Below are positions 1 to 64,000 of a stretch of DNA of 64,000 bases, one piece after another; positions within the stretch are counted from its first letter, which is position 1; each line of letters begins with the position of its first letter. The stretch covers positions 310,001 to 374,000 of the forward strand of contig NZ_JALKCH010000005.1 in the NCBI RefSeq assembly GCF_023016805.1, in the 5' to 3' direction. The DNA comes from Ancylobacter crimeensis. GTDB lineage: Bacteria; Pseudomonadota; Alphaproteobacteria; Rhizobiales; Xanthobacteraceae. The notes beneath the pieces are model-generated. The model saw nothing but the letters and a program-made list of their open reading frames with translations. It was not told where the DNA came from and made no database searches. Made by a program: the position numbers and the translations under genes.

Positions 1-51
1 GAACTGCTGCGCCGCCGCTCCGAACGCCTGCGCGGCACGATGGTGGCGTGA
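1..51 (+). CDS. C-terminal end of an unidentified protein (partial)
   Basis: An open frame enters from the left edge and stops at TGA 49-51, giving a 16-residue basic tail (ELLRRRSERLRGTMVA). A strong hairpin terminator follows 30 nt later, which supports a real gene end here. Too little is visible to assign a function. Confidence 0.45.
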   Translation, partial: ELLRRRSERLRGTMVA

Positions 52-80
52 CGCGGACCGCTTCGGCAGGCTCGAACGAC

Positions 81-112
81 AAAGGCCCGGAGAGACAGCT
101 CTCCGGGCCTTT
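81..112. terminator. Intrinsic terminator between convergent genes
   Basis: A perfect 14-bp stem (81-94 with 99-112) closes on a 4-nt loop. The stem ends in AAA/TTT, so it can work on both strands. It lies between the gene ending at 51 (+) and the oxidase gene ending at 160 (-) and probably serves both. Confidence 0.85.
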
Positions 113-159
113 GCGTTTTCAGGGGCGGCCGCGAAGGCCCGCTGCCGGCCGAACGTTCC

Positions 160-1455
160 TCAGCGATCCATCTTCTCGCGGAAGCGGTCCCATTTCAGCC
201 GGCTCTTCACCGCCAGCGGCCAGGCGAGATGGCCGAGGATGGGGCGGATCCGGGTCACTGGAAGGTCCAGCGTCTCCGGCCCGCCCCCGGCGGCGCGGCG
301 GGCGAGCATGCGACCGGTGGCGGTCGCCATGGCGACGCCCCGGCCATTATAGCCGAGCCCGATATGGATCCCGACCTCCGGCTCGTGGATGTGGGGCAGG
401 TGGTCCCAGGTCACCGCGACCCGCCCGTTCCAGCGATGGGTCCATTCGAACGCCTTCAGCATCGGAAACAGCTCGACCGCATGCCTGACCAGCGCGCGGT
501 AATCCTCCGGCTGCGTCGCCTCGCGCAGCACCGAGCGGCCGCCCATCAGGAAGCGGCCGGCATCGTCGATGCGATAGTAGGCATAGGTCGAGGACATCTC
601 GTACAGCACCACGCCGCCCGGCATGATGGTGTTGCGCACCTCATCGGACAGGGGCTCGGTGGCGGTGATCGAGGAGAACACCGGGATCACGCTGCGCCGC
701 AGCCCGGGCCAGAGGTCGTCCGAATAGCCGTTGGTGGCGAGGATCACGCGCTTGGCCGTCACCCGTCCGCCGGGGGTGGAGAGGTTCCAGCCCTGCGTGC
801 CGCGAACGAGCTGCGTGACCGGGGTGTCGGTGAAGATCTCGGCGCCGGCGGCGAGCGCGGCGCGGGCGAGGCCGCGGGCATAGCCGAGCGGGTTCACTTG
901 CCCGCCCCGCCGGTCATGGGCGCCGATCCTATAGGCCCCGGTGCCGGTGAGGCGCGCCATCTCCTTCGCATCGGCGAGCACGACATCGGCGCCGCGGGCG
1001 CTCCATTGGCGCTGGAAGTCGCGGATTCCGGCGACCGATTTCGGGGTGATGCCGGCCCGCAGGGTGCCCCCGCGCTTCGCCGCGCAGTCGATGCCGTGGC
1101 GGGCGATGAGGTCGAAGACGAGGGAGGGCGCCTCATGGCCGAGCCGTACCATGCGGCCGCCGAGGTCGGAGCCGAAGCGCTGCTCCAGCTCCTCCGGCTC
1201 CCATTTCAAGCCCGGATTGACCTGCCCGCCATTGCGCCCCGAGGCACCCCAGCCGATCTGGCTTGCCTCCAGCACGATGGTCGCGATGTCGGCCTCGGCA
1301 AGATGCAGCGCGGCGGACAGGCCGGTGAAGCCGGCCCCGATGATGGCGACCTCCACCATGCGGTCGCCGGCGAGCGGCGCGGTCTGAGGGGCGGGAGCCG
1401 CCGTCGCCGCATAGAGCGAACGCGGCATGGGGCGGCGGGCAATGGTTTCGACCAC
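160..1455 (-). CDS. FAD-dependent oxidoreductase, PuuB/DadA-like (DAO family)
   Basis: Predicted flavoprotein of 431 residues that oxidises an amine or amino acid. A Rossmann dinucleotide motif GAGFTGLSAALHLAE lies near residue 40. The GWGASGRNGGQ segment shortly after it is typical of gamma-glutamylputrescine oxidase (PuuB/OrdL) relatives, and a C-terminal GLGYNGRGVAMA motif completes the FAD site. I chose the GTG at 1455 because a GGAG lies 8 nt upstream; an ATG at 1428 lacks a ribosome site. It is the last gene after a GntR regulator and a second FAD oxidase, all leftward, which suggests one catabolic unit for an amino compound such as a polyamine, opine or D-amino acid. The substrate cannot be read from sequence. 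Confidence 0.85.
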   Translation of the reverse strand: MVETIARRPMPRSLYAATAAPAPQTAPLAGDRMVEVAIIGAGFTGLSAALHLAEADIATIVLEASQIGWGASGRNGGQVNPGLKWEPEELEQRFGSDLGGRMVRLGHEAPSLVFDLIARHGIDCAAKRGGTLRAGITPKSVAGIRDFQRQWSARGADVVLADAKEMARLTGTGAYRIGAHDRRGGQVNPLGYARGLARAALAAGAEIFTDTPVTQLVRGTQGWNLSTPGGRVTAKRVILATNGYSDDLWPGLRRSVIPVFSSITATEPLSDEVRNTIMPGGVVLYEMSSTYAYYRIDDAGRFLMGGRSVLREATQPEDYRALVRHAVELFPMLKAFEWTHRWNGRVAVTWDHLPHIHEPEVGIHIGLGYNGRGVAMATATGRMLARRAAGGGPETLDLPVTRIRPILGHLAWPLAVKSRLKWDRFREKMDR

Positions 1456-1547
1456 GGCGGGCACTCCGTTCGAAGGATGTATCGGTTTCCGGCGCCGTCT
1501 CCGGTCAGGGGGGCCGGCCGGAAAGGGCTCCGGATTCACGCAATGCG

Positions 1548-2885
1548 CTAGAGACCCGCGACCGGGCGGGGGCGGCTTCCGTCGAAGAAGCGCGAGAGGC
1601 GGTAGGGGGCGGGGTCGGCGATCGGCCTGCTCCCGGTCAAGAGGTCGGCGACCAGATGGCCGGCGCCCGGCCCGATGCCGAACCCATGGCCGGAGAAGCC
1701 GGTTGCGACGATGAGGCCGGAGATCGTGGTTTTGCCGGTATCGGCCGGCGAGATAACCGGCACCGCATCCGGCGTCGCGTCGATGAAGCCGGCCCAGCAC
1801 TGCGCGATGCGCGCCGTTTCAAAGGCCGGGAAGCGCCGCTTGAGCGCGGCGAAGGCCTGATCGAGATAACCGCGATCCGGCGCCGGATCGAGCACGCGGG
1901 CCTCCTCATAGGGCGACGTCTGGTCGAAGGGGCGGGGCGTCGCCTCGTTCCACTCGGTCACGAAGCGCGGGCCGAGGCGCAGCCGCAGCGAGGACAGCTC
2001 CATCGAGAGCGCGGGCAGGAAGTCGAGGAAGAAGCGGAAGCTGTCGGGCACGATCGGCACGACGTTCACATGCCCGTTGGCGAGGGTGTAGCCGCCATCC
2101 TCGCGTCGGCGGAACGCGAATTCATGGTCCCACAGCGCTGCCGGCGGGCCCTCGATCGGGGTGGTGCGCAGCACGCTGGCGCGCACCTTGAGCTGCGGCA
2201 GGTCGATTCCGACATCCTTGAGGATGCGCCGGGTCCAGGCGCCGCCGGCCACCACGACGTTCGAGGTCGCGATGCGCCCGCGCTCGGTGACCGCGGCGAT
2301 GACGCGCCCGCCTCCGGTCTCGATGCCGCGCACCGCGCAATCGGTGAGGATGACCGCGCCCAGACGGCGCGCGGCCTCCGCGATGGCCGGGGCGGCCTTC
2401 TGCGGTTCGGCTCGCCCGTCCGATGGGCACCACAGTGCCGCTTTCGAAGGCGAGGTGTCGCCGGGCATCCGTGCGGCCATTGCGGCCCCGGATACCATTT
2501 CGGCATGGATGCCGGCGTCGGCCGCTTCCTTTATCCAGTCGGCAAAGCGTTGCTCGGTCGCATCGTCGGCGGCCGAGAACATGATGCCGGTGGTGGTGAA
2601 GCCGGTGGAGGCACTGACGGTCGCGTCCATTCCGCGCCAGAGCCCCAGAGCCTCGCGGATCAGCTCGAATTCCCGAGGGTCTCGCTTGGCCTGCCGGCAC
2701 CAGCCCCAGTTCCGGCTCGATTGTTCGCCGGCAATGTGTCCCTTTTCGCAGAGTACCACCCGCAGCCCGCGCTGGGCGAGATAGAGGGCGCTCGAAGTGC
2801 CGATGATGCCGCCGCCGACAATGACGACATCGGCGGCCGGCGGGCATTCGAGATCGGAGGCGACGGGTACGACTTGCGGTCCCAT
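1548..2885 (-). CDS. FAD-dependent oxidoreductase, DadA-like (DAO family)
   Basis: A 445-residue flavoprotein of the glycine/D-amino-acid oxidase family. The FAD-binding GGGIIGTSSALYLAQRG is at residues 24-40, followed by GEQSSRNWGWCRQ, the loop where many members attach or contact the flavin. A C-terminal GFSGHGFGIGPGAG motif binds FAD. ATG 2885 has an AGGA just upstream; an ATG at 2912 is possible but has no clear site. The gene lies 113 nt after gntR and 92 nt before the PuuB-like oxidase. The two oxidases are not close duplicates (different loop motifs), so they may act on successive intermediates. Substrate unknown. Confidence 0.85.
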   Translation of the reverse strand: MGPQVVPVASDLECPPAADVVIVGGGIIGTSSALYLAQRGLRVVLCEKGHIAGEQSSRNWGWCRQAKRDPREFELIREALGLWRGMDATVSASTGFTTTGIMFSAADDATEQRFADWIKEAADAGIHAEMVSGAAMAARMPGDTSPSKAALWCPSDGRAEPQKAAPAIAEAARRLGAVILTDCAVRGIETGGGRVIAAVTERGRIATSNVVVAGGAWTRRILKDVGIDLPQLKVRASVLRTTPIEGPPAALWDHEFAFRRREDGGYTLANGHVNVVPIVPDSFRFFLDFLPALSMELSSLRLRLGPRFVTEWNEATPRPFDQTSPYEEARVLDPAPDRGYLDQAFAALKRRFPAFETARIAQCWAGFIDATPDAVPVISPADTGKTTISGLIVATGFSGHGFGIGPGAGHLVADLLTGSRPIADPAPYRLSRFFDGSRPRPVAGL

Positions 2886-2998
2886 GGGTTCCTGCTGTGC
2901 ACGCAAAGACATCTGCCGCCGCACGGCGCAGCGGACAGGACGAGCAGAGATCGCAAAAGCGGTGCCAATTATGGCGAACGCCGCCTTTTCGCTGCGGC

Positions 2999-3742
2999 CT
3001 AGGCTTCCAGGGTCATGCGATAGGTGTAGGCGTCGCCGCGGAACAGGCCTTCGACATATTCGATCATGCGCTCCTTCTGGTCGAAGGAACGACGCTTGAT
3101 GAGGAGGCACGGCATGGGGGAGGTGAAGCCGAACACCGCGCTTTCCGCTGCGTTGGGGAAGGCGGCTTCGATGCTCTGCTCGCAATGGCCGAGCGCGGCG
3201 CCGTGGCTGGCGAGGTGGGCATAGACCGAGCCGGAGAGGTCGGCCTGCGCAAGGCTGGGGCAGTATTCGATGTTGTACCAGGCCACCTCACGGGCGAGGG
3301 GGGTGCCATCGCCATAACGCTCCCTCACCAGATGCAGGAACTCGGTTTCCGAGGGAAGCCCGAAGATGGAGGCGATGGAGCGGTCGGTGACCACGGCGCT
3401 CTCCACCACCCGGCTGCTGGCCCTGCGGCCGAGCGCCATCATTTCCTCGGTGAAGCCCTTCAGCCGGTTGATGCCGGACACCGCCGCCGGCTTCTGCACC
3501 ACATAGCCGAGCCGCCCGTGGGCCATGACGAGGCCGCGCCTGCGCAGCGCTGCGTAGACCCGCTGCACCGTGTTGCGGCTCAGCCCCAGCGCGCTGGCGA
3601 GATGGCGTTCCGCCGGCAGGGTATCGCCGGCACCGAGGGTGCCGTCGGCGATCATGGCGGCGACCTGTTCCTCCAGCTGGAGGTAGATCGGCATCGCCGT
3701 GTCGGCGCGCACATTCAACCGGTCGACAAGGGGCAGGGTCAT
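2999..3742 (-). CDS. GntR-family transcriptional regulator (HutC subfamily)
   Basis: A 247-residue regulator. The N-terminal winged helix (residues ~10-75) carries the GntR signature, including IYLQLEEQVAAMIADG, LPAERHLASALGLSR and NTVQRVYAALRRRG. The rest is a UTRA ligand-binding domain of the HutC type. ATG 3742 has AAGG 6 nt upstream, so upstream in-frame starts are not needed. It is the first gene of a leftward set with two FAD oxidases and most likely controls them and itself. A GTCTAGAC palindrome, the core of known HutC-subfamily operators, lies 27 nt before the start. The effector is unknown, probably the oxidase substrate. Confidence 0.92.
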   Translation of the reverse strand: MTLPLVDRLNVRADTAMPIYLQLEEQVAAMIADGTLGAGDTLPAERHLASALGLSRNTVQRVYAALRRRGLVMAHGRLGYVVQKPAAVSGINRLKGFTEEMMALGRRASSRVVESAVVTDRSIASIFGLPSETEFLHLVRERYGDGTPLAREVAWYNIEYCPSLAQADLSGSVYAHLASHGAALGHCEQSIEAAFPNAAESAVFGFTSPMPCLLIKRRSFDQKERMIEYVEGLFRGDAYTYRMTLEA

Positions 3743-3768
3743 ATGGACCTTCGTGGCGACGGCAGCCT

Positions 3769-3776
3769 GTCTAGAC
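3769..3776. promoter_or_regulatory. Candidate HutC-type GntR operator (GTCTAGAC)
   Basis: A perfect 8-bp palindrome lies 27 nt upstream of the gntR start codon. The same core occurs in known sites of HutC-subfamily regulators (the DasR/NagR site core is GGTCTAGACC). A second looser repeat, CGTC-N7-GACG, follows at about 3782. Repression by promoter occlusion is inferred. Confidence 0.45.
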
Positions 3777-4005
3777 GTTCGTCGTATTCGGACGAGACCT
3801 CCGCATATCTTTTGGTCTGAGGACATGCATCATTCGCGCCGTGCGATGGTTTTCACACGCCTTGTCGTCGCGAATGTGGCTTATCTGGGCCGACGGACGG
3901 CGATGCCTCGCCGGCCGCGATCCGGCGCTGGCGCTGGCGAGGCTCGGTGAAGTCATCCGCCCCCGGAGCTTTCCGATCCGTCGATCAGGGTTCGCGCCGG
4001 GTGTT

Positions 4006-4632
4006 CTAGCGCGGCTGGCGCCGCAGCGCGGCGAGCGCGTCGGCGATGCCCTTGAGCGGGATGGTGAGGGTCACCGGCTTGCTGTTGATCGGGGTGAAGG
4101 AAACCGCGGCCTCGGTTGCTGCGCCCAGTTCCCGGGCGAAGCCGGCATCGAACGGGCCGGAGGCCTCGCAGCCGCGGGCATCGCACAGCACATAGTCCAG
4201 CTTGCGCGGCTTGCCGGAACCGAGCGCGATGCTCACGCCCTCCTTGACCATTACGCCGAGCGGGGTGCGCAGGGCGGTGACGGGATTGTTGGCGGCGTCG
4301 TTGCCGATCTCCCAGATCAGCACGTCCTGCCGGCTCTTGGTGTTGGTGATGCGCAGGATGGCCGAGCAGGTGCGCTGCGAGACGGCGCCTACCCTGTCGC
4401 GGCAGGTCGCCGTCCAGTTGCCATAGGTCACCGTCTCGGTGCGCACCGGCGGCGCCTCCTGCGCCGGGGCGGCGGGAGGCGCCGCGGGCTTTTCCGTCGT
4501 GGGCTTGCCCGCCGGCGGCTTTGCCGGGCCGGTCTGGGCGAGCGCCGGCCCGGCGAGGGCGCCGGCGAGAAGGCCGAGCACGAGGGCCGTGGCGCCCGGA
4601 ACGCGGCAGTGGCGGAGTGCGGAGCGGGTCAT
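4006..4632 (-). CDS. Invasion-associated locus B (IalB) family protein
   Basis: A 208-residue secreted protein with a signal peptide of about 32 residues (cleavage after GPALA). A low-complexity Pro/Ala/Lys linker to about residue 65 precedes the IalB domain, which opens with TETVTYGNWTATCRD. Four cysteines in the domain (TATC, RTC, YVLC, RGC) could form two disulphides, as usual in the family. The family was named in Bartonella, but members are common in free-living rhizobia-like bacteria, where the role is not settled; virulence should not be inferred. ATG 4632 has AGGG 9 nt upstream. It lies downstream of the autotransporter in the same direction, with a strong terminator between them. Confidence 0.85.
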   Translation of the reverse strand: MTRSALRHCRVPGATALVLGLLAGALAGPALAQTGPAKPPAGKPTTEKPAAPPAAPAQEAPPVRTETVTYGNWTATCRDRVGAVSQRTCSAILRITNTKSRQDVLIWEIGNDAANNPVTALRTPLGVMVKEGVSIALGSGKPRKLDYVLCDARGCEASGPFDAGFARELGAATEAAVSFTPINSKPVTLTIPLKGIADALAALRRQPR

Positions 4633-4666
4633 GAGGGGCATCCCTGGCAGGAACGGGGGGCGGGAA

Positions 4667-4773
4667 CCGATGCGGCCGGCCGGTCCCGAATGACCGGCGG
4701 CGCCGATGCAACAGGCCGGTCCTGAAGGACCGGCGGGGCCGATGCAAAAGGGCCGGTCCTGAAGGACCGGCCC
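4667..4773. repeat. Three tandem 36-bp units, each with a hairpin
   Basis: CCGATGC recurs at 4667, 4703 and 4739, an exact 36-bp period. Each unit carries an inverted GCCGGTC/GACCGGC pair (4679-4698, 4715-4734, 4750-4773). The unit next to the autotransporter is the most perfect hairpin and the farthest is the most diverged, which looks like duplication of a terminator followed by decay. Confidence 0.85.
4750..4773 (-). terminator. Intrinsic terminator of the autotransporter gene
   Basis: On the minus strand a 10-bp perfect stem GGGCCGGTCC / GGACCGGCCC with a TTCA loop is followed directly by TTTT. It begins about 30 nt after the stop codon at 4802. Two related hairpins follow as possible back-ups. 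Confidence 0.85.
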
Positions 4774-4801
4774 CTGAAAATGTGGAGGACGACAGGCCGT
4801 C

Positions 4802-7800
4802 TCACCACTGATAGCGCACGCCGGCCAGCGCGGTGCCGGAGGTGAAGTCGCCGTTGAACTTGACATTGGCGTTGAGGAAGCCGTTCCAGCCGCTCGTCTT
4901 GGCGAACCAGTTCAGGCTCCCGCCGATCTCGCCATAGGCACCGTCGAAATTGTCGGCGACGGTGAAGGGCGAGCCGAGGGTGTCGATGGTGACGGTGTTA
5001 TCGCCGGCGAATTCGTACCAGAGCCGGCCGGTCGCCGAGGCCTCGACATAGTAGCTCTCGGTCTCGAACAACCGTCCGCCGATCCGCGCGCCGATGCTGC
5101 CGAGCACGCTGTCGCCGTCCTTGAAGAGGACGTTGCTGCCGGCGATGCCGTCGAGGTCGTCGATGCGGGTGTTGACATAGGAGAAGGTCGCCACCGGCTC
5201 GATGAACAGGTTCTCGGTCCAGTTCATGCGGTAGCCGGTGTCGATGGTGACGCCGAGCGAGGTCACGTCGCTCTTGCCGCCGGTGTAGCCGAAGCCGCCG
5301 AGGGAGGGCGCATTGTAGTCGAGGCTCAGGATATCGGCCTTCAGGAGGCCGTCCACGAAGAAGCCGTCCTTGATGTAGGTGGCGTAGACGCCGACCGTGC
5401 CACCCGAATAGTCGCCCGAGGTGCGCGAGCTCTTGAAGTCGAGCGAGGAGGTGACGTAGCCGCCCATCACGCCCAGGATCCAGGTGTCGTTGTCGGTGGT
5501 CCGGCCGAAATCGGCACCGGCGATGAAGCCGTAGGTGTCCTGGTTGTAGGAGGTGTCATAGCCGTAGCTGTTGCCATAGGCGCTGTAGCTGGCGTGGCTG
5601 TCACGCGACATCCAGCTTCCCACCGCCTTGGCCCACACGCCGGGGGTGACGTCCGGGGTCGCCGAGGGAACCGCCTTGGTGACGAGGCCGTGCTCCTTGG
5701 TGACGATGGTCGTGGTCGTCGTCGGCTGCGGATTGAGGAAGTAGGAGCGCAGATCCGCCTGGCGGTTCAGCCAGATGTCGGCGGTCTCGTGCCAGATGGT
5801 CTGCGCGCCGGTGATGAAGGTGGGAAGCTCGTAGGCCTCCTGATCGGGCGCGCTGACGAGGAATTCGCCGACGCCGCCGGTCGAGGTGGCGAAGCTGGCG
5901 AGGTTGTAGATGAACAGGCCCTTGTCGATGACGCCGCCGAAGCGCGAGTCGTAATGGCTCGATGACGGGTCGATCGAGAAGGAATTCGGCGCGATGGAGC
6001 CATTCTCCACCGACACCACGAGGATGCCCTGCGTGTTGTAGGCGCCGGCGCCGGCATTGACGTCGTTGATGACGAGCGAGGTGTGACCGCTCACCGTGGT
6101 GCCGCTGATCGGGTTGCCGCTGGCATCGAGACCGCCCACCACCAGCACGTCGGCGGTGGAGCCGGGGCCGGCGACGAAGGCATCGACCCCCAGCCGGCTG
6201 TTGCCGACCCCGCTGAAGGTGCCGCTGACATAGGTGGTGTCGCGCACCGCGTTGAAGGCGAGCTGGCCCGGCACCTCGTCGATCATGGTGAGGAAGCCGG
6301 CGCCGCTGCCGGAGGGATCGCCGTTCACGAAGCTTTCCAGCGAGAGGAAGCCGGTGGTCTCGGCAATGCCGCCCTGCAGCGCGGTGACGATGCGCCCGGG
6401 ATTGCTCAGCGTGTCGGTACCCGTGCCGAAATCATTGGCACCGGTCACGATCCAGGTGTTGGAGGACAGGTTGGCGAAGCTGTCATTGCCGGCGGAGAGG
6501 TTCACCCGGCCGATGACGGTGCCTTCATTGACGACGCTGGTTCCCCCGCCCGAGGCGGCGATGGCGTATTGCCCCGCCGCGGTGACGAGGCTGGCCGGCG
6601 AGCCGTCATAGCTGTTCGGGGCGATCAGCACGCCGCTGCCGATGGCGATGGAGGCCCCGTCCGTGCTGGCGACGGAGATGACCGAATCCGCCAGATCCTG
6701 GCCGGAGCCGCGGACCTGTGCGCCGCTGGCGATCGTGACGCTTGCGGTGGCGGAGCCGGCGACGCGCACCGCGCTCCCGGTGCCGCTGTTATCGCCGTCG
6801 CCGAGCAGGGTGGTGCCGGAGGTGACGGTGACCGTGGCCGCGCCGGCGCTGGTGACGTTGACCGCGTCATTGGCGGCGGCGACGGTGCTTCCGGTGCCCG
6901 TGGTGACGGCGACATCGCCGCTGGCGCTGTTCACCAGAATGCCGGTGTCGCCCGCGCCGATGACGCTGCCCGCGCCGGTCGCGACCGTGGTGGCGCCGGA
7001 GCCGACGGTGCGCGTCACCGCGATGCCGGTGGTGCCGGCGGTGATGGTGCCGGCGCTGGAGACGGCGACCGTGCCGATCTGGCTGTCGGTGCTGACGAGA
7101 ATGCCGGTGTTGGCGGCGATATCGGACAGCGCGGTGACCGAGACGTCGCCGGTGCCGCCGCCGCTCGTCACCTCGATGCCGGCGGCGCCGGCGGTGATCG
7201 GGCCGGAACTCGCCACGGTGACATTGCCGTCGCCGCTCTTCTGCGCCTCGACGCCCACGATGCCGGCCGTGACCGGCCCACTCTGGGTGATCGAGACGGT
7301 GCCGGTGCCGACATTGCCGGCGAACAGGCCGATCTGATCAGACTGGATGCTGGAGGTGGCAGTCAGCGTGGCATTGCCGGAGCCGTTGCTGAAGGCGCCG
7401 CCGCCGATCACGGGCGCGGTGACGTCGCCGGTGATGGTGGTGGTGGCGTTGCCGGTGCCGGCGGCATAGGCATAGACGCCGAAGGTGCCGCCGCTCGCGA
7501 CCGTGACGGGCCCGTTGCTGGTGACGGTGGCGTCGCCGTCGCTGTTGAGGCCGAGCACGCCGTCCTGCGTGGCGCTGACCGCGCCATTGCTGAGGACGGT
7601 GACGGTGCCGCCGGTGCCGAGCGCGGCGCCGACGATGCCGGTCCCGCCGGTCGCGGTGACCGGGCCGTTGCTGGTGACGCTGACGGTCGCGCCGTCGCCG
7701 GTGACGAAGCCGCCGACGCCGAGCCCTTCGGCGGTGATCGCGCCATTGGTCGTCACGTTCACGCCGACCGTGTTGCCGGTGCCGAGGCCCAGCACGCCCA

Positions 7801-10800
7801 CGCCGTCCGCCGCGGTCACGTCCTGCGTGGTGACGGTGACCGAGCTGTTGTCGCCGGTGACGATACCGCCGACGCCGAGGCCCTGCGCGGTGACGCCGGC
7901 ATTGGTGGCGACGGAGACGGTGTTGCCGGTCGAGCCAATGGCCGCACCGATCACGCCCGGCCCGTCGCTCGCGGTGACGGCGCCGTTGGTGGCGACGGAG
8001 ACCATGTTCGAATCCCCGGTGGCGATGCCGCCGACGCCGAGATACTGCGCGGTGACGGTGTCGTTGGTGGTGACGTTGACGGAGCTGCCGCCGGCACCGA
8101 GCGCGGCGCCGACCACGCCGACGCCATCGCTGACCGTGACCGGGCCGCCGGTGGTGACGTCGATCGCGCTGGCGTCGCCGATATTGATGGCGCCCACGCC
8201 GAGATAGACGGCGTTCACCCCTGCGGTGCGCACCGTGAGGCTGTTGCCGTCGCCGACCCCGAGGGCGGCGACGCCGGGGCCTTCGGTCGCGGTCACCTGG
8301 CCATAGGTGTTGAGCTCGACGGTGTTGCCGTCGCCGATGGCCAGCGCGCCGGCCCCGAGATAGCGGCCGTCCACGGTGCCGCTGCTCTGCATGCGCAGGC
8401 GGTTGCCGTCGCCGATGACGCCGCCGAGGATGCCGATCCCGTCGCTGCCGGTCGCCGACACGTCGGAGGTGAGGTTGATCTGGTTGCCGTCGCCCACCGC
8501 GAGCGCGCCGATGCCGAGCACGGTGCCGTCGGCGACGCGGATGCCGACATTCAGCGTGTTGCCGTCGCCGATCGCCACGCCCGCCGCCGCCGCGCCATTG
8601 GTGGCGGTCTCCGAATCGTGGCCATAGAGGCTCACCTGGTTTCCGTCGCCCACGGCGAGCACACCGGCACCGAGATAATAGCCGGTCACCGCGCCGTCGG
8701 TGATGATGTTGGCGGTGTTGCCGTCGCCGATCAGCGCGCCGGCCACGCCGATGCCGTCGGAGGAGGTGACCGCGCCCTCGGTGGTGACGTTCAGGGTGTC
8801 GCCGCTGCCGATGGTGAGCGCGCCGACGCCGAGATAGCGGCCGGAAATGTCGTCATGGGCATAGATGCCGGTGCCGCTTGCCGAACCCTGCAGGATGGCC
8901 AGCACCCCGACGCCATCGGACGAGGTGACCGTGCCATAGGTCTCGATGCCGAGCCCGCTATTGTCGCCCGTCACCACGCCGACCACGCCGGCATAGCGCC
9001 CGGTGACGTCGCCGGTCTTGATGTCGACGCCGTTGCCGACCGTGCCGAGCGCGCCGCCGAACACGCCGACCCCGTTGGCGGCGTTCGCGACCTCGGCGGT
9101 GACGTCGACCTGGCCGTTGTCGCCGATGCTGAGACCGCCGACGCCGAGCAGGTCTCCATTGGTAGTGGCGTGGCCATGGGCGATGACGGTGTTTCCGTCG
9201 CCCACGCCGAGCGACACGATGCCGAAGCCGTTGGAGGTGACGTCGCCATAGGCGTCGATCACCGCTTCGCTGTTGTCGCCCACGACCAGCGCGCCGATGC
9301 CGAGCACGCCGGCCTCGACATTCGCGCCATGGCTTTCGATATCGACAGAGCCGTTGTCGCCGATCACCGCGCCGACCACGCCCGCGATGTCCGCGGTAAC
9401 GTTGCCGTCCACGGTCATGCCGACGCCGTTGTTGTCGCCGATCGCGATGCCGCCCATGCCGAGCAGCCCGGCGTCGATGGCGCCGCTGGTGCCGACCTGC
9501 ATCTCGTTATTGTCGCCGACCGCGAGCCCGAGCATGCCGACGAACTCGGCGTCGATGGCGGCGGTGTTGCCGACATTCAGCTCCGCCCCGTCGCCGATCA
9601 CCACGCCGCCGACCCCGAGCGCGTCCGCGAAGATGGCGCCGGTGTTCGAGACCCGCACGTCGTAGTCATTGCCATAGGACAGGCCGAGCACGCCGATCTG
9701 CGTCCCGTCGATCGCGCCCGAATTGTCGACCACGATGGTGCTGCCGTCCACGCCGGCATCGCCGATCGCGACACCGGCCACGCCGACCAGGCTGTCGCTG
9801 ATGACGGCGCTGTTGTGGACCTCGACATCGTTGGCGGCCCCGTCCGCGAGGCCGAGCACGCCGACCGCGTAGCCGGTGACGGTGCCTTCGTTGTTTACAT
9901 AGACGTCGGCCGGGCCGTTCGTGTTGTGGTCGCCGATCTTGACCGCGCCGACGCCGAGGAGCGGGAAGGCGCCGCTCGACGAGGTGATGGCGGCGCTGTT
10001 GTCGACGGAGGCATGGCCGTCGCCGATATTCACCGCGATGGCGCCGATCAGGTCGGCGTCGATGCTGCCGGAAGTGGTGGTGCTGGCCGTGCCGGTGCCG
10101 ATGGCGAGCGAACCGGCGCCGATCAGCGGCGGGTCGATGACGCCGTCGAAGTCGACGGACGCATTGCCGTTGTTCATGGCCACGGCACCGATGCCGATCA
10201 GTCCGCCGGAGGCCACCTGGACCGTGCCGGTGGTGCTTACCGTGGTGTCGCCATTTGTGTTGAAGCCGAGCACGCCGCCCTGCGTGCCATAGACGTCGCC
10301 GGTGGTGATGTTCACCGTGCCGCCGAGCCCGGCATTGTCGATCGAGCCGGCCAGCACGCCGAACCCGGCCTCGCCGCGCACATCGGCCTCGGTGGTGTCG
10401 ACATCCACCTGGTTGCCGCCATTGCCGATGGCGAGTGCGATGATGCCGCTGCCGGCGGTGGAGGTGACGCTGCTCTTGCCGCCGAGGGTGTCGCTGGCGG
10501 GCCCGCTGGTGACGCTGACGCTGGTGGCACCGTCGCCGAGCGCCCAGGTGGACGGATCGTTCGGATCGAAATCGGCGGGATTTCCCTCGACGCTGGCGCC
10601 GACCGCGAGGATGCCGGCGCTGCCGCCGCTCACGGTGGCCAGGTTGTCGACCGTCACGCTGGCGCCCGTTCCCGAGCCGAGGACGTTGCCGCCGACGGCG
10701 ATGGCGGAGATGCCGGAGCCCGTCACGCCCGTGACGGAGCCGCCATTGGCCGTCACCGTGCTGGAGGCCGTGGTGTCGATGCCGGCGGCGATCGACTGGA

Positions 10801-11956
10801 TGCCGTTGGTCGCGCCGTTCACCGTGGCGCTGTTCGAGGCCACCTCGCTGCTGCCGCCGGTGCCGAGCACGCCGAGCGCGGTGGCCGAGATGCCGTTGCC
10901 GCCGCTGCCGGTGACGATGCCGCGAGTGACGGTCACGGCCGCGCTACCCCCGCTCGCCACGATGCCGTTGGCGGAGCCGGTGACGGAGCTGTCCTGCGTG
11001 CTGACGGAGGCGGTGCCGAGCGAGGTCGCGCTGATGGCGTTGCCGCCATTGCCGTTGATGTTGCCCCAGGTGGTGCTGACGCTGGCGCCCGCGGAGCCGT
11101 AGACATCGATGCCGTCCTGGGCGCCGGTGACGTTGGTGTTGTTGGTGGTGACGCTGGCGGTGCCGAGCAGGCTGGTGGCGCGAATGCCGTCGCCGCCGGT
11201 GCCGCTGACGTTGCCATTGGTGAGATCGACGCCGACGGTGAGACCGCTGACGTCGATGCCGTCCTGGCTGCCCGTGATCATGCCGCCATGGACGGTGACG
11301 GTGGCGGTGCCGAGCGCCGCGGCATGAACGCCGTCGCCGCCATTGGCGAGGATGGTATTGTTCGTGAGGTCGACGGCGACGTTGCGGCCCGTGACGTCGA
11401 TGCCGTCCCCGCTGCTGATGAAGACCGTGCCGCTGCTGGTCATCTGCACGGTGCCGAGCGCCGTTCCGCCGACATGGACGGCGTCGCCGGCGGCGATGAT
11501 CGAACCGCCGGTGATATCGATGGTGGCGTTATTGCCCACCGTCATGTTCAGGCCGGTGCCGTCTGCCGCGTTGAGGGTGCCGTTCGTCGCGGTGTAGGTG
11601 CCGTTGAGGCCCGTGATGTCGAGCGCGTTGAGCGAACCGGAACCGGAGGCGGTGTTCTGGACGGCGCCGTTATTGGTGACCGACGCCGTGCCGAGGCTGG
11701 TGACGCCGAGGCCGCGGCCGGTCACCGTGACCCCGCTGCTGATGGTGGCCGGCGGGCTGAGGCAGTTGCGCGAGGCCGCGTTGGTCGTGGTGTTGCTCGT
11801 GTAGTTGCACGCCGCCTCGGCGCCGGTGGAGGCGAAGAGCAGCGCGGCCGAGAGCGTGGTGGCGATGGCGGTGGAGGAGAGCAGGCCGGCGCGGCGGGTA
11901 CCGGTTGCGATGGTGCGGCTGCGCGCGATCGATGCACGCCTGGTATTGTTCGTCAT
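4802..11956 (-). CDS. Giant autotransporter (type Va) with beta-helix passenger
   Basis: A 2384-residue cell-surface protein. It has an extended signal peptide of about 48 residues (basic N-region, cleavage near STGAEA). The passenger is rich in Gly, Thr, Val, Asn and Asp. The C-terminal barrel spans about residues 2105-2384, from VWAKAVGSWMSR to the terminal VRYQW, ending in an aromatic residue as outer-membrane barrels do. The middle of the passenger (roughly residues 750-1500) consists of ~25-27-residue repeats around IGDGN, which should stack as a beta-helix. There is no visible protease or lipase motif, so adhesion or biofilm is likely but inferred. ATG 11956 follows a G-rich stretch; ATG 11971 is an alternative. 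The gene stands alone, with a terminator after it. Confidence 0.9.
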   Translation of the reverse strand: MTNNTRRASIARSRTIATGTRRAGLLSSTAIATTLSAALLFASTGAEAACNYTSNTTTNAASRNCLSPPATISSGVTVTGRGLGVTSLGTASVTNNGAVQNTASGSGSLNALDITGLNGTYTATNGTLNAADGTGLNMTVGNNATIDITGGSIIAAGDAVHVGGTALGTVQMTSSGTVFISSGDGIDVTGRNVAVDLTNNTILANGGDGVHAAALGTATVTVHGGMITGSQDGIDVSGLTVGVDLTNGNVSGTGGDGIRATSLLGTASVTTNNTNVTGAQDGIDVYGSAGASVSTTWGNINGNGGNAISATSLGTASVSTQDSSVTGSANGIVASGGSAAVTVTRGIVTGSGGNGISATALGVLGTGGSSEVASNSATVNGATNGIQSIAAGIDTTASSTVTANGGSVTGVTGSGISAIAVGGNVLGSGTGASVTVDNLATVSGGSAGILAVGASVEGNPADFDPNDPSTWALGDGATSVSVTSGPASDTLGGKSSVTSTAGSGIIALAIGNGGNQVDVDTTEADVRGEAGFGVLAGSIDNAGLGGTVNITTGDVYGTQGGVLGFNTNGDTTVSTTGTVQVASGGLIGIGAVAMNNGNASVDFDGVIDPPLIGAGSLAIGTGTASTTTSGSIDADLIGAIAVNIGDGHASVDNSAAITSSSGAFPLLGVGAVKIGDHNTNGPADVYVNNEGTVTGYAVGVLGLADGAANDVEVHNSAVISDSLVGVAGVAIGDAGVDGSTIVVDNSGAIDGTQIGVLGLSYGNDYDVRVSNTGAIFADALGVGGVVIGDGAELNVGNTAAIDAEFVGMLGLAVGDNNEMQVGTSGAIDAGLLGMGGIAIGDNNGVGMTVDGNVTADIAGVVGAVIGDNGSVDIESHGANVEAGVLGIGALVVGDNSEAVIDAYGDVTSNGFGIVSLGVGDGNTVIAHGHATTNGDLLGVGGLSIGDNGQVDVTAEVANAANGVGVFGGALGTVGNGVDIKTGDVTGRYAGVVGVVTGDNSGLGIETYGTVTSSDGVGVLAILQGSASGTGIYAHDDISGRYLGVGALTIGSGDTLNVTTEGAVTSSDGIGVAGALIGDGNTANIITDGAVTGYYLGAGVLAVGDGNQVSLYGHDSETATNGAAAAGVAIGDGNTLNVGIRVADGTVLGIGALAVGDGNQINLTSDVSATGSDGIGILGGVIGDGNRLRMQSSGTVDGRYLGAGALAIGDGNTVELNTYGQVTATEGPGVAALGVGDGNSLTVRTAGVNAVYLGVGAINIGDASAIDVTTGGPVTVSDGVGVVGAALGAGGSSVNVTTNDTVTAQYLGVGGIATGDSNMVSVATNGAVTASDGPGVIGAAIGSTGNTVSVATNAGVTAQGLGVGGIVTGDNSSVTVTTQDVTAADGVGVLGLGTGNTVGVNVTTNGAITAEGLGVGGFVTGDGATVSVTSNGPVTATGGTGIVGAALGTGGTVTVLSNGAVSATQDGVLGLNSDGDATVTSNGPVTVASGGTFGVYAYAAGTGNATTTITGDVTAPVIGGGAFSNGSGNATLTATSSIQSDQIGLFAGNVGTGTVSITQSGPVTAGIVGVEAQKSGDGNVTVASSGPITAGAAGIEVTSGGGTGDVSVTALSDIAANTGILVSTDSQIGTVAVSSAGTITAGTTGIAVTRTVGSGATTVATGAGSVIGAGDTGILVNSASGDVAVTTGTGSTVAAANDAVNVTSAGAATVTVTSGTTLLGDGDNSGTGSAVRVAGSATASVTIASGAQVRGSGQDLADSVISVASTDGASIAIGSGVLIAPNSYDGSPASLVTAAGQYAIAASGGGTSVVNEGTVIGRVNLSAGNDSFANLSSNTWIVTGANDFGTGTDTLSNPGRIVTALQGGIAETTGFLSLESFVNGDPSGSGAGFLTMIDEVPGQLAFNAVRDTTYVSGTFSGVGNSRLGVDAFVAGPGSTADVLVVGGLDASGNPISGTTVSGHTSLVINDVNAGAGAYNTQGILVVSVENGSIAPNSFSIDPSSSHYDSRFGGVIDKGLFIYNLASFATSTGGVGEFLVSAPDQEAYELPTFITGAQTIWHETADIWLNRQADLRSYFLNPQPTTTTTIVTKEHGLVTKAVPSATPDVTPGVWAKAVGSWMSRDSHASYSAYGNSYGYDTSYNQDTYGFIAGADFGRTTDNDTWILGVMGGYVTSSLDFKSSRTSGDYSGGTVGVYATYIKDGFFVDGLLKADILSLDYNAPSLGGFGYTGGKSDVTSLGVTIDTGYRMNWTENLFIEPVATFSYVNTRIDDLDGIAGSNVLFKDGDSVLGSIGARIGGRLFETESYYVEASATGRLWYEFAGDNTVTIDTLGSPFTVADNFDGAYGEIGGSLNWFAKTSGWNGFLNANVKFNGDFTSGTALAGVRYQW
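7450..9750 (-). repeat. Coding repeats of the autotransporter passenger (alternating ~26/27-residue rungs)
   Basis: The translated repeats share a core of the form GVGALxIGDGN followed by a short strand and a turn. The turns alternate between a V-T-x-S-D-G type and a V-T-x-Y-Y-L type, so the true period is a pair of about 53 residues. Counted units run 27, 26, 27, 25, 27, 26, 27, 25, 27, 27 residues. In DNA this shows as recurrent GTTGCCGTCGCCGA-like blocks on the plus strand. Confidence 0.8.
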
Positions 11957-12467
11957 AGTCCCCCCATGCATCCCGGCTACGCGGCCTTGACGCTTTTCAT
12001 TCGGCCGACCCTCCTGGACATGCGACCAAAAAGGCTCCAGTGCGGAACGGTAACAAGCGATTCGCCGCTTCACAACGCCTGCCAGCGGCGGCGGAGGGCC
12101 TCTGTGTCGGGATGTGGCGGGGGTGTGTCGCGATTGTCACGTTTTCGACGTGAATTGCACGAAAAGCCGGCGCATCTGTCGCTCCAGCTTTATAAGTCTC
12201 TGTATATATAAACATTTAGGAGATAGGGGCGAGGCCCCGCGCACCGGGAATTCAAGCGCGGCATGCCCGCGGCGCAGGCGGCTGGGCACCGTCGCGTGGA
12301 TGCTGAGACGAACGCAGCCAGAAAAGTCCAAAATCGATCCAGATGGATTCGATCCCGGCCGACATCACCTAACCTGCCGTGAATCTCGAAATAAATCACC
12401 TGCCTTTTTTTGCGGCAAATGATCACAAATAAGTAGATTGACGTAAGGTAAAATAAATGCCGCCGCT
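11957..12467. other. Intergenic region upstream of the autotransporter
   Basis: No gene with credible coding character is visible. Two AT-rich islands stand out, at about 12190-12225 and 12385-12460. The first includes a minus-strand TTATAA that could be a -10 for the autotransporter, but no good -35 accompanies it. A short hairpin GGGGC-GAG-GCCCC lies at about 12227-12239. No terminator with a T-run was found after the monooxygenase gene. Confidence 0.4.
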
Positions 12468-13667
12468 CTAACGCGAACGGATGTGCTCCGGGCGGAAGCC
12501 GAGGCCCACCAGCCGGCCGGCGAGATGGGCGAGGATCGGCCAGCGCGCGATGGAGCGTAGGAATGCCGGCGGCCCGTCGCGCCGTGTGGCGTGCGCATCC
12601 GCGCTGCGCCTGCGCCCGCGCATCATCCGCTGCAGCTTCTGCGTCGCCCGCGTCGGGAGCAGCCGGCGCGCTTCCACCGCGGCGAGGTCCGCATCGCTCG
12701 GGGCTCCCGCGCGCAGCGGGGCGGCGAGGATGTTGGCGGCGGCGACCGCGTCCTGGATGGCGAGGTTCACCCCGAAGCCCCCGATCGGCGACATCGCATG
12801 GGCGGCGTCGCCGATGCACAGCAGTCCCGGCCGCCACCAGCGCTCCAGCCGGTCGATGCGCACGGTGAGCAGATGGACGTCCTCAAAGGAACGTACCTCC
12901 TCCATCCGCTCCGCCGGCAGCGGCGAGACGGCGGCAATCGCAGCGCGGAAGGCGTCGATGCCGCGGGCGCGGATGGCGGCAAAGGTGTCCTTGCGGACCA
13001 CATAGCCGCATTGCCAGGTGCTGCCGCGGTCCACCATCACGAAGCCCTGTCGCGGGCCGCCATGGCCCATGGTGTAGGGCGGGTCGTCGGGCTGGTGCGA
13101 GAGCTTCATCCAGAGCACTTCGCTCGGCTCGCCGAAGCTCCGGATCGCAAGCCCGGCCTTCTCACGCACCACCGAGTTGCGCCCGTCCGCGCCCAGGACG
13201 AGACGCGCGCGCAGCGCCATGGGGCCGTCCGGCGTGACGGTGTGGAGGCCCGTGATGCGGCCGTCCTCCTCGATCAGGTCCGTCACGCCCGCTTGCATCA
13301 GCAGCCGGAAGTTGGGGTAGCGTGCCGCTTCCTGCGCCAGAAAAGCCAGGAAGTCCCATTGCGGCATGAAGGCAATGAAGCGGCATCGGGTCGGCAAGCG
13401 CGAGAAATCGGCGATGGTGACGTCCCGCCCGCCGATCTCGGCGTGCAGCCGGGGCGCTTCGGTGTGCGGCAGGGCGAGCAGGCCGTCGAGCAGTCCGAGC
13501 TCGTGCATCACCTCCAGCGTCGAGGGATGGATGGTGTCGCCGCGGAAGTCGCGCAGGAAGTCGCCATGCTTCTCCAGCACGGTGACGGCGATCCCGGCTC
13601 GCGCGAGCAGCAGCCCCAGCAACAGCCCGGCCGGCCCGGCGCCGACGATGGCGCAGCCGGTCTCCAT
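12468..13667 (-). CDS. FAD-dependent monooxygenase (UbiH/PHBH fold)
   Basis: A flavoprotein hydroxylase of about 399 residues. It shows the three family fingerprints: an N-terminal GAGPAGLLLGLLLARAG, a central GADGRNS, and a C-terminal CIGDAAHAMSPIGGFG. The substrate is unknown. ATG 13667 has no ribosome site. A TTG at 13694, with GGGAGG 9 nt upstream overlapping the stop of the ABC gene, is a serious alternative that would add 9 residues. It follows the ABC transporter gene by about 30 nt and the siderophore-interacting reductase before that, so the three probably form one transcript. A role in siderophore modification or breakdown is possible but is context only. Confidence 0.85.
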   Translation of the reverse strand: METGCAIVGAGPAGLLLGLLLARAGIAVTVLEKHGDFLRDFRGDTIHPSTLEVMHELGLLDGLLALPHTEAPRLHAEIGGRDVTIADFSRLPTRCRFIAFMPQWDFLAFLAQEAARYPNFRLLMQAGVTDLIEEDGRITGLHTVTPDGPMALRARLVLGADGRNSVVREKAGLAIRSFGEPSEVLWMKLSHQPDDPPYTMGHGGPRQGFVMVDRGSTWQCGYVVRKDTFAAIRARGIDAFRAAIAAVSPLPAERMEEVRSFEDVHLLTVRIDRLERWWRPGLLCIGDAAHAMSPIGGFGVNLAIQDAVAAANILAAPLRAGAPSDADLAAVEARRLLPTRATQKLQRMMRGRRRSADAHATRRDGPPAFLRSIARWPILAHLAGRLVGLGFRPEHIRSR

Positions 13668-13699
13668 GCATCGCGGGGCTGAGGGCTCGCTCAACGCCG

Positions 13700-15466
13700 T
13701 CAGCCTCCCTGCGACAGCGCCGCGGCGGCGCCGGCCGGTTCGCCTTGCACCGGGCCGCCGAACTGGGCGGCGTGCAGCCGGGCATAGATGCCGCCGCGCG
13801 CCACGAGGTCGGCATGGGCGCCTTCCTCGACGATGCCCTTGGGCGTCACCACCGCGATGCGATCGGCGTCGCGGATGGTGGCCAGGCGGTGGGCGATGAT
13901 GAGGGTGGTACGCCCGCGCGCCAGCTCGTCCAGCGAGGCCTGGATCTCGCGCTCGGTGTGGGTGTCGAGCGCCGAGGTCGCCTCGTCGAGAATGAGGATC
14001 GGCGGATCCTTGAGGAAGATGCGGGAGATGGCGAGCCGCTGCTTCTGCCCGCCCGACAGCTTCACCCCGCGCTCGCCGACAACGGTGTCGAGCCCCTCCG
14101 GCAGTTCGGCGATCAGCCCGTCCAGCCTTGCGCGGCGGGCCGCCTCGAAGATCTCGGCCTCGCTGGCGTTCAGTCGTCCGTAGGCGATGTTCTCGCGGAT
14201 CGTGCCGCCGAACAGGAACACGTCCTGCTGCACGATGCCGATATTGCGCCGCAGCGACGCCAGCGTCATGTCGCGGATGTCGAGGCCATCGATGGAGATG
14301 CGGCCGGCGTCGATCTCGTAGAAGCGCGGCAGCAGCGAGAGCAGCGTGGTCTTGCCCGCGCCCGAGGGGCCGACGAAGGCCACCGTCTCGCCCGCCTTGA
14401 TGGAGAGGTCGATGCCGGAGAGCACCGGCCGCTCCGGCGTGTAGCCGAAGCGTACGCCCTCGAAGCGGATGTCGCCCTTGAGGTGCCCGACGGCACGCGA
14501 GCCGGGCCGGTCGGCGATGTCCGGCTCGGTTGCAAGCAGCTCCTGATAGCGGCGGAAGCCGGCAATGCCCTTGGGGTAGGTCTCCATCACCGCCGCGATC
14601 TTGTCGAGCGGGCGGTAGAACACCGCCACCAGCAGCAGGAAGCTGACGAAGCCGCCGATGGACAGGGTGCCCTGCACCACGAACCAGGCGCCCGCCAGCA
14701 TCACCGCGAGCTGCACGAGGCGCATCGCCATGTAGTTCAACGCCTGGCTGGCGGCCATGATCTTGTAGGCGTCGAGCTTGGTGTCGCGGTAGCGGGCATT
14801 GTCGCCCGCGAACAGCCGGCGCTCGTGGTCCTCGTTGCCGAAGGCCTGCACGACGCGGATGCCGCCGATATTCTCCTCCAGCCGCACATTGAAGGCGCCG
14901 ATCCGGCCGAACTGGCTCTGCCAGTTGCGCGTCATGCGCCCGCCATAGCGGGTCACGACCAGCGCGGTCAGCGGCACGATGAGCGCGGTGAGGAAGGCGA
15001 GCGGGGGATGCACCCACATCATCAGCAGGAAGGCGCCGATAAAGGTCATCACCGCGATGAACAGGTCCTCCGGCCCGTGATGGGCGATCTCGCCGATCTC
15101 CTCCAGATCCTTGGTGACGCGGGCGAGCAGGTGGCCGGTCTTGTAGTTGTCGTAGAAGCGGAAGGAGAGCTTCTGCAGATGCTCGAACGCCCGCTCGCGC
15201 ATCTCGGTCTCGATGTTGATGCCGAGCACGTGGCCCCAATAGGTCACGATCGCCATCAGCCCGCTGTTCAGCACATAGACCGCGAGCAGGCCCAGCGCCG
15301 CGAGGATGACGAGCTGCAGGTCGCCGCGCGGCAGCAGGAGATCGACGAAGGCCTTCATGGCCATCGGAAAGCCGAGTTCCAGCACGCCGGACAGCACGGC
15401 GCAGCCGAAATCGATCAGGAACAGCCGGCGGTGGGGCCGGTAATAGGAGAAGAAGGCCTTCAGCAT
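13700..15466 (-). CDS. ABC transporter, fused membrane and ATPase domains (exporter type)
   Basis: A 588-residue half-transporter. Residues 1-~330 form a six-helix type I exporter membrane domain. The C-terminal ATPase has Walker A GPSGAGKTT, signature LSGGQKQR, Walker B ILILDEATSALD and the H-loop IIAHR. The MsbA-like architecture works as a dimer in the inner membrane. ATG 15466 has GGAG 8 nt upstream. It sits 58 nt behind a siderophore-interacting reductase gene. Exporter-fold transporters beside such reductases can also import ferric siderophores (the IrtAB precedent in mycobacteria), so transport direction is open. IrtAB is a heterodimer and only one subunit is seen here. Confidence 0.9.
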   Translation of the reverse strand: MLKAFFSYYRPHRRLFLIDFGCAVLSGVLELGFPMAMKAFVDLLLPRGDLQLVILAALGLLAVYVLNSGLMAIVTYWGHVLGINIETEMRERAFEHLQKLSFRFYDNYKTGHLLARVTKDLEEIGEIAHHGPEDLFIAVMTFIGAFLLMMWVHPPLAFLTALIVPLTALVVTRYGGRMTRNWQSQFGRIGAFNVRLEENIGGIRVVQAFGNEDHERRLFAGDNARYRDTKLDAYKIMAASQALNYMAMRLVQLAVMLAGAWFVVQGTLSIGGFVSFLLLVAVFYRPLDKIAAVMETYPKGIAGFRRYQELLATEPDIADRPGSRAVGHLKGDIRFEGVRFGYTPERPVLSGIDLSIKAGETVAFVGPSGAGKTTLLSLLPRFYEIDAGRISIDGLDIRDMTLASLRRNIGIVQQDVFLFGGTIRENIAYGRLNASEAEIFEAARRARLDGLIAELPEGLDTVVGERGVKLSGGQKQRLAISRIFLKDPPILILDEATSALDTHTEREIQASLDELARGRTTLIIAHRLATIRDADRIAVVTPKGIVEEGAHADLVARGGIYARLHAAQFGGPVQGEPAGAAAALSQGG

Positions 15467-15524
15467 GCGCCGCGCTCCGACGCTGCGTCCGGTCCGAAAC
15501 CCTGTGTCACGCCCGTCAATCCCG

Positions 15525-16637
15525 TCATCCGTCACGTTCCGGCCCGGCGTCGCCGCAGACGCCACGCCGCCAATAGGCGGCGACCTCGGCCGCGCGCCCG
15601 CTCATGCCCCGCTCCCGGCGCAGGAAGTGGCGAATGGCCCGCGCCGCGCCCTGCTCGCAGCCGACCATCGCGTGCCCACATCCGTGCGCCGGCCATTCCA
15701 TGGCCCTTAGCGCGCGTTCCAGCAAGTCCGTCGTGCCGGCCGGGGCGCCGTCGCGCGTCAGCCATGCAATGCGCGAGGAGGCGGCTGCGGCAATCTCCTG
15801 CCGCTCGGCATCGTCCGCCACCTCGATGAAGACGAAGGCGGGCGTGCCGGCGGGGAGCGTCTCCAGCGTGCGGGCGATGGCCGGGAGCGCGGTCTCGTCG
15901 CCGGCGAGCAGATACCAGTCGGCCTCCGGCAGGTCGGTCCCGCCGGGCCCCATCAGCCCCACCGGATCGCCGGGCCGGGCGTTCAGCGCGAAATGCGCGC
16001 CGGGCGCGGGTCGAGCCGGGCCGTCCTCCTCATGCAGCACCATGTCGATATCGAGGGTGCCGGCGGCCGGGTCGATCCGGCGCAGCGTGTAGACGCGGCT
16101 CGCCAGCGTGTCCGCGCCGGCCGGCCAGAGCGTGCGCCCGTCCGGCGCGGCCTGCGGCCAGACCGGCGCGCGTCCGGCTTGCGGCAGAAGCAGGCGGGCA
16201 TGGATGCCGGTGCCGCCGGTGAAATGGGCGGCGTCGCCGGCGAGCCGCACCCGGCGCATGCGCGGGGTCAGAGGGTACACATCCGCGACCGTCATCACCC
16301 GGAAGAAGGGAATGCCCGCCGCGCCGTCCCCGCTCCAGTGAAGGGAAGGCAGGGCGTCGCCGGCAAGGCTCGCAAGCTGCTCGGCCAGCGCGTTGCGCAC
16401 CACATAGAGCCGGGTGGAATCGGCGGCTTCGACGAGAAGATCGAGCCGCCCCGCTCCGGCCCGCAGCTCGGCGCGACCGAAGGGGCTCTCGAACGCGGTC
16501 GCGGAGGGGGTGCGGGCGAGGGTGCCGTGCTCGGCGAGCCGCGCGCACAGCGCCTCGATCATGGCCTCAGGGTCGGCCAGCGGCAGGCGGGCCTGCGTCC
16601 TCAGCGGAGCTTCGTTGCGCGGAAGCGTTTCGGTCAT
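15525..16637 (-). CDS. Siderophore-interacting protein (ferric reductase) with N-terminal DUF2218
   Basis: A 370-residue predicted cytoplasmic flavin reductase that would release iron from imported siderophores. The N-terminal ~100 residues match DUF2218 (FESPFGRAELRAGAGRLDLL region). Next comes a ferredoxin-reductase-like FAD domain, including the flavin motif RVYTLRRIDP. The C-terminal SIP nucleotide-binding half contains WYLLAGDETALPAIARTLE. ATG 16637 has GGGAG 8 nt upstream. It is the first gene of a leftward set with an ABC exporter-type transporter and a flavin monooxygenase. No iron box was recognised in the 115 nt before it. Confidence 0.9.
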   Translation of the reverse strand: MTETLPRNEAPLRTQARLPLADPEAMIEALCARLAEHGTLARTPSATAFESPFGRAELRAGAGRLDLLVEAADSTRLYVVRNALAEQLASLAGDALPSLHWSGDGAAGIPFFRVMTVADVYPLTPRMRRVRLAGDAAHFTGGTGIHARLLLPQAGRAPVWPQAAPDGRTLWPAGADTLASRVYTLRRIDPAAGTLDIDMVLHEEDGPARPAPGAHFALNARPGDPVGLMGPGGTDLPEADWYLLAGDETALPAIARTLETLPAGTPAFVFIEVADDAERQEIAAAASSRIAWLTRDGAPAGTTDLLERALRAMEWPAHGCGHAMVGCEQGAARAIRHFLRRERGMSGRAAEVAAYWRRGVCGDAGPERDG

Positions 16638-16752
16638 CGGCCGTCTCCCGCCGCGCCAGCATAGCGCCGACGCGGCGGAGGTAGGCCAATCGTCTCCTTG
16701 GCGCAATCGCGAGAGCGCTCGATTGGAAGTGGTCGAGGCTGCGATGCGCCGC

Positions 16753-19700
16753 TCACTCCGCCGGAAGCGGCGCGCTGGCGGTGGTGGCCGGACGGCGGTT
16801 GAACCAGGCCTGGACGCGCGCCAGATAGAGATAGACCACCGGCGTCGTGTAGAGCGTGAGCACCTGGCTCAGGGCGAGGCCGCCGACCATGGCGTAGCCG
16901 AGCGGCTGGCGCAGCTCCGAGCCCGTGCCGTGGCCGAGCATCAAGGGCACGCCGCCGAGCAGAGCCGCCAGGGTGGTCATCAGGATCGGGCGGAAGCGCA
17001 GCCGGCAGGCCTCGGTAATGGCGGTCTCCGCGTCGAGCCCCCGCTCGCGCTCGCCGGCAATGGCGAAATCCACCAGCATGATGCCGTTCTTCTTCACGAT
17101 GCCGATGAGCAGGATGATGCCGATGATGCCGATCACCGACAGGTCGAACCCGCCGCCCCACAGCGCCAGCAGCGCGCCGATGCCGGCCGAGGGCAAGGTC
17201 GAGAGGATGGTGAGGGGGTGGATGTAGCTCTCATAGAGCACGCCGAGGATGATGTAGACCGCGAACAGCGCCGCCGCGATCAGCGCCGGCTCGCTCGCCA
17301 GCGCGCTCTGGAACGCCTGTGCGTTGCCCTGGAAGCTGCCGGTGATCGTGTTCGGCATGCCGAGATCGGCCGCCGCCTTGTTGATGATCTCCACCGCCTG
17401 GCCCAGCGAGACGCCGGGCCGCAGGTTGAAGGAGAGCGTGATCGCCGGGAACTGGGCCTGGTGCTGCACCGAGAGCGGGCCCACAGCCTTGGCGTCGACG
17501 GAGACGAAGGTGGAGAGCGGGATCGCCGCGCCGGTGGTGGGCGACTTCACATAGATCTCGTCGAGCGTGCCGATGCGGCGCTGCAACTCCGGTGTCGCCT
17601 CGATGATGACGGAATAGGAATCGAGCTGGGTGAAATATTGCGCGGCCTGCTGCTGGCCGAAGGCGTCGTTCAGCGTGGCGTCGATCACCGCCGGCTGGAT
17701 GCCGAAGCGGGAGGCGTGGTCGCGGTCGATGGTGATCTTCACCTGAGGAGCGTTGCCCTGCTGGTCGGACGATATGTCGGCGAGATCCGGCTCGGCGCGC
17801 AACTTCGCCATGAGCTTCGGCGCCCATTCGTTCAGCTCGTCGAGATCGACGTCGGTGAGGGTGTACTGGTACTGCGCGCGCGAGACGCGGCCGCCGACCG
17901 TGATGTCCTGCGCCGGTTGCAGGAACACCGCGGCGCCGGGCACCTGCGCCAGCCGGGGCCGCAACCGCTCGATCACCTGCGTGGCCGAGGCATCGCGCTG
18001 GTCGCGCGGCTTCAGCGCGATGAAGAAGCGCCCGTTATTGGTGGTGGACGCGCCGCCGGAGCCGAGCATGGAGCCATAGGCCGCCACCGCCGGATCGGCG
18101 CCGATCACCGCGCCGAGCTGCTGCTGCAGCTTCTTCATCGCTTCCGGCGAGATGTCCTGCGCGGCTTCCGACAGGCCGGAGATGATGCCGATATCCTGCG
18201 TCGGGAAGAAGCCCTTCGGCACCACCACGAACAGCCAGCCGGTGAGCCCCATGGTGAGGAAGAACACGATCAGCGTGACGAGGCGGTGCCGCATGGCAAT
18301 CGCAAGGGTTGCCATGTAGCCGGCCAGCAATCCGTCGAAGCCGGCTTCGATGAAGCGGTAGAGACGGCCATGCTCATGGGAGGGCGCCTTCAGGAAGCGC
18401 GAGCACAGCATCGGGGTCAGGGTGAGCGACACCACCGCCGATACCGCGATGGCGGCGGTGACGGTGAGGGCGAATTCGCGGAACAGCCGACCGACGATGC
18501 CGCCCATCAGCAGAAGTGGAATGAACACCGCGACGAGCGAGATCGAGATCGACAGCACCGTGAAGCCGATCTCGCGCGCGCCCTTCATGGCGGCGGGGAA
18601 GGCGGCCTCGCCCTCTTCCATGTGGCGCACGATGTTCTCGACCACCACGATGGCGTCATCGACCACGAAGCCGACGGCGATGGTCAGTGCCATCAGCGAG
18701 AGATTGTCGAGGCTGAAGCCGAGCGCATACATCACCGCCGCGCTGCCGGCGAGCGAGAGCGGAACAACCACGGCGGGAATCAACGTCGCGCGCAGGTTGC
18801 GCAGAAACAACAGGATGACCAGCACGACCAGGCCGATGGTGAGGCCCAGGGTGAACTGCACGTCTTCCACCGAGGCGCGGATGGTGGTGGTGCGGTCGAG
18901 TACGGTATCGACGGTGATGCCGGCCGGCAGCACGGCGTCGAGCTGCGGCAATGCCTTCTTGATGGCGTCGACGGTGGCGATGACATTGGCGCCGGGCTGC
19001 TTGAACACCAGCAGCACGACCGCCTTCCGGCCGGTGCTCCAGGCGGCGATATTGACGTTTTCCGGCCCCTCGACCGCATGGCCGACATCGCGCACGCGGA
19101 TCGGTGCGCCGTTGCGATAGGCCAGGATCACGTCGTCATAAGCTTCCGGCGTGGTGATCTGGTCGTTGGCCGCGATGGTGAAGCTGCGCACCGCGCCGTT
19201 GATCGAGCCCTTCGCCGCCTGCGCGGTGGAGTTGGCGAGGGTGGTGCGCACGTCCTCGAAGGTGAGGCCGCTGGCGGCGAGGCGCGCCGGGTCGATCTGG
19301 ATGCGGATGGAGGGCTTCTGCTCGCCGGCGATCGACACCTGCGAGACGCCGTCGATCTGGGAGAGGCGCTGGGCCAGCACGTTGTCCGCCACGTCGTCCA
19401 CTGCCGTCATCGGCATGGTGTCGGAGCGGGCGGAGAGGATCATGATCGGGCTGTCGGCCGGATTGACCTTGCGGTAGCTGGGTGGCGAGGTGAGGTCGTC
19501 CGGCAACTGGCGCAGCGCGGCGGTGATGGCGGCCTGCACGTCCTGCGCGGCGGCGTCGATGTCGCGGTTGAGGTCGAACTGGATGGTGATGGAGGTCGAG
19601 CCCAGCGTGCTCGACGAGGTCATCTGCGTGATGCCGGCGATCTGGCCGAAGCGCCGTTCCAGCGGCGAGGCGACGGAGGCGGCCATCACGTCCGGGCTGG

Positions 19701-19860
19701 CGCCGGGCAGGCTGGCCGAGACCTGGATGGTGGGGAAGTCGATCTGCGGCAGCGGCGCCACGGGAAGCTGCGGATAGGCGATCACGCCCAGAAGGGCGAG
19801 CGCCAGCATCAGCAGGGAGGTGGCGATCGGCCGGTTGATGAAGGGCGCCGAGAGGTTCAT
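16753..19860 (-). CDS. RND multidrug efflux permease, MdtB/MdtC-like
   Basis: A 1035-residue inner-membrane proton-driven pump subunit of the AcrB superfamily HAE1 group. The N-terminus (MNLSAPFINRPIATSLLM) is typical. The TM4 segment GFVVDDAIVVVENIVRHME carries the acidic proton-relay residues. The two large periplasmic loops and the second TM bundle (IGIVKKNGIMLVDFAI) are complete. Sequence resembles the MdtB/MdtC/MuxB branch, often two pumps per operon, but only one is present here. ATG 19860 has GAGGA about 7 nt upstream. It follows the adaptor gene by 10 nt. No outer-membrane factor is in the window, so a TolC-like protein must come from elsewhere. Confidence 0.95.
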   Translation of the reverse strand: MNLSAPFINRPIATSLLMLALALLGVIAYPQLPVAPLPQIDFPTIQVSASLPGASPDVMAASVASPLERRFGQIAGITQMTSSSTLGSTSITIQFDLNRDIDAAAQDVQAAITAALRQLPDDLTSPPSYRKVNPADSPIMILSARSDTMPMTAVDDVADNVLAQRLSQIDGVSQVSIAGEQKPSIRIQIDPARLAASGLTFEDVRTTLANSTAQAAKGSINGAVRSFTIAANDQITTPEAYDDVILAYRNGAPIRVRDVGHAVEGPENVNIAAWSTGRKAVVLLVFKQPGANVIATVDAIKKALPQLDAVLPAGITVDTVLDRTTTIRASVEDVQFTLGLTIGLVVLVILLFLRNLRATLIPAVVVPLSLAGSAAVMYALGFSLDNLSLMALTIAVGFVVDDAIVVVENIVRHMEEGEAAFPAAMKGAREIGFTVLSISISLVAVFIPLLLMGGIVGRLFREFALTVTAAIAVSAVVSLTLTPMLCSRFLKAPSHEHGRLYRFIEAGFDGLLAGYMATLAIAMRHRLVTLIVFFLTMGLTGWLFVVVPKGFFPTQDIGIISGLSEAAQDISPEAMKKLQQQLGAVIGADPAVAAYGSMLGSGGASTTNNGRFFIALKPRDQRDASATQVIERLRPRLAQVPGAAVFLQPAQDITVGGRVSRAQYQYTLTDVDLDELNEWAPKLMAKLRAEPDLADISSDQQGNAPQVKITIDRDHASRFGIQPAVIDATLNDAFGQQQAAQYFTQLDSYSVIIEATPELQRRIGTLDEIYVKSPTTGAAIPLSTFVSVDAKAVGPLSVQHQAQFPAITLSFNLRPGVSLGQAVEIINKAAADLGMPNTITGSFQGNAQAFQSALASEPALIAAALFAVYIILGVLYESYIHPLTILSTLPSAGIGALLALWGGGFDLSVIGIIGIILLIGIVKKNGIMLVDFAIAGERERGLDAETAITEACRLRFRPILMTTLAALLGGVPLMLGHGTGSELRQPLGYAMVGGLALSQVLTLYTTPVVYLYLARVQAWFNRRPATTASAPLPAE

Positions 19861-19870
19861 GGGCGGATCC

Positions 19871-21079
19871 TCACGGCGCCGGGGGAGCGGCTTCGCGCTC
19901 GGCGAGCTTCTGGGTCGCGCCGGTGTCCGCGCCGGGCCCGGCGACCGCCACCTTGCTGTTGGGCCGCAGCCGGTACTGCCCCTCGGTCACGACGCTCTGG
20001 CCGTCGCTGAGCCCGCTCGTCACCACGGCCGAGCCCTTGGACATGGTTCCGGTCTCGATGGGGGTCATGGTGGCGACCTCCTCGGGTCCGACCACCCAGG
20101 CGAACAGCCCGTCCGGCCCGCGCTGCACCGCGGCGACAGGAACAGTCAGCGCGTCCTTCAGCGTGCCGACCTCGAGGTCGACATGCACGAAGGCGCCCGG
20201 CCAGAGCGTCTCTTTCTCGTTGGGGAACATCGCCTTCAGCCGCAGCGTGCCGGTGGAGGTGTCGATCTGGTTGTCGATCACCGCGAGCTTTCCGGTGCCG
20301 AGCACGGTGCCGTCCCCGCCTTTCGCCACCGCCGGAACCGGGCCGGCAGCAAGGGCGGCCTGCACCGCGGGCAGGTTCTTTTCCGGCAGGGTCAGCACCA
20401 CCGCGATCGGCTTCAGCGTGGCCAGCACCGCGATCGGCGTGGTGTCGCTCGAATGGACGACATTGCCGGCATCGACCTGTCTCATGCCCATGCGGCCGTC
20501 CACCGGGGCGGTGATGGTGGTGTAGTCGAGATTGGTCTGCGCGCTCTCGATCTGCGCCTCGTCTGCGGCGATGGTCGCCTTGTACTGGTCGACCGTGGCC
20601 TGCTGCTGGTCCACCGTCTGCTTCGAGGCGAAATCGCTCTTGGCGAGGGTGAGCGAGCGGGTGAGGTCCGCCTGCGCGCTGGCGAGCAGGGCCTCGTCCT
20701 TCGCCTTGGCGGCCCTGGCCTGCGCCAGTGTCGCCTGCGCGAGGCGCGGGTCGAGCCGGGCCAGCACGTCGCCGGCCTTGACCTGCTGGCCCTCGGTGAA
20801 GGTGACGGACTGCAGCGTCCCGTCGATGCGGGAATGGATGTTGACCGTCTGCGAGGCCTGCACGGTGCCGATGCCGCTCAGCGTCACCGCCACGTCGCGG
20901 CGTTCCACCTTGGCGACGCTGACCGGGACGACGACGCTCTTGGCCGTGGCGGTCTTTTCGGGGGCCGGTTCCGGCGTCGCCCGGCCCTTGACCACCCAGA
21001 TCGCCCCCCCGGCAATGGCCAGCAGAGCGATGGCGGCAACGATACCCCTGCCGCGTCCCGGACGGTCGGCACCTTGCAT
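19871..21079 (-). CDS. RND efflux periplasmic adaptor (membrane fusion protein), MdtA-like
   Basis: A 402-residue adaptor bridging the RND permease to an outer-membrane channel. An N-terminal membrane anchor spans residues ~13-30. A lipoyl/hairpin region follows, opening with VQASQTVNIHSRIDGTLQS, with a coiled-coil hairpin at about residues 100-170 (many Gln and Ala). Beta-barrel and membrane-proximal domains come last. ATG 21079 has GGGGAG 7 nt upstream, better than the in-frame ATGs at 21094 and 21109. It is the first gene of a two-gene efflux operon. No divergent regulator gene is present. Confidence 0.93.
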   Translation of the reverse strand: MQGADRPGRGRGIVAAIALLAIAGGAIWVVKGRATPEPAPEKTATAKSVVVPVSVAKVERRDVAVTLSGIGTVQASQTVNIHSRIDGTLQSVTFTEGQQVKAGDVLARLDPRLAQATLAQARAAKAKDEALLASAQADLTRSLTLAKSDFASKQTVDQQQATVDQYKATIAADEAQIESAQTNLDYTTITAPVDGRMGMRQVDAGNVVHSSDTTPIAVLATLKPIAVVLTLPEKNLPAVQAALAAGPVPAVAKGGDGTVLGTGKLAVIDNQIDTSTGTLRLKAMFPNEKETLWPGAFVHVDLEVGTLKDALTVPVAAVQRGPDGLFAWVVGPEEVATMTPIETGTMSKGSAVVTSGLSDGQSVVTEGQYRLRPNSKVAVAGPGADTGATQKLAEREAAPPAP

Positions 21080-21331
21080 CACGGATCTCCCCATATCGTA
21101 GCGCAGCATTCTGCGCCGGGATGAAACCCGGATGGGGTTAAATCTTGTTCAGCAAGAAGACGTTAGGGAAGGTGGTGCCGACCCCGGTGGCGGCCGGCGG
21201 CGATCGATGCTTAGCCGGCGCGCGGCAGATCGCCGTTACGTCAGGTGCCGTCCGGCGCCACCCGCATTGCCGCGTTGCACAGCACGAAGCGGCGAAGCTC
21301 CTGCGCGCGATCTCGCAAACGTGATGCCGGC

Positions 21332-23056
21332 TCAGGCGGTCGCACCCTCGATCAGCGGGAGGTAATGCTGCGGCTGGCGCATGACCATGAGGTCCTTGCG
21401 CCGCACGACATTGGTCGGATAGGGCGTGTCGAGATTCGTGGTGTCGATCTCCGCGACCGCTACGCCCTCGCCGGAAGCGATGATCGCCTCGCGGCGCGGG
21501 AAGGCGAAGGTGTCCGGCCCGAACACGCCGCTCGTGCCGCCATAACCGGCGGCCTCGTCCAGCACATTGGCGAAGGCGAGGAAGCAGTTGTTCTCGCCGG
21601 CCCGTGCCCGCATCAGGTGCCAGTGGTGCGGATCCGCCCCGGTCGGGATCGGGTAGTTCTGCGCCACTTTCGTGCCGGCATGGCCGAAGCTGAGCCGGCC
21701 GCGCAGCGCGGCCGGGCAGAGCAGGAGGTCGCAGCCGCGCAGGGCGAGAACCCGCCCGGATTCCGGGAAGGCGGCGTCATGGCCGACCATCAATCCGATC
21801 CGCCCGAGCGGGGTGTCGAGCACGGTCCAGTCGCCGCCGGGCGTCGCCCAATTGTGGTCGGCGGCATCGAGATGGAGCTTGCGGGCCGTCCCCAGATGCC
21901 CGCCGGGGCCGACCAGCGCGGCGGCATTGTAGAGCCCGTCCTCCGCCGCCTCGGCAAAACCGGCGGCAAGGAAGATGCCGTGCCGCGCGGCGATGGCAGC
22001 GAGCGAGGCCGCGACCTCGGCGCCGGGCAGCGGGGCGGGAGCGTCGAGCCCGGTCACCGCGCGCTCGGGGAAGACGACGAGGTCGGCGCCCGCTGCCTTC
22101 GCCTCGCCGGTCAGCTCCGCGATGCGGGCGAGGTTGCTGCTCGCGTCCGGGCCGGGGGCGAACTGCGCGACCGCGACCTTCGAGCGCCGGCCGGGGGGCA
22201 GCGGACGGTGGCCGTAGAGGCCGAAAAAGTCGAGCGGGTTCCACGAGAAGGTGCTGGTCGGCAGCTCCATGTAGAGTTCTGGCCGGCGCTGGGCGAACAC
22301 CTCCTCGCCCAGCACCCGGTGGGCCCGGGTCTTGTCGAGGTCGATTTCGGCGCGGGCGATGCCATCGCCGCTATCGACCACCGCCTCGATGCTGCCGTCC
22401 GGCCCGATGACGCAGGAGCCGCCGGAGAACTGCACCGTGCGCTCCAGCCCCCAACGATTGGCCTCGATGACGTAGCAGGAATTCTCGAAGGCGCGGGTGA
22501 TCCAGTAGGGCGCCGGGGTGCGCTCGGCCAGCCAGTTCGAGATGTGGCAGATGATGTCTGCCCCCTGCAGCGCGCAGAGCCGGGCGGTCTCGATGAAATG
22601 GATGTCCATGCAGATCAGCAGGGCGACGCGGCCGACCGGGGTGTCGAACACACGGTGCGCATCGCCATTCGCCGCCCATTTCGGCTCGGAAATATAGGGG
22701 TGGCTCTTGCGGTGGGTGCCGATGACGCCGCCGGGGCCGATGAGCACGGCGGCATTGTAGTAGAGCCCGGTCTGGGCATCGACCTCCGGCATGCCGATGA
22801 CGATGTGGCAGCCCTTTTCCTTCGCCAGCGCGGCGAAGCGATCCGTGGTCGGGCCTGGTACGGTCTCGACATAAGGCGCGACCTCGGCGCGGTCGAACCA
22901 GCAATAGCCGGTCGTGCCCATTTCCGGGGTGACGATGAGTTCCGCGCCGTCGTCCGCGGCCTCAGCCACCAGTGCGAGGAGCCGGGAGACATTGCGCTCC
23001 TTCTCCGCGAGGGTCGGCTCGAACTGGACGGCGGCGACGGTCTTCAGCGTGGCCAT
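21332..23056 (-). CDS. Tandem two-domain nitrilase-superfamily hydrolase (second domain lacks catalytic Cys)
   Basis: A 574-residue protein made of two carbon-nitrogen hydrolase domains. In domain 1 (about 1-275) the full triad is visible: Glu45 in TPEMGTTGY, Lys117 in HRKSHPY and Cys149 in LLICMDIHF. In domain 2 (about 290-565) Glu (FPERAVTG) and Lys (ARKLHLD) remain, but the nucleophile position reads GLMVGHDAAF, with Gly in place of Cys. Domain 2 is therefore predicted to be inactive. ATG 23056 has GGAG 8 nt upstream. It is the last gene of the amide operon, so a short amide, carbamoyl compound or nitrile is the likely substrate class. Single nitrilases are usually about 260-340 residues. 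Confidence 0.88.
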   Translation of the reverse strand: MATLKTVAAVQFEPTLAEKERNVSRLLALVAEAADDGAELIVTPEMGTTGYCWFDRAEVAPYVETVPGPTTDRFAALAKEKGCHIVIGMPEVDAQTGLYYNAAVLIGPGGVIGTHRKSHPYISEPKWAANGDAHRVFDTPVGRVALLICMDIHFIETARLCALQGADIICHISNWLAERTPAPYWITRAFENSCYVIEANRWGLERTVQFSGGSCVIGPDGSIEAVVDSGDGIARAEIDLDKTRAHRVLGEEVFAQRRPELYMELPTSTFSWNPLDFFGLYGHRPLPPGRRSKVAVAQFAPGPDASSNLARIAELTGEAKAAGADLVVFPERAVTGLDAPAPLPGAEVAASLAAIAARHGIFLAAGFAEAAEDGLYNAAALVGPGGHLGTARKLHLDAADHNWATPGGDWTVLDTPLGRIGLMVGHDAAFPESGRVLALRGCDLLLCPAALRGRLSFGHAGTKVAQNYPIPTGADPHHWHLMRARAGENNCFLAFANVLDEAAGYGGTSGVFGPDTFAFPRREAIIASGEGVAVAEIDTTNLDTPYPTNVVRRKDLMVMRQPQHYLPLIEGATA

Positions 23057-23124
23057 GAACGTGCTCCGGGCAGGAAAAGGGCGGCCGGCGCCGGGCGCCG
23101 GGAGTGGTGTTCGTGCGTCTGTCT

Positions 23125-23232
23125 TCCCTCTCCCTGCCGGGGAGAGGTGGCCTGCGAGGGGGCGAAGCTGCTGCGCACCGAGACCCCTCGCCCCAGCCCA
23201 CTCAACGTCGGGGAGAGGGCAGGGTGAGGGGG
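23125..23232. repeat. Palindromic intergenic repeat (CCCTCTCCC/GGGAGAGGG type)
   Basis: The gap between formamidase and nitrilase holds C-rich then G-rich arms: CCCTCTCCC at 23126 pairs with GGGAGAGGG at 23211, and CCCCTCGCCCC pairs with later GAGGGGG. A local hairpin TCCCTGCCGGGGAGA lies inside. Such elements are widespread between genes of alphaproteobacteria. Here it may attenuate or stabilise the transcript before the last gene. Confidence 0.6.
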
Positions 23233-23285
23233 CGTGCGGCAGGGGGAGGGACAGGCGCTTGCGGAGCCTTCCACCCCGCGCGACG

Positions 23286-24275
23286 TCAGCCGAGATACGA
23301 CTTCAGGATCGACGCCCCGAGCGTGTATTTCGGGTCCACCATGTTGCCCACTCGCACGCGGCCGCACTGGGTCAGCAGCATGTAGGCCTCCACCTCGTCG
23401 AAGCCGTAGTCGGCCGCCATCCAGCGGATGAGGTCGCGATAGGCCATGCGGGCGGCGTCCTCCATCGGGCGGGTGGAGCCGATGGACATGATGAAGTCCG
23501 CCGTCTCCAGCCGCGGGGTGGAGATCGTCCAGCCCTTGATCAGGTCGATCTGGATGGTGGTGACGGTCGGGTGCTCCAGCGCCACGCCGCACAGCTCGCC
23601 GTCGCCCTGGGTGGCGTGGCAGTCGCCGAGATAGACGAGGCCGCCCTTGGTGTTGACCGGAAGGTAGATCACCGCGCCGACGCCGACATCCGGCAGGTCC
23701 ATGTTGCCGCCGTAATAGTCCGGTTGCAGCGAGGTGATGGCCTCGATCTCCGGCGAGGTGCCGATGGTACCGATGAAGGGCACGTAGGGCAGGGTGATCT
23801 TGTCGTTCCATTTCGTGCCGGTCTCGGCGTCGACATGGAGCTTCTTCACCTTGATCGGCAACGCCGGATTCAGCATCGCCGTGTCCTTGGTGGGCACGAG
23901 GCCGCCGAAATCCGGCATGATGAGCGTGGTGCCCACCGGCTGCTCGCCGCGCGGCACGATGCTCTTGATGTAGATCGCGATGGTGTCGCCCTTTTCCGCG
24001 CCATTGACGAAGATCGGGCCGTTCTGCGGGTTGAGATAGGGGAAGTTCAGGATCTCGAGCGGGTTGTCCGTCTCGTGCTTGATCTTGCCCTCGAAGGCGT
24101 CGTGCGTCTCCGCCGAGACCACCGCGCCGGGATCCACGCTCAGCACCGGCTTCACATAGGGGCCGTAGACGTAGTGGTAGGTGCCCTGCACCTCTTCGGT
24201 GATGCTGAAGGATGGGCCCGGCTGGCCCTTGGCGAGGCCCTTCTTTGCCATGATGGATTGTTCGAGCCAGGACAT
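23286..24275 (-). CDS. fmdA: Formamidase/acetamidase
   Basis: A 329-residue cytoplasmic enzyme of the FmdA/AmdA family that hydrolyses short amides (formamide, acetamide) to ammonia and the acid. Family motifs are clear: ETHDAFEGKI near residue 60, a central LPYVPFIGTIG, and GDCHATQGDGELCG in the C-terminal half. Length agrees with short FmdA forms. ATG 24275 has GGGAG 8 nt upstream. It is immediately downstream of the amide/urea-type ABC transporter genes and in the same operon as the AmiC/AmiR regulators. The released ammonia is presumably used as nitrogen source. Confidence 0.93.
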   Translation of the reverse strand: MSWLEQSIMAKKGLAKGQPGPSFSITEEVQGTYHYVYGPYVKPVLSVDPGAVVSAETHDAFEGKIKHETDNPLEILNFPYLNPQNGPIFVNGAEKGDTIAIYIKSIVPRGEQPVGTTLIMPDFGGLVPTKDTAMLNPALPIKVKKLHVDAETGTKWNDKITLPYVPFIGTIGTSPEIEAITSLQPDYYGGNMDLPDVGVGAVIYLPVNTKGGLVYLGDCHATQGDGELCGVALEHPTVTTIQIDLIKGWTISTPRLETADFIMSIGSTRPMEDAARMAYRDLIRWMAADYGFDEVEAYMLLTQCGRVRVGNMVDPKYTLGASILKSYLG

Positions 24276-24295
24276 GTGATTGCTCCCTGTGGACT

Positions 24296-25009
24296 TCAGA
24301 CGGCGAGATGGCGGCGCATGGCCTCGCCATCGGCGAGGGCGTCGCGTTCGAGCTCGGCGACGATCCGGCCCTTGTCGAGCACGTAGCAGCGCTGCGCCAT
24401 GGCGCGGATCATGTCGATGTTCTGCTCGACGAGGACGATGGTGGTGCCGGTCGCGCGGTTCAGCTCGACCATGATGCGGGCGATGTCCTGCACGATGTTG
24501 GGCTGGATGCCCTCGGACGGCTCGTCGAGAAGGATCAGCGAGGGGTTCGCCACCAGCACCCGGCCGATGGCGAGCTGCTGCTGCTGGCCGCCGGACATGG
24601 TGCCGGCGCGCTGGTTCCAGCGCTCGCGCAGGATGGGGAAATAGGAGAGCACGCGCTCGCGGTCGGCCTCGCTCACCCCGCCGGCGCGCATGCCGCCGAC
24701 CGCGATGTTCTCGCCCACCGTCAGGCGCGGGAACACGTCGCGACCCTGCGGCACATAGCCGAGGCCGAGCCGGGCGCGCCGGTGCGCGGCCAGCCGCTCC
24801 ACCGCCTTGCCCTGATAGACGATGGAGCCCTGCGTGGCTGGGATCAGGCCGATCAGGCTCTTCATCAGCGTCGACTTGCCGACGCCGTTGCGCCCGATCA
24901 CGGCGACGATCTCGCTCTCCCGCACCTCGATGTCGAGGCCCTGCAGCACCGGCTTGCCGCCATAGCCGGCGCGCAGGCCGAGCGTGGAGAGCAGCACTTC
25001 CTTACGCAT
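24296..25009 (-). CDS. urtE: Amide/urea-type ABC transporter ATPase 2 (UrtE/LivF family)
   Basis: A 237-residue ATPase with Walker A GRNGVGKST (39-47), signature MSGGQQQQLAIGR and Walker B LILLDEPSEGIQPNI. The EGIQP segment is characteristic of UrtE among LivF relatives. Its start overlaps the end of the UrtD gene by 8 nt. Together with UrtB, UrtC and UrtD it would power uptake of the ligand of the binding protein. The urt symbol reflects sequence family only. The formamidase neighbour and AmiC/AmiR suggest short amides rather than, or in addition to, urea. Confidence 0.9.
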   Translation of the reverse strand: MRKEVLLSTLGLRAGYGGKPVLQGLDIEVRESEIVAVIGRNGVGKSTLMKSLIGLIPATQGSIVYQGKAVERLAAHRRARLGLGYVPQGRDVFPRLTVGENIAVGGMRAGGVSEADRERVLSYFPILRERWNQRAGTMSGGQQQQLAIGRVLVANPSLILLDEPSEGIQPNIVQDIARIMVELNRATGTTIVLVEQNIDMIRAMAQRCYVLDKGRIVAELERDALADGEAMRRHLAV

Positions 25010-25730
25010 GAGCCGTCTCCGCGACCTGACCGAGATAGATGGCGGCGACCCGCTCGTCGGCGACGATCTCGTCCACCGTGCCTTGCGCGAACACCTGGCC
25101 GAGATGCAGCACCGTCACCTTCTGCGCGACCTGCCGGACGAAGGCCATGTCGTGCTCCACCGCCAGCACGGTCATGCCGTCCGCATTCAGCCGCTGCACC
25201 ATTTCCCCGGTGGCGTGGGTCTCCTCCGGCGACATGCCGGCGGTGGGCTCGTCGAGCAGCAGCAGCTTGGGCTTGAGGCTCACCGCCATGCCGATCTCCA
25301 GCCACTGCTTCTGGCCGTGGCTGAGATTGCCGGCGAGGCGGTCGGCATCGGGAGCGAGCTTGAGGAAGTCGAGCAGCCGGCCGATCTCGGCGACAAGATG
25401 CGCCGGCTCATAATGGTGCTGCATCGCGATTTCGAGGTTCTGCCGCACGCTCAGCGCCTTGAAGATGCCGGGCACCTGGAACTTCACGCTCATGCCGCGG
25501 CGGATGCGCTGGAACGGCTTGAAGGCGGTGATGTCCTCGCCGTCGAACAGGATCTGGCCCGAACTCGGAAGATGCTCGCCGAGGACGAGGCGGAACAGGG
25601 TGGACTTGCCGGCGCCGTTCGGCCCGATGAGGCAGTGCACCTCGCCCGGCTCCAGCGCCAGGTCGACATTGTTGGTGACGTGCAGGCCGCCGAAGCGCTT
25701 GTTGAGGGCGCGCGTCTCGAGGATCGCCAT
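25002..25730 (-). CDS. urtD: Amide/urea-type ABC transporter ATPase 1 (UrtD/LivG family)
   Basis: A 242-residue ATPase with Walker A GPNGAGKST (36-44), signature LSHGQKQWLEIG and Walker B LLLLDEPTAGMSPEE. The LSHGQKQWLEIG form is the UrtD variant of the LivG signature. ATG 25730 has GGGAGA 8 nt upstream and shares a base with the stop of the permease gene (TGATG), a sign of translational coupling. It pairs with the second ATPase downstream to form the motor of a branched-chain-type importer. Confidence 0.9.
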   Translation of the reverse strand: MAILETRALNKRFGGLHVTNNVDLALEPGEVHCLIGPNGAGKSTLFRLVLGEHLPSSGQILFDGEDITAFKPFQRIRRGMSVKFQVPGIFKALSVRQNLEIAMQHHYEPAHLVAEIGRLLDFLKLAPDADRLAGNLSHGQKQWLEIGMAVSLKPKLLLLDEPTAGMSPEETHATGEMVQRLNADGMTVLAVEHDMAFVRQVAQKVTVLHLGQVFAQGTVDEIVADERVAAIYLGQVAETAHA

Positions 25731-26794
25731 CACACGTCTCCCGTTTTGCGTGAGCGGAACGGGCGGGCGATCAGCCGCGCGAAGGCGAAGGCGAGGCCCT
25801 GCGGTGCCAGCAGCACGGTCAGCACCAGCAGCACCCCCATCACCACCAGCGCATACTGGCTGCCATGGATGGTGAGCGCCTGGAACACCGAGAGCACAAC
25901 CAGCGTGCCGACCAGCGTGGTGGTGAGGTCGGAGCGCCCGCCCACCGCGACCCACACGATCGGCAGGGCCGCCGCCGTCATGCCCATGGAGGAGGGCGTG
26001 ATGTACTGGCCCCAGCTCGTGTAGAGCACGCCCGACAGCCCGGCCAGCATGGCGCCGATGACGAAGGCGCCGAGCTGGTATTTGCGGATGTCGTAGCCCA
26101 GCATCTCGGCACGCTCCGGGTTTTCGCGGATGGCGACGAGCACATTGCCGAAGGGCGAATTCACCAGGATGCGCAGGCCGAGATAGACCACCACCATCAG
26201 CGCCAGCACGACGTAATAGAGCTCGACATCGGGGAACAGCACGAGGTCGCCGCCCGGCCATGGCAGGGTCAGCGGGGGCATTGCGCTCATGCCGTTGAAA
26301 CCGTTGAGCCGGGCCTTGCCGATGTGCCATTCCGGGCCGGCGGTCTGCGCCATGAAGCGCTCCAGCACCAGCGTCACCGACAGCGTCACGATGCCGAGGA
26401 ACACCCCCGAGATGCGGCCGAAATAGAGGAAATAGCCCAACAGCACCGCGAAGAGCGCGGCGAACAGCACCGCCAGCACCAGCGCCACCAGCGTGAAACC
26501 GTAGGCCGCGCCGAAATTGATCGTCAGCACGCCGTAGGAATAGCCGGCGATGCCGAAGAAGGCGGTCTGGCCGAAGGACAGCGCGCCGCCATAGCCCCAG
26601 ATGAGGCTGAGGCCGAGCGCCATGAACACCCAGGTGAAGAAATACACCGTGTTGCCGACCGTGTAACCGTCGGAGAACAGCGGATAGGCGCAGGCCCCGG
26701 CCAGCACGACGAGAAAGCCGAGCCAGAACAGCGGCCCCCGGCCCAGCGTCTGCGGGCCTTCGAGACGGGAGAAGAAGCGGAAAGTCGCGTTCAT
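25730..26794 (-). CDS. urtC: Amide/urea-type ABC transporter permease 2 (UrtC/LivM family)
   Basis: A 354-residue inner-membrane permease with about ten hydrophobic segments. Family landmarks include SLIWGYGGALSFGQTAFFG and the cytoplasmic EAA-like loop AIRENPERAEMLGYDIRKYQ, which docks the ATPases. ATG 26794 has GGGAG about 9 nt upstream, and longer in-frame starts lack this. It sits 16 nt after the first permease gene and touches the next ATPase gene. Confidence 0.92.
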   Translation of the reverse strand: MNATFRFFSRLEGPQTLGRGPLFWLGFLVVLAGACAYPLFSDGYTVGNTVYFFTWVFMALGLSLIWGYGGALSFGQTAFFGIAGYSYGVLTINFGAAYGFTLVALVLAVLFAALFAVLLGYFLYFGRISGVFLGIVTLSVTLVLERFMAQTAGPEWHIGKARLNGFNGMSAMPPLTLPWPGGDLVLFPDVELYYVVLALMVVVYLGLRILVNSPFGNVLVAIRENPERAEMLGYDIRKYQLGAFVIGAMLAGLSGVLYTSWGQYITPSSMGMTAAALPIVWVAVGGRSDLTTTLVGTLVVLSVFQALTIHGSQYALVVMGVLLVLTVLLAPQGLAFAFARLIARPFRSRKTGDV

Positions 26795-26810
26795 GTGCGT
26801 TGCTCCCGGC

Positions 26811-27683
26811 TCAGGCGCGTTCGCGCAGGAGGAAGCCGGAGAGGCCGCGCGGCAGCACCCGGATGACGATGATGACGGCGAGCAGCAGGCCGATCTGGCC
26901 GAAGAGCTGGCCATAGAGCGAAGTCATGGTCGCCTTTACCACGGCGAGCACCGCGGCCGCCGGCGCGGTGCCGAGGAAGACGTCGGCCCCTCCGACCACC
27001 ACGGTCACGAAGGCCTCCATGATGAAGGTGGTGCCCATGGTCGGCACCAGCGTCATGGTGGGGGCGTAGAGCCCGCCGGCAAGCCCGGCGAGGCCCGCGC
27101 CGAGCGCGAAGGTGAGGGTGTAGACGCGGCGGGTGTCGACGCCGAGCGCGGCCGCCATGTGCGGCACCTGGATGGTGGCGCGGGCCATCACGCCGAAGCG
27201 GGTCCAGTTGAACAGCGCATAGAGCGCGGCCAGCACCACCAGCGCCGCGACGAACAGCACCACCCGGTAGAGCGAATAGGAATAGCCGCCGACCTGGAAG
27301 CTGCCGAAGGGCGTGCCGACCCCGGCCATGGTCGAGCCCAGCAGGATCAGCGTGCCCTGGGTCGCGATGAGGCTGAGGCCCCAGGTGGCGACGATGGTGT
27401 CCAGCGGGCGCTCATAGAGGTGGCGTATCACCACGATCTCGACCAGCGCACCCACCAGGGCCGCGACCAGCGCGCCGAGCAGTATGGCGAGCGGCAGCGG
27501 CAGGCCGGCATGGGCGGCCGAGACGGTGACATAGGCGCCGCACATGATGAACTCGCCATGGGCGAGGTTGATGACGCCCATCATGCCGAAGATGACGGCG
27601 AGGCCGCAGGCGGACAGCACCAGGAAGGCGAAGGCGTCGCCGAACTGGTAGAGGGCGGAGAAGGCGAGCGTTCCGACATCCAT
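26811..27683 (-). CDS. urtB: Amide/urea-type ABC transporter permease 1 (UrtB/LivH family)
   Basis: A 290-residue permease. Typical LivH/UrtB segments are present: VIFGMMGVINLAHGEFIMCG near residue 35 and ARATIQVPHMAAALGVDTRR (the ATPase-contact loop). The N-terminus MDVGTLAFSALYQ fits family length, but the ribosome site is weak (AAGG 11 nt away). The poor site and the 287-nt hairpin-bearing gap before it may lower its expression relative to the binding protein. Confidence 0.92.
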   Translation of the reverse strand: MDVGTLAFSALYQFGDAFAFLVLSACGLAVIFGMMGVINLAHGEFIMCGAYVTVSAAHAGLPLPLAILLGALVAALVGALVEIVVIRHLYERPLDTIVATWGLSLIATQGTLILLGSTMAGVGTPFGSFQVGGYSYSLYRVVLFVAALVVLAALYALFNWTRFGVMARATIQVPHMAAALGVDTRRVYTLTFALGAGLAGLAGGLYAPTMTLVPTMGTTFIMEAFVTVVVGGADVFLGTAPAAAVLAVVKATMTSLYGQLFGQIGLLLAVIIVIRVLPRGLSGFLLRERA

Positions 27684-27886
27684 CGGCGAGGGGGCCTTGC
27701 GGTTCGGGGAGGGACGGGTCCGGCGGTAGCGGGGCGGAAGGGGTGCCCCGGCCAGTGAGGGGGTCGGGCCGGGGCAGGCGCGGAACGGGCGAGGGGCCCG
27801 GCCGCGCATGGAGCGCTCCGCGCGCGGAGCACCCCGGAAAGCGGGCGGAGGATTCCGCTGGGGGGCATCGGGCGAGGCGCCGGGGA

Positions 27887-27947
27887 CATGCCGGCCGGAT
27901 TCCACAGGGGAGCTTCATCCGGCCGGCATGGTGCCCCGTGGGGCACC
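27887..27947. repeat. Paired strong hairpins between binding-protein and permease genes
   Basis: A perfect 14-bp inverted repeat CATGCCGGCCGGAT / ATCCGGCCGGCATG (27887-27900 and 27917-27930, 16-nt loop) is followed at once by GGTGCCCC/GGGGCACC (27930-27947). Neither has a T-run, so mRNA stabilisation or partial attenuation is more likely than full termination. This would favour the binding protein over membrane components, as intergenic hairpins do in other importer operons. The rest of the 27684-27970 gap has no gene. Confidence 0.75.
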
Positions 27948-27970
27948 CGTCGATCAGGCCGCCTGCGGCA

Positions 27971-29221
27971 TCAGGGCTTCGGGGGCGGGTTGGACGGCGT
28001 GTACTGGGCGTTCGGGTTGGACTTGGTCAGGTCGCAGCCCGCCTCGCCGAGCCAGTACGGCTTGATGTCCTGCCAGACCTTCGGGAAGTCGATCGAGTGG
28101 TCGGCATTCACATGCGCCAGATAGATGGTGTGCGACATGTGCTGGCTCTTGGGGTCGATGCAGACCTTGCCCTCCGGGGCGTCCATGCAGACGTCGCCCT
28201 GCGCGATCACCTTGCGGATGTCCTCGCGCTTGGTCGACTTCGCGCGCTCCACCATCTGCTTGTAGAGATAGACCGCGAGATAGGAGTTCTCGGCCTCCTG
28301 GTTCACATAGGGCTCGTTCGGGAACTTGGCCTTGAACTTGTCGTAGAACGCCTTGGACTGCGGGCTGTCGACCTCCTCGATGTAGTTGGTCGTCACATAC
28401 ATGTCCTTGAGCGATGGCGGCTTGAAGCGCTTGTGCTCGTAGCCCTGGCCGACATTGACCGAGGAAGCCATCGGCAGGCCGACATTGGCGGCCGCGGCCT
28501 GCTCGTAATAGGAGGCCTGCGCGGTGCCGACGAGGAGCGTCACTACGAAGTCGGGCTTGGCCTTCTGGATGTTCTGGATGTTCTGCGAGAACTGGGAGAC
28601 GCCGAGCGGGATGAAGTCCTCGCCGACCATCTCGCCGCCGTGCTCCTTGACGATGTTGCGCACCCATTCGGCCGAGATCTGGCCGAAATTGTAGTCGGCG
28701 GCGAGCGTGTAGACCTTCTTGCCGTACTTCTCCATCATCCACGGGATGAGGGTCGAGAACTGCTGCTCGGGCACCGCGCCGGTGACGATCATGTGCGCGT
28801 CGCAGACGCCGCCTTCATACTGGTTGTTGTAGAAGGCGAAGCCGTCGAGCTGGTCGACGATCGGGCGATAGGCTTCGCGCGAGGCCGAGGAGAAGCCGGC
28901 GAAGACCGCGTCCACCTTGTCGCGCTGCAGCACGCGGCGCATGAACTCCTGGTAGCGGGTGTTGTCGGACTGGGTGTCGTAGATCACCAGCTCCAGCGGC
29001 CGGCCGTCGATGCCGCCGGCCTTGTTGATCTCCTCGGCGGCGAGCTGGATGGCGTGCACCTTGCCGATGGTCGCCGCGGCGAAGTCGCCGGACTGGTCCT
29101 CCAGCACGCCGAGCTTGATGGGGTCGGCGGCAAGCGCGCCGGTGATGGACTGGGCGACGCCGAGCAAAAGCGTCCCCGTGAGGGCTGCGGCTCGCAGCCC
29201 CCGCATGGTCTTCGCGGTCAT
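27971..29221 (-). CDS. Periplasmic substrate-binding protein of an amide/urea-type ABC transporter
   Basis: A 416-residue type I periplasmic binding protein. The signal peptide is about 31 residues (cleavage after ITGALA). The mature part opens with the Leu/Ile/Val-binding-type IKLGVLEDQSGDFA. It matches FmdD/UrtA-like proteins for short amides and urea better than amino-acid binders, given its neighbours. Extra cysteine pairs (GGVCDAH, DVCMDAPEGKVC) may form disulphides. ATG 29221 has AGGAGA 8 nt upstream. It is the third gene of the operon, directly after amiR, followed by strong hairpins and then the permeases. Confidence 0.92.
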   Translation of the reverse strand: MTAKTMRGLRAAALTGTLLLGVAQSITGALAADPIKLGVLEDQSGDFAAATIGKVHAIQLAAEEINKAGGIDGRPLELVIYDTQSDNTRYQEFMRRVLQRDKVDAVFAGFSSASREAYRPIVDQLDGFAFYNNQYEGGVCDAHMIVTGAVPEQQFSTLIPWMMEKYGKKVYTLAADYNFGQISAEWVRNIVKEHGGEMVGEDFIPLGVSQFSQNIQNIQKAKPDFVVTLLVGTAQASYYEQAAAANVGLPMASSVNVGQGYEHKRFKPPSLKDMYVTTNYIEEVDSPQSKAFYDKFKAKFPNEPYVNQEAENSYLAVYLYKQMVERAKSTKREDIRKVIAQGDVCMDAPEGKVCIDPKSQHMSHTIYLAHVNADHSIDFPKVWQDIKPYWLGEAGCDLTKSNPNAQYTPSNPPPKP

Positions 29222-29246
29222 GGAGGCTTCTCCTGGTGGAAGGTGC

Positions 29247-29906
29247 TTATCGTCCGGCGCGTTTCCCCGCGCCGTGTACCGGTTCGTTGGCGACGGGAGC
29301 CGTGGCTCCCGTGCGGGCGAGATAGGCCTCGCAATAGTCCTCGAGGCTCTGGCGGGCGCGCATGGCTTCGCGGCGCAGGCTGTCATAGGCCGCGTCGTCA
29401 TCGAGCGCGGACTGCTTCATCCGCGCGATGATCGCCTTCACCACCGCCCGGCGCCCGCGCCGGCGGCGGTCCATGTCGTCGAGGCGATCCTCAAGGTCGC
29501 CGCGCAACAGGAACTGGTTGATACCGAGGAACAGCGCCGTGTAGACCGCCGCGCCCTGCACCGGCTTGCGCAAGAAGGAGGTGGCACCGAGCTGGATGAG
29601 CTGCTTCAGCCGGCTCGGCGCCTCGACGCCCACCAGCCCGATCACCGGAACCGGCGGCAGCCGGAAGGTCGCTTCGTTCTCCAGCGCCACCGGATTGTCG
29701 AGGTCGCCGTCGATGAACAGGATGTCGCGCTCGGACTGGAGACCGGCCATCTCGATCTGAGCGCGTCCTCCCACGAGGGCGGGATAGCTCGCCGTCACCC
29801 CGAGCTTGCCGAGCGTCGCCTCCAGGGCTTCCACCGCCGGAAGGTTCGCGGTGACGATGAAGGCCCGTCCGCCATTGAAGTTCTGAAGCAGTCGCGGTGC
29901 CGTCAT
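29247..29906 (-). CDS. amiR: AmiR-type ANTAR transcription antiterminator
   Basis: A 219-residue RNA-binding regulator. The N-terminal half is a pseudo-receiver fold. The C-terminal ANTAR domain is visible around AIIARMKQSALDDDAAYDSL and LRREAMRARQSLEDYCEAYL. In Pseudomonas AmiR is held inactive by AmiC and, when amide is present, binds leader RNA and prevents termination. The start overlaps the amiC stop (ATGA), so the two proteins are probably made in matched amounts. An intrinsic terminator preceded by hexaloop-like hairpins lies upstream of amiC and is its likely target, making the operon autoregulated. Confidence 0.92.
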   Translation of the reverse strand: MTAPRLLQNFNGGRAFIVTANLPAVEALEATLGKLGVTASYPALVGGRAQIEMAGLQSERDILFIDGDLDNPVALENEATFRLPPVPVIGLVGVEAPSRLKQLIQLGATSFLRKPVQGAAVYTALFLGINQFLLRGDLEDRLDDMDRRRRGRRAVVKAIIARMKQSALDDDAAYDSLRREAMRARQSLEDYCEAYLARTGATAPVANEPVHGAGKRAGR

Positions 29907-31069
29907 CTTACCACTCGCAGCGAAGGGTTGCGGGGTGCCACCGCGAAGCGCGGGGCCGACTGGACGAGATAGGGGTCGGGCCGCACCGGCCCGTCCGCCT
30001 CGACCATTATGTCGAAGCGGGCATTGGTGTTCGAGATGCCGATGCGCGGGGTGAGGAAGGCGTGCAGGGTCTGCGGGTCGATGCGCACCTCGCCCTGCGG
30101 GGCGGTGAGGTGCTGGCCGGTGACCGCCGCCTTCACCGCCTCCAGGTCGTCGGTGCCGGCGGCGGCGAGCGCGCCGATCAGCAGCTTCATGGCGATGTAG
30201 GAGGCCTCCGCATCCGCCGACATGGACGGGCCTGCGGGGTAGGCGGCGCGATAGGCGCTGGTGAAGGCGTGGTTGGCCGGGGTGTCGAGCGAGGAGAAAT
30301 AGACCGAGGAGGACAGGTGCCCGTCCCACGCCCCGTGCCCGATCTCCTCCAGCTCCGGCTCGGACAGCGTGCAGCTCGCCACCGGGATGGTGCGCGGCTG
30401 GTCGATGCCGTGCTTCAGGCAGGCGGCGCGGAAGGCGCGGAAGAAGGCATAGGCGCTGGTGCCGATGAGGTTGTTGAACACGAAGCGCGGCCGCGCCTCG
30501 AGGATCGCCTCGATCACCTTGTCGACTTCCGTGTCGCCGACCGGCACGTAGCGCTCCGCCAGCACCTGCCCGCCGCGCGCGGTCATCGCCTCGCGGAAGA
30601 TCCGGGTGTTCTCCCACGCCCAGATGTAGTTCGAGCCGATGCAGAAGGCGCTGCGTCCCGTGGTGGCAAGCATGTAGTCGACGAGCGGCAGCACGTGCTG
30701 GTTGGGCGAGGCTCCGGTGTAGATGACGTTGTTGGAACTCTCGAACCCCTCATAGTGGGAAGGGTACCAGAGCAGCGCGTCATGCTTCTCGAAGCAGGGG
30801 ATCACCTCCTTGCGGCTGGAGGAGGTGTAGCACCCCACCACATGCCGGATGCCGGAGGTGATGAGCTCGTGGCTGAGCATCCGATAGCGGGCCAGGTCGC
30901 CCTCGGGGTTCACCACCACCGGCTCGATGCCGGGGCCGGTGCCGGCCGCCGCGTGCTCGGCAATGGCGAGCAGGGCGCCGTTCAGCATGGAGCGCGCAAC
31001 GAGGCTGTAGGGGCCGCTCGTGGAGAGCATGACCCCGACCCGAAAATGCTGTGCGCCACGCCCGTTCAT
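29903..31069 (-). CDS. amiC: AmiC-type amide sensor, negative regulator of AmiR
   Basis: A 388-residue type I periplasmic-binding fold without a signal peptide, so it stays in the cytoplasm. The start MNGRGAQHFRVGVMLSTSG leads straight into strand one. Family segments include VVGCYTSSSRKEVIPCFEKH, LLWYPSHYEGFESSNNVIYTG and IGSNYIWAWENTR. By analogy with P. aeruginosa AmiC it binds small amides and releases AmiR. ATG 31069 is the first gene of the operon, 55 nt after a leader terminator. In Pseudomonas amiC lies downstream of the amidase; here the regulators lead. Confidence 0.93.
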   Translation of the reverse strand: MNGRGAQHFRVGVMLSTSGPYSLVARSMLNGALLAIAEHAAAGTGPGIEPVVVNPEGDLARYRMLSHELITSGIRHVVGCYTSSSRKEVIPCFEKHDALLWYPSHYEGFESSNNVIYTGASPNQHVLPLVDYMLATTGRSAFCIGSNYIWAWENTRIFREAMTARGGQVLAERYVPVGDTEVDKVIEAILEARPRFVFNNLIGTSAYAFFRAFRAACLKHGIDQPRTIPVASCTLSEPELEEIGHGAWDGHLSSSVYFSSLDTPANHAFTSAYRAAYPAGPSMSADAEASYIAMKLLIGALAAAGTDDLEAVKAAVTGQHLTAPQGEVRIDPQTLHAFLTPRIGISNTNARFDIMVEADGPVRPDPYLVQSAPRFAVAPRNPSLRVVR

Positions 31070-31123
31070 GCGTCCCGACCAACTCCCGCCCCCCGGATCG
31101 ATGCGCCGGGAAGGCCTGAAACA

Positions 31124-31156
31124 CAAAACGCCCGCCGGCCGTGTGGCCGCGGGCGT
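31124..31156 (-). terminator. Leader terminator upstream of amiC
   Basis: On the minus strand arms ACGCCCGC and GGCC pair with GGCC and GCGGGCGT (one bulged G, ACAC loop), followed by TTTTGTGTTT. It lies between a promoter and the first gene, not behind a gene, so it should stop transcription unless antitermination occurs. It is the logical target of AmiR. Confidence 0.8.
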
Positions 31157-31205
31157 CTTTGCCACCAACCTGCAGCACGGAATCCGTGCCGTCGTTGGAA
31201 ATGTT

Positions 31206-31240
31206 CACCGAATTTGGCGCGATTATGAGCATCCTTGCCC
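31206..31240 (-). promoter_or_regulatory. Candidate ANTAR dual-hexaloop RNA motif in the amide operon leader
   Basis: In the transcript, GGGC-AAGGAU-GCUC (31240-31227) is a 4-bp stem with a six-base loop having A at position 1 and G at position 4, as ANTAR targets require. Seven nt later CGCC-AAAUUC-GGUG (31219-31206) forms a second hexaloop with A1 but U rather than G at position 4. A longer hairpin GCACGG-AUU-CCGUGC (31189-31175) and then the terminator follow. The first loop fits well, the second only partly. Confidence 0.5.
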
Positions 31241-31254
31241 CGCGCTTGATTTTT

Positions 31255-31283
31255 AGGCTGACCCCTGGCCGTGGATTTGTCAA
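31255..31283 (-). promoter_or_regulatory. Candidate promoter of the amide operon
   Basis: On the minus strand a perfect -35 TTGACA lies at 31283-31278. A 17-nt spacer leads to CAGCCT (31260-31255), a poor -10. The predicted start falls just before the hexaloop hairpins, giving a leader of about 180 nt that contains the terminator. Confidence 0.5.
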
Positions 31284-31387
31284 GTGTCTTGCGTGTCGCT
31301 CCGGTAGGTCGGATCGAGAATCCTGTGCGCGGCGGGATCATGGCTCTATCCGTAGATGCCCCCGTTTCATGCTGGCGGATGCTTATT

Positions 31388-31406
31388 TTCTACCTACATA
31401 GTAGAA
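31388..31406. promoter_or_regulatory. Candidate Rrf2 operator
   Basis: TTCTAC-N7-GTAGAA is a perfect inverted repeat, extended on both sides by TATT and ATA with one bulge. It lies 27 nt upstream of the Rrf2 gene start, where autorepression would be expected. It is the only AT-rich palindrome in the divergent 363-nt gap between amiC and the Rrf2 gene. Confidence 0.5.
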
Positions 31407-31432
31407 TACAGGACAAACAGGATTCGCATTCC

Positions 31433-31882
31433 ATGCTGACCGCCAAAGGCAAATACGGCCTCAAGGCGATGATCCACCTCGCCGCGCTTGAGGCCGGGCA
31501 GATCGCCATGGGCGCCGAGATCGCCGCGGCCAACAACATCCCGAAGAAGTTCCTCGACGCCATCCTGCTCGAACTGCGCAATGCCGGCATGGTGCGCACC
31601 AAGAAGGGGCCCGGCGGGGGCTATGCGCTCTCGCAATCGCCGAAGAACATCCGCGTCGGCCACATCATCCGCGCGCTGGACGGTCCGCTGGCGCCCATCC
31701 AGTGCGCCAGCAAGAGCGCCTTCGTGCCCTGCGAGGATTGCCGCGACCTGCCGAGCTGCGAGGTCCGCATCACCATGGCCAAGGTGCGCGACGCCATCTC
31801 CGACATCCTCGACCGCATGACGCTGGAGGAGATGGTCGCCTTCGGCAAGACCGCCCATCCCGACCTGATGTATCATATCTGA
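31433..31882 (+). CDS. Rrf2-family transcriptional regulator with cysteine cluster
   Basis: A 149-residue winged-helix regulator (MLTAKGKYGLKAMIHLA, then NNIPKKFLDAILLELRNAG and KKGPGGGYALS). Four cysteines at residues 91, 100, 103 and 109 (C-x8-C-x2-C-x5-C) lie where IscR and RirA bind an Fe-S cluster, so sensing of iron, sulphur or oxidants is likely. Spacing differs from classical IscR (C-x5-C-x5-C). ATG 31433 has AGGA 10 nt upstream. It is divergent from the amide operon. A perfect palindrome before it may be its own operator. Its regulon is unknown. Confidence 0.9.
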   Translation: MLTAKGKYGLKAMIHLAALEAGQIAMGAEIAAANNIPKKFLDAILLELRNAGMVRTKKGPGGGYALSQSPKNIRVGHIIRALDGPLAPIQCASKSAFVPCEDCRDLPSCEVRITMAKVRDAISDILDRMTLEEMVAFGKTAHPDLMYHI

Positions 31883-32035
31883 CGCACCACCCCTCCCTTT
31901 TTACCATGGACACGGTCTTCCATGGCGCTATGCCGGTGCGGCAGTCTATGAGACGGTCATCATGCCGTGCCGGCCCGGCCTTTCAGGCCATCCGCCGGCG
32001 CGATCAAGAACCAGGGCAGATCAAGGAAGGCGCAG

Positions 32036-32293
32036 ATGAAGAAGATCGTAACCATCGCCATTCTCGGCCTGATGGTCGCCGGCTGTACCACGACTGAGCG
32101 CCGCGCCGGCACCGGCGCGCTGATCGGCGGCGGCACGGGCGCGGTGATCGGCGGCATCGCCGGCGGCGGCACGGGCGCGGCCTGGGGCGCGGGCATCGGC
32201 GCGGCGTCCGGCGCTTTGATTGGCGCGGCCACCACCCCGAAGGATTGCTGGGCCCGCGACCGCTACGGTAACTCGGTCCGCGTGCGCTGCTGA
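32036..32293 (+). CDS. Small glycine-zipper lipoprotein
   Basis: An 85-residue predicted lipoprotein. The signal sequence MKKIVTIAILGLMVAGC ends in a lipobox with Cys17. The mature part is a long glycine zipper (GALIGGGTGAVIGGIAGG and further copies), similar to OsmB and the 17-kDa surface antigen group, and ends in DCWARDRYGNSVRVRC with two cysteines. AAGGAAGG lies 5 nt before the ATG, and a clean terminator follows. Likely anchored in the outer membrane. Function unknown, perhaps envelope stress. Confidence 0.85.
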   Translation: MKKIVTIAILGLMVAGCTTTERRAGTGALIGGGTGAVIGGIAGGGTGAAWGAGIGAASGALIGAATTPKDCWARDRYGNSVRVRC

Positions 32294-32300
32294 GTCGCGA

Positions 32301-32324
32301 GGACGGCGGCACCAGCCGCCGTCC
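32301..32324 (+). terminator. Intrinsic terminator after the lipoprotein gene
   Basis: A perfect 10-bp stem GGACGGCGGC / GCCGCCGTCC with an ACCA loop begins 8 nt after the stop codon and is followed by CTTCTC, a weak pyrimidine tract. Confidence 0.75.
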
Positions 32325-32699
32325 CTTCTCGCACCGGTTCAACGCATGACCATGGCCGGGCCGACCCGCGATATCCCGCGGGTGTCGATGCTTTGCCATC
32401 AACCCGCGGCTGGCTTGTCCTCGCGCCGTCCCGATCCCGGCTCATGGCTCGGGTTGCGCACGACAGTCTCCGCCTGCGACCGGCGTCCGCGACGCGCGAA
32501 CCGTGCGATTGGCGCGCCGTCCGGCGTCCGCCGTCGCGTCCCGCCGCGCCGGCCCGCTTCACATGCCCACGACCCCGACCTTGCGGCCGGAAGGGGAGCC
32601 GTCCCGGCGGGTCGGCTTCACGGATGACGCTGCGCAAGGCAGCGGCCCGCCCGGATCGCGACCGCGCGGCCGGATCGGATGTGCTCCACAGGGGTGCGG
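32325..32699. other. Intergenic stretch, nothing recognised
   Basis: Open frames on both strands here have biased, arginine-rich translations and no ribosome sites. No gene, RNA or repeat could be supported. Regulatory signals for the iron cluster start at 32700. Confidence 0.5.
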
Positions 32700-32729
32700 T
32701 TGACGGCATTACATTAGAGTATCTCTAAA
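32700..32729 (+). promoter_or_regulatory. Promoter region with candidate Irr iron-control box
   Basis: TTGACG (32700-32705) may be the -35. At 32713-32729 lies the 17-bp palindrome ATTAGAG-TAT-CTCTAAA, which agrees with the Irr box pattern TTTAGAA-N3-TTCTAAA at all but three positions. It would overlap the -10. Control of the ECF sigma gene by iron is typical, so the position makes sense. The match is by eye. Confidence 0.45.
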
Positions 32730-32808
32730 TCATTGATATTGTGCGGCTTTTTCTGTCCGTCTAAAACGACGCGAGGCTGGTGGCGGCGGCGCGTTCGAGG
32801 GGAGGCAG

Positions 32809-33309
32809 ATGGCGGGAGAGCTGAAGGCGGCATTCAGCATGCACGCCCCCGAGCTCGGCCGCTTCCTGCGGCGACGGCTGGGCGACCCGCATGCGGCGTC
32901 CGACCTCGTGCAGGACACCTTCCTGCGCGTGGTCGAGCGACCGGAGACGCGGGTGCAGGATCTGCGCGCCTATCTGTTTGCCATTGCCCGCAACCTGCTG
33001 CTCAACCACGTGAAGCAGGAAGCCCGCCGACGCACCGATGCGGTGCCGCATGAGTGGATGGCGGAGGTTGCCGCCGACGTTCCCACGCCGGAGGACGAGG
33101 TGCATTCCCGCCTCGAACTGGAGCGCCTGCACCGCCTCATCGCCGCCTTGCCGCCCCGCACCCAGCAGATCTTCGCGCTCAACCGCATCGACGGGCTTTC
33201 CCACGCCGATGTTGCCCGTCGGCTCGGCCTTTCGGAGAGCGCGGTGCAGAAGCATCTGGCGCAGGCCGTCCTGCATGTGACCCGCGCCCTGCGCGGGCAG
33301 GGCGCCTGA
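32809..33309 (+). CDS. ECF sigma factor, FecI-like
   Basis: A 166-residue sigma-70 family member with region 2 at about residues 10-75 (DLVQDTFLRVVERPE, LRAYLFAIARNLLLNHVKQ) and region 4 at about 105-160 (LPPRTQQIFALNRIDGLSHA, VARRLGLSESAVQKHL). It is followed by a FecR anti-sigma gene and a TonB receptor with a signalling domain, the classical cell-surface signalling trio for a siderophore. GGGGAGG lies 4 nt before the ATG. It should activate the receptor promoter, and its own expression is probably iron-controlled. Confidence 0.93.
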   Translation: MAGELKAAFSMHAPELGRFLRRRLGDPHAASDLVQDTFLRVVERPETRVQDLRAYLFAIARNLLLNHVKQEARRRTDAVPHEWMAEVAADVPTPEDEVHSRLELERLHRLIAALPPRTQQIFALNRIDGLSHADVARRLGLSESAVQKHLAQAVLHVTRALRGQGA

Positions 33310-33502
33310 ACGGGCGGCATCCGTCACCGCGACCGCCTCACATGCCTGCGCCTCATCTCCCGGCCGTTCTCCCTACCGTCCTTCCCGCCGTTCTTCCCCC
33401 CTCGCCATCCGCCCGCGACATCGTCTAAAAGCGCAAAAATGTCCCGCGCGGCAGTGTGGAATTTCCGTCCCCGGTTGTCTTAACCATCAGGGGCGAGGCT
33501 GG

Positions 33503-34519
33503 ATGATGGACGAGACGGTGAAGGCGGCGCAGTGGGAGGCGATCGAGGCGGCGGCGGCCGAATGGGTCGCCCGACTGGATGGCGGCCCGCTGGATGCCGC
33601 CGAGCGCATCGCCTTCCGCGACTGGCTCGACGCCCATCCCGACCATCGCCCGGCCTTCGACGAGGTGCACAGCGCCTGGCGCAGCCTTGATCCGCTGCGC
33701 GGGCGGGGCGAGGACTGGCGCAGGGCCGGGCCGCCGGCGGCGCCCCCGGCGCGGGGCCGCGCGGTGCGTCGCGGCGCGGCGGTGCTCGGCCTGCTGGCGG
33801 TGCTGGCGTTGGGCGCGCTCGGCCTCGACAGCCTCGGCTTCGGCATTCGCGACCTCGCGATCGCATGGCGGGCCGACCACCGCACCCTGGCGGGCGAGCG
33901 CCGCCATCTCTCGCTGCCGGACGGCTCGGAGGTCGAGCTCGGACCGGACAGCGCGCTCGCGCTGCATTATTCGGCCACCGAGCGACGGGTATCGCTGCTG
34001 GCGGGCGAGGCCTATTTCGCTGCCCGGCCGGTGTCGCAGGACGAGTCGCGCGCCTTCGTGGTCGAAGCCGGCGGCGGCTCGACCACCGCGCTCGGCACCG
34101 CATTCACGGTCAATCTGGAGGATGACTGTGCCGAGGTGGTCGCCCTCGAGCACAATGTGCGCGTCGCGCTGTCGACCCCGAAGCCGGCCGCCGGCGAGGA
34201 GGTGGTGCTCGCCCCCGGCGACGCGGTGCGTTATGGCGAGGCGCGCGGCCTCGGCCGGGTCCGGCGGGTGGATGTCGCGCGCAAGACCGCGTGGCGGCGC
34301 GGGGTGCTGGTGTTCGACGAGGAGAGCCTCTCCGATGCGGTGGCGACGCTGAACCGCTATCGCACCGGCCGCATCCTCGTGCTGGGCAGCGCGCTGAAGA
34401 GCCGCGAGGTGACCGGCGTGTTCCAGGCCAGCGATCTCGGCGACGCCATCGACGCCATCGCCGGCGAACTCGGCGCCCGCCGCCGCAGCCTGCCGGGTGG
34501 GCTGACTGTGCTCTATTAG
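33503..34519 (+). CDS. FecR-family anti-sigma regulator
   Basis: A 338-residue inner-membrane signal relay. The N-terminal cytoplasmic part (about 1-90) contains WVARLDGGPLDAAERIAFRD and an HPDHRPAFDE box that contacts the sigma factor. One membrane helix lies near residues 92-112. The periplasmic FecR domain runs from about residue 125, including RTLAGERRHLSLPDGSEVEL, and the C-terminal part meets the receptor signalling domain. It lies 193 nt after the sigma gene, with nothing else recognised in that gap, and before the receptor gene. The start may be either of two adjacent ATGs. Confidence 0.92.
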   Translation: MMDETVKAAQWEAIEAAAAEWVARLDGGPLDAAERIAFRDWLDAHPDHRPAFDEVHSAWRSLDPLRGRGEDWRRAGPPAAPPARGRAVRRGAAVLGLLAVLALGALGLDSLGFGIRDLAIAWRADHRTLAGERRHLSLPDGSEVELGPDSALALHYSATERRVSLLAGEAYFAARPVSQDESRAFVVEAGGGSTTALGTAFTVNLEDDCAEVVALEHNVRVALSTPKPAAGEEVVLAPGDAVRYGEARGLGRVRRVDVARKTAWRRGVLVFDEESLSDAVATLNRYRTGRILVLGSALKSREVTGVFQASDLGDAIDAIAGELGARRRSLPGGLTVLY

Positions 34520-34637
34520 CCACAGCCCGCACCCGACCGTCAAAAAATCGTCGCGGGACGTACGGTCACGGCGCCGTGAGTTGTCTCCCCCTTCGAGAGG
34601 CGGGCGCGAGGCGCCCCGACCGGGGGATGACGAGGCG

Positions 34638-37076
34638 ATGGCGAGCGGCAGGATGGGGATGTTTTCGGGGCGCGACGGACACACGGCGCGGCGGCGCTTC
34701 ACAGGCGGGGTCGCCCTTCGGGTTCTGGCCGCGGCCCTGGTGCCGGCGGCGGCCGGCCTGTTGCCCGTCGCTCCCGCCGCCGCCCAATCGGCCCAGCAGG
34801 TCGCCTTCAACATTCCGGCGCAGGACCTGAACGGCGCGGTGCTGGCCTTCGGGCAGGCGAGCGGGGTCTCCGTGTTCTCCGACGCCAGCAAGCTGCGCGG
34901 ACGCCGGTCCTCGCCGGTGGTCGGCACCATGACGGCGCAGGAAGGTCTCGGCCGGCTGCTGGCCGGGACGGGCCTCAGCTATCGCTTCACCGGCGCCAAC
35001 CGCGCCACCATCGTCGACTCCTCGAGCGCGGCGACTGGCGGGGCCGGGCAGGGCGAGACGCTGGACACGGTGGATGTCGAGACGGCCGGCAACGGCACGG
35101 TCGGCTATGTCGCCACCCGCAGCACCGCCTCCACCAAGACCGACACCCCGCTCATCCAGACGCCGCAGTCGATCTCCGTGGTCACCCGCGAGGAGCTCAC
35201 CGATCGCGCGGTGCAGAGCCTGATCGACGCGGTCGCCTACACCCCCGGCGTGCGCACCGGGCAGAGCGGCTACGATCCGCGCTACGATGCGTTCTCCATC
35301 CGCGGCTTCGACGTGACCTATACCGGCATCTATCGCGACGGGCTTCGCCTGCCGGGCGCCAACATGTCGGTCTTCAAGATCGAGCCCTACAATGTCGACA
35401 GCGTCACCGTGCTGCGCGGCCCGACCTCGGCGCTGTACGGCCTCGGTTCGCCCGGCGGCCTCGTCGACGTCACCTCCAAGCGCCCGGTCGACAAGGAGTT
35501 CGGCGAGATCGAGGGCAGCGTCGGCAGCTGGAACTGGTTGCAGGGCCGCTTCGATGTCGGCGGCCGCCTCGCTTCCGACGGTTCGGTGCTCTACCGCCTG
35601 ACCGGCGTCGCCCGCGATTCCGGCTCGCCGAACACGCTCGGCGAAGGCGACAACGACATGTACTCCATCGCCCCGGCGGTGACGTGGCTGCCCAACGATT
35701 CGACCCGCATCACCTTCCTCGGCGAGCTGCAGAAGTCGAAGACCCCGGCCTCGCTGCCCTACTATGCCTGGACCGGCGAGGGCGACACCTTCAGCAACGG
35801 TTCGTCCGACTACAACGCCACCGACCAGGAACAGGGCCGGATCGGCTATGCGCTGGAGCACGACTTCAACGACGTCTTCACCTTCCGCCAGAACCTGCGC
35901 TACGGCGCGGCCAGCACCTATGTGCGCTACAATGGCATCTCGGAGGAGGACCCGAATGCGGGCACGGCGAGCCGCTACACCGGCTTCGTGCACGACAACA
36001 TCAATTCCTTCGTGGTCGACAACCAGCTCCAGGCCAAGTTCAACACCGGCGCGATCGAGCACAAGGTCCTGGTCGGCCTCGACTATTCCTATCTGGCGCT
36101 GAATGGCGGCATCGGCTACGGCACCGCCTCCGACATCGACCTCGCCAGCGGCGCGCCGCTCGGGCCGGTCTACGACCCGCCGATGAACGCCTCGCGCTAC
36201 CGCCAGAAGACGAACCAGACCGGCATCTATGTGCAGGAGCAGGCCAATATCGACCGCTGGATCGTGACCCTGACCGGCCGGCAGGACTTCGTGACCCAGC
36301 GCGACAATGATCTGCTTTCCGACACCTCGGAGAAGACGGACGACACCGCCTTCACCTACCGCGCGGGCCTGACCTACCAGTTCGACAATGGCATCGCGCC
36401 CTACGTCTCCTACTCCACCAATTTCGCGCCGAACACGGGCGTCGACGCCAACAACAACAGCTTCGATCCCACCACCTCGCGCCAGATCGAGGGCGGCGTG
36501 AAATTCGCTCCGCAGGGCTTCGACGGCTTCTTCACCGCCTCGGTGTTCCAGATCGACCAGGAGGACGGGCTCGTCACCGACGAGAACAACCCGTTCTACC
36601 AGGTGCAGACCGGCAAGGTGCGTGGGCGCGGCTTCGAACTGGAGGCGGTCGCCAATCTCGGCGCCGGGCTCAAGGTGCGCGGGGCCTATTCCTATCTCGA
36701 CATCGAGAACACCGGCGGCGACCCGGAGACGGTTGGGCTGAAGCTCAGCGGCAATCCCGAGCACAGCTTCTCGGCCTGGGCGGATTACGAGTTCCAGCCG
36801 GGCACGGCGCTGGCCGGGCTCGGGATCGGCGCGGGTGTGCGCTATATCGGCTCGTCCTTCGGCAATTCGCTCAACACCATCGAGAACAGCGCGGCGACGC
36901 TGGTGGACGCCAAGATTTCCTATGAGCTGGAACATCTCGGCACCCGCTTCAAGGGCTGGAGCATGCAGCTCAACGCCACCAACCTGCTGGACGACGACTA
37001 CATCACCTGCGATGCCGGCTATTGCTACAAGGGCCAGCCGCGCACCCTCGTCGCGGGCCTGAAGTACCGCTGGTGA
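34638..37076 (+). CDS. TonB-dependent siderophore receptor with signalling (STN) domain
   Basis: An outer-membrane receptor of about 812 residues. After a signal peptide (cleavage near PAAAQ) comes an STN domain, opening with VAFNIPAQDLNGAVLAFGQA, which talks to FecR. The plug includes TPQSISVVTREELTDRAVQS and VLRGPTSALYGLGSPGGLVD. A 22-strand barrel ends in the aromatic LKYRW. It resembles hydroxamate-type receptors (FhuE, FpvB group), consistent with FhuB/FhuD-like genes next to it. The start is uncertain: ATG 34638 is used, and ATG 34659, with AGGA 5 nt upstream, is an alternative that would shorten the signal peptide. Confidence 0.93.
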   Translation: MASGRMGMFSGRDGHTARRRFTGGVALRVLAAALVPAAAGLLPVAPAAAQSAQQVAFNIPAQDLNGAVLAFGQASGVSVFSDASKLRGRRSSPVVGTMTAQEGLGRLLAGTGLSYRFTGANRATIVDSSSAATGGAGQGETLDTVDVETAGNGTVGYVATRSTASTKTDTPLIQTPQSISVVTREELTDRAVQSLIDAVAYTPGVRTGQSGYDPRYDAFSIRGFDVTYTGIYRDGLRLPGANMSVFKIEPYNVDSVTVLRGPTSALYGLGSPGGLVDVTSKRPVDKEFGEIEGSVGSWNWLQGRFDVGGRLASDGSVLYRLTGVARDSGSPNTLGEGDNDMYSIAPAVTWLPNDSTRITFLGELQKSKTPASLPYYAWTGEGDTFSNGSSDYNATDQEQGRIGYALEHDFNDVFTFRQNLRYGAASTYVRYNGISEEDPNAGTASRYTGFVHDNINSFVVDNQLQAKFNTGAIEHKVLVGLDYSYLALNGGIGYGTASDIDLASGAPLGPVYDPPMNASRYRQKTNQTGIYVQEQANIDRWIVTLTGRQDFVTQRDNDLLSDTSEKTDDTAFTYRAGLTYQFDNGIAPYVSYSTNFAPNTGVDANNNSFDPTTSRQIEGGVKFAPQGFDGFFTASVFQIDQEDGLVTDENNPFYQVQTGKVRGRGFELEAVANLGAGLKVRGAYSYLDIENTGGDPETVGLKLSGNPEHSFSAWADYEFQPGTALAGLGIGAGVRYIGSSFGNSLNTIENSAATLVDAKISYELEHLGTRFKGWSMQLNATNLLDDDYITCDAGYCYKGQPRTLVAGLKYRW

Positions 37077-38119
37077 GAACGGACGGCCTGCAGGGCGCGG
37101 CATTCGGGCCGCGCGTGCCGCCGGCCGCCTTTTCGCGGCGCCGGCTGCTGGCCGGCGGCCTTGCGGCGGCGGTCTTCGCCGCGGGGAGCCTGCCAGCGGG
37201 GGCGGTCTTCGCGGAAGAAGGCCTCGCGGCACGTTTCGCCGGGCCGGCCTCCGCGGCGCCGCCGCGTGTCGCGGTGCTGGACTACGGCCTCGCGGAAACC
37301 ATGCTGGCCTTCGGCCTGCCCCCCGTCGCGCTGGCGGAGGCCGACGACTGGGAGACATGGGTGGTCGAGCCCGCCTTGCCGGAGGCCATCGTCAATCTCG
37401 GCGCGGCGCAGGAGGCCAATCTCGAACTTCTCGCCGCGCTCGCGCCGGACCTCATTCTCTCCACCCCGTGGCTCGCCCGCAGCGAGGCCCGGCTCGCCCG
37501 CATCGCCCCGGTCGAGACCTATGCGATCTATGCGCCGGGCGTGACCTCACCCTATGAGGCGAGCGTGACCCAGACCCGTCGCCTCGCGGCCCGCCTCGGC
37601 CGCGCGGCGCAGGGCGAGGCGCTGGTCGCCGCGGCCGGCGCGCAGATGGACGCCATCCGCGCCCGGCGCACCGCGCGCGCCCCGGAGCCGGCGCTGCAAG
37701 GGCCGGTGCTCCTCGTCAGCTTCCTCGATGCCCGCCATGTCCGCGTCTATGCGCCGAACGGCCTGTTCGGCGAGGTGATGGCCCGCTGCGGCGTCGCCAA
37801 TGGCTGGACGGGCGAGACCAATTACTGGGGCTTTGCCGCGGTGGGCATCGAGCGGCTGGCCGAGATGAACGCCGCCCGCCTCATCGCGCTGGAGCCGGTG
37901 CCGTCCGACGCCGCCGAGGTACTGGACCGCTCTCCGCTCTGGAACAGCCTGCCCTTCGTGAAGGCCGGCCATGTGCAGCGCATTCCCGCGGCGCTGATGT
38001 TCGGCATGCTGCCCTCGGCCATGCGTTTCGCCCGGCTCCTCGACGCGGCGCTCGACGCCCCGCCCGGCAACCGGCTGGGCTGGGCCGCGCCGCGGCAGGG
38101 GATGCACGCCCATGGGTGA
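37073..38119 (+). CDS. Ferric-siderophore periplasmic binding protein (FhuD-like)
   Basis: A protein of about 348 residues with a twin-arginine-like export signal (FSRRRLLAGG) and the helical-backbone binding fold of FhuD/BtuF proteins: PRVAVLDYGLAETMLAFGLPP opens lobe 1, and PDLILSTPWLARSEARLARI is typical of the family. The GTG start at 37073 overlaps the receptor stop codon (GTGA), so the two are translationally coupled, and no Shine-Dalgarno is seen. It passes siderophore to the double permease downstream. Hydroxamate preference is suggested by family only. Confidence 0.88.
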   Translation: MRTDGLQGAAFGPRVPPAAFSRRRLLAGGLAAAVFAAGSLPAGAVFAEEGLAARFAGPASAAPPRVAVLDYGLAETMLAFGLPPVALAEADDWETWVVEPALPEAIVNLGAAQEANLELLAALAPDLILSTPWLARSEARLARIAPVETYAIYAPGVTSPYEASVTQTRRLAARLGRAAQGEALVAAAGAQMDAIRARRTARAPEPALQGPVLLVSFLDARHVRVYAPNGLFGEVMARCGVANGWTGETNYWGFAAVGIERLAEMNAARLIALEPVPSDAAEVLDRSPLWNSLPFVKAGHVQRIPAALMFGMLPSAMRFARLLDAALDAPPGNRLGWAAPRQGMHAHG

Positions 38120-40113
38120 CGCGCCCCATGGCTGAGCCCCGCCGCCTCGTGCTGCCGGCGGTGGCCGGCGGGTTGCTGCTGCTCGCCGCCGCGATGAGCC
38201 TCGCCGCGTTCGGCCGTCGCCTGCCGCTGCCGTTGGTGCCGGGCGCGCTCATGGCGCCGGACCCTGCCGACATCCGGCAGATGCTGGTCGCCTACAGCCT
38301 CGCCCCGCGCATGGCGAGCGCGCTGATGGCCGGGGCGATGCTCGGCCTTGCCGGAGCGCTTCTGCAGGCGGCCTTGCGCAACCCGCTGGCTTCGCCCTCC
38401 ACGCTCGGCATCGCGGCCGGAGCCAATCTGGCGCTCTCCGTGGTCACGCTCTGGGCGCCCGGCCTGCTGGCGTTGGGACGGGAATGGGTGGCGCTGGGGG
38501 GCGGGCTCGCCGCCGCCGGGCTGGTGCTCGCGCTCGCCTGGCCGAGGCGCCTGGCTCCGCTCTCTGTGGTGCTGGCCGGCATGGTGAGCGTCGCCTGCGG
38601 GGCACTGGCGGCGCTGCTCGCTCTGTTCAAGACCCATTATCTCGCGGGTCTCTTCATCTGGGGCGGCGGTTCGCTGTCCCAGCAGGACTGGACCATCCCC
38701 GCCTTCCTCGCCCCCCGTCTCGCACTGGGCACGGGCCTTGCCGTGCTGCTGCTGCGCCCGCTCACCCTGCTCGGGCTGGACGATGCCCATGCCCGCAGCC
38801 TCGGCGTGCCGGTGGCGCTGGTCCGGCTTTGCGCGCTGGCGCTGGGCGTCGGGTTCGCGACCTCGGTGGTGAGCGTGGTGGGCGTCATCGGCTTCATCGG
38901 GCTGGCGGCGCCCGCGCTCGCCCATGCCGCCGGGGCGCGCCGTCTCGGGGAGCGCATGCTCGCCTCGGCGGTCATCGGCGCCGGGGTGCTCTGGCTCACC
39001 GACAGCACTGTGCTGCTGGCGACCGGGGAACTCGGGGAGATGGTGCCGACCGGCGCGGTTACCGCGCTGTTCGGCGCCCCGGTGCTGCTCTGGCTGCTGT
39101 CGCGGCCCCGATTGGTGGCGCTCGCCCCGCCGGAACTCGCCGAGCCCCTGCCGCGCCACGGCCGGCCCCGCCGGGTACTGGCGGGACTCGTCCTTGCGCT
39201 GCTCGCGGTAGTGGCCGCCTCGCTCATGATCGGCCGCGGGCTGGAGGGCTGGAGCCTCGACCATGGCGCCGCGCTCGACGCGCTGCTGCCCTGGCGGGGC
39301 CCGCGGGCCTTCGCCGCTCTGGCCGGCGGGGCGATGCTGGCACTGGCCGGCAGCCTGTTGCAGCGGATGACCGGCAACCCGATGGCGAGCCCGGAGGTGC
39401 TCGGCGTCAGCGCCGGTGCGGCGTTCGGGCTCATCGCCGTGCTGCTGGTGGATTCCGCGCCGGGGCGGAGCCTTCAGCTCGGCGGCGCGGCGCTGGGCGC
39501 GGCGGTGGCGCTCGCCGCTATTCTCGCTTTCGCCCGGCTCGATCGCGGAGCGCCGGAACGGGTGCTGCTGGCGGGCGTAAGCCTCGGGGCGATGTTCGAC
39601 GCCCTCGTCACCGCGCTGCTGGCGAGCGGCGATCCGCGCGCGGCGCTGCTGCTCGGCTGGATGACCGGCTCGACCTATGCGGCGGAGCCGATGGATGCCG
39701 CGCTCGGCCTCGGCGTCGCCGCGCTCGGCCTCGCCAGCCTGCCGCTGCTGGGGCGCTGGCTCGACATCGTGCCGCTCGGGCCCTCGGTGGCCGGGGGGCT
39801 GGGCCTGCCGGCGCGGGTGAGCCACGGCGTCATCCTGCTGGCGGCGGCGGGCCTGAGCGCGGCGGCGACGCTGATCGTGGGTCCGCTCACCTTTGTCGGG
39901 TTGCTGGGCCCGCACCTCTCCCGCCGTCTCGGCCTCGGCCGCGCGCTGCCGGAACTGCTCGGCGCCGCACTGGCCGGCGGCCTCGTCATGGTGCTGGCCG
40001 ACTGGGTGGGCCGGCTCGTCGCCTTTCCCTGGCAGATCCCCGCCGGCCTTGCCGCCACCTTCATCGGCTGCCCGGTGCTGATGCTGCTTCTGGCCCGAAC
40101 CCCGTCCCGCTGA
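38116..40113 (+). CDS. fhuB: Ferric-siderophore ABC permease, double-length FhuB type
   Basis: A 665-residue inner-membrane protein that is a fusion of two BtuC-like permease halves (about 330 residues each), as in FhuB. Each half has its own ATPase-contact segment: VVGVIGFIGLAAPALAH in the first and VGPLTFVGLLGPHLSRR in the second. Each also repeats the NPLASPSTLGI / NPMASPEVLGV loop. The GTG start 38116 overlaps the stop of the binding-protein gene (GTGA). ATG 38128 is an alternative. No FhuC-type ATPase gene follows, so the ATPase must be supplied from elsewhere. Confidence 0.93.
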   Translation: MTRPMAEPRRLVLPAVAGGLLLLAAAMSLAAFGRRLPLPLVPGALMAPDPADIRQMLVAYSLAPRMASALMAGAMLGLAGALLQAALRNPLASPSTLGIAAGANLALSVVTLWAPGLLALGREWVALGGGLAAAGLVLALAWPRRLAPLSVVLAGMVSVACGALAALLALFKTHYLAGLFIWGGGSLSQQDWTIPAFLAPRLALGTGLAVLLLRPLTLLGLDDAHARSLGVPVALVRLCALALGVGFATSVVSVVGVIGFIGLAAPALAHAAGARRLGERMLASAVIGAGVLWLTDSTVLLATGELGEMVPTGAVTALFGAPVLLWLLSRPRLVALAPPELAEPLPRHGRPRRVLAGLVLALLAVVAASLMIGRGLEGWSLDHGAALDALLPWRGPRAFAALAGGAMLALAGSLLQRMTGNPMASPEVLGVSAGAAFGLIAVLLVDSAPGRSLQLGGAALGAAVALAAILAFARLDRGAPERVLLAGVSLGAMFDALVTALLASGDPRAALLLGWMTGSTYAAEPMDAALGLGVAALGLASLPLLGRWLDIVPLGPSVAGGLGLPARVSHGVILLAAAGLSAAATLIVGPLTFVGLLGPHLSRRLGLGRALPELLGAALAGGLVMVLADWVGRLVAFPWQIPAGLAATFIGCPVLMLLLARTPSR

Positions 40114-40122
40114 ACGGCAGAG

Positions 40123-41025
40123 ATGATGACACACGCCACCGACGCCCCCCTCGCCACCGAGGCGACCCCCGCTTTGATCGCCGACACCGTGCAGTTCGAT
40201 CTCGCCTCCGCGAAGGGCGGCGAGCCCTGGCGGATCTTCCTCCATGTCCCGCGCAGCGAGCCCCCGGAGGCCGGCTGGCCGGTGCTGCATCTGTTCGACG
40301 GCAATGCGGTGATCGCCACCGCCGTCGATGCGTTGCGGATCCAGTCGGCGTGGCCCTCCGGCACGGGGGTCCATCCCGGCGTGATCGTGGCGGTCGGCTA
40401 TCCGACCGACGGCGCCTATGACGGGGTGCGCCGCTCGTGGGATCTCGGGCCGCCGCCCGGCGAAACCTATCCGCCCTTCACCAAGGACGGTCCCCCCGTG
40501 CGGACCGGAGGCGCCGACGATTTCCTCGCCTTCCTCGAAGAGGAGCTCGCCCCCGAGATCGCCCGGCGGGTGAAGGTGGACCCGTTGCGGCGCGCGGTGT
40601 TCGGCCATTCCTTCGGGGGGCTGTTCGTGCTGCACGCCCTGTTCCGCCGCCCGCAGGCCTATAGCCGGCTCATTTCCGCGAGCCCGGCGATCTGGTGGGA
40701 GGGCGCCGGCATCGTGGCACGCGCGGAAGGCTTCCTTGCCGAACCCCCCGCGGGCCTCGACGCCCGGCTGCTGCTGCTGGCGGGCGAATATGAGCAGAAG
40801 CTGGCGCCGTTCCAGATCGGAGCGCAGGACGCGGAGAAACGGCAGGCAGCGTTCAAAGACAGCCGCATCGTCGACTACACCGCCGAGATGGCCGGGCGTC
40901 TGGCCGGCGTGCCGGGCCTCGCGACCTCCTATGAGCTGATCGGCGGGGAGACCCACATGTCGATCCTGCCGCAGGCGGTCAACAAGGCGGTGCGCTTCGC
41001 CTTCGGGGTCGACGGCGCCGCCTGA
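40123..41025 (+). CDS. Siderophore esterase-like alpha/beta hydrolase (Fes/IroE family)
   Basis: A 300-residue hydrolase with the nucleophile elbow GHSFGG (Ser163) and a late histidine in GGETHMSIL, as in the IroE/Fes/YbbA esterase group. No signal peptide is seen, so it should act in the cytoplasm and free iron by cleaving imported ferric siderophore. It is 9 nt behind the permease gene. Esterase activity implies a siderophore with ester bonds, whereas FhuB/FhuD relatives usually handle hydroxamates; an ester-containing hydroxamate would satisfy both, but this is inference. Confidence 0.85.
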   Translation: MMTHATDAPLATEATPALIADTVQFDLASAKGGEPWRIFLHVPRSEPPEAGWPVLHLFDGNAVIATAVDALRIQSAWPSGTGVHPGVIVAVGYPTDGAYDGVRRSWDLGPPPGETYPPFTKDGPPVRTGGADDFLAFLEEELAPEIARRVKVDPLRRAVFGHSFGGLFVLHALFRRPQAYSRLISASPAIWWEGAGIVARAEGFLAEPPAGLDARLLLLAGEYEQKLAPFQIGAQDAEKRQAAFKDSRIVDYTAEMAGRLAGVPGLATSYELIGGETHMSILPQAVNKAVRFAFGVDGAA

Positions 41026-41032
41026 CGACGAC

Positions 41033-41062
41033 AGGCCGGCATCGCCTGCGCGATGCTGGCCT
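41033..41062. terminator. Bidirectional hairpin between esterase and macB
   Basis: A 13-bp stem (41033-41045 with 41050-41062, one G-U pair) with a CTGC loop sits between the convergent gene ends at 41025 and 41090. There is no clear T-run on either side, so efficiency is uncertain. Confidence 0.65.
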
Positions 41063-41089
41063 CATCGTCCACCTCACTGCACTGATCGG

Positions 41090-43099
41090 TCAGTCGCGCG
41101 CCAGCGCTGCGACGGGGTCGAGCAGGGAAGCGTTGCGGGCCGGCAGATAGCCGAAGACGAGGCCGATCACGGTCGAGCACAGCACCGCCGCGACGATCGA
41201 GACTGTGGAATAGACGAGCTGGAAACTCGCGCCGAACAGCGCGAAAGCCGCCCCGAATCCCAGCGCAAGCCCGATGCCGAGCACGCCGCCGATGAGGCAG
41301 ACCAGCACCGCCTCGATGAGGAACTGCTGCAGGATGTCCGCCCGCCGCGCCCCCACGGCCATCCGAACCCCGATCTCGCCGACGCGTTCCGACACGGACA
41401 CCAGCATGATGTTCATGACCCCGATGCCGCCCACGACCAGCGAAATCACGGCGATCGCGGCAATCAGCAGGGTGAGGGTTTCGGTCGTGGCGGTGATGGT
41501 CTTACGGATGTCGTCGGTGTTGATGATGAAAAAGTCTTTGGAACCATGGCGTTGTGTAAGGAACTGGGTCACCGCCTGCTCGGCGAGGTCGGTTGAGGCA
41601 TCATCGGCGACGCGCACCGTGATGCTGCGCAGCGACATCGAGCCGAGGAAGCGGGCCTGCACCGTCGTATAGGGCAGGTAGACCGAGAGATTCTGGCTGG
41701 AGCCGAATCCGCCCTGCTGGGGCTGGGTGACGCCCACCACCCGGCACGGCACCTTGCCGACCAGAATGACCTGCCCGACCGGGCTGCCTGGAAGATCCGA
41801 GAACAGCGCCTTGCGGGTGTTCTCGTCGATCACGGCGTCCTGCGAGCGGTTGATGATCGCCTCGGCGTCGAAGAACCGGCCCTCCGCCAGCTTGGTGCCC
41901 TTGGCGATGAAATATTGCTCGCTGACCCCGTTCACCAGCGCGCTCGCCTCCTTTGAGCCCACCCGGACGGTGGATGAGGTCGAGACCGTCGGCGTCACCG
42001 CCGCCACATAGGGCAGCGTCGCCAGCGCATCGGCATCGGCCACGACCAGCGTGGTGATCTTGGCCGAGCGGACATCGCCGAAATCCTTGCCAGCAAAGAT
42101 TTCCAGCGTATTGGTGCCGAGCCCGGAGATGTTCGCCAACACCCGCTGCCGCGAGCCTTCGCCGAGCGCCACCACGCACACGACCGAGGCGATGCCGATG
42201 ATGATGCCGAGCATGGTGAGCACGGTGCGCAGCCGGTTCGCCATCATCGCCAATACCGCCATGCGGAAGGCCTCGCCCACCCGGCCGATATAGGCGCGCA
42301 TCCGCTCGAAACGGCTCGGCGGAACCGTTGTGGAGGGCGCCTCGTTCTCGACTGGCGGCGATGCCTCTTCGCGGCGGCGGTCGGCGATGATCTCGCCGTC
42401 GCTGATTTCGACGATGCGCCGTGCCCGGTTCGCCACCGCCATGTCGTGAGTCACGATGATGACGGTGCGACCTTCGGCGTTCAGTTCCTCGAGAATCCTC
42501 AGCACCTCCTCGCCGCTGCGCGTATCGAGCGCGCCGGTCGGCTCGTCGGCGAGGATGACGGCGCCGTCATTCATCAGCGCGCGGGCGATGGAAACGCGCT
42601 GCTGCTGGCCGCCGGACAGCTGGCCCGGCCGGTGGCCGAGACGTTCGGCCATGCCGAGCCGTCCGAGCAGGGCGGCCGCCCGTTCGCGCCGGGCCTCCGG
42701 CGAACGGCCGGCGTAAATAGCGGGAATCTCGACATTTCCGAGCGCGGTGAGCTCGTTGAGCAGGTGATAGCGCTGGAAGATGAAGCCGAAATGCTCGCGC
42801 CGCAGCGCCGCCAACTCGTCCGGCCCGAGGGCACCGGTCTCGCTGCCGGCGACGCGATAGCTCCCCGTGCTCGGGCGGTCGAGGCAGCCGAGAATGTTCA
42901 TGAGCGTGGACTTGCCGGAGCCCGACGCGCCGACGATCGCCACCATCTCGCCGGCCTCGATGGTGAGGTCGATGCCCTTGAGCACCGTGAGGACACCTTC
43001 GCCGGACGGGTAGTCGCGGCGGATGCCGGAGAGGCGGATCAGCGGTTCGCGGGGAACGGAACCGGCTGCGGTGTCTCCGCGTCGTGTCACGGCGTGCAT
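41090..43099 (-). CDS. macB: MacB-type ABC transporter (ATPase plus permease)
   Basis: A 669-residue tripartite efflux component. The N-terminal ATPase (about 1-240) has Walker [10 protein letters not shown], signature [15 protein letters not shown] and Walker [14 protein letters not shown] linker leads to the first membrane helix near residue 300, then a large periplasmic domain. Three C-terminal helices carry the FtsX-like [21 protein letters not shown]. MacB acts mechanically from the periplasm, exporting macrolides, peptides or lipids in various species; the cargo here is unknown. The gene starts 4 nt after the macA stop. A TolC-like partner is not in the window. Confidence 0.93.
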
Positions 43100-43103
43100 C
43101 GGC

Positions 43104-44354
43104 TCAGAACCCCATGGGCGGGGGTGGCCCGCGGCGCGGTTCCGTGCTCGCGGCCGCCTGCCCGGCAACCGCTGCGCCGATCACCACGCGTTCGCCTTCG
43201 GAAAGCCCCGAGCGGATTTCCGCGGTCACCTTGTTGTTCAGGCCGACCTCGACCGGGCGGACGCTGACCTGCCCGTTGCCGTCGAGCACTCGCACGACGA
43301 CCTTGCCGTCGGCTCGCGTGTCGAGGGCCGGGGAGGGAACGACGAGCACGCCCTGCGCGGCGCCGAGCACGATGTGGACCTCCGCCGTCATGTAGGTGCG
43401 CAGCGTGCCGTTCGGGTTTGGAACGGTGAAGATGCCGTTGTAGTAGATGGCCTCCGAGCTCGATGAACTGGAGGACGAACTGGAGCTCGAACTCGTGGTC
43501 GAGGACGAGAAGCTGGAATCGCTGCGGATCGATTCCGGTGCGGGCTCGATAGCCTGGAGCGTCGCCTCGATGCGCTTGGTGGCATCGCCGAGAATGGTGA
43601 AATAGACCTTCTGACCCGGCTTCACATGCACCACGTCGGCTTCCGAAATCTCCGCGCGCACGATCATCGTGTCGAGTTCGCCGAGGATCATGATGGTCGG
43701 GGTCGACTGGTTGGCATTGACCGTCTGGCCTTCCTGGCTGGTCACGGCAAGCACCGTGCCGTCGATCGGCGCGGTGATGCGGGTGTAACCGAGATTGGCC
43801 CTTGCGGTCGCGACCGCGACCTCGGCTTCGGCGATCTGGGCGTCCAGCGCAGCGATCTGGGCACGGGTCACCGCCACATTCGCGACCGCGGTGTCGTAAT
43901 CGGTACGCGAGACCGCGTTCTTTTCCACCATCTGGCTCTGCCGCTCCAGCGTGGCCACGTTGAGTGTGAGGGTGGCCTGCTTCTCGGTTTGCTGGGCCCG
44001 GACATTGGCGAGCGAGGCTTCCGCAGTCTTGAGGTCGTTCGATTGGGTGGTCGAATCGATTTCGGCCAGCAGGTCGCCGCTCTTCACGGTATCGCCGACC
44101 GCGAACTTCACCGCGGTGATGCGCCCGGAGACCTGTGCGCCGACGGCGACGAGCTTGACCGGCTTCAGCGTGCCGGTGGCGAGCACGGTCTGTTCGACAT
44201 TGCCGCGTCCGACCACCGCCGTGAGGTAGGATGGCGCAGCGGGGCGTGCATAGCGCTTATATCCATACCAGCCGCCGGCGGCGAGGGCTGCGAGAAGGAT
44301 GAGGAGGACGATGCGCCGGCCGGTTCGGCGCGGGAGCGTGGCAGTTCCGTTCAT
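43104..44354 (-). CDS. macA: MacA-type periplasmic adaptor with serine-rich insertion
   Basis: A 416-residue adaptor with a membrane anchor (residues ~14-32) and lipoyl, hairpin and barrel domains: [19 protein letters not shown], then a coiled-coil hairpin around residues 95-180, then [19 protein letters not shown] tract of about 20 serines and threonines interrupts the protein near residues 280-300 (43455-43520), within the barrel region between [15 protein letters not shown] and [10 protein letters not shown]. Its codons are mixed (TCC, TCG, TCA, AGC, AGT). Homologues usually carry only a short polar loop here. It shares an operon with macB. Confidence 0.92.
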
Positions 44355-44691
44355 TGCGTTCCGTAACGTTGCGCAAGGGCCTTCATGGCCGAAGGAGGAG
44401 CCGGGCCGGCGCCCGGCGGAAGACAGTCGCTTCGCATTTGCGAAGCCAATCGACGCGAGATGTAACGGTAATCCGTCTTTGTTGCAGCCATAGCTCGCAA
44501 CATTTCTGAAGATTGCCGGGGTGAAAAATGCGACGGAATCGACGAGCAACCGCTCCGAAGAGCAGAAGGCCGCGTTTCTCCTTTTTTCTGTGACCAAGAC
44601 TTCGGCTTCAATTCTATGCCGGAACGCGATATGTTCCCGATTTGATCGCGGATGCGGATTTTGCGCCGCGATGAGGAAGACAGGTCCGGTC
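44355..44691. other. Divergent intergenic region (macA / DUF763 gene)
   Basis: This should hold both promoters. I see no convincing -35/-10 pair, palindrome or small gene. It is somewhat richer in A+T than its neighbours around 44460-44650. Confidence 0.4.
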
Positions 44692-45948
44692 ATGGCGAAA
44701 CGCAGCGGCAGCGCGGATCTTCCGCTCCATGGCGGCCGGGTGCCGGCCTGGTTGGGCGACCGGATGACCCGACTCGGCACCGTGATCACGCAGGCCATCA
44801 TCCAGCATTACGGACGCGACGAATTCCTGCGCCGCCTCGCCAACCCTTTCTGGTTCCAGTCCTTCGGCGCGGTGATGGGGATGGACTGGCACTCCTCCGG
44901 CATCACCACCAGCGTGCTCGGCGCATTGAAGCGCGGACTGGCACCGCTGTCGGGCGAACTCGGCCTGACCCTATGCGGCGGCCGCGGCAGGCACTCCCGC
45001 CGCACGCCGGACGAACTCGTTGCGGTGGGCGAGCGTGTCGGGCTCGACGGCGGTGCGCTTGCCCATGCCAGCCGGTTGGTCGCCAAGGTGGACAGCGCCG
45101 CGGTTCAGGACGGGTTCGATCTCTATCTGCACGGTTTCATCATCGCCGATGACGGCGCCTGGGTCGTGGTGCAGCAGGGCATGAATGAGGAGCGGCGGCA
45201 GGCGCGGCGCTACCACTGGCAGTCCGAAGGGCTGAAGAGCTTCCTCGACGATCCGCACAGCGGCATAGATGGTGCCTCGCGCGGCGATATCATCAATCTC
45301 GCGGATCGCCGTGCGCGTTCCTCGCGGAACGGGCAGCTCTCTCTGCTGTCTGATCTCGGGCCGGACGGGATCGCGCGCGAATGGGGGGCGCTCGCCCGGC
45401 AGGCGCCGAACACCGCGCCGGAGCCGGAGGAAGCGCCGCAGCTCCTGCTGCCTCATCTCGTCATGCCGGCGCGCCACGAGGTGCGGGCCGAGGATATGGT
45501 GCCGCGCCGGCTCCACGCTGCGCTTGCCGCGGCGGCCGAACGGGGGCCGAAAGACTTCGCCGAGCTGCTGCTGGTGCCCGGTGTCGGAGCACGGACGGTC
45601 GAGGCGCTGGCGCTGGTGGCCGAGGTGGTGCATGGCGCGCCGTGCCGGTTCAGTGACCCGGCGCGATTCTCCTACGCCCATGGCGGCAAGGACCGGCATC
45701 CCTTCCCGGTGCCGCTGAAGGTCTATGACGAGACTATCCGGGTCATGGGAGCGGCGGTTGCCAAGGCGAGGCTCGGTCGCGAGGAAGAACTGGCCGCACT
45801 GCAGCGACTGGACCGCGAGGCCCGCCGCATCGAAGGGCTTGCCGGCGGGCGGAGCTGGGACGACATCGTCGCGGACGAGCGCGCCCGCTCGCCCGGCTAT
45901 GGCGGACGCAGCGTGTTCGGATGGGAAGGCCACGCCGCCGGGTCATGA
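44692..45948 (+). CDS. DUF763 domain protein
   Basis: A 418-residue protein with the DUF763 N-terminal pattern: SGSADLPLHGGRVPAWLGDR, then VITQAIIQHYGRDEFLRRLA and FGAVMGMDWHSSGITTSVLG. A possible helix-hairpin-helix, LLLVPGVGARTVEALALVAE, near residue 305 would bind nucleic acid. The family is scattered over bacteria and archaea and has no firmly established function that I know of. ATG 44692 is used (AGG 9 nt upstream); ATG 44671 is an alternative. It stands alone, divergent from macA, and converges on two small leftward genes. Confidence 0.88.
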   Translation: MAKRSGSADLPLHGGRVPAWLGDRMTRLGTVITQAIIQHYGRDEFLRRLANPFWFQSFGAVMGMDWHSSGITTSVLGALKRGLAPLSGELGLTLCGGRGRHSRRTPDELVAVGERVGLDGGALAHASRLVAKVDSAAVQDGFDLYLHGFIIADDGAWVVVQQGMNEERRQARRYHWQSEGLKSFLDDPHSGIDGASRGDIINLADRRARSSRNGQLSLLSDLGPDGIAREWGALARQAPNTAPEPEEAPQLLLPHLVMPARHEVRAEDMVPRRLHAALAAAAERGPKDFAELLLVPGVGARTVEALALVAEVVHGAPCRFSDPARFSYAHGGKDRHPFPVPLKVYDETIRVMGAAVAKARLGREEELAALQRLDREARRIEGLAGGRSWDDIVADERARSPGYGGRSVFGWEGHAAGS

Positions 45949-45956
45949 GACCGTGC

Positions 45957-46247
45957 TCAGGAGCGCGTCCTGCCGGCGGCGTGAATCCTGGAGGTCAGGC
46001 TGGCGAAATCGAAATCGCCATCGGTGCTGTCCATCGCGGCGCGCAGGAATCGGATGGGAAACTGCACCGCCTCGCAATTCGCCGGACTGAGCACCGACCC
46101 GTTGGCCCGGCTCGGTGCCGCCCGTTCCGCGGTGTCGAGCACGGCGGCGATCTCTTCGTTCGAAAGCACACCCTTGCGCCGCAATGCGTCCATGAGGGCG
46201 GTAAGCACCACGATAAGGCCTTCGAGCTGCAGATTGGCGGTGTTCAT
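45957..46247 (-). CDS. Small hypothetical protein
   Basis: A 96-residue protein of unknown function. The N-terminal half is a helical segment (LEGLIVVLTALMDALRRKGVL) followed by SNEEIAAVLDTAERAA, which resembles a short helical regulatory or adaptor domain. There is no signal peptide. An excellent AGGAG lies 6 nt before the ATG, and the frame ends cleanly, which supports a real gene. It is 18 nt downstream of another small gene in the same direction, probably one transcript. Confidence 0.7.
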   Translation of the reverse strand: MNTANLQLEGLIVVLTALMDALRRKGVLSNEEIAAVLDTAERAAPSRANGSVLSPANCEAVQFPIRFLRAAMDSTDGDFDFASLTSRIHAAGRTRS

Positions 46248-46265
46248 GGAAGCTCCTTCCGGCGT

Positions 46266-46667
46266 TCAGCGAACCCTGCGCGTGCCCGCGACAAGCGCAA
46301 GGGCGGCGATGATGCAGGTCGCGATGATCGTCCTTTTTGCCGGCGCTGTCCCGTCCGCCTCGGACGCCGGTCGCAGGGCATGATCGACCCCCGTCCCGAG
46401 CGCGGAGAGGATCGCGGCATCGATGACGGGATGGAAACGCAATGGTCGCCCTGCATGACGCTGCCAGCGCTCCACAAGAGCCATCCACAGCGTCGTCACG
46501 GCCTGTCGGTTGGCAAAGCCGAGCGCGGCTTGGAGTGTCTCGCCATAGCGCCGGTGGGCGGGTCGCAGGACGCGTGTTCGGCCGGTAGCGGATGTCGCGA
46601 GCAGGCACGCCGCGACTGCGCTCGCGGCCAGTCCCGAAAGGAGGATGCGGGTGGAGCAGGAGGGCAT
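46266..46667 (-). CDS. Hypothetical small membrane protein
   Basis: A 133-residue protein with an N-terminal hydrophobic segment (LLSGLAASAVAACLL, residues ~9-24) and a C-terminal one (TIIATCIIAALALVAG, residues ~113-128). Between them is a soluble stretch rich in Arg and Ala. I do not recognise the family. CGGAGG lies 7 nt before ATG 46667, so upstream in-frame starts are unlikely. It is cotranscribed with the 96-residue gene that follows. Confidence 0.65.
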   Translation of the reverse strand: MPSCSTRILLSGLAASAVAACLLATSATGRTRVLRPAHRRYGETLQAALGFANRQAVTTLWMALVERWQRHAGRPLRFHPVIDAAILSALGTGVDHALRPASEADGTAPAKRTIIATCIIAALALVAGTRRVR

Positions 46668-46822
46668 CGGTGGCCTCCGATAATGAGCAATGGGCGGCAT
46701 GTGCACAGGCAGTCCGACAATCACGCGGGCGGCGTACGTGTTCGCGATCCCACTGCCGCTCTCGACGCATTGGATCGAATGGGCGATACCGACGCTCCAG
46801 TCCTTTTCAGCGAGAGAGTGCC

Positions 46823-47017
46823 ATGCCGTCGATCCGTGTCGAACTTCTTCCGGGCCGCACCAATGACCAGAAGCGGGCCTTCGCGGAGGCCGTGACGCGC
46901 GAGAGCGTGCGCATCCTCAATTGCGTGCCCGAAGATGTGGAGATCATCTACACCGAAGTGTCGCGCGACGATTGGGCGGTGGCCGGAAAGCTGCTGAGCG
47001 ATCCCAAGGGCGATTGA
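46823..47017 (+). CDS. 4-oxalocrotonate tautomerase-family enzyme
   Basis: A 64-residue protein. Removal of Met leaves Pro as the N-terminal catalytic base (PSIRVELLPGRTNDQKRAF), the hallmark of the superfamily, and the length is the usual 60-75 residues. Members are hexamers or trimers acting on enol/keto compounds; the substrate cannot be assigned. A GAGAG lies close before the ATG. It stands alone, ending before a bidirectional terminator. Confidence 0.85.
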   Translation: MPSIRVELLPGRTNDQKRAFAEAVTRESVRILNCVPEDVEIIYTEVSRDDWAVAGKLLSDPKGD

Positions 47018-47147
47018 TCCGTAGCGCTGGCAACAAGAAGCCCCGGCATAGGCGATGTTGGGGCATAGAGCTGGAGGTTCGGGCGGACCGCTTGGGGTTT
47101 TCCGGCGCTGCCTCAGGGCGTTGGCGGCTGAACGTGTCCGACACATG

Positions 47148-47184
47148 AAAATGGCGCCCGTTGCATCGCACCGGGCGCCATTTT
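47148..47184. terminator. Bidirectional intrinsic terminator
   Basis: A perfect 13-bp stem AAAATGGCGCCCG / CGGGCGCCATTTT with an 11-nt loop. A-runs and T-runs flank both sides. It lies between the convergent tautomerase gene and the small secreted-protein gene. Confidence 0.85.
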
Positions 47185-47196
47185 CTCGAGCTTACG

Positions 47197-47454
47197 TCAG
47201 TTGGTGACGGCGCGCTTCAGCTTCTGGCCCGGGCTGTTCTTGCCCTTGTAGAGATTGTGGGTCAGCGGCTCGTAGACGGGACGGTGAGCGTTCTTGCGCA
47301 CCTGCTCCTTGCGGATCTGCTCATGCGTCTTCAGCTGGGCATTGCGGTTGCTGGTGCCGAACTTCTTGAGTTCAGGGGACTGCGCATAGGCAGCCGGCAC
47401 CGCAACCGAAAGCGCGACGGCGGCAGCGAGGGCGGTGATGAGGTGGCGCTTCAT
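47197..47454 (-). CDS. Small secreted protein, unknown function
   Basis: An 85-residue precursor with a clear signal peptide (MKRHLITALAAAVALSVAVP, cleavage after AYA). The mature part is about 60 residues, basic and polar, with KKFGTSNRNAQLKTHEQIRK and no cysteines. GGAGG lies 6 nt before the ATG, and a strong terminator follows, so the gene is solid. I do not recognise the family. Probably periplasmic. Confidence 0.8.
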   Translation of the reverse strand: MKRHLITALAAAVALSVAVPAAYAQSPELKKFGTSNRNAQLKTHEQIRKEQVRKNAHRPVYEPLTHNLYKGKNSPGQKLKRAVTN

Positions 47455-47653
47455 GAAATCCTCCGGTCATTCGACACTGCGGGTCGGCTGACCCCGCGTT
47501 CATAGCCATTCAACGCCCGTTGGAGGTTTCCGGTTCCCGTCGAATCCGCCGACTTCCGCTGGGGCATGAACGAGGGACATCGCTCGTGGAGTGGAACGTT
47601 CGCAACCGGCGCGGGCTTATTCCGGCGACATCTCAAAGCTGAAGGACAGTCCC

Positions 47654-47962
47654 ATGCGCGATCCCCGTCTGCTCGACCAGAACCCCGTCGTGGTCGATCC
47701 CGCCAATGTCGATGCGGTGCTCGACGACCGCCCGACGCCCGTCACCAGCCCGAAGGATCCGCCGCTCGCCGAGGTCGACGATAAGGATGTCGATGCCTCG
47801 GACAAGGCCGACGCCGAGGCCCAGAACGAGGAAAGCGATGTGCCGGCAGGCGAGGGCAGGCCGGTCGCGGATGTGGCGCGCGAGGATGCCATGCTGATCG
47901 ACGTGCGGCCCGACGAGCCGGAGCTCGATCTACCGGTCGAGGACGACGACAAGCTGGCGTAA
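47654..47962 (+). CDS. Small acidic, probably disordered protein
   Basis: A 102-residue protein very rich in Asp, Glu, Pro and Val (for example EVDDKDVDASDKADAEAQNE). There is no hydrophobic core, signal or cysteine. AAGGA lies 8 nt before the ATG, and a clean terminator follows 25 nt after the stop. It may be a stress-related acidic protein, but no function can be assigned. It diverges from the small secreted-protein gene. Confidence 0.7.
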   Translation: MRDPRLLDQNPVVVDPANVDAVLDDRPTPVTSPKDPPLAEVDDKDVDASDKADAEAQNEESDVPAGEGRPVADVAREDAMLIDVRPDEPELDLPVEDDDKLA

Positions 47963-47986
47963 CGACCAGCGTCCTGTATGAGAGCG

Positions 47987-48014
47987 AAGGCCCGGCGCAT
48001 TGCCGGGCCTTTTT
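47987..48014 (+). terminator. Intrinsic terminator after the acidic-protein gene
   Basis: A 10-bp stem AAGGCCCGGC / GCCGGGCCTT with a GCATT loop runs into TTTTT. It ends just before the convergent tex gene. Confidence 0.88.
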
Positions 48015-48022
48015 GCGGGCCT

Positions 48023-50359
48023 CTATTTGCCGCGTTTCATCGCTTCCGCCAAAGCGGCGGCCAGCGCGCCGGAAGGGCCGGCATTGCGTGCCGTGTCCGG
48101 TTGCCGGGGCACGCGGGCCGCTCCCTTTGGCGATGTCCGGTCTTGCTGGGGGCCGGCGTCGCGCGTCTGTGCCGCGCCATCCTTGCGCATGGACAGGCTG
48201 ATGCGCTTGCGCGGCACATCCACCTCCAGCACCCGGACCTTCACCACGGCGCCGGCCTTGACCACCTCATGGGCATCCTTGATGAAGCGGTCGGCAAGCT
48301 GGGAGACGTGGACCAGACCGTCCTGATGCACGCCGATATCGACAAAGGCACCGAAGGCCGCGACGTTGGTGACGGTGCCTTCCAGCAGCATGCCGGGCTT
48401 CAGCTGCTTGATATCGTGAACCTCGTCGTTGAAGGTCGCGGTGCGGAATTCCGGCCGTGGGTCGCGGCCCGGCTTTTCCAGCTCGGCGATGATGTCGCGC
48501 ACCGTGGGCAGGCCGAAGGTGTCGTCCACGAAGACGCGCGGGTCGAGCGCCTTGAGCGCCGCGCTGTCGCCCATGAGGGTGCGCACGTCCCGCCCGCAGG
48601 CGGCGACGATCCGCGCCGCGACGCCGTAGGCCTCCGGGTGAACGGAGGAGGCGTCGAGCGGCTCCTTGCCGTTCGGAATGCGCAGGAAGCCGGCGCATTG
48701 CTCGAACGTCTTGGGGCCGAGCCGGGCGACCTTGAGCAGTTCCCTGCGGGAGCGGAATGGCCCGTTGGCGTCGCGATGGGCGATCACGGCCTCGGCCAGT
48801 GACGAGCCAAGCCCGGAGACACGCGCGAGCAGCGAGGCCGAGGCGGTGTTGAGGTCGACACCCACCGCATTCACCGCATCCTCGACCACGGCGTCCAGGG
48901 CGCGGGCGAGGCGGTACTGGTCGACATCGTGCTGGTACTGGCCGACGCCGATCGACTTGGGGTCGATCTTCACCAGTTCGGCCAGCGGGTCCTGCAGCCG
49001 GCGGGCGATGGAAACCGCGCCGCGCAGCGACACGTCGAGGTCGGGAAACTCGTTGGCTGCCGTCTGCGAGGCGGAATAGACCGACGCGCCGGCCTCCGAG
49101 ACCACGACCTTCATGGGACGCTTTTCCGCCGGCATCTCGGCGAGGAGGTCGGCCACCAGCCGATCGGTCTCGCGGCTGGCCGTACCGTTGCCGATGGCGA
49201 TGAGCTCCACCTTGTGCCGGACGATGAGAGAGGCCAACTCGGCCTGTGCCCCTCGCACGTCATTCTTCGGTTGGAACGGGTAAACGGTGGAGGTGCCGAG
49301 CAACTTGCCCGTGCCGTCCACCACCGCGACTTTCACGCCGGTGCGGATGCCGGGATCGAGCCCCATGGTGCAGCGCGAACCGGCTGGCGAGGCAAGCAGC
49401 AGGTCCTTGAGGTTGCGGGCGAAAACGCGGATGGCTTCCTCCTCGGCACGCTCGCGCGCCTCGGTCATCAAGTCTATGGAGAGGTTGAGCGACAGCCGAA
49501 CCCGCCACGCCCAGCGCGCCACCTCCGCCAGCCACTGGCTGCCCGGCTTTCCGTCCGCCGCGATCTGCAGGGCGTTCCCGATCATGCGCTCCACCGGCTT
49601 GAGCGGGGAGGCGTCGTCGGCATCGACGTCGAGCGAGAGGTCCAGCACCTCCTCATTGCGCCCGCGCAGCATGGCGAGAACACGGTGGCCGGGGGCGCTG
49701 GACCACCGCTCGGTGTGGTCGAAATAATCGGCGAATTTGGCACCGGCCTCCTGCTTGCCATCCACCACCTTCGCTCGGAGCATCGCCTTCTCGCGCATAT
49801 GGGTGCGCAGCGAACCGAGCAGGTCGGCATTCTCGGAGAGGCTTTCAACCAAGATGTCGCGGGCGCCCTCGAGCGCGGCCTTCACATCCACGACCTCGCC
49901 GGTGACGAACGGAGCCGCAAGTTCGGCTGGAACCTTGCCGCGATCGGCGAGGATGGCCTCGGCCAGCGGGCCGAGCCCGCGTTCGCGGGCGATCTCGGCG
50001 CGCGTGCGGCGCTTCGGCTTGTAGGGCAGGTAGATGTCTTCGAGCTCCGCCTTGGTCGTCACCGTCGCGAGGCGGCCTTCGAGCTCGTCGGTGAGCTTTC
50101 CCTGGGTGCGGATCGACTCGATCACCGCCGTCCGCCGCGCCTCAAGCTCGCGCAGATAGGAGAGCCGCTCCTCCAGCGTGCGCAATTGGGTGTCGTCGAG
50201 GCCGCCGGTCACCTCCTTGCGGTAGCGCGCGATGAAGGGAATGGTCGCTCCGCCGTCGATCAGCTCTACCGCCGCGGACACCTGCGGCGGACGCGCCCCG
50301 ATCTCCTCTGCGATGAGGCGGGCGATCTGGATGTTCTGGGCGGGGGTGGTCGCGGCCAT
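48023..50359 (-). CDS. tex: Tex-family RNA-binding transcription accessory protein
   Basis: A 778-residue protein, the usual Tex length. N-terminal helices (about 1-320) include [17 protein letters not shown] and [20 protein letters not shown] YqgF/RuvC-like domain follows ([20 protein letters not shown]), then [20 protein letters not shown] with the helix-hairpin-helix [19 protein letters not shown]. The S1 RNA-binding domain is near residue 655 ([20 protein letters not shown]). The C-terminal tail is low-complexity and basic. Tex is a general transcription factor in many bacteria. No operon partner is evident. Confidence 0.95.
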
Positions 50360-50457
50360 TCCGGTCTCGTCGGTTCGTCACGGGGCGCGAAGTCTAGGTG
50401 CGGCAGCGCTGCCTGCCAATGGTCGGCTCCAGCTTGTGGATGAACGCTGCTGCGGAC

Positions 50458-51519
50458 CTAAAGAACCCGCAGGACGGGCTCGCCCGCAGCCGCCCGGCCG
50501 ATGATTGCGGCGGCGGGATAACCCTCGGCGATCATCCGGGCGACAAGCCCGGATGCCGCTTCCGGCGCACAGGCCACGAGAAGGCCGCCCGACGTCTGGG
50601 GGTCAGTCAGTACATGGCGGGCCGCGTCCGGCAGGCCCTCCGGCAGAACGACGCCCTCGCCATAGCTCGCCCAGTTTCGGTGCGACGCGCCGGTGACGTA
50701 GCCGGCTTCCGCGAGTTCTCCGGCGTGGGCGAGCAGCGGTAGCCGGTCGCGCTCGATCTCGATCGTCAGCTCCGAGCCGCGCGCCATTTCGAGCCCGTGG
50801 CCGAGGATGCCGAAGCCGGTCACATCTGTGATGGCGTGCACGGCCGGATCGCCGCCGAGCACCGTGCCGATGCGGTTGAGCAGCGTCATGCTGGCCACCA
50901 TCTCGGCATAGGCCGGTGGCGACAGCGCCTCCTTCTTGAAGGCCGCGGAGTAGATTCCGACGCCGAGCGGCTTGGTAAGGATCAGCGCATCGCCCGGACG
51001 GGCATCGGCATTGCGGCGGATGGCGCTGCGCTTCGCTGTTCCGATCACCGCAAGGCCGTAGATCGGCTCGGGCGAATCGATCGAATGGCCGCCTGCCACA
51101 GGGATCCCCGCCTCGCCCGCCACGCTGGCGCCGCCCTTGAGGATCTCGCGCACCATCTCGATCGGGATCTTGCCGAGCGGCATGCCGAGGATGGCGAGGG
51201 CGAGGATGGGCCTGCCGCCCATCGCATAGACATCCGAGATGGCGTTGGTCGCCGCGATCCGGCCGAAGGTGAAGGGGTCGTCCACCATCGGCATGAAGAA
51301 ATCGGTGGTGGCGATGATGCAGGTCTCGTCGTCGAGCGCCCAGACCGCCGCATCGTCTCCGGTTTCGGTGCCGACGAGAAGATTGGCGAACGGTCCCGCA
51401 GCGGGCTGATCGGACAGGAGGTCGCGCAGCACGGCGGGCGCAAGCTTGCAGCCGCAGCCGCCGCCATGGGCCAGGCTGGTGAGGCGCAGAGGTGGGGTGG
51501 CGGTCGGGGTGTCGAGCAT
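50458..51519 (-). CDS. selD: Selenophosphate synthase
   Basis: A 353-residue enzyme making selenophosphate from selenide and ATP, the selenium donor for tRNA-Sec. The N-terminal AHGGGCGCK carries Cys22 and Lys25, matching the essential Cys17 and Lys20 of the E. coli enzyme, so this is the Cys form, not a selenoprotein. ATP-binding segments include [23 protein letters not shown] and [14 protein letters not shown] 51519 has GAGGA 7 nt upstream. It is on the strand opposite to fdnGHI-fdhE-selAB and separated from them by a decayed thioredoxin gene. Confidence 0.96.
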
Positions 51520-51559
51520 GGCAGGTCCTCGGGGGTGCGTCGGCCGGATGCGGGGTGAC

Positions 51560-52024
51560 GGGCAGGAAGCGAGTGCTGCGGCAGCGGCAGGCGACGTCCA
51601 GTCGACAGGATCATCAACGACCCGCGCATTTCGGCCGGTGCCGTCGCTGCCGAAGCTGGTGCGCGGCGTGTCGAAGCCCCAGGCACGGAATGCCACGCGG
51701 TTTTCATCGACGAGAATCGGAAAGTCTACGGGAGCGGCGTGGTAAAGATGGGCTCGCCGGTTCCTCCCCGCATGGCGCACACCAGGTGGCGAAGAAATGC
51801 ACGATCACCGCGCGGTCGTGCAACGCGTCGAAACGGTATTCGACACCATCGAGATCCCGCGGTGAAAGAGCAGGTGCCTGGGATCCGCCCAATGAAGAGG
51901 CGCACGCGCCGGGCGGCGCGAGCATCAGAAACAGCGTCACTGCCGGCAGCAAGGCGTGAGCAGCGATGCGATCCTTCGAGCCCCGGCACGCGGGAGCGAC
52001 GATCTCGTTCACTATGACGTGCAC
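51560..52024 (-). pseudogene. Degraded TlpA/ResA-like thioredoxin gene
   Basis: One frame gives an export-signal-like start (ALLPAVTLFLMLAPPGACA) and the thioredoxin core [16 protein letters not shown], then runs into nonsense and stops. Another frame just downstream continues with the family's C-terminal half: [20 protein letters not shown] and [13 protein letters not shown]. Only about a dozen codons lie between them, where an intact TlpA-like protein has about 60, so an internal deletion plus frameshift destroyed the gene. The second frame runs on into selD without a stop of its own. Confidence 0.65.
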
Positions 52025-52109
52025 TTTGCCGTCTCGGCATCAGCATCGTCAACCGATCGGCAGGCTCGGGCGGCTCACATGACGTTGAGGATATTACGTA
52101 AAGTCATAA

Positions 52110-52133
52110 CGTTATTTTCGGTGAGGAATAACG
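52110..52133. promoter_or_regulatory. Candidate ModE (molybdate regulator) operator
   Basis: CGTTAT-N12-ATAACG, with identical half-sites and spacing to the ModE site of E. coli modA. It lies about 80 nt upstream of the predicted -35 of fdnG, a place suited to activation. Formate dehydrogenase needs a molybdenum or tungsten cofactor, so control by molybdate would make sense. No modE gene is in the window. Confidence 0.5.
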
Positions 52134-52211
52134 AATTTCACTTCGCCTGAAACGCGTTCGAAACGGCTTCAATCTCAAGCGCTTGTGTTGAGTGCTCGAC
52201 CTTTTGCCTGT

Positions 52212-52240
52212 TTGACATTGGACAAGGTCAAAAATAGCTT
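52212..52240 (+). promoter_or_regulatory. Candidate promoter of the fdn operon
   Basis: TTGACA (52212-52217), 17-nt spacer, TAGCTT (52235-52240). The -35 also begins an inverted repeat TTGAC-N10-GTCAA that could be a regulator site. The start codon of fdnG lies about 60 nt downstream of the predicted transcription start. Confidence 0.55.
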
Positions 52241-52308
52241 TGGAACCGATCGTACCCCGTCGGGGTCAATCCTGCGGCGACTCGAGAGCTGGTCGGGAGG
52301 GACTTGAG

Positions 52309-55300
52309 ATGAACATGGAGCTGTCGCGGCGCGCGTTCTTGCGAACGGCGGGTGCGGGGCTCGCGGGGACCACGTTGGGAGCCATGGGCTTCGGCGCGGT
52401 CGAGGAGGCGATGGCGGCGGCCATCCGGCCCTTCAAGCTCGCGAACACCACGGAGACACGCAACACCTGCACCTATTGCTCGGTGGCCTGCGGGATCATC
52501 CTTTATTCGAAGGGCGATCTCAGGAAGGGCGAGCGTGCGGAGATCACCCATGTCGAGGGTGACAGCGATCACCCGACCAATCGCGGCACCCTGTGCCCCA
52601 AGGGTGCGGCGCTGCTGGATATCATCCATTCGAAGAGCCGCCTCCAGTTCCCGATGCTGCGCAAGGCTGGCTCCGACCGGTTCGAGCGGGTCTCATGGGA
52701 CGAGGCGCTCGACAAGATCGCCCGGGCCATGAAGGATGATCGCGATGCCAATTTTATCGCGACCAACAAGGACGGCGTGACGGTGAACCGGTGGACCACC
52801 ACCGGCTTCCTCGCTGCCTCCGCGACCACCAACGAAACCGCGTGGTGCACCTATAAGGTGGTGCGCTCGATGGGAATTGTAGCGTTCGACAATCAGGCAC
52901 GCGTCTGACACGGCCCGACGGTGGCGAGTCTCGCCCCAACATTTGGCCGTGGCGCTATGACGAACGCCTGGACGGACATCAAGAATACCGACCTTGTCGT
53001 GATCATGGGCGGCAATGCGGCGGAAGCTCATCCGTGCGGCTTCAAATGGGTCACCGAGGCGAAGGCCAATCGCGGTGCGAAGCTGATCGTCGTCGATCCG
53101 CGCTACACGCGCTCGGCATCGGTGTCGGACTATTACGCACCGATCCGGCAGGGTTCGGACATCGCCTTCCTGATGGGCGTCATCAATTACTGCATCCAGA
53201 ACGACAAGGTGCAGTGGGACTATGTCAAGGCGTTCACCAACGCCGCCTACGTCGTGAAGGACGGCTTTGCCTACAAGGACGGCTTGTTCACCGGCTATGA
53301 CGAGACCAAGCGCGACTACGATCGGTCGAGCTGGGACTACGTTATCGGCGAGGACGGTTATGCAGTGGTGGACGACACCCTGCAGAATCCGCGCTGCGTG
53401 TGGAACCTGCTGAAGGAGCACGTCTCGGTCTACACGCCCGAGATGGTGAACCGCATCTGCGGCACCCCGAAGGACAAGTTCCTGAAGGTGTGCGAGATGG
53501 TGGCCGAGTGTTCGTCCAAGACCAAGACCATGACCTCGATGTACGCGCTTGGCTGGACGCAGCATTCAAAGGGTGCGCAGAACATCCGCGGCATGGCCAT
53601 GCTCCAGCTCATCCTGGGCAATATCGGCGTGCGCGGCGGCGGCATGAATGCGCTGCGCGGACATTCCAACATCCAGGGGCTCACCGACCTCGGCCTCATG
53701 TCGAACCTTATCCCGGGCTATCTCAATATCCCGACCGAAAAGGAGAAGGACTTCGCCACCTACATGTCGACCCGCGGCTTCAAGCCGTTGCGGCCGAACC
53801 AGATGAGCTACTGGCAGAACTACAAGAAGTTCTTCGTCAGCTTCCAGAAGGCGATGTGGGGCAAGGCGGCGACCCTCGAGAACGACTGGAGCTATAGCTG
53901 GCTCCCGAAGCTCGACGTGCCTTCCTACGACATCCTCCGCGCCTTCGAGATGATGAAGAACGGGCAGATGAACCTCTATTTCTGCCAGGGGTTCAATCCG
54001 CTGCAGGCGGTGCCGAACAAGGCCAAGCTCGCCGAGGCGCTCGGCAAGCTGAAGCTGCTCGTCATCATGGACCCGCTGGAGACCGAGACCGCCCGGTTCT
54101 GGGAGAACCACGGCGTCTACAATCCGGCGGACCCCTCCGCGATCAAGACCGAGGTGCTTCAGCTTCCCACTACATGCTTCGCCGAGGACGAGGGCTCGCT
54201 CGTCAATTCGGGGCGCTGGCTGCAGTGGCATTGGCCGGGCGGTTCGCCTCCCGGCGAAGCCAAGACTGACAGTGCGATCATGGCAGGCGTCTTCCTGCGC
54301 CTGCGCGATCTCTATGCGAAGGAAGGTGGCGCCTTCCCGGATCCCATCGTCAATCTCGACTGGCGCTATGCGGACCCGAAGGAGCCGAAGGCGGAGGAAC
54401 TGGCGAAGGAGATGAACGGATACGTCATTTCCGACGTGATGGATCCTGCCGATCCGACAAAGAAGGTGCTGGAGGCCGGCAAGCAGCTCGCGAGCTTCGG
54501 CCTGCTGCGCGACGACGGCACAACGGCCTCGGGCTGCTGGATCTTCACCGGTTGCTTCACCGAGGCCGGGAACATGATGGCGCGACGGGACAATTCCGAC
54601 CCCGACGATACCGGCATGTATCTGAAGTGGTCGTTTGCCTGGCCGGCGAACCGGCGCATCCTCTACAACCGCGCTTCGTGCGACATCGACGGCAAGCCGT
54701 GGGATCCCTCGCGCAAGCTGATCGAATGGGACGGCGCGAAATGGGCCGGCTATGACGTGCCGGATATCGCGCCGACCGCCAAGCCGCATGATGTCGGGCC
54801 GTTCATCATGAACCCGGAGGGCGTTTCGCGCCTGTTTACCCGAGGCATGATGCGGGACGGGCCATTCCCCGCGCATTACGAGCCGTTCGAAAGCCCGGTG
54901 GTGAATGTCGTTGCCCCGAAGATCAAGGGCAACCCTGTCGCGCGCGTGTTCAAGGATGATCTCAGCCAGTTCGCCGAGACCGCGTCGCCTGAATTCCCCT
55001 ATGCCGCGACCTCCTATCGTCTGACGGAGCATTTCCACTACTGGACCAAGAACAATCACGTGAACGCGGTCCTTCAGCCGGAGTCCTTCGTCGAACTTTC
55101 GGAGGAGCTGGCGAAGGAGAAGTCGATCACCAATGGCGGCTGGGTGCGGGTCTGGTCAAAGCGCGGCTCGCTCTACGCCAAGGCCATGGTGACGAAGCGC
55201 ATCCGTCCGCTCACCTGCGACGGCAAGACGATCCATGTGGTTGGCATCCCGATCCACTGGGGCTTCATCGGCGCCGCGCGCAAGGGCTTCCCCGCCAATG

Positions 55301-55398
55301 TGCTGACCCCCTTCGTGGGTGACGCCAATATCGAGACGCCGGAGTTCAAGGCCTTCCTCGTGAACCTTGAAGCGTCCAGCGGACCGGCAACGAGTTGA
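52309..55398 (+). CDS. fdnG: Formate dehydrogenase-N alpha subunit, selenoprotein (UGA = Sec200)
   Basis: A 1029-residue catalytic subunit oxidising formate to CO2 at a bis-molybdopterin site. The Tat signal LSRRAFLRTAG is at the N-terminus. The [4Fe-4S] ligands Cys54, Cys57, Cys61 and Cys96 are visible (CTYCSVAC, GTLCPKG). At 52906-52908 an in-frame TGA interrupts the frame in the context DNQARV-U-HGPTVASLAP, exactly where FdnG/FdoG have selenocysteine, and a SECIS hairpin follows. The frame continues unbroken to 55398. ATG 52309 has GGGAGG 8 nt upstream. The beta and gamma subunit genes follow. Automatic callers may split this gene in two at the TGA. Confidence 0.96.
52906..52951 (+). promoter_or_regulatory. 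SECIS element with the UGA selenocysteine codon
   Basis: Directly after TGA, CACGGCC (52909-52915) pairs with GGCCGTG (52945-52951). Inside, GGCG (52923-52926) pairs with CGCC (52932-52935) around the loop AGUCU. This matches the layout of the E. coli fdnG/fdhF elements, whose loop carries GUCU for SelB binding. Confidence 0.88.
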
Positions 55399-55413
55399 GG
55401 GAGGCGGAGAACC

Positions 55414-56403
55414 ATGTTTCCACCCATTCCGAATCCCTCCGTCGATCCCGCGGCAGCCAAGGCGCGGTTCAGCGACGCCGACCTTATCCGCCGTTCGGCT
55501 TCCGAGATCACGCCTCCGGCCCAGCGGCTGACCGAGGTCGCCAAGCTGATCGACGTGACGAAATGCATCGGCTGCAAGGCGTGCCAGTCGGCATGCCTTG
55601 AGTGGAACAACCTGCATGAAGAGATCGGGATCAGCGACGGCACCTACACCAATCCGCCGGACCTGACCGAGAACAGCTTCACGCTGATGCGCTTCACCGA
55701 GTGGGTGAACCCCGAGACGGAAAATCTCGAATGGCTCATCCGCAAGGACGGCTGCATGCATTGTGAGGATCCGGGCTGCCTGAAGGCCTGCCCCTCGCCC
55801 GGCGCGATCGTGCAATATTCCAACGGCATCGTGGATTTCATCCACGAGAACTGCATCGGGTGCGGTTATTGCATCAAGGGTTGCCCCTTCAACATACCGC
55901 GGGTCTCCAAGGCCGATCATCGCGCTTATAAATGCACGCTCTGCTCGGATCGCATCGCCGTGGGGCAGGGACCGGCCTGTCAGAAGGCCTGTCCGACGCA
56001 AGCCATCGTGTTCGGCACCAAGGAAGAGATGAAAGGTTGGGCGGATTTCCGCATCAAGGACCTGAAGTCTCGCGGCTACGCCAATGCCGGGCTCTATGAT
56101 CCGCCGGGCGTCAGCGGCACGCATGTCATGTATGTGCTGCATCACGCCGACAAGCCCTCGATCTATGCCGGGCTGCCGGACCATCCGCGCATCTCGCCCA
56201 TCGTCGAGACGTGGAAGGGCGTGACCAAATATGTCGGCCTCGCCGCTATGGGCTTCGCGGTGGCAGCGGGCTTCATCCACCATCTCATCGCCGGCCCGAA
56301 CCGGGTTTCTCCCGAGGATGAGGCGAATGCCGAACGGCTGACAGGCGTGGCGCCTTCCGGCTCCACACCCTCCGATGGTCATGAGGCAGGGAGGACGACA
56401 TGA
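55414..56403 (+). CDS. fdnH: Formate dehydrogenase-N beta (iron-sulphur) subunit
   Basis: A 329-residue electron-transfer subunit with four [4Fe-4S] cysteine clusters: [11 protein letters not shown] from residue 51, then [26 protein letters not shown] and CTLCSDR...CQKACP. A C-terminal membrane helix ([20 protein letters not shown]) anchors it on the periplasmic side. It is carried across the membrane with the alpha subunit by the Tat signal. The gene starts 15 nt after fdnG behind GGAGG, and its stop overlaps the gamma gene (ATGA). Confidence 0.96.
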
Positions 56404-57155
56404 CCGGCACGCCCTCGGACGAACGGCACTCCACCGTCCCGCCGCCGGCCTCTGAAAAATATGATGTGGAAGCCGGGGATGCGGTGCATCCCGGCCGCCC
56501 GGTGACGGTGGATCGCTATTCGGGACCCGCGCGGTTCAATCACTGGATCACGGCTGCCAGCCTCGTGCTTTTGGCCCTGTCCGGCATGGCGTTGTTCACG
56601 CCGAAGCTGTTCTTCCTTACCGCGCTGTTCGGCGGAGGGCAGTGGACGCGAGCGATCCATCCGTGGATCGGCGTCGTACTCTTTTTCTCCTTCCTCGGTT
56701 TGTTTTTCCGATTCTGGCGGGCGAACCTGCCGGCGCGTGAAGATGTGGACTGGGTGGCCCATTCCGGAGACCTGCTGGCCGGGCACGAGGAGAAGATGCC
56801 CGAAGTCGGCAAATACAATGCCGGGCAGAAGCTTGTTTTCTGGTCGATGTCCGGGCTCATCGCGGTCCTGATCACCAGCGGCATCGTGATGTGGGACCAG
56901 TATTTCTATCCCTTTACCACCATCGAGCAGAAGCGTATCGCGATCCTTGTGCACTCCATCGCGGCGGTGCTCGCGATCTGCGTCTGGATCGTCCACGTCT
57001 ATGCGGCGATCTGGGTGCGTGGAACCTTCAGCGCAATGACTAGGGGGCACGTCACCGGCGGCTGGGCGTGGCGGCATCATCGCAAATGGTTGCGGGAACT
57101 GGTGGCACGACCGGGGAACGGTCGCAATGCGCCGCCGCATTCTCCCGCGGAGTGA
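56400..57155 (+). CDS. fdnI: Formate dehydrogenase-N gamma (cytochrome b) subunit
   Basis: A 251-residue membrane subunit that passes electrons to quinone. Four membrane helices with haem-ligand histidines in typical places are seen: [38 protein letters not shown], a third around [15 protein letters not shown], and [21 protein letters not shown] hydrophilic N-terminal extension of about 40 residues is longer than in E. coli FdnI. The ATGA overlap with the beta gene indicates coupling. Confidence 0.93.
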
Positions 57156-57317
57156 CGGTTCTTGAGCTTCACGTGCTCGCCGGAACGGGCGGTCGCGCTA
57201 GGTTAGGGTGATCGGTAAGCGTGGTCCGTCTCTTTCTCTTGGAGAGATGACAGAGGCGCTGCCCAATTGGTTGCTGGGCTTTATGACACGTGGCCCGTGG
57301 GGTTCGTGGAGGTTTGC

Positions 57318-58229
57318 TTGTCGAGTTCTATCCAGCCGGATCCGACCGCCATTGGCGAGGTCTCGACGCCGCCCTTCGTGGTCCTTCCGGATCCCGCGCA
57401 GTTGTTCGCGAGCCGGGCCGATCGGCTCGATTATGCCGCGCCTTACAGTCCGCTTGGCCCTTATCTGCGTTTCCTTGCCGGTCTTTCGCGGGCACAAGCT
57501 GCAATCCTTCCGGGTCTGCCCGAACTCGATCCGCCGGCAGACGCGGCTGTGGAGCGCGCGCGCGCGCATGGCATGCCGCCGCTGAACCGCGGAACCATCG
57601 AATGTGATGATGCGCTGGAGATAACGCTGCGCCGGCTGTTTTCGGAAGTCGCCCCCCTGCCGAAGCCGGAAGCCGCCGCCGATGCCTTGCAGGCGGTGGC
57701 TGCGGCCGACCGGGCCGCCCTTGGCGAGATGGTGGGCGATCTGCTTGGCCACGCCGTTGCCGTAGAGCGCCTCGCCGAGCATGTCTATGTCGCGGCGGCC
57801 CTTGAGCTCCATGTTTCGCGCCTTGCAGCCCGCCTTGATGCCGAACGGCTGGTGCCGGTGGGCGATGGCCTCTGCCCGGCTTGCGGAGGGCCGCCGGTCG
57901 CCTCGCTCATTGTCGATCGTCCGCATGCCCATGGCAGCCGCTACTGCGTCTGTTCGCTCTGCAACGTCCAGTGGAATTTCGTCCGTATTCGCTGCGTGTC
58001 CTGCGGCGAGACCAAGGGCATTGGGTATCAGGGGATCGACGGCGGGCCGGAGACCATAAAGGCCGAAACGTGCGACCATTGTCGGTCCTATGTGAAGGTG
58101 TTCTACCAGAACAAGGATCCCAGCCTCGATCCGGTAGCGGATGATGTGGTGAGCCTTGGGCTCGACCTGCTCATGAAGGAGGGCCCCTATCGGCGCGCCG
58201 CCTTCAATCCCTATCTGCTCGGCTATTGA
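57318..58229 (+). CDS. fdhE: Formate dehydrogenase accessory protein
   Basis: A 303-residue cytoplasmic maturation factor binding formate dehydrogenase before export. Four CxxC pairs (CPACGG, CSLC, CVSC, CDHC) form its rubredoxin-like metal sites, and the conserved [18 protein letters not shown] is present. I chose the TTG at 57318 because GGAGG lies 5 nt upstream. Another TTG at 57267 has no such site. The gene follows the gamma subunit by about 160 nt and is 7 nt before selA. Confidence 0.92.
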
Positions 58230-58236
58230 GGGTGCG

Positions 58237-59676
58237 ATGAGTGAGGACGCCGTCGGCGAGGACGCCATCAGTGACGACATGTCTCGCGCGTTGCGCGCTC
58301 TGCCTTCCGTCGATGTCGTGCTGAGGAGTGGGGCCGCCGAACCCCTGATCGATCGGCATGGCCGCGGCGAGGCGACCCGCGCCGTGCGCGAGGAAATTGA
58401 CCGCCTGAGGCAGGCCGTGCGGCGTGGCGCGGCCGTGCCGAGGGCGGACACCGTCGCGGAGCTGGCGCTTGCCGCCCTCGAGGCGAGTGGGCGATCCGGC
58501 CTACGCCCGGTCTTCAACCTGACCGGCACCGTCCTTCACACCAATCTCGGCCGAGCCCTGCTGGCCGAGGAGGCGATCGAAGCGGCGACGGCAGCCATGC
58601 GTGGTGCACTGGCGCTCGAATTCGACCTTGGAACTGGCGGGCGAGGGGAGCGCGACGAACATGTTCGCGAGCTGCTGCGCGAGCTGACCGGGGCCGAGGA
58701 TGCCACCATCGTCAACAACAACGCGGCGGCCGTGCTGCTGGTGCTCAACACGCTGGGCGCCGGGCGCGAGGCGGTGGTCTCCCGTGGCGAACTCATCGAG
58801 ATCGGTGGCGCCTTCCGCATGCCGGACATCATGGCGCGCGCCGGCGTGCGACTGGTCGAGATCGGCACGACCAACCGCACCCATTTGAAGGACTATGTAG
58901 CGGCTGTCGGACCCGAGACGGGCCTTATGCTGAAGGTCCACACCTCGAACTATCGGATCGAGGGCTTTACCCGCGAGGTAAGCGCTCGCGATCTCGCCCG
59001 GCTGGCGGCAGAGCGGCGTGTGGCGCTGATCAACGATCTCGGCTCCGGCACGCTGGTCGAACTCGCCCGATACGGCCTCAAACATGAACCGACCGTCCGC
59101 GAGGCGGTAGCCGAAGGAGCGGACATCGTCACCTTCTCCGGCGACAAGCTGCTGGGCGGTCCGCAAGCCGGCTTCATTGTGGGGCGGAAAGACCTCGTCG
59201 CGGCCATCAACCGCAACCCGATGAAGCGGGCGCTGCGCGTCGACAAGCTGCGGCTGGCGGCGCTGGAGGCAACGCTGCGGCTCTATCGCGATCCCGATCG
59301 GCTCGCGGCCCGATTGCCCACGCTGCGCCTGCTCGCGCGGCCGGAAGCGGAGATCGCGGCACTGGCGGAGCGGCTTCTCGAACCGGTTGCTCGGCATGTC
59401 GGCCCTACCTTTCAGGTTGAGGTCGTGTCCTGCCGCAGCCAGATCGGCTCGGGCGCATTGCCTCTCGAACAGATCCCGAGCGAGGCACTCTCCTTTCGCT
59501 CCAAGGCCGGGGGTGGTGCCCTGAACCGACTGGCCGCCGGATTGCGGGCTCTGGACGTGCCGGTGATCGGTCGCATTTCTGAAGGTGCGCTGCTCCTCGA
59601 TCTGCGTTGTCTTGAAGACGAGGCCGGTTTTCTTGCCTCGCTTTCCGGGTTTCGGCTGGAAGAGGGCGGTCCATGA
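58237..59676 (+). CDS. selA: L-seryl-tRNA(Sec) selenium transferase
   Basis: A 479-residue PLP enzyme converting Ser-tRNA-Sec to Sec-tRNA-Sec. The PLP lysine is Lys304 in [17 protein letters not shown]. The family segment [17 protein letters not shown] is near residue 93, and [14 protein letters not shown] precedes the core. GAGGG lies a few nt before ATG 58237. It lies 7 nt after fdhE and overlaps selB by 4 nt (ATGA), so this is one translationally coupled unit. Confidence 0.96.
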
Positions 59677-61670
59677 TCGTCGGTACGGCGGGACATATCG
59701 ATCACGGCAAGACGACCTTGGTGCGCGCGCTGACCGGCGTCGATACCGACCGGCTGAAGGAAGAGAAGGCGCGCGGCATTTCCATCGACCTCGGCTTCGC
59801 CTATCTGCCGACCGAGGCGGGCGTTCTGGGCTTTGTCGATGTGCCCGGGCACGAGCGCTTCATCCACACCATGCTGGCGGGCGCCAGCAGCATCGACGTT
59901 GCGCTGCTCGTGGTGGCTGCCGATGACGGGGTGATGCCGCAGACGCGGGAGCATCTGGCGCTGCTCGATCTGCTCGGGATCACGGAAGGTCTGGTCGTGC
60001 TCACCAAGGCCGATCTGGCCGATGACACCCGCAGGGCGGAGGTGGCGGCCGCGATCGAGGCCTTGCTGGCCGATACGGGGCTCGCCGGCGCACCGGTGCT
60101 TGCGGTCTCGGCCACGGCCGGCCAAGGGATTCCGGAACTCAAGGCGCGCCTTGTGGAAATGGCTGCCCGCCGTGCGGCGCGCAATGCCGAAGGCCGCTTC
60201 CGGCTCGCCGTCGATCGGAGCTTCAGCCTCCCGGGCGCCGGCACGGTGGTCACCGGCACGGTGCTGTCCGGCGTCGTGCGAGTGGATGACCGGGTGATGG
60301 TCTCGCCCGCGGGCCTGCCGGCGCGGATACGCTCCATTCACGCGCAGAACTGTCCCGCTGCAGAGGGGCGGGCGGGAGAGCGCTGCGCACTCAACCTCGC
60401 GGGCGACGGTATCACGCCGGATCGGGTCGGCCGCGGCGACGTGGTGCTGGCTCCGAGCCTGCACGCGCCGACCGATCGGTTGGATGCCACGCTTGCCGTG
60501 CTGGGAACCGAACCGAGGCCGATCGGAACCTGGTTTCCCGTCCGCTTTCATCACGGCGCCACGGAGACCGGTGCGCGGCTGGTGCCGCTCGACGGCGAGA
60601 CGATTGCGCCGGGCGTGACGGCACGCGTGCAGATCGTGCTCGATCATCCTATCGCTGCCGCGGTCGGGGATCGCTATGTGGTTCGTGATACCTCTGCCCA
60701 AAGAACGGTAGGCGGCGGGCGGCTGCTCGATCTGCGCCCGCCGGCCCGCAAACGCCGGGGGCCTGGGAGGCTCGCCCAGCTCGACGCGCTCGCCCTGGCG
60801 CAGCCGGATGAAGCACTTGGTGCGCTGTTCGGCATCTCGCCGTTCTTTGTCGAGATCGACGCCTTCACCCGGGATCATGCCCTGTGCGAATCGGCGGCGG
60901 ATGTTCTGGCAGGTGCGCTCGATCTCGTATTGTTGCCACCGGCGCAGGAACGGGTTGCGCTTGCCGCGGCGCGCTTCGAGACCGTTCGCCGGGACGTCGT
61001 GGCGACGCTCGAGACCTTCCACGGGGAAAATCCCGACCTGCCTGGAATGGGGATCGAGAAATTGCGGCTTGCGCTCACGCCGCGTCTTCCGAAGGTCGCC
61101 TTCATCGGTGCACTGCGTATGTTTGCCACGGCCGGAGCGGTGGTGATTGACGGAGCCTGGCTACGGCTGCCCGAACATGAGGTTCGCCTCACCGCCGGGG
61201 ACAAGGCACTCTGGGAAGCGATCGCGCCGCTCCTCGACGGGGAGGGCCGCTACAGGCCGCCGAGGGTACGCGATATTGCCGGCCTCATCGGGAGTGAAGA
61301 GCCGGAGGTGCGTCGGCTCATGAAGCTCCTTGCCCGGATGGGGCGGGTGGACGAGGTGGCGCATGACCACTTCTTCCGCCGCTCGACCGTTGCTCACCTC
61401 GTTGCGATGGTCGGCGAACTAGCGGCACAGGGCGAGAAGGAAGCCTTCACCGCAGCTGGCTTTCGCGATCGGATCGAGCGCGAGGAACTCGATGCCGGTC
61501 GTCCTCAGGTCGGGCGTAAGGTAGCGATCCAGATCCTGGAATTCCTCGATCGTCACGGCGTCACCCTGCGGCGGGGCGATCTGCGGCGCATCAATCCGCA
61601 CCGGCTTGACCTGTTTGGTGCGTCGCCACAGGAGGTTGGCGAGGTTCGGGATCGACCTGCGGCGGAATAG
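59673..61670 (+). CDS. selB: Selenocysteine-specific elongation factor
   Basis: A 665-residue GTPase delivering Sec-tRNA-Sec to the ribosome at UGA codons followed by a SECIS hairpin. GTPase motifs are G1 GHIDHGKT (residues 7-14), G3 DVPGH and G4 TKAD. EF-Tu-like domains 2 and 3 follow. The C-terminal winged helices that bind the SECIS loop end in [20 protein letters not shown]. Length and layout agree with bacterial SelB. It overlaps selA, and selC follows 194 nt downstream. Confidence 0.96.
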
Positions 61671-61864
61671 GGCGGCGCGCGGCATACTGCCTTGCCGGAC
61701 GCTGCAAGGATCGCCTGGTGCATGTCCCGCCGATCGATTTCTGCGATCGGAAACGGGTCAGGATATGTGAATCTGGAGCACTTTCTCATCGCTCAGGTTA
61801 TTGTACCTGATCGGAAAGCTTTCCAGAGCTGTTCGACGGAAGACCGACTCGCGCGAGGTCGGAT

Positions 61865-61960
61865 GGAGGAGAAACATCGCCGGTGCGATGTCCGGACTTC
61901 AAATCCGGGAGAGGCTGCGAGCCGGTCTCTGGTGGGTTCGACCCCCACTCTCTTCCGCCA
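61865..61960 (+). tRNA. selC: tRNA-Sec (anticodon TCA)
   Basis: A 96-nt tRNA. It has an 8-bp acceptor stem GGAGGAGA / TCTCTTCC (one G-U), as only Sec tRNAs have. The anticodon loop CTTCAAA is inside CCGGA/TCCGG. A long variable arm follows (GAGAGGCTGCGAGCCGGTCTC region), then the T loop GGTTCGACC and an encoded CCA end. It lies beside selA/selB. No promoter could be fixed in the 194 nt before it. Confidence 0.96.
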
Positions 61961-62043
61961 TCCTCCCGGCTACGCGGACGGCACCGGATGTGCGTGGCCG
62001 CAGACGCACCATCGGTGCGGCGCGTCTGCTGGGCCGTGCAGGA

Positions 62044-64000
62044 TCAATAGCGGTATTTGCGGGTGTAATCGAGGATGGCAAAAACGCCAGCCTGCGCGTC
62101 CTTGTTCCCGGCGGCGGCCAGCGCCTTGAAGATCCGATCTGCCGACTGCATGTCGCGCAGGTGGAAATAGGACCAGCCGCGAATCATCATCAGGCCTTGA
62201 TCCTCCGGCACCAGCCGTGCCCGTTCGTCGAGCGCGATGATGGCCTCCACGAAGCGATCGTCCTTGTAGGATGTGATGGCCCGCTGGGCGAGGATGTCGA
62301 CGTTGAGCTGAGTAGCGCGGCGCGGCGTTTGCGGTGTTTCAGTCGCTGCGATCTGCGCATCGTTGGTCAGATTCTTGCGCATATAGGCGAGCGACTTGCC
62401 ATAGGCAGCGTCTTCCGCCGTCTTGCCGGATGCGCCATTCTTCAGCGCCAGATCGAAGGCCTCGACCGCTTCCATCGGCCGGTTCAGGTCCATGAGGCAC
62501 CAGCCGCGCGACACCGCCGCACCCGGCGTGATCCGGCCGGAGCGATAGGCGTTTTGCGTGTTCGCAAGGCAACCGCGGCCCGAACGAGTAGCAACCTGGC
62601 CCCGTGAGCGCGTCGTGGAGACACGCGGTTCGGGCGCGCCCTTGCGGACGATGACCGATGTGCCGGCCGGTTCGACGGCAGGGCCTGAGGCCTGAGCCGA
62701 AAGGGGCGCCCGCGCTGTCTGCATAGGCACCGCCTGTGCCGCAACGGCAGAGGTACCGTAGGCTCTGGCCGTGGTGCCGAGAGCCGCCGGGAATGCGGGC
62801 CCGCCAACGGCCGCCGGCATATTCTGCTGATAGGACATGACGTTGGATGAAGCCGCCGGCTGGCTGCCAACGGCCGCCGGCGCCGTCCCATAGGCCGCGG
62901 GTATGCGGCTGGCCGCTGGTGCCGGTGCACCCACGGCTCGGGCAGCGTTGACCGGACCGACACTGTTCATGTCCAGTCCTGCACGCGCCCTAGCCGCAGC
63001 GGCGCCCACCGGGTCGATAAGGCGGAGCTGCTGCTGCTGGGCCTGGAGCTGCTGGTTGAGCTGCGGGTTCGCCGCCGCTTTGGCGGCTTCCTCGGCCGCA
63101 AGGCGCGCCCGGAGCACAGGATCGGTCAGCGCCATGATGCGCTCCGATCGGCCGCGCCAGCGTGCGACGACGTCGTTCAGCGCCGCGGTCTCGTTGAGGC
63201 GAAACAAGGTCAGCGCAAGGCCATAAGCCGAGGGCTCGTCGTTCGGAGCCCAGTTCACGGCCGTCTGGAACCAGGTGAGCGCGATGGGCAACTGGCCGGT
63301 GTTGTAAGCGTACCAACCGAGTGCCTGGGCACCCGAGACATATTTCGAGCCCAGCACGATCGGGCTGAAATGATCGATGACCGACTGGTCCAGCAGGATC
63401 GGGGGATCGGTGGTGAGCAAGCTGACGACGGTGTCGAGATAGGCCTTGCGGTTCTCGGGGGAAGAGTCACGCCATTGATAGGCGATGGGTTCGGCCTCAA
63501 CGGCGCGGCCCTGCGCCACCATGGTAAGTACGTAGCCTTCCGCAGCCTTCGCGCCGCCGTCACGATCCAGCGCCAGCTTGAACCATTCGAGAGCCGCAGC
63601 CTGCTGGTCGTGGCGATAGAGATACCAGGCAAGAACCAGGGGGTCGCCGGCGCCCTTGGCGGCGCGCGCGAGTTCGCCCATCGCGGTCAATTCGTCCTGG
63701 GAGATGAGCGTCTTGGAATCAAGAGCCGCCTGCCCAACCTTGCGGCGCAGCATTTCCTCGCGCAGAGCCTTGAACTCACCGACGCTGTCGGGGTTCTTCC
63801 GTTCCAGGGTCATGAGCTGGTCGATGCGCTTGTCGTCCAGAGTGCCCATCGCCTTCTGAATGGTCGCGACCCGCTCGGCCGAATTGGTGCAATTGTTCAG
63901 GACATAGGTGTAGGCGTCCTGGGCACGATCCGGCTGGCTGGTCTTCACGAAGGCCTCGGCCACGCGCCAGATGACATCGACGCTGGCACAGGTGAGCAGG
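62044..64000 (-). CDS. TPR-type repeat protein with Ala/Pro-rich linker (5' end outside window)
   Basis: 652 residues are visible; the frame is open through the right edge, so the start lies outside. The N-terminal visible part is a chain of helical repeats (SVDVIWRVAEAFVKTSQPDR, LVLAWYLYRHDQQAAALEWF, ALGWYAYNTGQLPIALTWFQ). A disordered linker of about 140 residues rich in Ala, Pro, Gly and Gln follows. A second repeat block contains AVSRGWCLMDLNRPMEAVEA and ends in DYTRKYRY. It may be a cell-envelope or polysaccharide-export scaffold (BcsC-like repeats), but no catalytic motif supports this. Confidence 0.75.
   Translation of the reverse strand, partial: LLTCASVDVIWRVAEAFVKTSQPDRAQDAYTYVLNNCTNSAERVATIQKAMGTLDDKRIDQLMTLERKNPDSVGEFKALREEMLRRKVGQAALDSKTLISQDELTAMGELARAAKGAGDPLVLAWYLYRHDQQAAALEWFKLALDRDGGAKAAEGYVLTMVAQGRAVEAEPIAYQWRDSSPENRKAYLDTVVSLLTTDPPILLDQSVIDHFSPIVLGSKYVSGAQALGWYAYNTGQLPIALTWFQTAVNWAPNDEPSAYGLALTLFRLNETAALNDVVARWRGRSERIMALTDPVLRARLAAEEAAKAAANPQLNQQLQAQQQQLRLIDPVGAAAARARAGLDMNSVGPVNAARAVGAPAPAASRIPAAYGTAPAAVGSQPAASSNVMSYQQNMPAAVGGPAFPAALGTTARAYGTSAVAAQAVPMQTARAPLSAQASGPAVEPAGTSVIVRKGAPEPRVSTTRSRGQVATRSGRGCLANTQNAYRSGRITPGAAVSRGWCLMDLNRPMEAVEAFDLALKNGASGKTAEDAAYGKSLAYMRKNLTNDAQIAATETPQTPRRATQLNVDILAQRAITSYKDDRFVEAIIALDERARLVPEDQGLMMIRGWSYFHLRDMQSADRIFKALAAAGNKDAQAGVFAILDYTRKYRY

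Follow-up and report, generated by a model that had tools for sequence, protein, structure and literature searches.

The locus examined here raises the question of how an operon for amide use that opens with its own regulator genes is switched on and off. In the 64-kb stretch of Ancylobacter DNA that was analyzed (the window), the minus strand carries amiC (31069-29903), encoding an amide-sensing negative regulator, and amiR (29906-29247), encoding an ANTAR antiterminator. The first-pass annotation had placed an AmiR/ANTAR leader in front of this pair and of the amide operon. Conservation, covariation, two covariance models (R2 and R3), and the position of AmiR behind AmiC bear this out, and in all likelihood the region upstream of amiC is an attenuator of the ANTAR type that belongs to the AmiC-AmiR system.

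The regulator pair and the leader RNA

AmiC belongs to Peripla_BP_5, has no signal peptide by eye, and finds its best PDB matches in Pseudomonas aeruginosa AmiC (1qnl/1pea, E 3.5e-67). Judged by AmiC, Ancylobacter species (Xanthobacteraceae) are close relatives, in a group that also holds records named Xanthobacteraceae bacterium and Bosea sp. 117. AmiR has an ANTAR domain (PF03861, E 3.1e-7; 30.5 bits, cut-off 27.3), and its sole PDB match at E 0.001 is P. aeruginosa AmiR (1qo0_D, E 2e-4); the AmiR_N match is weak (22.9 bits, below the cut-off of 27), which leaves the pseudo-receiver half less well supported than the rest of the assignment. Judged by their sequences, the two proteins appear to form an AmiC-AmiR pair, an amide-binding-type protein beside a pseudo-receiver/ANTAR protein, and in all 92 leader entries described below, repeats included, the AmiR match starts 0 to 48 nt behind the AmiC match. 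Equivalents of EutV residues were placed in AmiR by spacing; for Lys149, an offset of two residues was allowed by eye. The window AmiR keeps the equivalents of Tyr164, Arg168, and Met172 and, with that offset, Lys149; those of Asn173 and Arg177 are not kept, being Arg and Ser by spacing. Across the 92 entries, the Tyr164 equivalent is Y in 88 and F in 4, and the Arg168 and Met172 equivalents are R and M in every one. The rest of the putative nine-gene operon (21332-29401, minus strand, where the ORF edge at 29401 lies upstream of the likely start) encodes a urea/amide-type ABC transporter consisting of a substrate-binding protein, two permeases, and two ATPases, together with an FmdA_AmdA-family formamidase and a double carbon-nitrogen hydrolase (nitrilase-type amidase). 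Gene order and spacing suggest that the nine genes are cotranscribed.

The whole leader covers approximately 31254-31119 of the minus strand, ahead of the amiC ATG at 31069; the leader features that follow are all on that strand. The TTGACA promoter element reported in the first-pass annotation is present as a -35 element at 31283-31278, and a weak -10 element, CAGCCT (31260-31255), in which A2 and T6 are kept, follows 17 nt past it; transcription would start near 31248. A divergent Rrf2-family regulator gene (31271-31882, plus strand) has an upstream region that abuts this promoter. The first hairpin, P1 (31245-31217), has an outer stem GCGCG/CGCGC and an inner stem GGGC/GCUC, so that the inner unit GGGC-AAGGAU-GCUC (31240-31227) is nested in a longer stem; its hexaloop AAGGAU (31236-31231), with A at position 1 (A1) and G at position 4 (G4), had been recognized from the start. 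After 18 nt comes an insert hairpin (31198-31165) closed by CCAAC/GUUGG, and a single U separates its end from the start of P2 (31163-31152), GGC-AAAGAC-GCC, which supplies the second ANTAR hexaloop (31160-31155) and is the putative antiterminator. The intrinsic terminator (31156-31119), correctly predicted between the promoter and amiC, is built from the stems ACGCCC/GGGCGU and CGGCC/GGCCG (stem region 31156-31128) followed by UUUUGUGUUU, with the U tract at 31128-31119. P2 and the 5' arm of the terminator have 31156-31152 in common, and the two structures are mutually exclusive by sequence. The leader thus has two hairpins of at least 3 bp with six-base loops, A1 and G4 in both loops (AAGGAU and AAAGAC), a P2 that overlaps the 5' arm of a terminator, and an ANTAR protein encoded in the same operon, where amiR adjoins amiC.

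The second hexaloop had originally been sought elsewhere. The sequence AAAUUC (31215-31210; hairpin 31219-31206) can be drawn as a loop, but across 28 related leaders 55.4% of its cells are paired, compared with 57.4% in shuffles; because its pairing is no better than that of shuffles, it is not a conserved element, and it was ruled out as the second ANTAR loop. The reservation that the second loop lacks G4 and is an imperfect match falls away with AAAGAC as the P2 loop. The further hairpin of the first-pass annotation does exist, at 31198-31165, but it is the insert between P1 and P2, and the A1/G4 rule rejects it as a recognition loop. A third hexaloop inside this insert (CC-AACGAC-GG, which is like the Ancylobacter P2 loop) was also considered and discarded on inspection by eye: at this place most Bradyrhizobium-type leaders have CCAACACC, CCAACGCC, or CCAACATC, none of which offers G4, and the CCAAC/GUUGG stem pairs in all 66 leaders that have it, with a few double changes.

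When folded alone, the RNA forms P1, the insert hairpin, and the terminator. The minimum free energy is -63.8 kcal/mol with the terminator and -54.1 kcal/mol with P2 forced, a cost of about 10 kcal/mol; as the terminator form is the more stable, the default state is predicted to be "off." The fold z-score is -3.5 on the leader strand and -2.75 for nearly the same stretch of the opposite strand, which also folds well, as is usual for inverted repeats. We searched both strands of the window with a descriptor that asks for a pair of A1/G4 hexaloops and a terminator overlapped by the second of them. It matched at exactly one place, and 40 Markov controls, each of 64 kb, gave no match. This was its second version; an earlier one, which required the terminator stem to be nearly perfect, did not pick up the window leader and matched once in 20 controls. 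A sigma-70 consensus scan found no promoter at the leader, and a terminator scan did not list the leader's terminator. At gathering score, Rfam gave no family in the leader and, in the rest of the window, two selenocysteine elements and nothing else; with E values up to 10 allowed, the lowest in the leader was 1.7, and the matches were at chance level.

Conservation and covariance models

A total of 106 leader loci (26 including the window's and 80 more) gave 92 entries with a P1, and 12 of the other 14 were repeats; the remaining two, L059 and L063, have no P1 with a 4-bp stem, although by eye L059 has a 3-bp stem. Dropping L113, which has no P2 match, and merging further repeats left 84 distinct leaders. 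Exact TTGACA is found in 71 of these 84, a count favored by the search because leaders were located from a TTGAC anchor, and a -10 element with A2 and T6, 17 nt on from the -35, is found in 80. One leader without the insert, L029, was excluded from alignments A1 and A2. The 28-leader set comprises 25 leaders of the Ancylobacter genus group (the window's included), two of Kaistia, and one of Labrys. Its P1 loops have A1 in 26 and G4 in 28 leaders, and its P2 loops have both A1 and G4 in all 28; the P2 stem pattern and the first base of the P1 loop are favored by the search, because P2 was looked for as GGC-N6-GCY (present in 91 of the 92 entries) and the P1 loop was required to start with A or G. 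In the comparison of related genomes called for at the outset, the hexaloop code is kept in the genus, in Kaistia, and in Labrys, and P1 and the terminator stem are conserved.

Covariation points to the same structures. In the terminator form, 14 of 29 pairs have both partners changed among the 28 leaders, a number reached by 0 of 500 shuffles, with a covariation score of 0.238 compared with 0.121 in shuffles; sliding the partners leaves 2 to 5 double-changed pairs. In the P2 form the count is 8 of 21 (1 of 500 shuffles has as many), and among 66 leaders the terminator form has 15 of 29 (0 of 500 shuffles). As the shuffles keep relatedness, these numbers are not probabilities. The terminator stem is paired in 98.7% of cells of the 28 leaders and has changes on both sides in 6 of its 11 pairs, and the P1 stem keeps pairing through double changes in both the 28 and the 66 leaders. 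The outer stem of P1 shifts register by eye: in the window and some relatives, 31245-31241 pairs with 31221-31217, which differs by two bases from the register used in the counts. Unaided, RNAalifold recovers P1, the closing stem of the insert, and the terminator. The three stem pairs of P2 are invariant in the 28 leaders, so that covariation is silent on P2, and the support for this hairpin is the conservation of its loop and its position.

Because no Rfam family matches the leader, the covariance check proposed in the first-pass annotation was made with models built here, and it supports the leader. Model R2 was built from 38 Bradyrhizobium-type leaders (Bradyrhizobium, Rhodopseudomonas, Tardiphaga, and others) and includes no sequence named Ancylobacter and one from an unclassified Xanthobacteraceae metagenome-assembled genome (MAG); its best match is 31111-31254 on the minus strand at E 4.4e-26, with the next at 0.11. 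Model R3, built from 16 leaders outside the genus, three of which stand before nitrile hydratase (sources: Methylobacterium, Xanthobacter, Kaistia dalseonensis, Mesorhizobium, Arenibaculum, MAGs, and other genomes), matches the same place at E 1.5e-18, with the next at 3.5. In scans of the own genome, where 150 first-look candidates were scored out of 5,797 and 3,628, the leader is the only significant match, and the next have E values of 0.23 (R1) and 0.12 (R3). When R1 was run against 297 genomes of the order, 41 had a match at E 0.01, in many cases a weak one. Class-wide, R3 with strict filters matched 5 of 385 genomes at E 0.001, among them the own genome and one other already known.

The linker and the loop code in relatives

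The linker between P1 and P2 is 53 nt by count (31216-31164), and about 19 nt stay unpaired with the insert hairpin folded. A survey of actinobacterial ANTAR RNAs, which found dual hexaloops by covariance search, as was done here, but describes few of them upstream of a predicted terminator, used a linker of 2 to 25 nt as a curation rule (PMC8164766). The 53-nt linker breaks this rule by count and falls within it only when the insert is folded, and the leader is therefore classed as a variant of the ANTAR dual-hexaloop target. In Enterococcus faecalis the eut linkers are 5 to 12 nt, unlike the long, folded linker here, and a linker of 14 nt drastically cut induction in vivo (PMC3369931); lengthening a eut linker by 20 nt abolished antitermination in vitro (PMC8934654). 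PMC3369931 itself speaks of the linker of ANTAR targets only as a "variable linker." A search that accepts linkers of at most 25 nt should overlook leaders of this class.

The CCAAC/GUUGG insert is found in 66 of the 84 distinct leaders and is absent in 18. Its closing stem is paired in all cells of the 66 sequences, and the inner stem pairs in only 46.6% of cells (66-leader alignment A2), the Bradyrhizobium-type register being different by eye. Aligned to R3, the window carries 30 extra nucleotides in a single uninterrupted stretch inside the insert hairpin. We sorted the 84 leaders and 6 later ones by linker, discounting about 10 nt that belong to the P1 outer stem, taking 36 nt as the limit between short and long (our own choice), and counting unpaired nucleotides from a simple fold. 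The insert class (n = 66) has a mean linker of 51.5 nt with 16 unpaired, long linkers without the CCAAC insert (n = 7) have a mean of 48 nt with 15 unpaired and a predicted hairpin in each, and short linkers (n = 17) have a mean of 24 nt with 18 unpaired. The hairpins of the long linkers are of unrelated sequence and in several cases (L150, L151, L099) stand directly before P2; their z-scores run from -1.0 to -3.6, and several are barely stronger than shuffles. Two short linkers (L102 and L103) fold slightly as well. At the site of the insert, other genera carry either a short linker or a hairpin of unrelated sequence. These predicted folds are suggestive, although not proof, of a folded linker that keeps the unpaired distance between P1 and P2 alike across the classes, and by such comparison the insert hairpin would act as a spacer.

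The insert hairpin could instead be a separate control element within an AmiR target, one that acts in pausing or RNA stability, for instance, or that binds another protein. CCAAC/GUUGG and the CAUUU preceding it are conserved in sequence beyond pairing, which is more than a plain spacer needs. Nevertheless, the seven other long linkers carry hairpins of different sequence, 17 leaders have a short linker instead, and the mean unpaired length is alike in the three classes, and we regard a separate element as doubtful, if worth keeping in mind. The spacer reading also bears on a debated point, the need for two hexaloops at a fixed spacing. In one model the ANTAR dimer touches both loops at once, and in the other it passes from P1 on to P2 while the RNA is being made (PMC3369936; PMC8934654); leaders that naturally have or lack a hairpin insert of about 30 nt offer a test of space versus time.

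The loop code has drifted in the Bradyrhizobium-type group (38 loci between L050 and L097). There, P1 keeps A1 in 36 of 37 six-base loops and has G4 in 14 of 37 (one further loop has seven bases), and P2 has A1 in 2 of 38, G at position 1 in 36, and G4 in 33. In four short-linker leaders of Xanthobacter and Methylobacterium (L102, L103, L105, and L108), the P2 loop likewise begins with G, not A. EutV Lys149 contacts G4 (PMC8934654), and the AmiR residue equal to it by spacing and eye is Lys with normal loops and Arg in nearly all Bradyrhizobium-type proteins. P1 has G4 in 43 of 44 leaders with Lys and in 16 of 39 with Arg (one more has Ser), counts that are not independent because the changes follow one clade; L104 and L110 have Arg at this position, yet their loops are normal. 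What is new in this analysis is a putative folded, exchangeable spacer and the drift of the loop code in relatives; the kind of leader is known. The two are joined in a single proposal: the leaders would be ANTAR targets of a class of their own, with a folded, exchangeable hairpin setting the P1-P2 distance, so that the spacing rule would concern three-dimensional distance and not length or transcription time, and the Bradyrhizobium-type loop code would have shifted along with the Lys-to-Arg change in AmiR. In our judgment, the balance for this joint proposal is even.

Proposed mechanism, known systems, and second leaders

It is highly probable that the leader is an AmiR-responsive transcription attenuator of the amide-use operon. 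By analogy with work on AmiR, NasR, and EutV, RNA polymerase would start near 31248 on the minus strand and make P1, the insert hairpin, and P2 in turn. With no amide, AmiC would hold AmiR, P2 would yield to the terminator, and transcription would stop before amiC apart from some leak. In the presence of amide, AmiC would release AmiR, which would bind the P1 loop and then the P2 loop, the insert hairpin folding away about 34 nt to bring P1 and P2 within some 19 unpaired nucleotides of each other. With P2 held, the terminator could not form, and the amiC-amiR-transporter-formamidase-nitrilase genes would be transcribed; readthrough would also raise AmiR itself, a positive feedback.

Alternatively, the terminator might be constitutive or tied to another signal, for example, the divergent Rrf2-type regulator, with the hexaloops as relics. 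The Bradyrhizobium-type leaders, which lost parts of the loop code and kept the stems and the terminator, speak for this reading. However, the code is kept in the Ancylobacter genus, Kaistia, and Labrys and largely in the 18 leaders without the insert (P1 A1 in 18 and G4 in 17; P2 A1 in 14 and G4 in 16), and a similar leader precedes nitrile hydratase in some other genomes, which makes this alternative very improbable. Leader-peptide attenuation, in which ribosome position on a frame from the AUG in the P1 loop (GGAUGC) would set the terminator, is the least credible reading, for although that frame is open across the leader (ORF 30780-31283, minus strand), its AUG requires an A at loop position 5, seen in 14 of 28 leaders, and would sit some 16 nt from the likely transcript start, within the P1 loop, and ANTAR-type regulators adjoin.

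Several known systems come close to this leader. The P. aeruginosa amiE leader is controlled by a regulator pair that is of the same kind by sequence and serves an amide-use operon (amiEBCRS), and it is described with P1, a terminator-overlapping P2, and A1/G4 loops, as here (PMC3369931; PMC3369936). The P. aeruginosa leader precedes amiE, whereas the present one precedes amiC and a transporter operon, and an insert hairpin parts P1 and P2 here when the two are compared by description. The first-pass annotation had contrasted the positive loop of this operon with the Pseudomonas layout. The gene order does differ, but the contrast was overstated: amiC and amiR share the leader-controlled operon there (PMC3369936), so that a positive loop would exist in Pseudomonas too. 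The E. faecalis eut leaders recognized by EutV are likewise dual hexaloops with A1 and G4 and with P2 in the terminator arm, and the window P1 resembles the published consensus AGCAANGRRGCUY without fitting it exactly. The Klebsiella oxytoca nasF leader is an attenuator with a P1 loop carrying A1 and G4 and a terminator, as here, but the sensor of NasR is a NIT domain, and the genes are different (PMC3369936). Ramesh et al. reported ANTAR matches before urea transporters, and their tables may already list some leaders of this class (PMC3369931). Searches of the open literature, in part limited to the best 8 to 10 matches, listed no title that deals with this leader, with nitrile hydratase genes preceded by an AmiR leader, or with an ANTAR spacer that folds.

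In two genomes of one genus (L150, at 5127, and L151, at 4911, both minus strand) and in K. dalseonensis (L157, at 4549, minus strand), the nitrile hydratase beta and alpha genes (Pfam assignment) are preceded by a second leader, of the short type, that points in the direction opposite to the amiC leader. These second leaders have A1 and G4 in both loops, as the descriptor demands. R1 also matched the nitrile hydratase leader in one of the L150/L151 genomes and in a third genome of that genus; in the own genome, the R1 and R3 scans (150 candidates scored each) gave no second significant copy. Nitrile hydratase makes amides, so that one regulator could serve both nitrile and amide use. The arrangement suggests that the nitrile hydratase genes belong to the AmiR regulon, which would widen AmiR to a nitrile-to-amide-to-ammonia regulon in some genera.

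The own genome has two further AmiC-like/ANTAR pairs (L152 and L153), with a luciferase-like monooxygenase beside one and genes that include a family-5 solute-binding protein beside the other, and the descriptor found no hexaloop leader at either. By eye, L153 has at 3494-3745 a TTGACA, a GGGC-AACAGC-GCCC hairpin, and a T run before the amiC-like gene, a leader-like stretch that fails the A1/G4 rule. Elsewhere in the window, a SECIS_3 element (52903-52961, plus strand) and a selenocysteine tRNA (61865-61956, plus strand) point to a selenoprotein. Such a selenoprotein is often a formate dehydrogenase, and these signs may be of interest because formamidase yields formate.
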